From: Meghimatium bilineatum
Taxonomy: Eukaryota > Mollusca > Gastropoda > Stylommatophora > Philomycidae
Reading direction: 5' to 3'
Assembly: GCA_034231615.1 (NCBI GenBank)
Contig: CM067306.1
Location: 45,576,094 to 45,640,093, forward strand
Length of the DNA: 64,000 bases
This document shows positions 1 to 64,000 of this stretch, in pieces. The notes under the pieces are model-generated. The model made no database searches. It was given only the letters and a program-made list of their open reading frames with translations, and was not told where the DNA came from. Made by a program: the position numbers and the translations under genes. Numbering within the stretch: position 1 is the stretch's first letter; every line of letters begins with the position of its first letter.

Positions 1-72
1 GTATTCTGGCATATTACTCACAAATTCTTTGTACTGAAGCTTACTACACTAGAATTGAGTGTATTCTGGCCC

Positions 73-243
73 ATTACACATGATTTCGTTGTATTGCACC
101 TTGATACTGCAGAACACTGGCGTATTAAACACGAATTGGGTGTATTGCAGTTTAGTACGCCAAAACTCGTTGTATTCTGGCATATTACTCACAAAATGTG
201 TGTACTGAAGCGTACTACACTAGAATTGAGTGTTTTCTGGCCT
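73..243 (+). repeat. Reference 171-bp unit, a trimer of A, B and C subunits
   Basis: This is one complete unit; the next starts at 244 with the same phase. Subunit A is 73-123 (51 bp, opening attacacatgatttcg), B is 124-183 (60 bp, opening attaaacacgaattggg) and C is 184-243 (60 bp, opening attactcac). The three align to each other across attxcxcaxxxattxxxtgtxxtgxag followed by ttxxtacxxxxxaa. A lacks about 9 bp near its end, where B and C carry a gtgtattctgg-like stretch. The simplest reading is that a 60-bp ancestor triplicated, A shortened, and the trimer became the amplifying unit. Translated in its open frame the unit gives 57 residues containing three related ITH-type segments of 17, 20 and 20 residues. 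Confidence 0.93.
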
Positions 244-3200
244 ATTGCACATGATTTCGTTGTACTGCAGCTTAATACATCAGAACACTGGCGTATTACA
301 CACAAATTGGGTGTATTGTAGTTTAGTACGCCAAAACTCGTTGTATTCTGCATATTACTCACAAATTGGGTTTACTGAAGCTTACTACACTAGAATTGGG
401 TGTATTCTGGCCTATTGCACATGATTCCGTTGTACTGCAGCTTAATACGTCAGAACACTGGCGTATTACATACGAATTGGGTGTATTGCAGTTTAGTACG
501 AAAAAACTCGTTGTATTCTTGCATATTACTCACAAATTCATTGTACTGAAGCTTACTACACTAGAATTGAGTGTATTCTGGTCCATTACACATGATTTCG
601 TTGTATTGCACCTTAATACTTCAGAACACTGGCGTATTAAACACGAATTGAGTGTATTGCAGTTTAGTACGCCAAAACTCGTTGTATTCTGGCATATTAC
701 TCACAAATTGGGTGTACAGAAGCTTACTACACTAGAATTGAGTGTATTCTGGCCTATTGCACATGATTTCGTTGTATCGCAGCTTAATACGTCAGAACAC
801 TTACGTATCACATACGAATTGTGTGTATTGCAGTTTTGTACGCCAAAAACCGTTGTATTCTGGCACATTACTCACAAATTCATTGTACTGAAGCTTATTA
901 CACTAGAATTGAGGGTATTCTGGTCCATTACACATGATTTCGTTGTATTGCAGCTTAATACTTCAGAACACTGGCGTATTAAACACGAATTGGGAGTATT
1001 GCAGTTTAGTACGCCAAAACTCGTTGTATTCTGGTATATTAATCACAAATTCATTGCACTGAAGCTCACTACACTAGAATTGAGTGTATACTGGCCTATT
1101 GCACATGATTTCGTTGTACTGCAGCTTAATACGTCAGAACACTGGCGTATTACACAAGAATTGGGTGTATTGCAGTTTAGTACGCCAAAACTCGTTGTAT
1201 TTTGGTATATTACTCAGAAATTCATTGTACGGAAGCTTACTACACTAGAATTGAGTGTATTCTGGCCTATTGCACATGATTTCGTTGTACTGCAGATTAT
1301 TACGTCAGAACACTGGCGTATTACACAAGAATTGGGTGTATTGCAGTTTAGTACGAAAAAACTCGTTGTATTCTGGGATATTAACTCACAAATTCATTGT
1401 ACTGAAGCTTACTACACTAGAACTGAGTGTATTCTAGCCTATTACACATGATTTCGTTGTAGTGCAGCTTAATACTTCAGAACTCTGGCGTATTACACAC
1501 AAATTGGGTGTATTGCAGTTTAGTACGCTAGAACTCGTTGTATTCTGGCATATTACTCACAAATTCTTTGTACTGAAGCTTACTACACTAGAATTGAGTG
1601 TATTCTGGCCCATTACACATGATTTCGTTGCATTGCACCTTGATACTGCAGAACACTGGCGTATTAAACACGAATTGGGTGTATTGCAGTTTAGTACGCC
1701 AAAACTCGTTGTATTCTGGCATATTACTCACAAATTGTGTGTACTGAAGCGTACTACACTAGAATTGAGTGTTTTCTGGCCTATTGCACATGATTTCGTT
1801 GTACTGCAGCTTAATACATCAGAACACTGGCGTATTACACACAAATTGGGTGTATTGTAGTTTAGTACGCCAAAACTCGTTGTATTCTGCATATTACTCA
1901 CAAATTGGGTTTACTGAAGCTTACTACACTAGAATTGGGTGTATTCTGGCCTATTGCACATGATTCCGTTGTACTGCAGCTTAATACGTCAGAACACTGG
2001 CGTATTACATACGAATTGGGTGTATTGCTGTTTAGTACGCCAAAAATGGTTGTATTCTGGCACATTACTCACAAATTCATTGTACTGAAGCTTACTACAC
2101 TAGAATTGAGTGTATTCTGGTCCATTACACATGATATCGTTGTATTGCAGCTTAATACTTCAGAACACTGGCGTATTAAACGCGAATTGGGTGTATTGCA
2201 GTTTAGTACGCCATAACTCGTTGAATTCTGGCATATTACTCACAAAGTGGGTGTACTGAAGCGTACTACACTAGAATTGAGTGTTTTCTGGCCTATTGCA
2301 CATGATTTCGTTGTACTGCAGCTTAATACATCAGAACACTGGCGTATTACACACAAATTGGGTGTATTGTAGTTTAGTACGCCAAAACTCGTTGTATTCT
2401 GCATATTACTCACAAATTGGGTTTACTGAAGCTTACTACACTAGAATTGGGTGTATTCTGGCCTATTGCACATGATTCCGTTGTACTGCAGCTTAATACG
2501 TCAGAACACTGGCGTATTACATACGAATTGGGTGTATTGCTGTTTAGTACGCCAAAAATGGTTGTATTCTGGCACATTACTCACAAATTCATTGTACTGA
2601 AGCTTACTACACTAGAATTGAGTGTATTCTGGTCCATTACACATGATATCGTTGTATTGCAGCTTAATACTTCAGAACACTGGCGTATTAAACGCGAATT
2701 GGGTGTATTGCAGTTTAGTACGCCATAACTCGTTGAATTCTGGCATATTACTCACAAAGTGGGTGTACTGAAGATTACTACACTAGAATTGAGTGTATTC
2801 TGGCCTATTGCACATGAATTCGTTGTAGTGCAGCTTAATACATCAGAACTCTGGCGTATTACACACAAATTGGGTGTATTGCAGTTTAGTAAGCTAAAAC
2901 TCGTTGTATTCTGGCATATTACTCACAAATTCATTGTACTGAAGCGTACTACACTAGAATTGAGTGGTTTCTGGCCTATTGCACATGATTTCGTTGTACT
3001 GCAGCTTAATACGTCAGAACACTGGCGTATTACACAAGAATTGGGTGTATTGCAGTTTAGTACGAAAAAACTCGTTGTATTCTGGGATATTAACTCACAA
3101 ATTCATTGTACTGAAGCTTACTACACTAGAACTGAGTGTATTCTAGCCTATTACACATGATTTCGTTGTAGTGCAGCTTAATACTTCAGAACTCTGGCGT

Positions 3201-3672
3201 ATTACACACAAATTGGGTGTATTGCAGTTTAGTACGCTAGAACTCGTTGTATTCTGGCATATTACTCACAAATTCTTTGTACTGAAGCTTACTACACTAG
3301 AATTGAGTGTATTCTGGCCCATTACACATGATTTCGTTGTATTGCACCTTGATACTGCAGAACACTGGCGTATTAAACACGAATTGGGTGTATTGCAGTT
3401 TAGTACGCCAAAAATCGTTGTATTCTGGCATATTACTCACAAAATGTGTGTACTGAAGCGTACTACACTAGAATTGAGTGTTTTCTGGCCTATTGCACAT
3501 GATTTCGTTGTACTGCAGCTTAATACATCAGAACACTGGCGTATTACACACAAATTGGGTGTATTGTAGTTTAGTACGCCAAAACTCGTTGTATTCTGCA
3601 TATTACTCACAAATTGGGTTTACTGAAGCTTACTACACTAGAATTGGGTGTATTCTGGCCTATTGCACATGA
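230..3672 (+). repeat. Left HOR block with 1,539-, 512- and 1,197-bp spacings
   Basis: A 195-bp segment with identical translation recurs at 230, 1,769, 2,281 and 3,478. The spacings are 1,539 (nine units), 512 (three units minus one base) and 1,197 bp (seven units). Each copy carries the same one-base loss (ttctgcat instead of ttctggcat). A compensating one-base gain (gatattaactc instead of gatattactc) occurs in the 1,539- and 1,197-bp intervals. The shared indels show that these blocks were copied as groups of units and did not arise independently. Confidence 0.85.
1740..2774 (+). repeat. 512-bp tandem duplication
   Basis: Two adjacent blocks, about 1,740-2,251 and 2,252-2,774, are nearly identical at a 512-bp offset. 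Each carries the ttctgcat one-base loss, an aaaatggttg variant, a stop-creating ccataactcg variant and an EcoRI site (gaattc at 2,223 and 2,735). Identity ends near 2,775, where cgtactac in the left copy corresponds to attactac in the right. This looks like a recent local three-unit duplication. Confidence 0.82.
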
Positions 3673-6600
3673 TTCCGTTGTACTGCAGCTTAATACGTCA
3701 GAACACTGGCGTATTACATACGAATTGGGTGTATTGCAGTTTAGTACGAAAAAACTCGTTGTATTCTTGCATATTACTCACAAATTCATTGTACTGAAGC
3801 TTACTACACTAGAATTGAGTGTATTCTGGCCCATTACACATGATTTCGTTGTATTGCAGCTTAATACTTCAGAACACTGGCGTATTAAACACGAATTGGG
3901 AGTATTGCAGTTTAGTACGCCACAACTCGTTGTATTCTGGTATATTAATCACAAATTCATTGTACTGAAGCTTACTACACTAGAAGTGAGTGTATTCTGG
4001 CCTATTGCACATGATTTCGTTGTACTGCAGCTTAATACGTCAGATCACTGGCGTATTACACAAGAATTGGGTGTATTGCAGTTTAGTACGCCAAAACTCG
4101 TTGTATTTTGGTATATTACTCAGAAATTCATTGTACTGAAGCTTACTACACTAGAATTGAGTGTATTCTGGCCTATTGCACATGATTTCGTTGTACTGCA
4201 GCTTAATACGTCAGAACACTGGCGTATTACACAAGAATTGGGTGTATTGCAGTTTAGTACGAAAAAACTCGTTGTATTCTGGGATATTACTCACAAATTG
4301 TGTGTACTGAAGCGTACTACACTAGAATTGAGTGTTTTCTGGCCTATTGCACATGATTTCGTTGTACTGCAGCTTAATACGTCAGAACACTAGCGTATTA
4401 CACAAGAATTGGGTGTATTGCAGTTTAGTACGCTAAAACTCGTTGTATTCTGGCATATTACTCACAAATTCTTTGTACTGAAGCTTACTACACTAGAATT
4501 GAGTGTATTCTGGCCCATTACACATGATTTCGTTGTATTGCACCTTAATACTGCAGAACATTGGCGTATTAAACACGAATTGGGTGTATTGCAGTTTAGT
4601 ACGCCAAAACTCGTTGTATTCTGGCATATTACTCACAAATTGTGTGTACTGAAGCGTACTACACTAGAATTGAGTGTTTTCTGGCCTATTGCACATGATT
4701 TCGTTGTACTGCAGCTTAATACGTCAGAACACTGGCGTATTACACAAGAATTGGGTGTATTGCAGTTTAGTACGAAAAAACTCGTTGTATTCTGGCATAT
4801 TACTCACACATTCATTGTACTGAAGCTTACTACACTAGAATTGAGTGTATTCTGGCCTATTGCACATGATTTCGTTGTAGTGCAGCTTAATAAATCAGAA
4901 CTCTGGCGTATTACACACAAATTGGGTGTATTGCAGTTTAGTACGCCAAAACTCGTTGAATTCTGGCATATTACTCACAAAGTGTCTGTACTGAAGATTA
5001 CTACACTAGAATTGAGTGTATTCTGGCCTATTGCACATGATTTCGTTGTACTGCAGCTTAATACGTCAGAACACTGGCTTATTACACAAGAATTGGGTGT
5101 ATTGCAGTTTAGTACGAAAAAACTCGTTGTATTCTGGGATATTACTCACAAATTCATTGTACTGAAGCCTACTACACTAGAATTGAGTGTATTCTAACCT
5201 ATTACACATGATTTCGTTGTAGTGCAGCTTAATACTTCAGAACTCTGGCGTATTACACACAAATTGGGTGTATTGCAGTTTAGTACGCTAAAACTCGTTG
5301 TATGCTGGCATATTACTCACAAATTCTTTGTACTGAAGCTTACTACACTAGAATTGAGTGTATTCTGGCCCATTACACATGATTTCGTTGTATTGCACCT
5401 TAATACTGCAGAACACTGGCGTATTAAACACGAATTGGGTGTATTTCAGTTTAGTACGCCAAAACTCGTTGTATTCTGGCATATTACTCACAAATTGGGT
5501 GTACTGAAGCTTACTACACTAGAATTGAGTGTATTCTGGCCTATTGCACATGATTTCGTTGTATCGCAGCTTAATACGTCAAAACACTTACGTATCACAT
5601 ACGAATTGGGTGTATTGCAGTTTTGTACGCCAAAACTGTTTGTATTCTGGCACATTACTCACAAATTCATTGTACTGAAGCTTATTACACTAGAATTGAG
5701 GGTATTCTGGTCCATTACACATGATTTCGTTGTATTGCAGCTTAATACTTCAGAACACTGGCGTATTAAACACGAATTGGGAGTATTGCAGTTTAGTACG
5801 CCAAAACTCGTATTCTGGTATATTGATCACAAATTCATTGCACTGAAGCTCACTACACTAGAATTGAGTGTATACTGGACTATTGCGCATGATTTCGTTG
5901 TACTGCAGCTTAATACGTCAGAACACTGGCGTATTACACAAGAATTGGGTGTATTGCAGTTTAGTACGCCAAAACTCGTTGTATTTTGGTATATTACTCA
6001 GAAATTCATTAAACTGAAGCTTACTACACTAGAATTGAGTGTATTCTGGCCTATTGCACATGATTTCGTTGTACTGCAGCTTAATACGTCAGAACACTGG
6101 CGTATTACACAAGAATTGGGTGTATTGCAGTTTAGTACGCTAAAACTCGTTGTATTCTGGCATATTACTCACACATTCATTGTACTGAAGCTTACTACAC
6201 TAGAATTGAGTGTATTCTTGCCTATTGCACATGATTTCGTTGTAATGCAGCTTAATACGTCAGAACACTGGTGTATTACACAAGAATTGGGTGTATTGCA
6301 GTTTAGTACGAAAAAACTCGTTGTATTCTGGGATATTACTCACAAATTCATTGTACTGAAGCTTACTACACTATAATTGAGTGTATTCTGGCCCATTACA
6401 CATGATTTCGTTGTATTGCACCTTAATACTGCAGAACATTTGCGTATTAAACGCGAATTGGGTGTATTGCAGTTTAGTACGCCAAAACTCGTTGAATTCT
6501 GGCATATTACTCACAAAGTGGGTGTACTGAAGATTACTACACTAGAATTGAGTGTATTCTGGCCTATTGCACATGATTTCGTTGTAGTGCAGCTTAATAC

Positions 6601-9600
6601 ATCAGAACTCTGGCGTATTACACACAAATTGGGTGTATTGCAGTTTAGTAAGCTAAAACTCGTTGTATTCTGGCATATTAATCACACATTCATTGTACTG
6701 AACCTTACTACACTAGAATTGAGTGTATACTGGCCTATTGCACATGATTTCGTTGTACTGCAGCTTAATACGTCAGAACACTGGCGTATTACACAAGAAT
6801 TGGGTGTATTGCAGTTTAGTACGCCAAAACTCGTTGTATTTTGGTATATTACTCAGAAATTCATTGTACTGAAGCTTACTACACTAGAATTGAGTGTATT
6901 CTGGCCTATTGCACATGATTTCGTTGTACTGCAGCTTAATACGTCAGAACACTGGCGTATTACACAAGAATTGGGTGTATTGCAGTTTAGTACGAAAAAA
7001 CTCGTTGTATTCTGGGATATTACTCACAAATTCATTGTACTGAAGCCTACTACACTAGAATTGAGTGTATTCTAACCTATTACACATGATTTCGTTGTAG
7101 TGCAGCTTAATACTTCAGAACTCTGGCGTATTACACACAAATTGGGTGTATTGCAGTTTAGTACGCTAAAACTCGTTGTATGCTGGCATATTACTCACAA
7201 ATTCTTTGTACTGAAGCTTACTACACTAAAATTGAGTGTATTCTGGCCCATTACACATTATTTCGTTGTATTGCACCTTAATACTGCAGAACACTGGCGT
7301 ATTAAACACGAATTGGGTGTATTGCAGTTTAGTACGCCAAAACTCGTTGTATTCTGGCATATTACTCACACATTGGGTGTACTGAAGCTTACTACACTAG
7401 AATTGAGTGTATTCTGGCCTATTGCACATGATTTCGTTGTATCGCAGCTTAATACGTCAGAACACTTACGTATCACATACGAATTGGGTGTATTGCAGTT
7501 TTGTACGCCAAAACTGTTTGTATTCTTGCACATTACTCACAAATTCATTGTACTGAAGCTTATTACACTAGAATTGAGGGTATTCTGGTCCATTACACAT
7601 GATTTCGTTGTATTGCAGATTAATACTTCAGAACACTGGCGTATTAAACACGAATTGGGTGTATTGCAGTTTAGTACGCCAAAACTCGTATTCTGGTATA
7701 TTGATCACAAATTCATTGCACTGAAGCTCACTACACTAGAATTGAGTGTATACTGGACTATTGCACATGATTTCGTTGTACTGCAGCTTAATACGTCAGA
7801 ACACTGGCGTATTACACAAGAATTGGGTGTATTGCAGTTTAGTACGACAAAACTCGTTGTATTTTGGTATATTACTCAGAAATTCATTGTACTGAAGCTT
7901 ACTACACTAGAATTGAGTGTATTCTGGCCTATTGCACATGATTTCGTTGTACTGCAGCTTAATACGTCAGAACACTGGCGTATTACACAAGAATTGGGTG
8001 TATTGCAGTTTAGTACGCCAAAACTCGTTGTATTTTGGTATATTACTCAGACATTCATTGTACTGAAGCTTACTACACTAGAATTGAGTGTATTCTGGCC
8101 TATTGCACATGATTTCGTTGTACTGCAGCTTAATACGTCAGAACACTGGCGTATTACACAAGAATTGGGTGTATTGCAGTTTAGTACGAAAAAACTCGTT
8201 GTATTCTGGGATATTACTCACAAATTCATTTTACTGAAGCTTACTACACTAGAATTGAGTGTATTCTAGCCTATTACACATGATTTCGTTGTAGTGCAGC
8301 TTAATACTTCAGAACTCTGGCGTATTACACACAAATTAGGTGTATTGCAGTTTAGTACGCTAAAACTCGTTGTATTCTGGCATATTACTCACACATTCAT
8401 TGTACTGAAGCTTACTACACTAGAATTGAGTGTATTCTTGCCTATTGCACATGATTTCGTTGTACTGCAGCTTAATACGTCAGAACACTGGTGTATTACA
8501 CAAGAATTGGGTGTATTGCAGTTTAGTACGAAAAAACTCGTTGTATTCTGGCATATTACTCACAAATTCATTGTACTGAAGCTTACTACACTATAATTGA
8601 GTGTATTCTGGCCTATTGCACATGATTTCGTTGTATTGCACCTTAATACTGCAGAACACTTGCGTATTAAACTCGAATTGGGTGTATTGCAGTTTAGTAC
8701 GCCAAAACTCGTTGAATTCTGGCATATTACTCACAAAGTGGGTGTACTGAATATTACTACACTAGAATTGAGTGTATTCTGGCCTATTGCACATGATTTC
8801 GTTGTAGTGCAGCTTAATACATCAGAACTCTGGCGTATTACACACAAATTGGGTGTATTGCAGTTTAGTAAGCTAAAACTCGTTGTATTTTGGTATATTA
8901 CTCAGAAATTCATTGTACTGAAGCTTACTACACTAGAATTGAGTGTATTCTGGCCTATTGCACATGATTTCGTTGTACTGCAGCTTAATACGTCAGAACA
9001 CTGGCGTATTACACAAGAATTGGGTGTATTGCAGTTTAGTACGAAAAAACTCGTTGTATTCTGGCATATTACTCACAAATTCATTGTACTGAAGCTTACT
9101 ACACTAGAATTGAGTGTATTCTGGCCTATTGCACATGATTTCGTTGTACTGCAGCTTAATACGTCAGAACACTGGCGTATTACACAAGAATTGGGTGTAT
9201 TGCAGTTTAGTACGAAAAAACTCGTTGTATTCTGGGATATTACTCACAAATTCATTGTACTGAAGCTTACTACACTAGAATTGAGTGTATTCTAGCCTAT
9301 TACACATGATTTCGTTGTAGTGCAGCTTAATACTTCAGAACTCTGGCGTATTACACACAAATTAGGTGTATTGCAGTTTAGTACGCCAAAACTCGTTGAA
9401 TTCTGGCATATTACTCACAAAGTGGGTGTACTGAATATTACTACACTAGAATTGAGTGTATTCTGGCCTATTGCACATGATTTCGTTGTAGTGCAGCTTA
9501 ATACATCAGAACTCTGGCGTATTACACACAAATTGGGTGTATTGCAGTTTAGTAAGCTAAAACTCGTTGTATTCTGGCATATTAATCACACATTCATTGT

Positions 9601-10003
9601 ACTGAACCTTACTACACTAGAATTGAGTGTATACTGGCCTATTGCACATGATTTCGTTGTACTGCAGCTTAATACGTCAGAACACTGGCGTATTACACTA
9701 GAATTGGGTGTATTGCAGTTTAGTACGCCAAAACTCGTTGTATTTTGGTATATTACTCAGAAATTCATTGTACTGAAGCTTACTACACTAGAATTGAGTG
9801 TATTCTGGCCTATTGCACATGATTTCGTTGTACTGCAGCTTAATACGTCAGAACACTGGCGTATTACACAAGAATTGGGTGTATTGCAGTTTAGTACGAA
9901 AAAACTCGTTGTATTCTGGCATATTACTCACAAATTCATTGTACTGAAGCTTACTACACTAGAATTGAGTGTATTCTAGCCTATTACACATGATTTCGAT
10001 GTA

Positions 10004-12568
10004 GTGCAGCTTAATACTTCAGAACTCTGGCGTATTACACACAAATTAGGTGTATTGCAGTTTAGTACGCCAAAACTCGTTGTATTCTGGCATATTACTC
10101 ACAAATTGTGTGTACTGAAGCGTACTACACTAGAATTGAGTGTTTTCTGGCCTATTGCACATGATTTCGTTGTACTGCAGCTTAATACGTCAGAACACTG
10201 GCGTATTACACAAGAATTGGGTGTATTGCAGTTTAGTACGAAAAAACTCGTTGTATTCTGGCATATTACTCACACATTCATTGTACTGAAGCTTACTACA
10301 CTAGAATTGAGTGTATTCTGGCCTATTGCACATGATTTCGTTGTACTGCATCTTAATACGTCAGAACACTGGCGTATTACACAAGAATTGGGTGTATTGC
10401 AGTTTAGTACGCCAAAACTCGTTGAATTCTGGCATATTACTCACAAAGTGGGTGTACTGAAGATTACTACACTAGAATTGAGTGTATTCTGGCCTATTGC
10501 ACATGATTTCGTTGTAGTGCAGCTTAATACATCAGAACTCTGGCGTATTACACACAAATTGTGTGTATTGCAGTTTAGTAAGCTAAAACTCGTTGTATTC
10601 TGGCATATTACTCACACATTCATTGTACTGAAGCTTACTACACTAGAATTGAGTGTATTCTGGCCTATTGCACATGATTTCGTTGTACTGCAGCTTAATA
10701 CGTCAGAACACTGGTGTATTACACAAGAATTGGGTGTATTGCAGTTTAGTACGAAAAAACTCGTTGTATTCTGGCATATTACTCACAAATTCATTGTACT
10801 GAAGCTTACTACACTATAATTGAGTGTATTCTGGCCCATTACACATGATTTCGTTGTATTGCACCTTAATACTGCAGAACACTGGCGTATTAAACACGAA
10901 TTGGGTGTATTGCAGTTTAGTACGCCAAAACTCGTTGTATTCTGGCATATTACTCACAAATTGGGTGTACAGAAGCTTACTACACTAGAATTGAGTGTAT
11001 TCTGGCCTATTGCACATGATTTCGTTGTATCGCAGCTCAATACGTCAGAACACTTACGTATCACATACGAATTGTGTGTATTGCAGTTTTGTACGCCAAA
11101 ACTGTTTGTATTCTGGCACATTACTCACAAATTCATTGTACTGAAGCTTATTACACTAGAATTGAGGGTATTCTGGTCCATTACACATGATTTCGTTGTA
11201 TTGCAGCTTAATACTTCAGAACACTAGCGTATTAAACACGAATTGGGAGTATTGCAGTTTAGTACGCCAAAACTCGTTGTATTCTGGTATATTAATCACA
11301 AATTCATTGCACTGAAGCTCAAAACACTAGAATTGAGTGTATACTGGCCTATTGCACATGATTTCGTTGTACTGCAGCTTAATACGTCAGATCACTGGCG
11401 TATTACACAAGAATTGGGTGTATTGCAGTTTAGTACGCCAAAACTCGTTGTATTTTGGTATATTACTCAGAAATTAATTGTACTGAAGCTTACTACACTA
11501 GAAATGAGTGTATTCTGGCCTATTGCACATGATTTCGTTGTATTGCACCTTAATACTGCAGAACACTTGCGTATTAAACGCGAATTGGGTGTATTGCAGT
11601 TTAGTACGACAAAACTCGTTGAATTCTGGCATATTACTCACAAAGTGGGTGTACTGAAGATTACTACACTAGAATTGAGTGTATTCTGGCCTATTGCACA
11701 TGATTTCGTTGTAGTGCAGCTTAATACATCAGAACTCTGGCGTATTACACACAAATTGAGTGTATTGCAGTTTAGTAAGCTAAAACTCGTTGTATTCTGG
11801 CATATTAATCACACATTCATTGTACTGAACCTTACTACACTACAATTGAGTGTATACTGGCCTATTGCACATGATTTCGTTGTACTGCAGCTTAATACGT
11901 CAGAACACTGGCGTATTACACAAGAATTGGGTGTATTGCAGTTTAGTACGCCAAAACTCGATGTATTTTGGTATATTACTCAGAAATTCATTGTACTGAA
12001 GCTTACTACACTAGAATTGAGTCTATTCTAACCTATTACACATGATTTCGTTGTAGTGCAGCTTAATACTTCAGAACTCTGGCGTATTACACACAAATTG
12101 GGTGTATTGCAGTTTAGTACGCTAAAACTAGTTGTATTCTGGCATATTACTCACAAATTCTTTGTACTGAAGCTTACTACACTAGAATTGAGTGTATTCT
12201 GGCCCATTACACATGATTTCGTTGTATTGAACCGTAATACTGCAGAACACTGGCGTATTAAACACGAATTGGGTGTATTGCAGTTTAGTACGCCAAAACT
12301 CGTTGTATTCTGGCATATTACTCACAAATTGGGTGTACTGAAGCTTACTACACTAGAATTGAGTGTATTCTGGCCTATTGCACATGATTTCGTTGTATCG
12401 CAGCTTAATACGTCAGAACACTTACGTATCACATACGAATTGGGTGTATTGCAGTTTTGTACGCCAAAACTGTTTGTATTCTGGCACATTACTCACAAAT
12501 TCTTTGTACTGAAGCTTACTACACTAGAATTGAGTGTATTCTAGCCTATTACACATGATTTCGTTGTA
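10004..12568 (+). repeat. HOR block of 2,565 bp (15 units)
   Basis: This block begins at the marker monomer in which gtagtgcagc follows an in-frame stop (ttctagcc or ttctaacc), the marker that also opens later HOR copies. It has the same order of subunit types as the 2,223-bp copies to its right but is two units longer, including the KVGVLKI type. It ends where the marker recurs at 12,569. Five further units (12,569-13,423, 855 bp) separate it from the next copy. Confidence 0.7.
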
Positions 12569-13423
12569 GTGCAGCTTAATACTTCAGAACTCTGGCGTAT
12601 TACACACAAATTAGGTGTTTTACAGTTTAGTACGCCAAAACTCGTTGTATTCTGGCATATTACTCACAAATTGTGTGTACTAAAGCGTACTACACTAGAA
12701 TTGAGTGTATTCTGGCCTATTGCACATGATTTCGTTGTATTGCACCTTAATACTGCAGAACACTTGCGTATTAAACTCGAATTGGGTGTATTGCAGTTTA
12801 GTACGCCAAAACTCGTTGAATTCTGGCATATTACTCACAAAGTGGGTGTACTGAATATTACTACACTAGAATTGAGTGTATTCTGGCCTATTGCACATGA
12901 TTTCGTTGTAGTGCAGCTTAATACATCAGAACTCTGGCGTATTACACACAAATTGGGTGTATTGCAGTTTAGTAAGCTAAAACTCGTTGTATTCTGGCAT
13001 ATTAATCACACATTCATTGTACTGAACCTTACTACACTAGAATTGAGTGTATACTGGCCTATTGCACATGATTTCGTTGTACTGCAGCTTAATACGTCAG
13101 AACACTGGCGTATTACACTAGAATTGGGTGTATTGCAGTTTAGTACGCCAAAACTCGTTGTATTTTGGTATATTACTCAGAAATTCATTGTACTGAAGCT
13201 TACTACACTAGAATTGAGTGTATTCTGGCCTATTGCACATGATTTCGTTGTACTGCAGCTTAATACGTCAGAACACTGGCGTATTACAGAAGAATTGGGT
13301 GTATTGCAGTTTAGTACGAAAAAACTCGTTGTATTCTGGCATATTACTCACAAATTCATTGTACTGAAGCTTACTACACTAGAATTGAGTGTATTCTAGC
13401 CTATTACACATGATTTCGTTGTA

Positions 13424-16400
13424 GTGCAGCTTAATACTTCAGAACTCTGGCGTATTACACACAAATTAGGTGTATTGCAGTTTAGTACGCCAAAACTCGT
13501 TGTATTCTGGCATATTACTCACAAATTGTGTGTACTGAAGCGTACTACACTAGAATTGAGTGTTTTCTGGCCTATTGCACATGATTTCGTTGTACTGCAG
13601 CTTAATACGTCAGAACACTGGCGTATTACACAAGAATTGGGTGTATTGCAGTTTAGTACGAAAAAACTCGTTGTATTCTGGCATATTACTCACACATTCA
13701 TTGTACTGAAGCTTACTACACTAGAATTGAGTGTATTCTGGCCTATTGCACATGATTTCGTTGTACTGCAGCTTAATAAGTCAGAACACTGGCGTATTAC
13801 ACAAGAATTGGGTGTATTGCAGTTTAGTACGCCAAAACTCGTTGTATTCTGGCATATTACTCACAAAGTGGGTGTACTGAAGATTACTACACTAGAATTG
13901 AGTGTATTCTGGCCTATTGCACATGATTTCGTTGTAGTGCAGCTTAATACATCAGAACTCTGGCGTATTACACACAAATTGTGTGTATTGCAGTTTAGTA
14001 AGCTAAAACTCGTTGTATTCTGGCATATTACTCACACATTCATTGTACTGAAGCTTACTACACTAGAATTGAGTGTATTCTGGCCTATTGCACATGATTT
14101 CGTTGTACTGCAGCTTAATACGTCAGAACACTGGTGTATTACACAAGAATTGGGTGTATTGCAGTTTAGTACGAAAAAACTCGTTGTATTCTGGCATATT
14201 ACTCACAAATTCATTGTACTGAAGCTTATTACACTAGAATTTAGGGTATTCTGGTCCATTACACATGATTTCGTTGTATTGCAGCTTAATACTTCAGAAC
14301 ACTAGCGTATTAAACACGAATTGGGAGTATTGCAGTTTAGTACGCCAAAACTCGTTGTATTCTGGTATATTAATCACAAATTCATTGCACTGAAGCTCAA
14401 AACACTAGAATTGAGTGTATACTGGCCTATTGCACATGATTTCGTTGTACTGCAGCTTAATACGTCAGATCACTGGCGTATTACACAAGAATTGGGTGTA
14501 TTGCAGTTTAGTACGCCAAAACTCGTTGTATTTTGGTATATTACTCAGAAATTCATTGTACTGAAGCTTACTACACTAGAATTGAGTGTATTCTGGCCTA
14601 TTGCACATGATTTCGTTGTATTGCACCTTAATACTGCAGAACACTTGCGTATTAAAAGCGAATTGGGTGTATTGCAGTTTAGTACGACAAAACTCGTTGA
14701 ATTCTGGCATATTACTCACAAAGTGGGTGTACTGAAGATTACTACACTAGAATTGAGTGTATTCTGGCCTATTGCACATGATTTCGTTGTAGTGCAGCTT
14801 AATACATCAGAACTCTGGCGTATTACGCACAAATTGGGTGTATTGCAGTTTAGTAAGCTAAAACTCGTTGTATTCTGGCATATTAATCACACATTCATTG
14901 TACTGAACCTTACTACACTACAATTGAGTGTATACTGGCCTATTGCACATGATTTCGTTGTACTGCAGCTTAATACGTCAGAACACTGGCGTATTACACA
15001 AGAATTGGGTGTATTGCAGTTTAGTACGCCAAAACTCGTTGTATTTTGGTATATTACTCAGAAATTCATTGTACTGAAGCTTACTACACTAGAATTGAGT
15101 CTATTCTAACCTATTACACATGATTTCGTTGTAGTGCAGCTTAATACTTCAGAACTCTGGCGTATTACACACAAATTGGGTGTATTGCAGTTTAGTACGC
15201 TAAAACTAGTTGTATTCTGGCATATTACTCACAAATTCTTTGTACTGAAGCTTACTACACTAGAATTGAGTGTATTCTGGCCCATTACACATGATTTCGT
15301 TGTATTGAACCGTAATACTGCAGAACACTGGCGTATTAAACACGAATTGGGTGTATTGCAGTTTAGTACGCCAAAACTCGTTGTATTCTGGCATATTACT
15401 CACAAATTGGGTGTACTGAAGCTTACTACACTAGAATTGAGTGTATTCTGGCCTATTGCACATGATTTCGTTGTATCGCAGCTTAATACGTCAGAACACT
15501 TACGTATCACATACGAATTGGGTGTATTGCAGTTTTGTACGCCAAAACTGTTTGTATTCTGGCACATTACTCACAAATTCTTTGTACTGAAGCTTACTAC
15601 ACTAGAATTGAGTGTATTCTAGCCTATTACACATGATTTCGTTGTAGTGCAGCTCAATACTTCAGAACTCTGGCGTATTACACACAAATTAGGTGTTTTA
15701 CAGTTTAGTACGCCAAAACTCGTTGTATTCTGGCATATTACTCACAAATTGTGTGTACTAAAGCGTACTACACTAGAATTGAGTGTTTTCTGGACTATTG
15801 CACATGATTTCGTTGTACTGCAGCTTAATACGTCAGAACACTGGCGTATTACACAAGAATTGGGTGTATTGCAGTTTAGTACGAAAAAACTCGTTGTATT
15901 CTGGCATATTACTCACACATTCATTGTACTGAAGCTTACTACACTAGAATTGAGTGTATTCTGGCCTATTGCACATGATTTCGTTGTAGTGCAGCTTAAT
16001 ACATCAGAACTCTGGCGTATTACACACAAATTGTGTGTATTGCAGTTTAGTAAGCTAAAACTCGTTGTATTCTGGCATATTACTCACACATTCATTGTAC
16101 TGAAGCTTACTACACTAGAATTGAGTGTATTCTGGCCTATTGCACATGATTTCGTTGTACTGCAGCTTAATACGTCAGAACACTGGTGTATTACACAAGA
16201 ATTGGGTGTATTGCAGTTTAGTACGAAAAAACTCGTTGTATTCTGGCATATTACTCACAAATTCATTGTACTGAAGCTTACTACACTATAATTGAGTGTA
16301 TTCTGGCCCATTACACATGATTTCGTTGTATTGCACCTTAATACTGCAGAACACTGGCGTATTAAACACGAATTGGGTGTATTGCAGTTTAGTACGCCAA

Positions 16401-19400
16401 AACTCGTTGTATTCTGGCATATTACTCACACATTGGGTGTACAGAAGCTTACTACACTAGAATTGAGTGTATTCTGGCCTATTGCACATGATTTCGTTGT
16501 ATCGCAGCTCAATACGTCAGAACACTTACGTATCACATACGAATTGTGTGTATTGCAGTTTTGTACGCCAAAACTGTTTGTATTCTGGCACATTACTCAC
16601 AAATTCATTGTACTGAAGCTTATTACACTAGAATTGAGGGTATTTTGGTCCATTACACATGATTTCGTTGTATTGCAGCTTAATACTTCAGAACACTAGC
16701 GTATTAAACACGAATTGGGAGTATTGCAGTTTAGTACGCCAAAACTCGTTGTATTCTGGTATATTAATCACAAATTCATTGCACTGAAGCTCAAAACACT
16801 AGAATTGAGTGTATACTGGCCTATTGCACATGATTTCGTTGTACTGCAGCTTAATACGTCAGATCACTGGCGTATTACACAAGAATTGGGTGTATTGCAG
16901 TTTAGTACGCCAAAACTCGTTGTATTTTGGTATATTACTCAGAAATTCATTGTACTGAAGCTTACTACACTAGAATTGAGTGTATTCTGGCCTATTGCAC
17001 ATGATTTCGTTGTATTGCACCTTAATACTGCAGAACACTTGCGTATTAAACGCGAATTGGGTGTATTGCAGTTTAGTACGACAAAACTCGTTGAATTCTG
17101 GCATATTACTCACAAAGTGGGTGTACTGAAGATTACTACACTAGAAATGAGTGTATTCTGGCCTATTGCACATGATTTCGTTGTAGTGCAGCTGAATACA
17201 TCAGAACTCTGGCGTATTACACAAGAATTGGGTGTATTGCAGTTTAGTACGCCAAAACTCGTTGTATTTTGGTATATTACTCAGAAATTCATTGTACTGA
17301 AGCTTACTACACTAGAATTGAGTCTATTCTAACCTATTACACATGATTTCGTTGTAGTGCAGCTTAATACTTCAGAACTCTGGCGTATTACACACAAATT
17401 GGGTGTATTGCAGTTTAGTACGCTAAAACTCGTTGTATTCTGGCATATTACTCACAAATTCTTTGTACTGAAGCTTACTACACTAGAATTGAGTGTATTC
17501 TGGCCCATTACACATGATTTCGTTGTATTGAACCGTAATACTGCAGAACACTGGCGTATTAAACACGAATTGGGTGTATTGCAGTTTAGTACGCCAAAAC
17601 TCGTTGTATTCTGGCATATTACTCACAAATTGGGTGTACTGAAGCTTACTACACTAGAATTGAGTGTATTCTGGCCTATTGCACATGATTTCGTTGTATC
17701 GCAGCTTAATACGTCAGAACACTGGCGTATTACACAAGAATTGGGTGTATTGCAGTTTAGTACGCCAAAACTCGTTGTATTTTGGTATATTACTCAGAAA
17801 TTCATTGTACTGAAGCTTACTACACTAGAATTGAGTCTATTCTAACCTATTACACATGATTTCGTTGTAGTGCAGCTTAATACTTCAGAACTCTGGCGTA
17901 TTACACACAAATTGGGTGTATTGCAGTTTAGTACGCTAAAACTAGTTGTATTCTGGCATATTACTCACAAATTCTTTGTACTGAAGCTTACTACACTAGA
18001 ATTGAGTGTATTCTGGCCCATTACACATGATTTCGTTGTATTGAACCGTAATACTGCAGAACACTGGCGTATTAAACACGAATTGGGTGTATTGCAGTTT
18101 AGTACGCCAAAACTCGTTGTATTCTGGCATATTACTCACAAATTGGGTGTACTGAAGCTTACTACACTAGAATTGAGTGTATTCTGGCCTATTGCACATG
18201 ATTTCGTTGTATCGCAGCTTAATACGTCAGAACACTTACGTATCACATACGAATTGGGTGTATTGCAGTTTTGTACGCCAAAACTGTTTGTATTCTGGCA
18301 CATTACTCACAAATTCTTTGTACTGAAGCTTACTACACTAGAATTGAGTGTATTCTAGCCTATTACACATGATTTCGTTGTAGTGCAGCTCAATACTTCA
18401 GAACTCTGGCGTATTACACACAAATTAGGTGTTTTACAGTTTAGTACGCCAAAACTCGTTGTATTCTGGCATATTACTCACAAATTGTGTGTACTAAAGC
18501 GTACTACACTAGAATTGAGTGTTTTCTGGCCTATTGCACATGATTTCGTTGTACTGCAGCTTAATACGTCAGAACACTGGCGTATTACACAAGAATTGGG
18601 TGTATTGCAGTTTAGTACGAAAAAACTCGTTGTATTCTGGCATATTACTCACACATTCATTGTACTGAAGCTTACTACACTAGAATTGAGTGTATTCTGG
18701 CCTATTGCACATGATTTCGTTGTAGTGCAGCTTAATACATCAGAACTCTGGCGTATTACACACAAATTGTGTGTATTGCAGTTTAGTAAGCTAAATCTCG
18801 TTGTATTCTGGCATATTACTCACACATTCATTGTACTGAAGCTTACTACACTAGAATTGAGTGTATTCTGGCCTATTGCACATGATTTCGTTGTACTGCA
18901 GCTTAATACGTCAGAACACTGGTGTATTACACAAGAATTGGGTGTATTGCAGTTTAGTACGCCAAAACTCGTTGTATTCTGGCATATTACTCACACATTG
19001 GGTGTACAGAAGCTTACTACACTAGAATTGAGTGTATTCTGGCCTATTGCACATGATTTCGTTGTATCGCAGCTCAATACGTCAGAACACTTACGTATCA
19101 CATACGAATTGTGTGTATTGCAGTTTTGTACGCCAAAACTGTTTGTATTCTGGCACATTACTCACAAATTCATTGTACTGAAGCTTATTACACTAGAATT
19201 GAGGGTATTTTGGTCCATTACACATGATTTCGTTGTATTGCAGCTTAATACTTCAGAACACTAGCGTATTAAACACGAATTGGGAGTATTGCAGTTTAGT
19301 ACGCCAAAACTCGTTGTATTCTGGTATATTAATCACAAATTCATTGCACTGAAGCTCAAAACACTAGAATTGAGTGTATACTGGCCTATTGCACATGATT

Positions 19401-20605
19401 TCGTTGTACTGCAGCTTAATACGTCAGATCACTGGCGTATTACACAAGAATTGGGTGTATTGCAGTTTAGTACGCCAAAACTCGTTGTATTTTGGTATAT
19501 TACTCAGAAATTCATTGTACTGAAGCTTACTACACTAGAATTGAGTGTATTCTGGCCTATTGCACATGATTTCGTTGTATTGCACCTTAATACTGCAGAA
19601 CACTTGCGTATTAAACGCGAATTGGGTGTATTGCAGTTTAGTACGACAAAACTCGTTGAATTCTGGCATATTACTCACAAAGTGGGTGTACTGAAGATTA
19701 CTACACTAGAATTGAGTGTATTCTGGCCTATTGCACATGATTTCGTTGTAGTGCAGCTGAATACATCAGAACTCTGGCGTATTACACACAAATTGGGTGT
19801 ATTGCAGTTTAGTAAGCTAAAACTCGTTGTATTCTGGCATATTAATCACACATTCATTGTACTGAACCTTACTACACTACAATTGAGTGTATACTGGCCT
19901 ATTGCACATGATTTCGTTGTACTGCAGCTTAATACGTCAGAACACTGGCGTATTACACAAGAATTGGGTGTATTGCAGTTTAGTACGCCAAAACTCGTTG
20001 TATTTTGGTATATTACTCAGAAATTCATTGTACTGAAGCTTACTACACTAGAATTGAGTCTATTCTAACCTATTACACATGATTTCGTTGTAGTGCAGCT
20101 TAATACTTCAGAACTCTGGCGTATTACACACAAATTGGGTGTATTGCAGTTTAGTACGCTAAAACTCGTTGTATTCTGGCATATTACTCACAAATTCTTT
20201 GTACTGAAGCTTACTACACTAGAATTGAGTGTATTCTGGCCCATTACACATGATTTCGTTGTATTGAACCGTAATACTGCAGAACACTGGCGTATTAAAC
20301 ACGAATTGGGTGTATTGCAGTTTAGTACGCCAAAACTCGTTGTATTCTGGCATATTACTCACAAATTGGGTGTACTGAAGCTTACTACACTAGAATTGAG
20401 TGTATTCTGGCCTATTGCACATGATTTCGTTGTATCGCAGCTTAATACGTCAGAACACTTACGTATCACATACGAATTGGGTGTATTGCAGTTTTGTACG
20501 CCAAAACTTTTTGTATTCTGGCACATTACTCACAAATTCTTTGTACTGAAGCTTACTACACTAGAATTGAGTGTATTCTAGCCTATTACACATGATTTCG
20601 TTGTA
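13424..20605 (+). repeat. 2,223-bp (13-unit) HOR, three copies plus an extra 513-bp piece
   Basis: Marker monomers (gtagtgcagc after an in-frame stop) at 13,424, 15,134, 15,647, 17,357, 17,870, 18,383, 20,093 and 20,606 give alternating spacings of 1,710 and 513 bp. Copies are 13,424-15,646, 15,647-17,869 and 18,383-20,605, each 2,223 bp (13 x 171). An extra 513-bp block sits at 17,870-18,382. Copies are equal in length but not in content: 13,424-14,305 has a KVGVLKI unit that is missing from 15,647-16,291, which instead continues into a GVQKL unit. Units have therefore been exchanged within a fixed frame of 13. Confidence 0.78.
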
Positions 20606-21718
20606 GTGCAGCTTAATACTTCAGAACTCTGGCGTATTACACACAAATTAGGTGTTTTGCAGTTTAGTACGCCAAAACTCGTTGTATTCTGGCATATTAC
20701 TCACAAATTGTGTGTACTGAAGCGTACTACACTAAAATTGAGTGTTTTCTGGCCTATTGCACATGATTTCGTTGTACTGCAGCTTAATACGTCAGAACAC
20801 TGGCGTATTACACAAGAATTGGGTGTATTGCAGTTTAGTACGAAAAAACTCGTTGTATTCTGGCATATTACTCACACATTCATTGTACTGAAGCTTACTA
20901 CACTAGAATTGAGTGTATTCTGGCCTATTGCACATGATTTCGTTGTACTGCAGCTTAATACGTCAGAACACTGGCGTATTACACAAGAATTGGGTGTATT
21001 GCAGTTTAGTACGCCAAAACTCGTTGAATTCTGGCATATTACTCACAAAGTGGGTGTACTGAAGATTACTACACTAGAATTGAGTGTATTCTGGCCTATT
21101 GCACATGATTTCGTTGTAGTGCAGCTTAATACATCAGAACTCTGGCGTATTACACACAAATTGTGTGTATTGCAGTTTAGTAAGCTAAAACTCGTTGTAT
21201 TCTGGGATATTACTCACACATTCATTGTACTGAAGCTTACTACACTACAATTGAGTATATTCTGGCCCTACACATGATTTCGTTGTATTGCAGCTTCATA
21301 CGTCAGAACACTGGAGTATACACACGAATTGGGTGTACTGCAGTTTAGTACACCAAAACTCGTTGTATTCTGGCATATTAATCACAAATTCAATGTACTG
21401 AATCTTACTATACTAGAATTGAGTGTATACTGGCCTATTGCACATGATTTCGTTGTATTGCAGCTTAATACGTCAGAACACTGGCGTATTACACAAGAAT
21501 TGGGTGTATTGCAGTGTAGTACGCCAAAACTCGTTGTATTCTGGAATATTACTCACACATTCATTGTAGTGAAGCTTACTACACTAGAATTAAGTGTATA
21601 CTGGCCTATTACACTTGATTTCGTTGTAGTGCAGCTTAAAACGTCAGAACACTGGCGTATTAAACACGAATTGGGTGTATTGCAGTTTAGTACACCAAAA
21701 CTCGTTGCATTCTGGCAG

Positions 21719-21877
21719 ATTACTCACTAATTTGGTGTACTGAAGCTTACTACACCACAACTCAGTGTTTGCTTGTCACAAATATGGTATGTTGTAGCTT
21801 ACTTCGTTAGAACTGGCGTTACACACGAATTGAGTGTATTGCAGTTTAGTACGTCAGAACTCGTTGTATTCTGGCAT
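21719..21877 (+). repeat. Reference D1 unit (159 bp)
   Basis: D1 opens attactcactaatttgg, passes through ttgtcacaaatatgg and gtagcttacttcg, and ends with a B-like part opening tacacacgaattgag. It is 12 bp shorter than the normal unit, with losses in the C-like/A-like part (21,719-21,819, 101 bp) and at the start of B (58 bp). I count about 45 copies between 21.7 and 62.7 kb, including 21,773, 23,274, 29,648, 34,643, 44,002, 50,554 and 59,422 (positions of ttgtcacaaatatgg). A D1 subtype with agaagtggcg instead of agaactggcg marks HOR starts. Confidence 0.88.
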
Positions 21878-22219
21878 ATTACTCACAAATTCATTGTAAT
21901 AAAGCTTACTACACTAGAATTGAATGTATTCTGGTCAATTACACATGATTTCGTTGTATTGCAGCTTAATACTTCAGAACACTGGTGTATTAAACACGAA
22001 TTGGGAGTATTGCAGTTTAGTACGCCAAAACTCGTTGTATTCTGGCATATTACTCACAAATTCATTGTACTGAAGCTTACTACACTAGAATTGAGTGTAT
22101 ACTGGCCTATTGCACATGATTTCGTTGTATTGCAGCTTAATACTTCAGAACACTGGCGTATTAAACACGAAGTAGGAGTATTGCAGTTTAGTACGCCAAA
22201 ACTTGTTGTATTCTAGGAT

Positions 22220-22378
22220 ATTACTAACAAATTGGGTGCACTGAAAATTACTACACCACAATTCTGTGTTAGCTGATCACAAATATGGTATCTTGTAGTT
22301 TACTTCGTCAGAACTGGCGTTACACACGAATTGGGTGTATTGCAGTTTAGTACGTATGAACTCGTTGTATTCTGGCAT
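22220..22378 (+). repeat. Reference D2 unit (159 bp)
   Basis: D2 opens attactaacaaattggg, passes through gctgatcacaaatatgg, gtatcttgtag and acgtatgaactcg, and is also 159 bp. It shares the shortened plan of D1 but has its own substitutions, including tgatca (a BclI site). I count about 23 copies, for example near 26,965, 30,146, 32,472, 35,141, 44,330, 51,053, 53,199, 55,862 and 63,976. D1 and D2 probably descend from one shortened ancestor, because both lack the same bases where ggcgtattacac becomes ggcgttacac. Confidence 0.86.
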
Positions 22379-25300
22379 ATTACTCACAAATTCATTGTAA
22401 TAAAGCTTACTACACTAGAATTGAATGTATTCTGGTCAATTACACATGATTTCGTTGTATTGCAGCTTCATACGTCAGAACACTGGCGAATACACACGAA
22501 TTGGGTGTTCTGCAGTTTAGTACGCTAAAACTCATTGTATTCTGGCATATTGATCACAGATTCATTGCACTGAAGCTTACTACACTAGAATTGAGTGTAT
22601 AGAGGCCTATTGCACATGATTTCTTTGTATTGCAGCTTAATACGTCAGAACACTGGCGTATCACATAGGAATTTGGTGTATTCCAGTTTAGTACGGCAAA
22701 CCTGTTGTATTCTGGCATATTACTCACAAATTCATTGTACTGAAGCTTACTACACTAGAATTGAGTATATTCTGGCCCATTACACATGATTTCGTTGTAT
22801 TGCAGCTTAATACGTCAGAACACTGGCGTATTACACACGAATTGGGTGTATTGCAGTTTAGTACACCAAAACTCGTTGTATTCTGACATATTACTCACTA
22901 ATTTGGTGTACTAAAGCTTACTACACCATAACTCAGTGTTTGCTTGTCACAAATATGGTATGTTGTAGCTTACGTCGTTAGAACTGGCGTTACACACAAA
23001 TTGAGTGTATTGCAGTTTAGTACGTCAGAACTCGTTGTATTCTGGAATATTACTCACAAATTCATTGTACTGAAGCTTACTACACTAGAATTGAATGTAT
23101 TCTGGCCTATTACACTTGATTTGGTTGTTGTGCAGCTTAAAACGTCAGAACACTGGCGTATTACACACGAATTGGGTGTATTGCAGTTTAGTACACCAAA
23201 ACTCGTTGCATTCTGGCAGATTACTCACTAATTTGGTGTACTGAAGCTTACTACACCACAACTCAGTGTTTGCTTGTCACAAATATGGTATGTTGTAGCT
23301 TACTTCGTTAGAACTGGCGTTACACACGAATTGAGTGTATTGCAGTTTAGTACGTCAGAACTCGTTGTATTCTGGCATATTACTCACAAATTCATTGTAA
23401 TAAAGCTTACTACACTAGAATTGAATGTATGCTGGTCAATTACACATGATTTCGTTGTATTGCAGCTTAATACTACAGAACACTGGTGTATTAAACACGA
23501 ATTGGGAGTATTGCAGTTTAGTACGCCAAAACTCGTTGTATTCTGGCATATTACTCACAATTTCATTGTACTGAAGCTTACTACACTAGAATTGAGTATA
23601 TTCTGGCCCATTACACATGATTTCGTTGTATTGCAGCTTAATACGTCTGAACACTGGCGTATTACACACGAATTGGGTGTATTGCAGTTTAGTACACCAA
23701 AACTCGTTGTATTCTGACATATTACTCACTAATTTGGTGTACTGAAGCTTACTACACCATAACTCAGTGTTTGCTTGTCACAAATATGGTATGTTGTAGC
23801 TTACGTCGTTAGAAGTGGCGTTACACACGAATTGAGTGTATTGCAGTTTAGTACGTCAGAACTCGTTGTATTCTGGCATATTACTCACAAATTCATTGTA
23901 CTGAAGCTTACTACACTAGAATTGAATGTATTCTGGTCAATTACACATGATTTCGTTGTATTGCAGCTTCATACGTCAGAACACTGGCGAATACACACGA
24001 ATTGGGTGTTCTGCAGTTTAGTACGCTAAAACTCATTGTATTCTGGCATATTGATCACAGATTCATTGCACTGAAGCTTACTACACTAGAATTGAGTGTA
24101 TAGAGGCCTATTGCACATGATTTCTTTGTATTGCAGCTTAATACGTCAGAACACTGGCGTATCACATACGAATTGGGTGTATTGCAGTTTAATACGTCAG
24201 AACGCGTTGTATTCTGGCATATTACTCACAAATTCATTGTACTGAAGCTTACTACACCAGAATTGAGTGTATTCTGGCCCATTACACATGATTTCGTTGT
24301 ATTGCATCTTAATACGTCAGAACACTGGCGTATTACACACGAATTGGGAGTATTGCAATTTAGTACGCTAAAACTCATTGTATTCTGGCATATTGATCAC
24401 AGATTCATTGCACTGAAGCTTACTACACTAGAATTGAGTGTATAGAGGCCTATTGCACATGATTTCTTTGTATTGCAGCTTAATACGTCAGAACACTGGC
24501 GTCACATACGAATTGGGTGTATTGCAGTTTAATACGTCAGAACGCGTTGTATTCTGGCATATTACTCACAAATTCATTGTACTGAAGCTTACTACACCAG
24601 AATTGAGTGTATTCTGGCCCATTACACATGATTTCGTTGTATTGCAGCTTAATACGTCAGAACACTGGCGTATTACACACGAATTGGGTGTATTGCAGTT
24701 TAGTACACCAAAACTCGTTGTATTCTGACATATTACTCACTAATTTGGTGTACTGAAGCTTACTACACCATAACTCAGTGTTTGCTTGTCACAAATATGG
24801 TATGTTGTAGCTTACGTCGTTAGAACTGGCGTTACACACAAATTGAGTGTATTGCAGTTTAGTACGTCAGAACTCGTTGTATTCTGGAATATTACTCACA
24901 AATTCATTGTACTGAAGCTTACTACACTAGAATTGAGTGTATTCTGGCCCATTACACATGATTTCGTTGTATTGCATCTTAATACGTCAGAACACTGGCG
25001 TATTACACACGAATTGGGAGTATTGCAATTTAGTACGCTAAAACTCATTGTATTCTGGCATATTAATCACAGATTCATTGCACTGAAGCTTACTACACTA
25101 GAATTGAGTGTATAGAGGCCTATTGCACATGATTTCTTTTTATTGCAGCTTAATACGTCAGAACACTGGCGTATCACATAGGAATTTGGTGTATTCCAGT
25201 TTAGTACGGCAAACCTCGTTGTATTCTGGCATATTACTCACAAATTCATTGTACTGAAGCTTACTACACTAGAATTGAGTATATTCTGGCCCATTACACA

Positions 25301-25880
25301 TGATTTCTTTGTATTGCAGCTTAATACGTCAGAACACTGGCGTATTACACACGAATTGGGTGTATTGCAGTTTAGTACACCAAAACTCGTTGTATTCTGA
25401 CATATTACTCACTAATTTGGTGTACTGAAGCTTACTACACCATAACTCAGTGTTTGCTTGTCACAAATATGGTATGTTGTAGCACGTCGTTAGAACTGGC
25501 GTTACACACAAATTGAGTGTATTGCAGTTTAGTACGTCAGAACTCGTTGTATTCTGGAATATTACTCACAAATTCATTGTACTGAAGCTTACTACACTAG
25601 AATTGAATGTATTCTGGCCTATTACACTTGATTTGGTTGTTGTGCAGCTTAAAACGTCAGAACACTGGCGTATTACACACGAATTGGGTGTATTGCAGTT
25701 TAGTACACCAAAACTCGTTGCATTCTGGCAGATTACTCACTAATTTGGTGTACTGAAGCTTCATACACTAGATTTGAATGTATTCTGGTCAATTACACAT
25801 GATTTCGTTGTATTGCAGCTTAATACTTCAGAACACTGGTGTATTACACAAGAATTGGGTGTATTGCAGTGTAGTACGCC

Positions 25881-27093
25881 AAAACTCGTTGTATTCTGGG
25901 ATATTACTCACACATTCATTGTACTGAAGCTTACTACACTACAATTGAGTATATTCTGGCCCTACACATGATTTCGTTGTATTGCAGCTTCATACGTCAG
26001 AACACTGGAGTATACACACGAATTGGGTGTACTGCAGTTTAGTACACCAAAACTCGTTGTATTCTGGCATATTAATCACAAATTCAATGTACTGAATCTT
26101 ACTATACTAGAATTGAGTGTATACTGGCCTATTGCACATGATTTCGTTGTATTGCAGCTTAATACGTCAGAACACTGGCGTATTACACAAGAATTGGGTG
26201 TATTGCAGTGTAGTACGCCAAAACTCGTTGTATTCTGGAATATTACTCACACATTCATTGTAGTGAAGCTTACTACACTAGAATTAAGTGTATACTGGCC
26301 TATTACACTTGATTTCGTTGTAGTGCAGCTTAAAACGTCATAACACTGGCGTATTAAACACGAATTGGGTGTATTGCAGTTTAGTACACCAAAACTCGTT
26401 GCATTCTGGCAGATTACTCACTAATTTGGTGTACTGAAGCTTACTACACCACAACTCAGTGTTTGCTTGTCACAAATATGGTATGTTGTAGCTTACTTCG
26501 TTAGAACTGGCGTTACACACGAATTGAGTGTATTGCAGTTTAGTACGTCAGAACTCGTTGTATTCTGGCATATTACTCACAAATTCATTGTAATAAAGCT
26601 TACTACACTAGAATTGAATGTATTCTGGTCAATTACACATGATTTCGTTGTATTGCAGCTTAATACTTCAGAACACTGGTGTATTAAACACGAATTGGGA
26701 GTATTGCAGTTTAGTACGCCAAAACTCGTTGTATTCTGGCATATTACTCACAAATTCATTGTACTGAAGCTTACTACACTAGAATTGAGTGTATACTGGC
26801 CTATTGCACATGATTTCGTTGTATTGTAGCTTAATACTTCAGAACACTGGCGTATTAAACACGAAGTAGGAGTATTGCAGTTTAGTACGCCAAAACTCGT
26901 TGTATTCTAGGATATTACTAACAAATTGGGTGCACTGAAAATTACTACACCACAATTCTGTGTTAGCTGATCACAAATATGGTATCTTGTAGTTTACTTC
27001 GTCAGAACTGGCGTTACACACGAATTGGGTGTATTGCAGTTTAGTACGTATGAACTCGTTGTATTCTGGCATATTACTCACAAATTCATTGTA
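25881..27093 (+). repeat. Right copy of the 4,694-bp-spaced block
   Basis: It matches 21,187-22,399 with few substitutions. I noticed tcataaca for tcagaaca near 26,342, tattgtagc for tattgcagc near 26,827 (which creates a stop), and aactcgttg for aacttgttg near 26,898. Before 25,881 the flanks differ (gtagtacgcc here, tagtaagct on the left), so the copied segment has a definable edge. Confidence 0.85.
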
Positions 27094-28646
27094 CTGAAGC
27101 TTACTAGACTAGAATTGAGTGTATACTGGCCCATTACACATGATTTCGTTGTATTGCAGCTTAATACGTCAGAACACTGGCGTATTAAACACGAATTGGA
27201 TTGCAGTTTACTACACCAACTCGTTGTATTCTGGAATATTATTCACACATTCATTGTAGTGAGGCTTACTACACTAGAATTGAGTGTATACTGGCCTATT
27301 GCACATGATTTCGTTGTAGTGCAGCTTAAAACGTCAGAACACTGGCGTATCACATAGGAATTTGGTGTATTCCAGTTTAGTACGGCAAACCTCGTTGTAT
27401 TCTGGCATATTACTCACAAATTCATTGTACTGAAGCTTACTACACTAGAATTGAGTATATTCTGGCCCATTACACATGATTTCGTTGTATTGCAGCTTAA
27501 TACGTCAGAACACTGGCGTATTACACACGAATTGGGTGTATTGCAGTTTAGTACACCAAAACTCGTTGTATTCTGACATATTACTCACTAATTTGGTGTA
27601 CTGAAGCTTAGTACACCATAACTCAGTGTTTGCTTGTCACAAATATGGTATGTTGTAGCTTACGTCGTTAGAAGTGGCGTTACACACGAATTGAGTGTAT
27701 TGCAGTTTAGTACGTCAGAACTCGTTGTATTCTGGCATATTACTCACAAATTCATTGTACTGAAGCTTACTACACTAGAATTGAATGTATTCTGGTCAAT
27801 TACACATGATTTCGTTGTATTGCAGCTTCATACGTCAGAACACTGGCGAATACACACGAATTGGGTGTTCTGCAGTTTAGTACGCTAAAACTCATTGTAT
27901 TCTGGCATATTGATCACAGATTCATTGCACTGAAGCTTACTACACTAGAATTGAGTGTATAGAGGCCTATTGCACATGATTTCTTTGTATTGCAGCTTAA
28001 TACGTCAGAACACTGGCGTATCACATACGAATTGGGTGTATTGCAGTTTAATACGTCAGAACGCGTTGTATTCTGGCATATTACTCACAAATTCATTGTA
28101 CTGAAGCTTACTACACCAGCATTGAGTGTATTCTGGCCCATTACACATGATTTCGTTGTATTGCATCTTAATACGTCAGAACACTGGCGTATTACACACG
28201 AATTGGGAGTATTGCAATTTAGTACGCTAAAACTCATTGTATTCTGGCATATTACTCACAAATTCATTGTACTGAAGCTTACTACACTAGAATTGAGTGT
28301 ATAGAGGCCTATTGCACATGATTTCTTTGTATTGCAGCTTAATACGTCAGAACACTGGCGTATCACATAGGAATTTGGTGTATTCCAGTTTAGTACGGCA
28401 AACCTCGTTGTATTCTGGCATATTACTCACAAATTCATTGTACTGAAGCTTACTACACTAGAATTGAGTATATTCTGGCCCATTACACATGATTTCGTTG
28501 TATTGCAGCTTAATACGTCAGAACACTGGCGTATTACACACGAATTGGGTGTATTGCAGTTTAGTACACCAAAACTCGTTGTATTCTGACATATTACTCA
28601 CTAATTTGGTGTACTGAAGCTTACTACACCATAACTCAGTGTTTGC

Positions 28647-30972
28647 TTGTCACAAATATGGTATGTTGTAGCTTACGTCGTTAGAAGTGGCGTTACACAC
28701 GAATTGAGTGTATTGCAGTTTAGTACGTCAGAACTCGTTGTATTCTGGCATATTACTCACAAATTCATTGTACTGAAGCTTACTACACTAGAATTGAATG
28801 TATTCTGGTCAATTACACATGATTTCGTTGTATTGCAGCTTCATACGTCAGAACACTGGCGAATACACACGAATTGGGTGTTCTGCAGTTTAGTACGCTA
28901 AAACTCATTGTATTCTGGCATATTGATCACAGATTCATTGCACTGAAGCTTACTACACTAGAATTGAGTGTATAGAGGCCTATTGCACATGATTTCTTTG
29001 TATTGCAGCTTAATACGTCAGAACACTGGCGTATCACATACGAATTGGGTGTATTGCAGTTTAATACGTGAGAACGCGTTGTATTCTGGCATATTACTCA
29101 CAAATTCATTGTACTGAAGCTTACTACACTAGAATTGAGTATATTCTGGCCCATTACACATGATTTCGTTGTATTGCAGCTTAATACGTCAGAACACTGG
29201 CGTATTACACACGAAGTGGGTGTATTGCAGTTTAGTACACCAAAACTCGTTGTATTCTGACATATTACTCACTAATTTGGTGTACTAAAGCTTACTACAC
29301 CATAACTCAGTGTTTGCTTGTCACAAATATGGTATGTTGTAGCTTACGTCGTTAGAACTGGCGTTACACACAAATTGAGTGTATTGCAGTTTAGTACGTC
29401 AGAACTCGTTGTATTCTGGAATATTACTCACAAATTCATTGTACTGAAGCTTACTACACTAGAATTGAATGTATTCTGGCCTATTACACTTGATTTGGTT
29501 GTTGTGCAGCTTAAAACGTCAGAACACTGGCGTATTACACACGAATTGGGTGTATTGCAGTTTAGTACACCAAAACTCGTTGCATTCTGGCAGATTACTC
29601 ACTAATTTGGTGTACTGAAGCTTACTACACCACAACTCAGTGTTTGCTTGTCACAAATATGGTATGTTGTAGCTTACTTCGTTAGAACTGGCGTTACACA
29701 CGAATTGAGTGTATTGCAGTTTAGTACGTCAGAACTCGTTGTATTCTGGCCTATTACTCACAAATTCATTGTAATAAAGCTTACTACACTAGAATTGAAT
29801 GTATTCTGGTCAATTACACATGATTTCGTTGTATTGCAGCTTAATACTTCAGAACACTGGTGTATTAAACACGAATTGGGAGTATTGCAGTTTAGTACGC
29901 CAAAACTCGTTGTATTCTGGCATATTACTCACAAATTCATTGTACTGAAGCTTACTACACTAGAATTGAGTGTATACTGGCCTATTGCACATGATTTCGT
30001 TGTATTGCAGCTTAATACTTCAGAACACTGGCGTATTAAACACGAAGTAGGAGTATTGCAGTTTAGTACGCCAAAACTCGTTGTATTCTAGGATATTACT
30101 AACAAATTGGGTGCACTGAAAATTACTACACCACAATTCTGTGTTAGCTGATCACAAATATGGTATCTTGTAGTTTACTTCGTCAGAACTGGCGTTACAC
30201 ACGAATTGGGTGTATTGCAGTTTAGTACGTATGAACTCGTTGTATTCTGGCATATTACTCACAAATTCATTGTACTGAAGCTTACTAGACTAGAATTGAG
30301 TGTATACTGGCCCATTACACATGATTTCGTTGTATTGCAGCTTAATACGTCAGAACACTGGCGTATTAAACACGAATTGGATTGCAGTTTACTACACCAA
30401 CTCGTTGTATTCTGACATATTACTCACTAATTTGGTGTACTGAAGCTTACTACACCATAACTCAGTGTTTGCTTGTCACAAATATGGTATGTTGTAGCTT
30501 ACGTCGTTAGAACTGGCGTTACACACAAATTGAGTTATTGCAGTTTAGTACGTCAGAACTCGTTGTATTCTGGAATATTACTCACAAATTCATTGTACTG
30601 AAGCTTACTACACTAGAATTGAGTGTATAGAGGCCTATTGCACATGATTTCTTTGTATTGCAGCTTAATACGTCAGAACACTGGCGTATCACATAGGAAT
30701 TTGGTGTATTCCAGTTTAGTACGGCAAACCTCGTTGTATTCTGGCATATTACTCACAAATTCATTGTACTGAAGCTTACTACACTAGAATTGAGTATATT
30801 CTGGCCCATTACACATGATTTCGTTGTATTGCAGCTTAATACGTCAGAACACTGGCGTATTACACACGAATTGGGTGTATTGCAGTTTAGTACACCAAAA
30901 CTCGTTGTATTCTGACATATTACTCACTAATTTGGTGTACTGAAGCTTACTACACCATAACTCAGTGTTTGC
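28647..30972 (+). repeat. 2,669-bp HOR, shortened copy (2,326 bp)
   Basis: It begins at the agaagtggcg form of D1 and matches the next two copies in order. Offset to the next copy is 2,326 bp up to about 30,414 and 2,669 bp after that. It has therefore lost 343 bp, about two units, where caactcgttgtattct runs directly into gacatattactcactaa. A private one-base loss gives gagttattg near 30,535. Confidence 0.82.
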
Positions 30973-33641
30973 TTGTCACAAATATGGTATGTTGTAGCTT
31001 ACGTCGTTAGAAGTGGCGTTACACACGAATTGAGTGTATTGCAGTTTAGTACGTCAGAACTCGTTGTATTCTGGCATATTACTCACAAATTCATTGTACT
31101 GAAGCTTACTACACTAGAATTGAATGTATTCTGGTCAATTACACATGATTTCGTTGTATTGCAGCTTCATACGTCAGAACACTGGCGAATACACACGAAT
31201 TGGGTGTTCTGCAGTTTAGTACGCTAAAACTCATTGTATTCTGGCATATTGATCACAGATTCATTGCACTGAAGCTTACTACACTAGAATTGAGTGTATA
31301 GAGGCCTATTGCACATGATTTCTTTGTATTGCAGCTTAATACGTCAGAACACTGGCGTATCACATACGAATTGGGTGTATTGCAGTTTAATACGTGAGAA
31401 CGCGTTGTATTCTGGCATATTACTCACAAATTCATTGTACTGAAGCTTACTACACTAGAATTGAGTATATTCTGGCCCATTACACATGATTTCGTTGTAT
31501 TGCAGCTTAATACGTCAGAACACTGGCGTATTACACACGAAGTGGGTGTATTGCAGTTTAGTACACCAAAACTCGTTGTATTCTGACATATTACTCACTA
31601 ATTTGGTGTACTAAAGCTTACTACACCATAACTCAGTGTTTGCTTGTCACAAATATGGTATGTTGTAGCTTACGTCGTTAGAACTGGCGTTACACACAAA
31701 TTGAGTGTATTGCAGTTTAGTACGTCAGAACTCGTTGTATTCTGGAATATTACTCACAAATTCATTGTACTGAAGCTTACTACACTAGAATTGAATGTAT
31801 TCTGGCCTATTACACTTGATTTGGTTGTTGTGCAGCTTAAAACGTCAGAACACTGGCGTATTACACACGAATTGGGTGTATTGCAGTTTAGTACACCAAA
31901 ACTCGTTGCATTCTGGCAGATTACTCACTAATGTGGTGTACTGAAGCTTACTACACCACAACTCAGTGTTTGCTTGTCACAAATATGGTATGTTGTAGCT
32001 TACTTCGTTAGAACTGGCGTTACACACGAATTGAGTGTATTGCAGTTTAGTACGTCAGAACTCGTTGTATTCTGGCATATTACTTACAAATTCATTGTAA
32101 TAAAGCTTACTACACTAGAATTGAATGTATTCTGGTCAATTACACATGATTTCGTTGTATTGCAGCTTAATACTTCAGAACACTGGTGTATTAAACACGA
32201 ATTGGGAGTATTGCAGTTTAGTACGCCAAAACTCGTTGTATTCTGGCATATTACTCACAAATTCATTGTACTGAAGCTTACTACACTAGAATTGAGTGTA
32301 TACTGGCCTATTGCACATGATTTCGTTGTATTGCAGCTTAATACTTCAGAACACTGGCGTATTAAACACGAAGTAGGAGTATTGCAGTTTAGTACGCCAA
32401 AACTCGTTGTATTCTAGGATATTACTAACAAATTGGGTGCACTGAAAATTACTACACCACAATTCTGTGTTAGCTGATCACAAATATGGTATCTTGTATT
32501 TTACTTCGTCAGAACTGGCGTTACACACGAATTGGGTGTATTGCAGTTTAGTACGTATGAACTCGTTGTATTCTGGCATATTACTCACAAATTCATTGTA
32601 CTGAAGCTTACTAGACTAGAATTGAGTGTATACTGGCCCATTACACATGATTTCGTTGTATTGCAGCTTAATACGTCAGAACACTGGCGTATTAAACACG
32701 AATTGGATTGCAGTTTACTACACCAACTCGTTGTATTCTGGAATATTACTCACACATTCATTGTAGTGAAGCTTACTACACTAGAATTGAGTGTATACTG
32801 GCCTATTGCACATGATTTCGTTGTAGTGCAGCTTAAAACGTCAGAACACTGGCGTATCACATAGGAATTTGGTGTATTCCAGTTTAGTACGGCAAACCTC
32901 GTTGTATTCTGGCATATTACTCACAAATTCATTGTACTGAAGCTTACTACACTAGAATTGAGTATATTCTGGCCCATTACACATGATTTCGTTGTATTGC
33001 AGCTTAATACGTCAGAACACTGGCGTATTACACACGAATTGGGTGTATTGCAGTTTAGTACACCAAAACTCGTTGTATTCTGACATATTACTCACTAATT
33101 TGGTGTACTGAAGCTTACTACACCATAACTCAGTGTTTGCTTGTCACAAATATGGTATGTTGTAGCTTACGTCGTTAGAACTGGCGTTACACACAAATTG
33201 AGTGTATTGCAGTTTAGTACGTCAGAACTCGTTGTATTCTGGCATATTACTCACAAATTCATTGTACTGAAGCTTACTACACTAGAATTGAGTGTATAGA
33301 GGCCTATTGCACATGATTTCTTTGTATTGCAGCTTAATACGTCAGAACACTGGCGTATCACATAGGAATTTGGTGTATTCCAGTTTAGTACGGCAAACCT
33401 CGTTGTATTCTGGCATATTACTCACAAATTCATTGTACTGAAGCTTACTACACTAGAATTGAGTATATTCTGGCCCATTACACATGATTTCGTTGTATTG
33501 CAGCTTAATACGTCAGAACACTGGCGTATTACACACGAATTGGGTGTATTGCAGTTTAGTACACCAAAACTCGTTGTATTCTGACATATTACTCACTAAT
33601 TTGGTGTACTGAAGCTTACTACACCATAACTCAGTGTTTGC
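30973..33641 (+). repeat. 2,669-bp HOR, full copy 1
   Basis: This full copy of about 16 units contains five D units (D1 at 30,973, 31,644, 31,974 and 33,143; D2 near 32,472) among eleven 171-bp units. Two losses totalling 7 bp, seen as cgaattggattgcag and ctggcgaatacacac, account for the total of 2,669. It shares actaatgtgg, attacttacaaattc and cttgtattttac with the next copy and not with the others. Confidence 0.88.
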
Positions 33642-36310
33642 TTGTCACAAATATGGTATGTTGTAGCTTACGTCGTTAGAAGTGGCGTTACACACGAATT
33701 GAGTGTATTGCAGTTTAGTACGTCAGAACTCGTTGTATTCTGGCATATTACTCACAAATTCATTGTACTGAAGCTTACTACACTAGAATTGAATGTATTC
33801 TGGTCAATTACACATGATTTCGTTGTATTGCAGCTTCATACGTCAGAACACTGGCGAATACACACGAATTGGGTGTTCTGCAGTTTAGTACGCTAAAACT
33901 CATTGTATTCTGGCATATTGATCACAGATTCATTGCACTGAAGCTTACTACACTAGAATTGAGTGTATAGAGGCCTATTGCACATGATTTCTTTGTATTG
34001 CAGCTTAATACGTCAGAACACTGGCGTATCACATACGAATTGGGTGTATTGCAGTTTAATACGTGAGAACGCGTTGTATTCTGGCATATTACTCACAAAT
34101 TCATTGTACTGAAGCTTACTACACTAGAATTGAGTATATTCTGGCCCATTACACATGATTTCGTTGTATTGCAGCTTAATACGTCAGAACACTGGCGTAT
34201 TACACACGAAGTGGGTGTATTGCAGTTTAGTACACCAAAACTCGTTGTATTCTGACATATTACTCACTAATTTGGTGTACTAAAGCTTACTACACCATAA
34301 CTCAGTGTTTGCTTGTCACAAATATGGTATGTTGTAGCTTACGTCGTTAGAACTGGCGTTACACACAAATTGAGTGTATTGCAGTTTAGTACGTCAGAAC
34401 TCGTTGTATTCTGGAATATTACTCACAAATTCATTGTACTGAAGCTTACTACACTAGAATTGAATGTATTCTGGCCTATTACACTTGATTTGGTTGTTGT
34501 GCAGCTTAAAACGTCAGAACACTGGCGTATTACACACGAATTGGGTGTATTGCAGTTTAGTACACCAAAACTCGTTGCATTCTGGCAGATTACTCACTAA
34601 TGTGGTGTACTGAAGCTTACTACACCACAACTCAGTGTTTGCTTGTCACAAATATGGTATGTTGTAGCTTACTTCGTTAGAACTGGCGTTACACACGAAT
34701 TGAGTGTATTGCAGTTTAGTACGTCAGAACTCGTTGTATTCTGGCATATTACTTACAAATTCATTGTAATAAAGCTTACTACACTAGAATTGAATGTATT
34801 CTGGTCAATTACACATGATTTCGTTGTATTGCAGCTTAATACTTCAGAACACTGGTGTATTAAACACGAATTGGGAGTATTGCAGTTTAGTACGCCAAAA
34901 CTCGTTGTATTCTGGCATATTACTCACAAATTCATTGTACTGAAGCTTACTACACTAGAATTGAGTGTATACTGGCCTATTGCACATGATTTCGTTGTAT
35001 TGCAGCTTAATACTTCAGAACACTGGCGTATTAAACACGAAGTAGGAGTATTGCAGTTTAGTACGCCAAAACTCGTTGTATTCTAGGATATTACTAACAA
35101 ATTGGGTGCACTGAAAATTACTACACCACAATTCTGTGTTAGCTGATCACAAATATGGTATCTTGTATTTTACTTCGTCAGAACTGGCGTTACACACGAA
35201 TTGGGTGTATTGCAGTTTAGTACGTATGAACTCGTTGTATTCTGGCATATTACTCACAAATTCATTGTACTGAAGCTTACTAGACTAGAATTGAGTGTAT
35301 ACTGGCCCATTACACATGATTTCGTTGTATTGCAGCTTAATACGTCAGAACACTGGCGTATTAAACACGAATTGGATTGCAGTTTACTACACCAACTCGT
35401 TGTATTCTGGAATATTACTCACACATTCATTGTAGTGAAGCTTACTACACTAGAATTGAGTGTATACTGGCCTATTGCACATGATTTCGTTGTAGTGCAG
35501 CTTAAAACGTCAGAACACTGGCGTATCACATAGGAATTTGGTGTATTCCAGTTTAGTACGGCAAACCTCGTTGTATTCTGGCATATTACTCACAAATTCA
35601 TTGTACTGAAGCTTACTACACTAGAATTGAGTATATTCTGGCCCATTACACATGATTTCGTTGTATTGCAGCTTAATACGTCAGAACACTGGCGTATTAC
35701 ACACGAATTGGGTGTATTGCAGTTTAGTACACCAAAACTCGTTGTATTCTGACATATTACTCACTAATTTGGTGTACTGAAGCTTACTACACCATAACTC
35801 AGTGTTTGCTTGTCACAAATATGGTATGTTGTAGCTTACGTCGTTAGAACTGGCGTTACACACAAATTGAGTGTATTGCAGTTTAGTACGTCAGAACTCG
35901 TTGTATTCTGGAATATTACTCACAAATTCATTGTACTGAAGCTTACTACACTAGAATTGAGTGTATAGAGGCCTATTGCACATGATTTCTTTGTATTGCA
36001 GCTTAATACGTCAGAACACTGGCGTATCACATAGGAATTTGGTGTATTCCAGTTTAGTACGGCAAACCTCGTTGTATTCTGGCATATTACTCACAAATTC
36101 ATTGTACTGAAGCTTACTACACTAGAATTGAGTATATTCTGGCCCATTACACATGATTTCGTTGTATTGCAGCTTAATACGTCAGAACACTGGCGTATTA
36201 CACACGAATTGGGTGTATTGCAGTTTAGTACACCAAAACTCGTTGTATTCTGACATATTACTCACTAATTTGGTGTACTGAAGCTTACTACACCATAACT
36301 CAGTGTTTGC
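33642..36310 (+). repeat. 2,669-bp HOR, full copy 2
   Basis: It is nearly identical to the preceding copy at an exact 2,669-bp offset and keeps the same rare variants (actaatgtgg, attacttacaaattc, cttgtattttac). I noticed one difference: ctggaatatt near 35,908 against ctggcatatt near 33,240. Such closeness implies a very recent duplication, or an assembly that has repeated one copy. Confidence 0.88.
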
Positions 36311-39300
36311 TTGTCACAAATATGGTATGTTGTAGCTTACGTCGTTAGAAGTGGCGTTACACACGAATTGAGTGTATTGCAGTTTAGTACGTCAGAACTC
36401 GTTGTATTCTGGCATATTACTCACAAATTCATTGTACTGAAGCTTACTACACTAGAATTGAATGTATTCTGGTCAATTACACATGATTTCGTTGTATTGC
36501 AGCTTCATACGTCAGAACACTGGCGAATACACACGAATTGGGTGTTCTGCAGTTTAGTACGCTAAAACTCATTGTATTCTGGCATATTGATCACAGATTC
36601 ATTGCACTGAAGCTTACTACACTAGAATTGAGTGTATAGAGGCCTATTGCACATGATTTCTTTGTATTGCAGCTTAATACGTCAGAACACTGGCGTATCA
36701 CATACGAATTGGGTGTATTGCAGTTTAATACGTGAGAACGCGTTGTATTCTGGCATATTACTCACAAATTCATTGTACTGAAGCTTACTACACTAGAATT
36801 GAGTATATTCTGGCCCATTACACATGATTTCGTTGTATTGCAGCTTAATACGTCAGAACACTGGCGTATTACACACGAAGTGGGTGTATTGCAGTTTAGT
36901 ACACCAAAACTCGTTGTATTCTGACATATTACTCACTAATTTGGTGTACTAAAGCTTACTACACCATAACTCAGTGTTTGCTTGTCACAAATATGGTATG
37001 TTGTAGCTTACGTCGTTAGAACTGGCGTTACACACAAATTGAGTGTATTGCAGTTTAGTACGTCAGAACTCGTTGTATTCTGGAATATTACTCACAAATT
37101 CATTGTACTGAAGCTTACTACACTAGAATTGAATGTATTTTGGCCTATTACACTTGATTTGGTTGTTGTGCAGCTTAAAACGTCAGAACACTGGCGTATT
37201 ACACACGAATTGGGTGTATTGCAGTTTAGTACACCAAAACTCGTTGCATTCTGGCAGATTACTCACTAATTTGGTGTACTGAAGCTTACTACACCACAAC
37301 TCAGTGTTTGCTTGTCACAAATATGGTATGTTGTAGCTTACTTCGTTAGAACTGGCGTTACACACGAATTGAGTGTATTGCAGTTTAGTACGTCAGAACT
37401 CGTTGTATTCTGGCATATTACTCACAAATTCATTGTAATAAAGCTTACTACACTAGAATTGAATGTATTCTGGTCAATTACACATGATTTCGTTGTATTG
37501 CAGCTTAATACTTCAGAACACTGGTGTATTAAACACGAATTGGGAGTATTGCAGTTTAGTACGCCAAAACTCGTTGTATTCTGGCATATTACTCACAAAT
37601 TCATTGTACTGAAGCTTACTACACTAGAATTGAGTGTATAGAGGCCTATTGCACATGATTTCTTTGTATTGCAGCTTAATACGTCAGAACACTGGCGTAT
37701 CACATAGGAATTTGGTGTATTCCAGTTTAGTACGGCAAACCTCGTTGTATTCTGGCATATTACTCACAAATTCATTGTACTGAAGCTTACTACACTAGAA
37801 TTGAGTATATTCTGGCCCATTACACATGATTTCGTTGTATTGCAGCTTAATACGTCAGAACACTGGCGTATTACACACGAATTGGGTGTATTGCAGTTTA
37901 GTACACCAAAACTCGTTGTATTCTGACATATTACTCACTAATTTGGTGTACTGAAGCTTACTACACCATAACTCAGTGTTTGCTTGTCACAAATATGGTA
38001 TGTTGTAGCTTACGTCGTTAGAAGTGGCGTTACACACGAATTGAGTGTATTGCAGTTTAGTACGTCAGAACTCGTTGTATTCTGGCATATTACTCACAAA
38101 TTCATTGTACTGAAGCTTACTACACTAGAATTGAATGTATTCTGGTCAATTACACATGATTTCGTTGTATTGCAGCTTCATACGTCAGAACACTGGCGAA
38201 TACACACGAATTGGGTGTTCTGCAGTTTAGTACGCTAAAACTCATTGTATTCTGGCATATTGATCACAGATTCATTGCACTGAAGCTTACTACACTAGAA
38301 TTGAGTGTATAGAGGCCTATTGCACATGATTTCTTTGTATTGCAGCTTAATACGTCAGAACACTGGCGTATCACATACGAATTGGGTGTATTGCAGTTTA
38401 ATACGTGAGAACGCGTTGTATTCTGGCATATTACTCACAAATTCATTGTACTGAAGCTTACTACACTAGAATTGAGTATATTCTGGCCCATTACACATGA
38501 TTTCGTTGTATTGCAGCTTGATACGTCAGAACACTGGCGTATTACACACGAAGTGGGTGTATTGCAGTTTAGTACACCAAAACTCGTTGTATTCTGACAT
38601 ATTACTCACTAATTTGGTGTACTAAAGCTTACTACACCATAACTCAGTGTTTGCTTGTCACAAATATGGTATGTTGTAGCTTACGTCGTTAGAACTGGCG
38701 TTACACACAAATTGAGTGTATTGCAGTTTAGTACGTCAGAACTCGTTGTATTCTGGAATATTACTCACAAATTCATTGTACTGAAGCTTACTACACTAGA
38801 ATTGAATGTATTTTGGCCTATTACACTTGATTTGGTTGTTGTGCAGCTTAAAACGTCAGAACACTGGTGTATTAAACACGAATTGGGAGTATTGCAGTTT
38901 AGTACGCCAAAACTCGTTGTATTCTGGCATATTACTCACAAATTCATTGTACTGAAGCTTACTACACTAGAATTGAGTGTATACTGGCCTATTGCACATG
39001 ATTTCGTTGTATTGCAGCTTAATACTTCAGAACACTGGCGTATTAAACACGAAGTAGGAGTATTGCAGTTTAGTACGCCAAAACTCGTTGTATTCTAGGA
39101 TATTACTAACAAATTGGGTGCACTGAAAATTACTACACCACAATTCTGTGTTAGCTGATCACAAATATGGTATCTTGTAGTTTACTTCGTCAGAACTGGC
39201 GTTACACACGAATTGGGTGTATTGCAGTTTAGTACGTATGAACTCGTTGTATTCTGGCATATTACTCACAAATTCATTGTACTGAAGCTTACTAGACTAG

Positions 39301-41489
39301 AATTGAGTGTATACTGGCCCATTACACATGATTTCGTTGTATTGCAGCTTAATACTTCAGAACACTGGCGTATTAAACACGAATTGGATTGCAGTTTACT
39401 ACACCAACTCGTTGTATTCTGGAATATTACTCACACATTCATTGTAGTGAAGCTTACTACACTAGAATTGAGTGTATACTGGCCTATTGCACATGATTTC
39501 GTTGTAGTGCAGCTTAAAACGTCAGAACACTGGCGTATCACATAGGAATTTGGTGTATTCCAGTTTAGTACGGCAAACCTCGTTGTATTCTGGCATATTA
39601 CTCACAAATTCATTGTACTGAAGCTTACTACACTAGAATTGAGTATATTCTGGCCCATTACACATGATTTCGTTGTATTGCAGCTTAATACGTCAGAACA
39701 CTGGCGTATTACACACGAATTGGGTGTATTGCAGTTTAGTACACCAAAACTCGTTGTATTCTGACAAATTACTCACTAATTTGGTGTACTGAAGCTTACT
39801 ACACCATAACTCAGTGTTTGCTTGTCACAAATATGGTATGTTGTAGCTTACGTCGTTAGAACTGGCGTTACACACAAATTGAGTGTATTGCAGTTTAGTA
39901 CGCTAAAACTCATTGTATTCTGGCATATTGATCACAGATTCATTGCACTGAAGCTTACTACACTAGAATTGAGTGTATAGAGGCCTATTGCACATGATTT
40001 CTTTGTATTGCAGCTTAATACGTCAGAACACTGGCGTATCACATACGAATTGGGTGTATTGCAGTTTAATACGTGAGAACGCGTTGTATTCTGGCATATT
40101 ACTCACAAATTCATTGTACTGAAGCTTACTACACTAGAATTGAGTATATTCTGGCCCATTACACATGATTTCGTTGTATTGCAGCTTAATACGTCAGAAC
40201 ACTGGCGTATTACACACGAAGTGGGTGTATTGCAGTTTAGTACACCAAAACTCGTTGTATTCTGACATATTACTCACTAATTTGGTGTACTAAAGCTTAC
40301 TACACCATAACTCAGTGTTTGCTTGTCACAAATATGGTATGTTGTAGCTTACGTCGTTAGAACTGGCGTTACACACAAATTGAGTGTATTGCAGTTTAGT
40401 ACGTCAGAACTCGTTGTATTCTGGAATATTACTCACAAATTCATTGTACTGAAGCTTACTACACTAGAATTGAATGTATTCTGGCCTATTACACTTGATT
40501 TGGTTGTTGTGCAGCTTAAAACGTCAGAACACTGGCGTATTACACACGAATTGGGTGTATTGCAGTTTAGTACACCAAAACTCGTTGCATTCTGGCAGAT
40601 TACTCACTAATTTGGTGTACTGAAGCTTACTACACTAGAATTGAGTGTATACTGGCCTATTGCACATGATTTCGTTGTATTGCAGCTTAATACTTCAGAA
40701 CACTGGCGTATTAAACACGAAGTAGGAGTATTGCAGTTTAGTACGCCAAAACTCGTTGTATTCTAGGATATTACTAACAAATTGGGTGCACTGAAAATTA
40801 CTACACCACAATTCTGTGTTAGCTGATCACAAATATGGTATCTTGTAGTTTACTTCGTCAGAACTGGCGTTACACACGAATTGGGTGTATTGCAGTTTAG
40901 TACGTATGAACTCGTTGTATTCTGGCATATTACTCACAAATTCATTGTACTGAAGCTTACTAGACTAGAATTGAGTGTATACTGGCCCATTACACATGAT
41001 TTCGTTGTATTGCAGCTTAATACGTCAGAACACTGGCGTATTAAACACGAATTGGATTGCAGTTTACTACACCAACTCGTTGTATTCTGGAATATTACTC
41101 ACACATTCATTGTAGTGAAGCTTACTACACTAGAATTGAGTGTATACTGGCCTATTGCACATGATTTCGTTGTAGTGCAGCTTAAAACGTCAGAACACTG
41201 GCGTATCACATAGGAATTTGTTGTATTCCAGTTTAGTACGGCAAACCTCGTTGTATTCTGGCATATTACTCACAAATTCATTGTACTGAAGCTTACTACA
41301 CTAGAATTGAGTATATTCTGGCCCATTACACATGATTTCGTTGTATTGCAGCTTAATACGTCAGAACACTGGCGTATTACACACGAATTGGGTGTATTGC
41401 AGTTTAGTACACCAAAACTCGTTGTATTCTGACATATTACTCACTAATTTGGTGTACTGAAGCTTACTACACCATAACTCAGTGTTTGC
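36311..41489 (+). repeat. Derived and rearranged copies of the 2,669-bp HOR
   Basis: HOR starts (the agaagtggcg form of D1) fall at 36,311 and 37,984, a spacing of 1,673 bp, so the first copy lacks about 1 kb. The piece from 37,984 to 41,489 (3,506 bp) mixes parts of more than one copy. Near 38,870 a D1-type segment joins directly to aaacacgaattgggag. Near 39,900 gcagtttagtacg joins ctaaaactcattg, a combination not seen in the full copies. A C-to-T change giving gtattttggcc near 37,139 recurs near 38,811, linking those two pieces. Confidence 0.75.
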
Positions 41490-44400
41490 TTGTCACAAAT
41501 ATGGTATGTTGTAGCTTACGTCGTTAGAAGTGGCGTTACACACGAATTGAGTGTATTGCAGTTTAGTACGTCAGAACTCGTTGTATTCTGGCATATTACT
41601 CACAAATTCATTGTACTGAAGCTTACTACACTAGAATTGAATGTATTTTGGTCAATTACATATGATTTCGTTGTATTGCAGCTTCATACGTCAGAACACT
41701 GGCGAATACACACGAATTGGGTGTTCTGCAGTTTAGTACGCTAAAACTCATTGTATTCTGGCATATTGATCACAGATTCATTGCACTGAAGCTTACTACA
41801 CTAGAATTGAGTGTATAGAGGCCTATTGCACATGATTTCTTTGTATTGCAGCTTAATACGTCAGAACACTGGCGTATCACATACGAATTGGGTGTATTGC
41901 AGTTTAATACGTCAGAACGCGTTGTATTCTGGCATATTACTCACAAATTCATTGTACTGAAGCTTACTACACCAGCATTGAGTGTATTCTGGCCCATTAC
42001 ACATGATTTCGTTGTATTGCATCTTAATACGTCAGAACACTGGCGTATTACACACGAATTGGGAGTATTGCAATTTAGTACGCTAAAACTCATTGTATTC
42101 TGGCATATTAATCACAGATTCATTGCACTGAAGCTTACTACACTAGAATTGAGTGTATAGAGGCCTATTGCACATGATTTCTTTGTATTGCAGCTTAATA
42201 CGTCAGAACACTGGCGTATCACATAGGAATTTGGTGTATTCCAGTTTAGTACGGCAAACCTCGTTGTATTCTGGCATATTACTCACAAATTCATTTTACT
42301 GAAGCTTACTACACTAGAATTGAGTATATTCTGGCCCATTACACATGATTTCGTTGTATTGCAGCTTAATACGTCAGAACACTGGCGTATTACACACGAA
42401 TTGGGTGTATTGCAGTTTAGTACACCAAAACTCGTTGTATTCTGACATATTACTCACTAATTTGGTGTACTGAAGCTTACTACACCATAACTCAGTGTTT
42501 GCTTGTCACAAATATGGTATGTTGTAGCTTACGTCGTTAGAACTGGCGTTACACACAAATTGAGTGTATTGCAGTTTAGTACGTCAGAACTCGATGTATT
42601 CTGGAATATTACTCACAAATTCATTGTACTGAAGCTTACTACACTAGAATTGAGTGTATAGAGGCCTATTGCACATGATTTCTTTGTATTGCAGCTTAAT
42701 ACGTCAGAACACTGGCGTATCACATAGGAATTTGGTGTATTCCAGTTTAGTACGGCAAACCTCGTTGTATTCTGGCATATTACTCACAAATTCATTGTAC
42801 TGAAGCTTACTACACTAGAATTGAGTATATTCTGGCCCATTACACATGATTTCGTTGTATTGCAGCTTAATACGTCAGAACACTGGCGTATTACACACGA
42901 ATTGGGTGTATTGCAGTTTAGTACACCAAAACTCGTTGTATTCTGACATATTACTCACTAATTTGGTGTACTGAAGCTTACTACACCATAACTCAGTGTT
43001 TGCTTGTCACAAATATGGTATGTTGTAGCTTACGTCGTTAGAAGTGGCGTTACACACGAATTGAGTGTATTGTAGTTTAGTACGTCAGAACTCGTTGTAT
43101 TCTGGCATATTACTCACAAATTCATTGTACTGAAGCTTACTACACTAGAATTGAATGTATTCTGGTCAATTACACATGATTTCGTTGTATTGCAGCTTCA
43201 TACGTCAGAACACTGGCGAATACACACGAATTGGGTGTTCTGCAGTTTAGTACGCTAAAACTCATTGTATTCTGGCATATTGATCACAGATTCATTGCAC
43301 TAAAGCTTACTACACTAGAATTGAGTGTATAGAGGCCTATTGCACATGATTTCTTTGTATTGCAGCTTAATACGTCAGAACACTGGCGTATCACATACGA
43401 ATTTGGTGTATTGCAGTTTAATACGTCAGAACGCGTTGTATTCTGGCATATTACTCACAAATTCATTGTACTGAAGCTTACTACACTAGAATTGAGTATA
43501 TTCTGGCCCATTACACATGATTTCGTTGTATTGCAGCTTAATACGTCAGAACACTGGCGTATTACACACGAAGTGGGTGTATTGCAGTTTAGTACACCAA
43601 AACTCGTTGTATTCTGACATATTACTCACTAATTTGGTGTACTAAAGCTTACTACACCATAACTCAGTGTTTGCTTGTCACAAATATGGTATGTTGTAGC
43701 TTACGTCGTTAGAACTGGCGTTAAACACAAATTGAGTGTATTGCAGTTTAGTACGTCAGAACTCGTTGTATTCTGGAATATTACTCACAAATTCATTGTA
43801 CTGAAGCTTACTACACTAGAATTGAATGTATTCTGGCCTATTACACTTGATTTGGTTGTTGTGCAGCTTAAAACGTCAGAACACTGGCGTATTACACACG
43901 AATTGGGTGTATTGCAGTTTAGTACACCAAAACTCGTTGCATTCTTGCAGATTACTCACTAATTTGGTGTACTGAAGCTTACTACACAACTCAGTGTTTG
44001 CTTGTCACAAATATGGTATGTTGTAGCTTACTTCGTTAGAACTGGCGTTACACACGAATTGAGTGTATTGCAGTTTAGTACGTCAGAACTCGTTGTATTC
44101 TGGCATATTACTCACAAATTCATTGTAATAAAGCTTACTACACTAGAATTGAATGTATTCTGGTCAATTACACATGATTTCGTTGTATTGCAGCTTAATA
44201 CTTCAGAACACTGGTGTATTAAACACGAATTGGGAGTATTGCAGTTTAGTACGCCAAAACTCGTTGTATTCTAGGATATTACTAACAAATTGGGTGCACT
44301 GAAAATTACTACACCACAATTCTGTGTTAGCTGATCACAAATATGGTATCTTGTAGTTTACTTCGTCAGAACTGGCGTTACACACGAATTGGGTGTATTG

Positions 44401-44997
44401 CAGTTTAGTACGTATGAACTCGTTGTATTCTGGCATATTACTCACAAATTCATTGTACTGAAGCTTACTAGACTAGAATTGAGTGTATACTGGCCCATTA
44501 CACATGATTTCGTTGTATTGCAGCTTAATACGTCAGAACACTGGCGTATTAAACACGAATTGGATTGCAGTTTACTACACCAACTCGTTGTATTCTGGAA
44601 TATTACTCACACATTCATTGTAGTGAAGCTTACTACACTAGAATTGAGTGTATACTGGCCTATTGCACATGATTTCGTTGTAGTGCAGCTTAAAACGTCA
44701 GAACACTGGCGTATCACATAGGAATTTGGTGTATTCCAGTTTAGTACGGCAAACCTCGTTGTATTCTGGCATATTACTCACAAATTCATTGTACTGAAGC
44801 TTACTACACTAGAATTGAGTATATTCTGGCCCATTACACATGATTTCGTTGTATTGCAGCTTAATACGTCAGAACACTGGCGTATTACACACGAATTGGG
44901 TGTATTGCAGTTTAGTACACCAAAACTCGTTGTATTCTGACATATTACTCACTAATTTGGTGTACTGAAGCTTACTACACCATAACTCAGTGTTTGC
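41490..44997 (+). repeat. Transitional 171/159-bp block between two HOR families
   Basis: Starts of the agaagtggcg D1 form lie at 41,490 and 43,004, then 44,998, giving spacings of 1,514 and 1,994 bp. The first part has the caccagcattgag and gaacgcgttg variants typical of the following 1,850-bp HOR. The second part has D1 and D2 units in the order seen in the 2,669-bp HOR. A loss of three bases gives actacacaactcag near 43,983. The block looks like the product of exchange between the two HOR families. Confidence 0.7.
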
Positions 44998-46847
44998 TTG
45001 TCACAAATATGGTATGTTGTAGCTTACGTCGTTAGAAGTGGCGTTACACACGAATTGAGTGTATTGCAGTTTAGTACGTCAGAACTCGTTGTATTCTGGC
45101 ATATTACTCACAAATTCATTGTACTGAAGCTTACTACACTAGAATTGAATGTATTCTGGTCAATTACACATGATTTCTTTGTATTGCAGCTTCATACGTC
45201 AGAACACTGGCGAATACACACGAATTGGGTGTTCTGCAGTTTAGTACGCTAAAACTCATTGTATTCTGGCATATTGATCACAGATTCATTGCACTGAAGC
45301 TTATTACACTAGAATTGAGTTTATAGAGGCCTATTGCACATGATTTCTTTGTATTGCAGCTTAATACGTCAGAACACTGGCGTATCACATACGAATTGGG
45401 TGTATTGCAGTTTAATACGTCAGAACGCGTTGTATTCTGGCATATTACTCACAAATTCATTGTACTGAAGCTTACTACACCAGCATTGAGTGTATTCTGG
45501 CCCATTACACATGATTTCGTTGTATTGCATCTTAATACGTCAGAACACTGGCGTTTTACACACGAATTGGGAGTATTGCAATTTAGTACGCTAAAACTCA
45601 TTGTATTCTGGCATATTAATCACAGATTCATTGCACTGAAGCTTACTACACTAGAATTGAGTGTATAGAGGCCTATTGCACATGATTTCTTTGTATTGCA
45701 GCTTAATACGTCAGAACACTGGCGTATCACATAGAAATTTGGTGTATTCCAGTTTAGTACTGCAAACCTCGTTGTATTCTGGCATATTACTCACAAATTC
45801 ATTGTACTGAAGCTTACTACACTAGAATTGAGTATATTCTGGCCCATTACACATGATTTCGTTGTATTGCAGCTTAATACGTCAGAACACTGGCGTATTA
45901 CACACGAATTGGGTGTATTGCAGTTTAGTACACCAAAACTCGTTGTATTCTGACATATTACTCACTAATTTGGTGTACTGAAGCTTACTACACCATAACT
46001 CAGTGTTTGCTTGTCACAAATATGGTATGTTGTAGCTTACGTCGTTAGAACTGGCGTTACACACAAATTGAGTGTATTGCAGTTTAGTACGTCAGAACTC
46101 GTTGTATTCTGGAATATTACTCACAAATTCATTGTACTGAAGCTTACTACACTAGAATTGAGTGTATAGAGGCCTATTGCACATGATTTCTTTTTATTGC
46201 AGCTTAATACGTCAGAACACTGGCGTATCACATAGGAATTTGGTGTATTCCAGTTTAGTACGGCAAACCTCGTTGTATTCTGGCATATTACTCACAAATT
46301 CATTGTACTGAAGCTTACTACACTAGAATTGAGTATATTCTGGCCCATTACACATGATTTCGTTGTATTGCAGCTTAATACGTCAGAACACTGGCGTATT
46401 AAACACGAATTGGATTGCAGTTTACTACACCAACTCGTTGTATTCTGGAATATTACTCACACATTCATTGTAGTGAAGCTTACTACACTAGAATTGAGTG
46501 TATACTGGCCTATTGCACATGATTTCGTTGTAGTGCAGCTTAAAACGTCAGAACACTGGCGTATCACATAGGAATTTGGTGTATTCCAGTTTAGTACGGC
46601 AAACCTCGTTGTATTCTGGCATATTACTCACAAATTCATTGTACTGAAGCTTACTACACTAGAATTGAGTATATTCTGGCCCATTACACATGATTTCGTT
46701 GTATTGCAGCTTAATACGTCAGAACACTGGCGTATTACACACGAATTGGGTGTATTGCAGTTTAGTACACCAAAACTCGTTGTATTCTGACATATTACTC
46801 ACTAATTTGGTGTACTGAAGCTTACTACACCATAACTCAGTGTTTGC
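44998..46847 (+). repeat. 1,850-bp HOR, copy 1
   Basis: The HOR has about 11 units, nine of 171 bp and two D1 units, with the same 7 bp of losses as the 2,669-bp HOR. It begins at the agaagtggcg D1 form and carries a diagnostic gatttctttgtattgc in the following A subunit. Private variants of this copy include gcttattacac near 45,300, gagtttatagagg near 45,318 and catagaaatttgg near 45,731. Confidence 0.88.
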
Positions 46848-48697
46848 TTGTCACAAATATGGTATGTTGTAGCTTACGTCGTTAGAAGTGGCGTTACACA
46901 CGAATTGAGTGTATTGCAGTTTAGTACGTCAGAACTCGTTGTATTCTGGCATATTACTCACAAATTCATTGTACTGAAGCTTACTACACTAGAATTGAAT
47001 GTATTCTGGTCAATTACACATGATTTCTTTGTATTGCAGCTTCATACGTCAGAACACTGGCGAATACACACGAATTGGGTGTTCTGCAGTTTAGTACGCT
47101 AAAACTCATTGTATTCTGGCATATTGATCACAGATTCATTGCACTGAAGCTTACTACACTAGAATTGAGTGTATAGAGGCCTATTGCACATGATTTCTTT
47201 GTATTGCAGCTTAATACGTCAGAACACTGGCGTATCACATACGAATTGGGTGTATTGCAGTTTAATACGTCAGAACGCGTTGTATTCTGGCATATTACTC
47301 ACAAATTCATTGTACTGAAGCTTACTACACCAGCATTGAGTGTATTCTGGCCCATTACACATGATTTCGTTGTATTGCATCTTAATACGTCAGAACACTG
47401 GCGTATTACACACGAATTGGGAGTATTGCAATTTAGTACGCTAAAACTCATTGTATTCTGGCATATTAATCACAGATTCATTGCACTGAAGCTTACTACA
47501 CTAGAATTGAGTGTATAGAGGCCTATTGCACATGATTTCTTTGTATTGCAGCTTAATACGTCAGAACACTGGCGTATCACATAGGAATTTGGTGTATTCC
47601 AGTTTAGTACGGCAAACCTCGTTGTATTCTGGCATATTACTCACAAATTCATTGTACTGAAGCTTACTACACTAGAATTGAGTATATTCTGGCCCATTAC
47701 ACATGATTTCGTTGTATTGCAGCTTAATACGTCAGAACACTGGCGTATTACACACGAATTGGGTGTATTGCAGTTTAGTACACCAAAACTCGTTGTATTC
47801 TGACATATTACTCACTAATTTGGTGTACTGAAGCTTACTACACCATAACTCAGTGTTTGCTTGTCACAAATATGGTATGTTGTAGCTTACGTCGTTAGAA
47901 CTGGCGTTACACACAAATTGAGTGTATTGCAGTTTAGTACGTCAGAACTCGTTGTATTCTGGAATATTACTCACAAATTCATTGTACTGAAGCTTACTAC
48001 ACTAGAATTGAGTGTATAGAGGCCTATTGCACATGATTTCTTTGTATTGCAGCTTAATACGTCAGAACACTGGCGTATCACATAGGAATTTGGTGTATTC
48101 CAGTTTAGTACGGCAAACCTCGTTGTATTCTGGCATATTACTCACAAATTCATTGTACTGAAGCTTACTACACTAGAATTGAGTATATTCTGGCCCATTA
48201 CACATGATTTCGTTGTATTGCAGCTTAATACGTCAGAACACTGGCGTATTAAACACGAATTGGATTGCAGTTTACTACACCAACTCGTTGTATTCTGGAA
48301 TATTACTCACACATTCATTTTAGTGAAGCTTACTACACTAGAATTGAGTGTATACTGGCCTATTGCACATGATTTCGTTGTAGTGCAGCTTAAAACGTCA
48401 GAACACTGGCGTATCACATAGGAATTTGGTGTATTCCAGTTTAGTACGGCAAACCTCGTTGTATTCTGGCATATTACTCACAAATTCATTGTACTGAAGC
48501 TTACTACACTAGAATTGAGTATATTCTGGCCCATTACACATGATTTCGTTGTATTGCAGCTTAATACGTCAGAACACTGGCGTATTACACACGAATTGGG
48601 TGTATTGCAGTTTAGTACACCAAAACTTGTTGTATTCTGACATATTACTCACTAATTTGGTGTACTGAAGCTTACTACACCATAACTCAGTGTTTGC
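46848..48697 (+). repeat. 1,850-bp HOR, copy 2
   Basis: It matches copy 1 at an exact 1,850-bp offset, including the order of the two D1 units and the caccagcattgag, gaacgcgttg and cgaattggattgcag variants. A private change gives cattcattttagtg near 48,318, and aacttgttg replaces aactcgttg near 48,625. Confidence 0.88.
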
Positions 48698-50100
48698 TTG
48701 TCACAAATATGGTATGTTGTAGCTTACGTCGTTAGAAGTGGCGTTACACACGAATTGAGTGTATTGCAGTTTAGTACGTCAGAACTCGTTGTATTCTGGC
48801 ATATTACTCACAAATTCATTGTACTGAAGCTTACTACACTAGAATTGAATGTATTCTGGTCAATTACACATGATTTCTTTGTATTGCAGCTTCATACGTC
48901 AGAACACTGGCGAATACACACGAATTGGGTGTTCTGCAGTTTAGTACGCTAAAACTCATTGTATTCTGGCATATTGATCACAGATTCATTGCACTGAAGC
49001 TTACTACACTAGAATTGAGTGTATAGAGGCCTATTGCACATGATTTCTTTGTATTGCAGCTTAATACGTCAGAACACTGGCGTATCACATACGAATTGGG
49101 TGTATTGCAGTTTAATACGTCAGAACGCGTTGTATTCTGGCATATTACTCACAAATTCATTGTACTGAAGCTTACTACACCAGCATTGAGTGTATTCTGG
49201 CCCATTACACATGATTTCGTTGTATTGCATCTTAATACGTCAGAACACTGGCGTATTACACACGAATTGGGAGTATTGCAATTTAGTACGCTAAAACTCA
49301 TTGTATTCTGGCATATTAATCACAGATTCATTGCACTGAAGCTTACTACACTAGAATTGAGTGTATAGAGGCCTATTGCACATGATTTCTTTGTATTGCA
49401 GCTTAATACGTCAGAACACTGGCGTATCACATAGGAATTTGGTGTATTCCAGTTTAGTACTGCAAACCTCGTTGTATTCTGGCATATTACTCACAAATTC
49501 ATTGTACTGAAGCTTACTACACTAGAATTGAGTATATTCTGGCCCATTACACATGATTTCGTTGTATTGCAGCTTAATACGTCAGAACACTGGCGTATTA
49601 CACACGAATTGGGTGTATTGCAGTTTAGTACACCAAAACTCGTTGTATTCTGACATATTACTCACTAATTTGGTGTACTGAAGCTTACTACACCATAACT
49701 CAGTGTTTGCTTGTCACAAATATGGTATGTTGTAGCTTACGTCGTTAGAACTGGCGTTACACACAAATTGAGTGTATTGCAGTTTAGTACGTCAGAACTC
49801 GTTGTATTCTGGAATATTACTCACAAATTCATTGTACTGAAGCTTACTACACTAGAATTGAGTGTATAGAGGCCTATTGCACATGATTTCTTTGTATTGC
49901 AGCTTAATACGTCAGAACACTGGCGTATCACATAGGAATTTGGTGTATTCCAGTTTAGTACGGCAAACCTCGTTGTATTCTGGCATATTACTCACAAATT
50001 CATTGTACTGAAGCTTACTACACTAGAATTGAGTATATTCTGGCCCATTACACATGATTTCGTTGTATTGCAGCTTAATACGTCTGAACACTGGCGTATT
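48698..50100 (+). repeat. 1,850-bp HOR, partial copy 3
   Basis: It follows copy 2 with the same content until about 50,100. There the expected aaacacgaattggattg is replaced by acacacgaattgggtg, and within another 70 bp the array switches to the caaattcaatgtactgaatc module. The variant tactgcaaacc near 49,460 is shared with copy 1 and not copy 2, so the copies did not arise by simple serial duplication. Confidence 0.82.
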
Positions 50101-50160
50101 ACACACGAATTGGGTGTATTGCAGTTTAGTACACCAAAACTCGTTGTATTCTGACATATT

Positions 50161-53100
50161 ACTCACAAATTCAATGTACTGAATCTTACTATACTAGAAT
50201 TGAGTGTATACTGGCCTATTGCACATGATTTCGTTCTATTGCAGCTTAATACGTCAGAACACTGTCGTATTACGCAAGAATTAGGTGTATTGCAGTGTAG
50301 TACGCCAAAACTCGTTGTATTCTGGAATATTACTCACACATTCATTGTAGTGAAGCTTACTACACTAGAATTAAGTGTATACTGGCCTATTACACTTGAT
50401 TTCGTTGTAGTGCAGCTTAAAACGTCAGAACACTGGCGTATTAAACACGAATTGGGTGTATTGCAGTTTAGTACACCAAAACTCGTTGCATTCTGGCAGA
50501 TTACTCACTAATTTGGTGTACTGAAGCTTACTACACCACAACTCAGTGTTTGCTTGTCACAAATATGGTATGTTGTAGCTTACTTCGTTAGAACTGGCGT
50601 TACACACGAATTGAGTGTATTGCAGTTTAGTACGTCAGAACTCGTTGTATTCTGGCATATTACTCACAAATTCATTGTACTAAAGCTTACTACACTAGAA
50701 TTGAATGTATTCTGGTCAATTACACATGATTTCGTTGTATTGCAGCTTAATACTTCAGAACACTGGTGTATTAAACACGAATTGGGAGTATTGCAGTTTA
50801 GTACGCCAAAACTCGTTGTATTCTGGCATATTACTCACACATTCATTGTACTGAAGCTTACTACACTAGAATTGAGTGTATACTGGCCTATTGCACATGA
50901 TTTCGTTGTATTGCAGCTTAATACTTCAGAACACTGGCGTATTAAACACGAAGTAGGAGTATTGCAGTTTAGTACGCCAAAACTCGTTGTATTCTAGGAT
51001 ATTACTAACAAATTGGGTGCACTGAAAATTACTACACCACAATTCTGTGTTAGCTGATCACAAATATGGTATCTTGTAGTTTACTTTGTCAGAACTGGCG
51101 TTACACACGAATTGGGTGTATTGCAGTTTAGTACGTATGAACTCGTTGTATTCTGGCATATTACTCACAAATTCATTGTACTGAAGCTTACTAGACTAGA
51201 ATTGAATGTATACTGGCCCATTACACATGATTTCGTTGTATTGCAGCTTAATACTTCAGAACACTGGCGTATTAAACACGAATTGGATTGCAGTTTACTA
51301 CACCAACTCGTTGTATTGTGGCATATTACTCACTAATGTGGTGTACTGAAGATTACTACACCACAACACAGTTTGCTTGTCACAAATATGTATGTTGTAG
51401 CTTACTTCGTTAGAACTGGCGTTACACACGAATTGAGTGTATTGCAGTTTAGTACGTCAGAACTCGTTGTATTCTGGCATATTACTCACAAATTCATTGT
51501 ACTGAAGCTTACTACACTAGAATTGAATGTATTCTGGTCAATTACACATGATTTCGTTGTATTGCAGCTTAATACTTCAGAACACTGGTGTATTAAACAC
51601 GAATTGGGAGTATTGCAGTTTAGTACGCCAAAACTCGTTGTATTCTGGCATATTACTCACAAATTCATTGTACTGAAGCTTACTACACTAGAATTGAGTG
51701 TATACTGGCCTATTGCACATGATTTCGTTGTATTGCAGCTTAATACTTCAGAACACTGGCGTATTAAACACGAAGTAGGAGTATTGCAGTTTAGTACGTC
51801 AAAACTCGTTGTATTCTAGGATATTACTAACAAATTGGGTGCACTGAAACTTACTACACCACAATTCAGTGTTAGCTGATCACAAATATGGTATCTTGTA
51901 GTTTACTTCGTCAGAACTGGCGTTACACACGAATTGGGTGTATTGCAGTTTAGTACGTATGAACTCTTTGTATTCTGGCATATTACTCACAAATTCATTG
52001 TAATGAAGCTTACTACACTAGAATTGAGTATATTCTGGCCCATTACACATGATTTCGTTGTATTGCAGCTTAATACGTCAGAACACTGGCGTATTACACA
52101 CGAATTGGGTGTATTGCAGTTTAGTACACCAAAACTCGTTGTATTCTGACATATTACTCACTAATTTGGTGTACTGAAGCTTACTACACCATAACTCAGT
52201 GTTTGCTTGTCACAAATATGGTATGTTGTAGCTTACGTCGTTAGAACTGGCGTTACACACAAATTGAGTGTATTGCAGTTTAGTACGTCAGAACTCGTTG
52301 TATTCTGGAATATTACTCACAAATTCATTGTACTGAAGCATACTACACTAGAATTGAATTTATCCCTATTACACTTGATTTGGTTGTTGTGCAGCTTAAA
52401 ACGTCAGAACACTGGCGTATTACACACGAATTGGGTGTATTGCAGTTTAGTACACCAAAACTCGTTGCATTCTAGCAGATTACTCACTAATTTGGTGTAC
52501 TGAAGCTTCATACACTAGAATTGAATGTATTCTGGTCAATTACACATGATTTCGTTGTATTGCAGCTTAATACGTCAGAAAACTGGCGCATCACATACGA
52601 ATTGGGTGTACTCCAGTTTAGTACGCCTAAACTCGTTGTATTCTGGCATATTACTCACAAATTCATTGTAAAGATTACTACACTAGAATTGAGTATATTC
52701 TGGCCCATTACACATGATTTCGTTGTATTGCAGCTTCATACGTCAGAACACTGGAGTATACACACGAATTGGGTGTACTGCAGTTTAGTACACCAAAAAT
52801 CGTTGTATTCTGGCATATTACTCACTAATTTGGTGTACTGAAGCTTACTACACCACAACTAAGTGTTTGCTTGTCACAAATATGGTATGTTGTAGCTTAC
52901 TTCGTTAGAACTGGCGTTACACACGAATTGAGTGTATTGCAGTTTAGTACGTCAGAACTCGTTGTATTCTGGCATATTACTCACAAATTCATTGTACTGA
53001 AGCTTACTACACTAGAATTGAGTGTATACTGGCCTATTGCACATGATTTCGTTGTATTGCAGCTTAATACTTCAGAACACTGGCGTATTAAACACGAAGT

Positions 53101-54788
53101 AGGAGTATTGCAGTTTAGTACGCCAAACTCGTTTTATTCTATGATATTACTAACAAATTGGGTGCACTGAAACTTACTACACCACAATTCAGTGTTAGCT
53201 GATCACAAATATGGTATCTTGTAGTTTACTTCGTCAGAACTGGCGTTACACACGAATTGGGTGTATTGCAGTTTAGTACGTATGAACTCGTTGTATTCTG
53301 GCATATTAATCACAAATTCATTGCACTGAAGTTTACTACACTAGAATTGAGTGTATACTGGCCTATTGCGCATGATTTCGTTGTATTGCAGCTTAATACG
53401 TCAGAAAACTGGCGCATCACATACGAAGTAGGAGTATTGCAGTTTAGTACGCCAAACTCGTTGTATTCTAGGATAGTACTAACAAATTGGGTGCACTGAA
53501 ACTTACTACACCACAATTCAGTGTTAGCTGATCACAAATATGGTATCTTGTAGTTTACTTCGTCAGAACTGGCGTTACACACGAATTGGGTGTATTGCAG
53601 TTTAGTACGTATGAACTCGTTGTATTCTGGCATATTAATCACAAATTCATTGCACTGAAGTTTACTACACTAGAATTGAGTGTATACTGGCCTATTGCGC
53701 ATGATTTCGTTGTATTGCAGCTTAATACGTCAGAAACTGGCGCATCACATACGAATTGGGTGTATTGCAGTTTAGATTGCCTAAACTCGTTGTATTCTGG
53801 CATATTACTCACAAATTCATTGTACTGAAGCTTACTACACTAGAATTGAGTGTATACTGGCCTATTGCACATGATTTCGTTGTATTGCAGCTTAATACTT
53901 CAGAACACTGGCGTATTAAACACGAAGTAGGAGTATTGCAGTTTAGTACGCCAAACTCGTTGTATTCTAGGATATTACTAACAAATTGGGTGCACTGAAA
54001 CTTACTACACCACAATTCAGTGTTAGCTGATCACAAATATGGTATCTTGTAGTTTACTTCGTCAGAACTGGCGTTACACACGAATTGGGTGTATTGCAGT
54101 TTAGTACGTATGAACTCGTTGTATTCTGGCATATTAATCACAAATTCATTGCACTGAAGTTTACTACACTAGAATTGAGTGTATACTGGCCTATTGCGCA
54201 TGATTTCGTTGTATTGCAGCTTAATACGTCAGAAAACTGGCGCATCACATACGAAGTAGGAGTATTGCAGTTTAGTACGCCAAAACTCGTTGTATTCTAG
54301 GATATTACTAACAAATTGGGTGCACTGAAACTTACTACACCACAATTCAGTGTTAGCTGATCACAAATATGGTATCTTGTAGTTTACTTCGTCAGAACTG
54401 GCGTTACACACGAATTGGGTGTATTGCAGTTTAGTACGTATGAACTCGTTGTATTCTGGCATATTACTCACAAATTCATTGTACTGAAGCTTACTACACT
54501 AGAATTGAATGTATTCTGGTCAATTACACATGATTTCGTTGTATTGCAGCTTCATACGTCAAAACACTGGCGAATACACACGAATTGGGTGTTCTGCAGT
54601 TTAGTACGCCAAAACTCGTTCTATTCTGGCATATTAATCACAAATTCAATGTACTGAAGCTTACTATACTAGAATTGAGTGTATACTGGCCTATTGCACA
54701 TGATTTCGTTGTATTGCAGCTTAATACGTCAGAACACTGGCGTATTACACAAGAATTGGGTGTATTGCAGTGTAGTACGCCAAAACTC
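50161..54788 (+). repeat. Region 3, left part: rearranged 171/159-bp satellite
   Basis: After the switch near 50,160 (ctgacatattactcac followed by aaattcaatg), the array resembles the 21.3-22.5 kb module, then passes into many D1 and D2 units. Two similar blocks start at the D1 motif at 50,554 and 51,373 (819 bp apart); the second has shortened motifs (cacaaatatgtatg, caacacagtttgc). A loss gives gaatttatccctatt near 52,366, and agcttcatacac near 52,505 joins two different units. No gene is present. Confidence 0.85.
53199..54414 (+). repeat. 329/499-bp local tandem copies
   Basis: The D2 motif gctgatcacaaatatgg recurs near 53,199, 53,528, 54,027 and 54,356, giving spacings of 329, 499 and 329 bp. 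The 329-bp block is one 171-bp unit plus a D2 unit that has lost one base (gccaaactcg for gccaaaactcg). The 499-bp block contains one further 171-bp unit and another one-base loss (cagaaactggcg). Rare variants gaagtttactacac and attgcgcatg are shared by these copies. Confidence 0.82.
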
Positions 54789-56119
54789 GTTGTATTCTGG
54801 AATATTACTCACAAATTCATTGTACTGAAGCTTACTACACTAGAATTGAATGTATTCTGGTCAATTACACATGATTTCGTATTGCAGCTTAATACTTCAG
54901 AGCACTGGCGTATTAAACACGAATTGGGAGTGTTGCAGTTTAGTACGCCAAAACTCGTTGTATTCTGGCATATTAATCACAAATTCATTGCACTGAAGCT
55001 TACTACACTAGAATTGAGTGTATACTGGCCTATTGCGCATGATTTCGTTGTATTGCAGCTTAATACGTCAGAAAACTGGCGCATCACATACGAATTGGGT
55101 GTATTCCAGTTTAGTACGCCTAAACTTGTTGTATTCTGGCATATTACTCACAAATTCATTGTAAAGCTTACTACACTAGAATTGAGTATATTCTGGCCCA
55201 TTACACATGATTTCGTTGCATTGCAGCTTCATACGTCAGAACACTAGAGTATACACACGAATTGGGTGTACTGCAGTTTAGTACACCAAAAATCGTTGTA
55301 TTCTGGCATATTACTCACTAATTTGGTGTACTGAAGCTTACTACACCACAACTAAGTGTTTGCTTGTCACAAATATGGTATGTTGTAGCTTACTTCGTTA
55401 GAACTGGCGTTACACACGAATTGAGTGTATTGCAGTTTATTACGTCAGAACTCGTTGTATTCTGGCATATTACTCACAAATTCATTGTACTGAAGCTTAC
55501 TACACTAGAATTGAATGTATTCTGGTCAATTACACATGATTTCGTTGTATTGCAGCTTAATACTTCAGAACACTGGTGTATTAAACACGAATTGGGAGTA
55601 TTGCAGTTTAGTACGCCAAAACTCGTTTTATTCTGGCATATTACTCACAAATTCATTGTACTGAAGCTTACTACACTAGAATTGAGTGTATACTGGCCTA
55701 TTGCACATGATTTCGTTGTATTGCAGCTTAATACTTCAGAACACTGGCGTATTAAACACGAAGTAGGAGTATTGCATTTTAGTACGCCAAACTCGTTGTA
55801 TTCTAGGATATTACTAACAAATTGGGTGCACTGAAACTTACTACACCACAATTCAGTGTTAGCTGATCACAAATATGGTATCGTGTAGTTCACTTCGTCA
55901 GAACTGGCGTTACACACGAATTGGGTGTATTGCAGTTTAGTACGTATGAACTCGTTGTATTCTGGCATATTAATCACAAATTCATTGCACTGAAGCTTAC
56001 TACACTAGAATTGAGTGTATACTGGCCTATTGCGCATGATTTCGTTGTATTGCAGCTTAATACGTCAGAAAACTGGCGCATCACATACGAATTGGGAGTA
56101 TTACAGTTTAGTATGCCTA

Positions 56120-56146
56120 AACTCGTTGTATTCTGGCATATTACTC
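56120..56146 (+). repeat. 27-bp direct repeat, left of RT fragment copy 1
   Basis: This satellite segment, beginning aactcgttg and ending tattactc, is repeated exactly at 56,502-56,528 on the other side of the insert. Deleting the insert and one repeat would rejoin the 171-bp unit in perfect phase. That is the expected form of a target-site duplication. Confidence 0.8.
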
Positions 56147-56501
56147 CAATCTTTCCTTCATTGGATGACTTGGCAAACACTGAAACTTTTCTGCTTGAAT
56201 TAGTACTTTTGTGTCTCTGCGTTCGCCAAGTGTTTGCATTCTTCCCATTTTCTGCATCTCTGCTATGGGTGTTGATTTCATTGCTCCCAACATTATTCTA
56301 AGTGCCTGGTTTTGCACTTTATCTAGATCTTGTAATGTGGTGTTTGATGCAGGACACCACGCAGCTGAACCGTATTCCAGGTGTGGTCTTATGCCTTGCT
56401 GGTAAACTTTACTGAGTATATGTCCACTGGCTCCCCATGTGGTTCCACTTAGTTTTCTCAGGATAGCTAGCTTCCTTCTGGCTTTTGTTGTTGCTTTGTT
56501 T
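56147..56501 (-). pseudogene. Non-LTR retrotransposon RT fragment, copy 1
   Basis: This 355-bp minus-strand piece is the only non-satellite sequence type in the window. It encodes an uninterrupted stretch of about 118 residues resembling the region after the catalytic palm of reverse transcriptases in jockey-like non-LTR retrotransposons. Recognisable motifs in order are KARRKLAILRKL, TTWGA, RPHLEYGSAAW, LDKVQNQALR, GAMKSTPI and, near the end, a HPMKERL segment. The catalytic FADD/YADD box, the endonuclease domain, the 5' end and the 3' end are absent, and there is no poly-A tail. At the open frame's start and end the reading runs into satellite (stop at the left boundary). It is therefore a dead internal fragment. 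It sits between two copies of a 27-bp satellite sequence. The clade assignment rests on motif recall and is less certain than the RT call itself. Confidence 0.88.
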
Positions 56502-56528
56502 AACTCGTTGTATTCTGGCATATTACTC
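56502..56528 (+). repeat. 27-bp direct repeat, right of RT fragment copy 1
   Basis: Exact partner of 56,120-56,146. The satellite continues from here with acaaattcattctactg, the correct continuation of the C subunit interrupted at 56,146. The change to ctactg instead of gtactg is private to this site and its 4,058-bp duplicate. Confidence 0.8.
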
Positions 56529-59500
56529 ACAAATTCATTCTACTGAAGCTTACTACACTAGAATTGAGTGTATACTGGCCTATTGCACATGATTTCGTTG
56601 TATTGCAGCTTAATACTTCAGAACACTGGCGTATTAAACACGAAGTAGGAGTATTGCAGTTTAGTACGCCAAACTCGTTGTATTCTAGGATACTACTAAC
56701 AAATTGGGTGCACTGAAACTTACTACACCACAATTCAGTGTTAGCTGATCACAAATATGGTATCTTGTAGTTTACTTCGCCAGAACTGGCGTTACACACG
56801 AATTGGGTGTATTGCAGTTTAGTACGTATGAACTCGTTGTATTCTGGCATATTACTCACAAATTCATTGTACTGAAGCTTACTAGACTAGAATTGAGTGT
56901 ATTCTGGCCTATTACACTTGATTTCGTTGTAGTGCAGCTTCATACGTCAGAACACTGGCGTATACACAAGAATTGGGTGTATTGCAGTGTAGTACGCCAA
57001 CTCTCGTTGTATTCTGGAATATTACTCACACATTCATTGTAGTGAAGCTTACTACACTAGAATTGAGTGTATACTGGCCTATTGCACATGATTTCGTTGT
57101 ATTGCAGCTTAATACTTCAGAACACTGGCGTATACACAAGAATTGGGTGTACTGCAGTTTAGTACGCCAAAACTTGTTGTATTCTGGAATATTACTCACA
57201 AATTCATTGTACTGAAGCTTACTACACTAGAATTGAGTGTATTCTGGCCTATTACACTTGATTTCGTTGTAGTGCAGCTTAAAACGTCAGAACACTTGCG
57301 TATTACACACGAATTGGGTGTATTGCAGTTTAAGTACACCAAAACTCTTTGCATTCTGGCAGATTACTCACTAATTTGGTGTACTGAAGCTTACTACACC
57401 ACAACTCAGTGTTTGCTTGTCACAAATATGGTATATTGTAGCTTACTTCGTTAGAACTGGCGTTACACACGAATTGAGTGTATTGTAGTTTAGTACGTCA
57501 GAACTCGTTGTATTCTGGCATATTACTCACAAATTCATTGTACTGAAGCTTACTACACTAGAATTGAATGTATTCTGGTCAATTACACATGATTTCGTTG
57601 TATTGCAGCTTAATACTTCAGAACACTGGTGTATTAAACACGAATTGGGAGTATTGCAGTTCAGTACGCCAAAACTCGTTTTATTCTGGCATATTAATCA
57701 CAAATTCATTGTACTGAAGCTTACTACACTAGAATTGAGTGTATACTGGCCTATTGCACATGATTTCGTTGTATTGCAGCTTAATACTTCAGAACACTGG
57801 CGTATTAAACAGGAAGTAGGAGTATTGCAGTTTAGTACGCCAAACTCGTTGTATTCTAGGATATTACTAACAAATTGGGTGCACTGAAACTTACTACACC
57901 ACAATTCAGTGTTAGCTGATCACAAATATGGTATCTTGTAGTTCACTTCGTCAGAACTGGCGTTACACACGAATTGGGTGTATTGCAGTTTAGTACGTAT
58001 GAACTCGTTGTATTCTGGCATATTAATCACAAATTCATTGCACTGAAGCTTACTACACTATAATTGAGTGTATACTGGCCTATTGCGCATGATTTCGTTG
58101 TATTGCAGCTTAATACGTCAGAAAACTGGCGCATCACATACGAATTGGGTGTATTGCAGTGTAGTACGCCAAAACTCGTTGTATTCTGGAATATTACTCA
58201 CACATTCATTGTAGTGAAGCTTACTACATTAGAATTGAGTGTATTCTGGCCTATTACACATGATTTCGTTGTATTGCAGCTTAATACTTCAGAACACTGG
58301 CGTATTAAACACGAAGTAGGAGTATTGCAGTTTAGTACGCCAAACTCGTTGTATTCTAGGATAGTACTAACAAATTGGGTGCACTGAAACTTACTACACC
58401 ACAATTCTGTGTTAGCTGATCACAAATATGGTATCTTGTAGTTTACTTCGTCAGAACTGGCGTTACACACGAATTGGGTGTATTGCAGTTTAGTACGTCA
58501 GAACTCGTTGTATTCTGGCATATTACTCACAAATTCATTGTACTGAAGCTTACTACACTAGAATTGAGTATATTCTGGCCCATTACACATGATTTCGTTG
58601 TATTGCAGCTTCATACGTCAGAACACTGGCGTATACACAAGAATTGGGTGTATTGCAGTGTAGTACGCCAAAACTCGTTGTATTCTGGAATATTACTCAC
58701 ACATTCATTGTAGTGAAGCTTACTACATTAGAATTGAGTGTATACTGGCCTATTGCACATGATTTCGTTGTATTGCAGCTTAATACTTCAGAACACTGGC
58801 GTATATACAAGAATTGGGTGTACTGCAGTTTAGTACGCCAAAACTTGTTGTATTCTGGAATATTACTCACAAATTCATTGTACTGAAGCTTACTACACTA
58901 GAATTGAATGTATTCTGGTCAATTACACATGATTTCGTATTGCAGCTTAATACTTCAGAGCACTGGCGTATTAAACACGAATTGGGAGTGTTGCAGTTTA
59001 GTACGCCAAAACTCGTTGTATTCTGGCATATTAATCACAAATTCATTGCACTGAAGCTTACTACACTAGAATTGAGTGTATACTGGCCTATTGCGCATGA
59101 TTTCGTTGTATTGCAGCTTAATACGTCAGAAAACTGGCGCATCACATACGAATTGGGTGTATTCCAGTTTAGTACGCCTAAACTTGTTGTATTCTGGCAT
59201 ATTACTCACAAATTCATTGTAAAGCTTACTACACTAGAATTGAGTATATTCTGGCCCATTACACATGATTTCGTTGCATTGCAGCTTCATACGTCAGAAC
59301 ACTAGAGTATACACACGAATTGGGTGTACTGCAGTTTAGTACACCAAAAATCGTTGTATTCTGGCATATTACTCACTAATTTGGTGTACTGAAGCTTACT
59401 ACACCACAACTAAGTGTTTGCTTGTCACAAATATGGTATGTTGTAGCTTACTTCGTTAGAACTGGCGTTACACACGAATTGAGTGTATTGCAGTTTATTA

Positions 59501-60177
59501 CGTCAGAACTCGTTGTATTCTGGCATATTACTCACAAATTCATTGTACTGAAGCTTACTACACTAGAATTGAATGTATTCTGGTCAATTACACATGATTT
59601 CGTTGTATTGCAGCTTAATACTTCAGAACACTGGTGTATTAAACACGAATTGGGAGTATTGCAGTTTAGTACGCCAAAACTCGTTTTATTCTGGCATATT
59701 ACTCACAAATTCATTGTACTGAAGCTTACTACACTAGAATTGAGTGTATACTGGCCTATTGCACATGATTTCGTTGTATTGCAGCTTAATACTTCAGAAC
59801 ACTGGCGTATTAAACACGAAGTAGGAGTATTGCATTTTAGTACGCCAAACTCGTTGTATTCTAGGATATTACTAACAAATTGGGTGCACTGAAACTTACT
59901 ACACCACAATTCAGTGTTAGCTGATCACAAATATGGTATCGTGTAGTTCACTTCGTCAGAACTGGCGTTACACACGAATTGGGTGTATTGCAGTTTAGTA
60001 CGTATGAACTCGTTGTATTCTGGCATATTAATCACAAATTCATTGCACTGAAGCTTACTACACTAGAATTGAGTGTATACTGGCCTATTGCGCATGATTT
60101 CGTTGTATTGCAGCTTAATACGTCAGAAAACTGGCGCATCACATACGAATTGGGAGTATTACAGTTTAGTATGCCTA

Positions 60178-60204
60178 AACTCGTTGTATTCTGGCATATT
60201 ACTC
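60178..60204 (+). repeat. 27-bp direct repeat, left of RT fragment copy 2
   Basis: Same segment as 56,120-56,146 at offset 4,058, copied with the whole block. Confidence 0.8.
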
Positions 60205-60559
60205 CAATCTTTCCTTCATTGGATGACTTGGCAAACACTGAAACTTTTCTGCTTGAATTAGTACTTTTGTGTCTCTGCGTTCGCCAAGTGTTTGCATTCT
60301 TCCCATTTTCTGCATCTCTGCTATGGGTGTTGATTTCATTGCTCCCAACATTATTCTAAGTGCCTGGTTTTGCACTTTATCTAGATCTTGTAATGTGGTG
60401 TTTGATGCAGAACACCACGCAGCTGAACCGTATTCCAGGTGTGGTCTTATGCCTTGCTGGTAAACTTTACTGAGTATATGTCCACTGGCTCCCCATGTGG
60501 TTCCATTTAGTTTTCTCAGGATAGCTAGCTTCCTTCTGGCTTTTGTTGTTGCTTTGTTT
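60205..60559 (-). pseudogene. Non-LTR retrotransposon RT fragment, copy 2
   Basis: This is the second copy of the same internal RT fragment, exactly 4,058 bp to the right. It arose with the surrounding duplication and not by a new insertion: both flanks, the 27-bp direct repeats and the neighbouring satellite variants are shared. It differs from copy 1 at two bases I can see, 60,411 (A for G, giving Ser for Pro in the segment after RPHLEYGSAAW) and 60,506 (T for C, giving Asn for Ser before GTTWGA). Both change residues and neither creates a stop. The fragment has no start of its own, no catalytic core and no 3' end, so no activity is expected. Confidence 0.88.
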
Positions 60560-60586
60560 AACTCGTTGTATTCTGGCATATTACTC
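60560..60586 (+). repeat. 27-bp direct repeat, right of RT fragment copy 2
   Basis: Same segment as 56,502-56,528 at offset 4,058, followed by the same private attctactg variant. Confidence 0.8.
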
Positions 60587-62404
60587 ACAAATTCATTCTA
60601 CTGAAGCTTACTACACTAGAATTGAGTGTATACTGGCCTATTGCACATGATTTCGTTGTATTGCAGCTTAATACTTCAGAACACTGGCGTATTAAACACG
60701 AAGTAGGAGTATTGCAGTTTAGTACGCCAAACTCGTTGTATTCTAGGATACTACTAACAAATTGGGTGCACTGAAACTTACTACACCACAATTCAGTGTT
60801 AGCTGATCACAAATATGGTATCTTGTAGTTTACTTCGCCAGAACTGGCGTTACACACGAATTGGGTGTATTGCAGTTTAGTACGTATGAACTCGTTGTAT
60901 TCTGGCATATTACTCACAAATTCATTGTACTGAAGCTTACTAGACTAGAATTGAGTGTATTCTGGCCTATTACACTTGATTTCGTTGTAGTGCAGCTTCA
61001 TACGTCAGAACACTGGCGTATACACAAGAATTGGGTGTATTGCAGTGTAGTACGCCAACTCTCGTTGTATTCTGGAATATTACTCACACATTCATTGTAG
61101 TGAAGCTTACTACACTAGAATTGAGTGTATACTGGCCTATTGCACATGATTTCGTTGTATTGCAGCTTAATACTTCAGAACACTGGCGTATACACAAGAA
61201 TTGGGTGTACTGCAGTTTAGTACGCCAAAACTTGTTGTATTCTGGAATATTACTCACAAATTCATTGTACTGAAGCTTACTACACTAGAATTGAGTGTAT
61301 TCTGGCCTATTACACTTGATTTCGTTGTAGTGCAGCTTAAAACGTCAGAACACTTGCGTATTACACACGAATTGGGTGTATTGCAGTTTAAGTACACCAA
61401 AACTCGTTGCATTCTGGCAGATTACTCACTAATTTGGTGTACTGAAGCTTACTACACCACAACTCAGTGTTTGCTTGTCACAAATATGGTATATTGTAGC
61501 TTACTTCGTTAGAACTGGCGTTACACACGAATTGAGTGTATTGTAGTTTAGTACGTCAGAACTCGTTGTATTCTGGCATATTACTCACAAATTCATTGTA
61601 CTGAAGCTTACTACACTAGAATTGAATGTATTCTGGTCAATTACACATGATTTCGTTGTATTGCAGCTTAATACTTCAGAACACTGGTGTATTAAACACG
61701 AATTGGGAGTATTGCAGTTCAGTACGCCAAAACTCGTTTTATTCTGGCATATTAATCACAAATTCATTGTACTGAAGCTTACTACACTAGAATTGAGTGT
61801 ATACTGGCCTATTGCACATGATTTCGTTGTATTGCAGCTTAATACTTCAGAACACTGGCGTATTAAACAGGAAGTAGGAGTATTGCAGTTTAGTACGCCA
61901 AACTCGTTGTATTCTAGGATATTACTAACAAATTGGGTGCACTGAAACTTACTACACCACAATTCTGTGTTAGCTGATCACAAATATGGTATCTTGTAGT
62001 TTACTTCGTCAGAACTGGCGTTACACACGAATTGGGTGTATTGCAGTTTAGTACGTCAGAACTCGTTGTATTCTGGCATATTACTCACAAATTCATTGTA
62101 CTGAAGCTTACTACACTAGAATTGAGTATATTCTGGCCCATTACACATGATTTCGTTGTATTGCAGCTTCATACGTCAGAACACTGGCGTATACACACGA
62201 ATTGGGTGTATTGCAGTGTAGTACGCCAAAACTCGTTGTATTCTGGAATATTACTCACACATTCATTGTAGTGAAGCTTACTACATTAGAATTGAGTGTA
62301 TACTGGCCTATTGCACATGATTTCGTTGTATTGCAGCTTAATACTTCAGAACACTGGCGTATATACAAGAATTGGGTGTACTGCAGTTTAGTACGCCAAA
62401 ACTT

Positions 62405-64000
62405 GTTGTATTCTGGAATATTACTCACAAATTCATTGTACTGAAGCTTACTACACTAGAATTGAGTGTATTCTGGCCTATTACACTTGATTTCGTTGTA
62501 GTGCAGCTTAAAACGTCAGAACACTTGCGTATTACACACGAATTGGGTGTATTGCAGTTTAAGTACACCAAAACTCGTTGCATTCTGGCATATTACTCAC
62601 TAATTTGGTGTACTGAAGCTTACTACACCACAACTCAGTGTTTGCTTGTCACAAATATGGTATGTTGTAGCTTACTTCGTTAGAACTGGCGAATTGAGTG
62701 TATTGCAGTTTAGTACGTCAGAACTCGTTGTATTCTGGCATATTACTCACAAATTCATTGTACTGAAGCTTACTACACTAGAATTGAATGTATTCTGGTC
62801 AATTACACATGATTTCGTTGTATTGCAGCTTCATACGTCAGAACACTGGCGTATACACAAGAATTGGGTGTATTGCAGTGTAGTACGCCAAAACTCGTTG
62901 TATTCTGGAATATTACTCACACATTCATTGTAGTGAAGCTTACTACATTAGAATTGAGTGTATTCTGGCCTATTACACATGATTTCGTTGTATTGCAGCT
63001 TAATACTTCAGAACACTGGCGTATTAAACACGAAGTAGGAGTATTGCAGTTTAGTACGCCAAACTCGTTGTATTCTAGGATAGTACTAACAAATTGGGTG
63101 CACTGAAACTTACTACACCACAATTCTGTGTTAGCTGATCACAAATATGGTATCTTGTAGTTTACTTCGTCAGAACTGGCGTTACACACGAATTGGGTGT
63201 ATTGCAGTTTAGTACGTATGAACTCGTTGTATTCTGGCATATTAATCACAAATTCATTGCACTGAAGCTTACTACACTAGAATTGAGTGTATACTGGCCT
63301 ATTGCGCATGATTTCGTTGTATTGCAGCTTAATACGTCAGAAACTGGCGCATCACATACGAATTGGGTGTATTGCAGTTTAGATTGCCTAAACTCGTTGT
63401 ATTCTGGCATATTACTCACAAATTCATTGTACTGACGCTTACTACACTAGAATTGAATGTATTCTGGTCAATTACACATGATTTCGTTGTATTGCAGCTT
63501 CATACGTCAGAACACTGGCGTATACACAAGAATTGGGTGTATTGCAGTGTAGTACCCCAAAACTCGTTGTATTCTGGAATATTACTCACACATTCATTGT
63601 AGTGAAGCTTACTACATTAGAATTGAGTGTATACTGGCCTATTGCACATGATTTCTTTGTATTGCAGCTTAATACGTCAGAACACTGGCGTATCACATAG
63701 GAATTTGGTGTATTCCAGTTTAGTATGCCAAAACTTGTTGTATTCTGGCATATTACTCACAAATTCATTGTACTGAAGCTTACTACACTAGAATTGAGTG
63801 TATTCTGGCCTATTACACATGATTTCGTTGTATTGCAGCTTAATACTTCAGAACACTGGCGTATTAAACACGAAGTAGGAGTATTGCAGTTTAGTACGCC
63901 AAACTCGTTGTATTCTAGGATAGTACTAACAAATTGGGTGCACTGAAACTTACTACACCACAATTCAGTGTTAGCTGATCACAAATATGGTATCTTGTAG
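62405..64000 (+). repeat. Region 3, right end: further shuffled pieces of the 4,058-bp block
   Basis: From about 62,405 the array leaves the order of copy 1 and instead repeats the segment that starts near 61,234 (offset 1,171 bp), including gtttaagtacacc. It then runs through D1 and D2 units. A 9-bp loss joins gaactggc to gaattgag near 62,688. Segments matching the 58,198 region recur near 62,917 and again near 63,757 (840 bp apart). The array continues past the window. Confidence 0.8.

Follow-up and report, generated by a model that had tools for sequence, protein, structure and literature searches.

How does an internal piece of a retrotransposon, with neither end of its element, come to lie between exact direct repeats in a satellite array? 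The question is raised by a 355-bp insert in a 64,000-nucleotide stretch of Meghimatium bilineatum DNA (hereinafter the window; C9:45576094-45640093 of a 1.61-Gb assembly in 32 contigs), which consists of satellite with a period of 171 except for two interruptions, at 56147-56501 and 60205-60559.

The insert, its duplicate and the empty site

The features on which the argument rests are the following.

56120..56146, no strand: left copy of the 27-bp duplicated target sequence (exact repeat; single at the empty site, with one mismatch)
56147..56501, minus strand (sense): internal LINE fragment, element nt 2641-2995 of 4054 (match to the parent loci and Pfam domains of the parent ORF)
56502..56528, no strand: right copy of the 27-bp duplicated target sequence (exact repeat)
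60178..60204, no strand: left 27-bp repeat of the second insert (sequence comparison within the window)
60205..60559, minus strand: second copy of the LINE fragment, with 2 differences from the first (comparison with the first copy and the parents)
60560..60586, no strand: right 27-bp repeat of the second insert (sequence comparison within the window)
54749..58131, no strand: copy 1 of an array segmental duplication, carrying the insert (offset 4058, 20 mismatches in 3383 bp)
58807..62189, no strand: copy 2 of the array segmental duplication (offset 4058 from copy 1)
57500..58899, no strand: paralogous segment of the array without the insert, the empty site (the joined flanks align to it at 97.7% with no gap)

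The direct repeats flanking the first insert are identical over exactly 27 bp and extend no further on either side, as a preliminary description of the locus had reported. That description had also claimed that removing the insert and one repeat restores the satellite phase, and had proposed a search for the empty site; both were borne out. When the flanks are joined over one 27-bp repeat, the resulting 1400 bp match 57500-58899 with 32 differences, whereas the next best place reaches 93.4%, and because the match is gapless and in register, the satellite phase is restored and an empty site exists. By comparison with this paralogue, the insertion brought a net gain of the insert plus 27 bp, with no loss of sequence. 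That the two repeats are identical is in itself modest evidence, since two units of one type taken at random agree over a whole 27-mer with a probability of 0.11; of the 356 comparable unit positions in the window, 102 have this 27-mer. Judged from the alignment, the gapless, in-register empty site is the stronger evidence.

The second insert, absent from the preliminary description, recurs together with both repeats at 60178-60586. It lies within the array segmental duplication, whose two copies differ by just 3 of their 20 mismatches between 54789 and 57907, and this location suggests that one insertion event probably gave rise to both insert copies, the second through segmental duplication. 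Genome-wide, the right-hand junction is exact only at the two window copies, with one more place on C3 at 2 mismatches, and among the 40 candidates scored out of 403 the full 409-bp query (insert plus repeats) is matched only by the two window copies. Both differences between the insert copies, at positions homologous to 56353 and 56448, are changes in the second copy (G to A and C to T, respectively, on the plus strand); at either position the first copy agrees with the eight parent loci described below, all of which have the same base. Outside the insert, the other 2.8 kb of 54789-57907 contain one difference between the duplicate copies. Besides the 4058-bp offset, an ungapped comparison over offsets 300 to 39999 finds 22 others with one or more 1500-bp stretches of at least 99% identity, which indicates that recent segmental copying is common in the array.

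The parent LINE

The other 38 of the 40 candidates scored are LINE copies outside the window. Eight of these loci were read at about 10 kb each, and thirty copies were read through two 251-bp windows placed at the expected 3′ end and the full-length 5′ end. The parent element, represented by the L009 copy, is 4054 bp long and has a single ORF of 1305 residues, in which Pfam places an endonuclease at residues 195-303 (PF14529/PF03372), RT at 592-836 (PF00078) and RNase H at 1053-1178 (PF00075). An APE-type endonuclease, RT and RNase H thus occur in one element, as in I-like LINEs, to which we provisionally assign the parent. The family is large and recent, judging from 5508 occurrences of the exact 24-mer from the fragment start in the 1.61-Gb genome and from the 99.66-99.93% likeness of L003 to L004-L008 over 2.9 kb.

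The parent search proposed in the preliminary description thereby places the insert at element nt 2641-2995 on the minus strand. It is identical at 353 of 355 positions to five of the eight 10-kb loci and at 352 of 355 to the other three, so that the match to a LINE is not a matter of chance. The 5′ part, the 3′ part and the (GAA)n tail of the element are all absent, in agreement with the earlier observation that the insert has no 5′ end, 3′ UTR or tail. The description of the insert as an internal RT piece holds in that it is internal to the ORF (residues about 846-964), but its position is immediately downstream of the Pfam RT domain rather than in the RT core, in the interval that separates RT from RNase H. 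A Pfam search with the fragment alone returned no domain, nothing was found in the viral contigs searched, and a single PDB match at E 0.41 was taken as chance.

Ordinary copies of the parent LINE

The 3′ end is readable in 37 of the 38 copies, and all 37 carry the element's 3′ end followed by a (GAA)n tail. Target-site duplications, measurable in 25 of the 38, span 9-13 bp. Among the remaining 13 copies, one is unreadable, in two no duplication was found and ten have no recognised 5′ start in the stretch read; the last group includes L065 and L067, with an odd 5′ start and no clear duplication, and L069, which shows a 12-bp duplication once its start, L105, is read. For human full-length L1, duplications peak at 14-16 bp according to the available text of PMC2912911.

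The 25 sites define a cut motif, mostly (A/T)(A/T)T(T/C) before A or G. Scored against this motif, which is built on 25 sites of the parent LINE only, the satellite site reaches -2.79, lower than any leave-one-out score of those sites (-1.97 to 4.83). A score at least this high is found at 34% of array positions, and the opposite polarity gives -3.52. The insert ends 1059 bp short of the element's 3′ end and tail, its duplication is 27 bp instead of 9-13 bp, and its site scores below every real one. Since tail, duplication length and site are all unlike those of the family, the insert is not an ordinary insertion of the parent LINE.

Two further features of the family were seen in these copies. 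The 3′ flank of L049 (C7:71547905-71548155) is, by eye, the LINE's own coding sequence, and this copy seems to be inserted into another copy with a 12-bp duplication. Within L065-L068 (C1:18.315-18.326 Mb), a pair of LINE copies separated by about 6 kb has identical 5′ and 3′ flanks in the bases seen and looks like a local duplication.

The ends of the fragment

At the left junction, the element's 3′ side, 7 of 20 bases match the parent's continuation by raw count, and at the right junction 8 of 20 match, with 1 nt of microhomology. Base 56147 differs from all eight 10-kb parents, and the base found there is carried by 6 of 98 non-window places among the matches listed (191 counted, 2 of them the window's). 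This odd base may be untemplated or may come from a variant LINE copy.

A search for copies sharing the fragment's 5′ end yielded 25 places in which the second upstream base differs from the parent. Two are the window's; each of the remaining 23 was read and then classified by its upstream matches and by visual inspection. Four of the 23 (L105, L112, L119 and L127) are true truncations at exactly element nt 2641 with an intact 3′ continuation; most of the remaining places appear to be point or indel variants, with L109 apparently rearranged. Three of the copies starting at nt 2641 have duplications of 12, 12 and 9 bp, and none was found for L127. A crude, post hoc hand estimate, which assumes that truncation affects the 5508 copies in the proportion of 11 in 38, with evenly spread end points, and that three in four are seen, gives 0.45 expected copies with this end and a probability of 0.0012 for at least four, rising to 0.013 at an expectation of 0.9 and to 0.066 at 1.5. 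The common start of these copies could possibly mark a recurrent reverse-transcription stop, and if the shared end is real, the patch would have been made by reverse transcription.

The corresponding filter for the 3′ end lets through about 42% of true cases and fails to recover the copies in the window. It returned six places, of which five look by eye like small-indel variants and the sixth, C21:53261577, is a candidate; with this filter, no other copy was established to have the fragment's 3′ end. The preliminary description had named two observations that would speak for an ordinary element terminus or for a defined mobile element, namely a parent 3′ end at 56147 and further copies with the same ends. 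The former is ruled out, as the parent runs 1059 bp further, and no other copy with both fragment ends was found by the end searches or among the 40 candidates scored out of 403. A mobile element with both ends fixed thus finds no support, the four same-5′-end places among the 23 all continuing on the 3′ side.

Origin of the insert

We rank first, with slightly better than even confidence, that the insert is a filler patch at a staggered break, copied from LINE cDNA or DNA. A satellite unit nicked in both strands, at points offset by about 27 nt, would have suffered a staggered double-strand break, a 355-nt internal piece of the abundant LINE would have been joined between the ends, and filling in of both overhangs would have generated the 27-bp duplication. 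This reading accounts at once for the lack of a tail, for the length of the duplication and for a site that does not fit the motif. In its favour, the insert has neither the 3′ end nor the (GAA)n tail kept in all readable copies, and its 27 bp stand against the 12, 12 and 9 bp of the three copies cut at the same 5′ nucleotide. The near-blunt junctions, the 1-nt microhomology and the odd base at 56147 also count for it, as microhomology and untemplated bases are described for class 2 templated insertions in the available text of PMC5110952, and breaks with 3′ overhangs give small duplications ascribed to fill-in in that of PMC8355091. The same text of PMC5110952 presents class 2 patch insertions as being without target-site duplication and takes a duplication of at least 5 bp as a mark of class 1 (LINE-machinery), so a filler patch needs the overhang fill-in. 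The 5′ end common to four LINE copies, hinting at the LINE's own reverse-transcription stops, argues against a filler patch, as do the possibility that base 56147 is templated and the fact that the motif test rests on 25 sites.

The strongest competitor, which we hold tentatively and consider less probable, is tailless retroposition, in which the satellite was nicked by an enzyme of the parent LINE or of another LINE family, which then primed reverse transcription inside LINE RNA or on a broken RNA, an early stop setting the 5′ end and a wide second-strand cut leaving 27 bp. It would explain a clean duplication with no loss of target DNA, and perhaps the 5′ end shared with four LINE copies whose 3′ ends are intact (the hand-estimated P of 0.0012); mammalian tailless retropseudogenes with duplications, ascribed to internal priming, set a precedent in the available text of PMC5322556. 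The duplication length and site motif are nevertheless unlike those of the parent LINE, the baseline being the parent LINE only, and the complementarity between target and RNA at the priming point reported in the same text contrasts with the 7 of 20 bases at the left junction. The preliminary description had left aberrant retrotransposition and a repair patch side by side; the evidence supports this in part and leans to the patch, which is favoured because the duplication lies outside the family range and the site off the family cut motif.

The flanks could instead belong to two separate satellite units that were brought together around a captured fragment, with the 27-bp repeat being the array's own repetition, as the frequency of the 27-mer among units and the 0.11 chance of agreement between random units would allow. 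Taken alone, the left 200 bp are best matched near 54950 (194/200) and the right 200 bp near 53811 (198/200), each slightly above the copy at 58200 (193/200 for either flank), and with 150 bp from both sides the top places at 58050 (287/300) and 63609 (286/300) are nearly level. The differences from the empty copy also cluster at the insert, with 12 in 200 flanking bases versus 20 in the other 1200 (P 0.0009). Such a joining is improbable, given that 700 bp on each side match one paralogue in register and without gaps (97.7%, the runner-up reaching 93.4%) and that the 60 bp closest to the insert on either side agree on a single unit class (116/120). The 12 clustered differences all lie within 90 bp of the insert, the minority base being in the filled copy at 5, in the empty copy at 5 and mixed at 2, and in the filled unit 2 of 120 bases are rare, a count reached or exceeded by 13% of units. 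Mutation linked to the insertion was rejected on these two grounds, and local gene conversion is a possible explanation of the cluster. An assembly artefact, to which long arrays are prone because they are difficult to assemble, is very improbable here, as the insert copies differ at 2 bases, like real paralogues, and share both junctions.

If a filler patch is the origin, a later unequal exchange or copy event in the array would have duplicated about 3.4 kb including the patch. The divergences suggest that the filled and empty segments split first (32 of 1400), that the insertion followed, the insert having one difference from its nearest parents besides the junction base, and that the 3.4-kb duplication came last; conversion in the array could blur these dates.

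The array and wider implications

Samples of C9 between 44.59 and 46.21 Mb are satellite and those at 44.30 and 46.50 Mb are not. Our guess is that the array is the centromere, and breaks at centromeres are treated in the available text of PMC7618268. The array sequence read amounts to about 197 kb (the window, L019-L031, L057-L064, L106 and L107, with overlaps subtracted by hand) and showed no further insert. Satellite matches covered it without leaving any other gap of at least 6 bp, although BLAST may bridge short inserts, which could thus escape notice. A single event gives no insertion rate.

A broader proposal, which we regard as unlikely though worth stating, is that in this genome breaks in a megabase satellite array are occasionally patched with LINE cDNA ending at the LINE's own reverse-transcription stops, leaving long duplications, and that array copying then spreads the patch. 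If true, it would provide a route for retrotransposon scraps to enter and multiply in satellite arrays without normal transposition. Here the parent family, the empty site, the family's duplication length and cut motif, and the later duplication of the patch are all found in one genome, which provides a sound baseline for testing how the insertion came about.

Comparison with known systems

Small tandem duplications at staggered breaks are reportedly also the subject of a study by Vaughn and Bennetzen in 2014. As described in the available text of PMC8355091, such events resemble the present one in that the stretch between offset breaks is duplicated, but they have no foreign insert between the copies, where 355 bp are present here.

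The human class 2 templated sequence insertion polymorphisms (TSIPs) of PMC5110952 are alike in that a distant templated piece is patched into a break with near-blunt junctions. The templates of TSIPs include partial LINE-1 elements, comparable to the LINE fragment here, and the experimental insertions of 73 to 414 bp bracket our 355 bp. The insert shares with them the absence of a LINE tail and of a LINE target motif, the latter judged by the parent LINE's motif only, and differs by its 27-bp duplication from class 2 as described in the available text. Repair-patch insertions are difficult to detect in satellite arrays, and the survey discarded highly repetitive alpha-satellite sequence, leaving sites of this kind outside its scope.

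Tailless retropseudogenes (PMC5322556, available text) are alike in the missing 3′ tail, the flanking duplication and, in some, the 5′ truncation, all present in our insert. They fit an L1-like motif and RNA complementarity, whereas the insert fits neither for the parent LINE. Endonuclease-independent LINE-1 insertion (Morrish 2002, as described in PMC5110952) likewise places tailless LINE sequence at a pre-existing break, but is described there without target-site duplications, in contrast to the 27 bp found here. The class of mechanism is already known.
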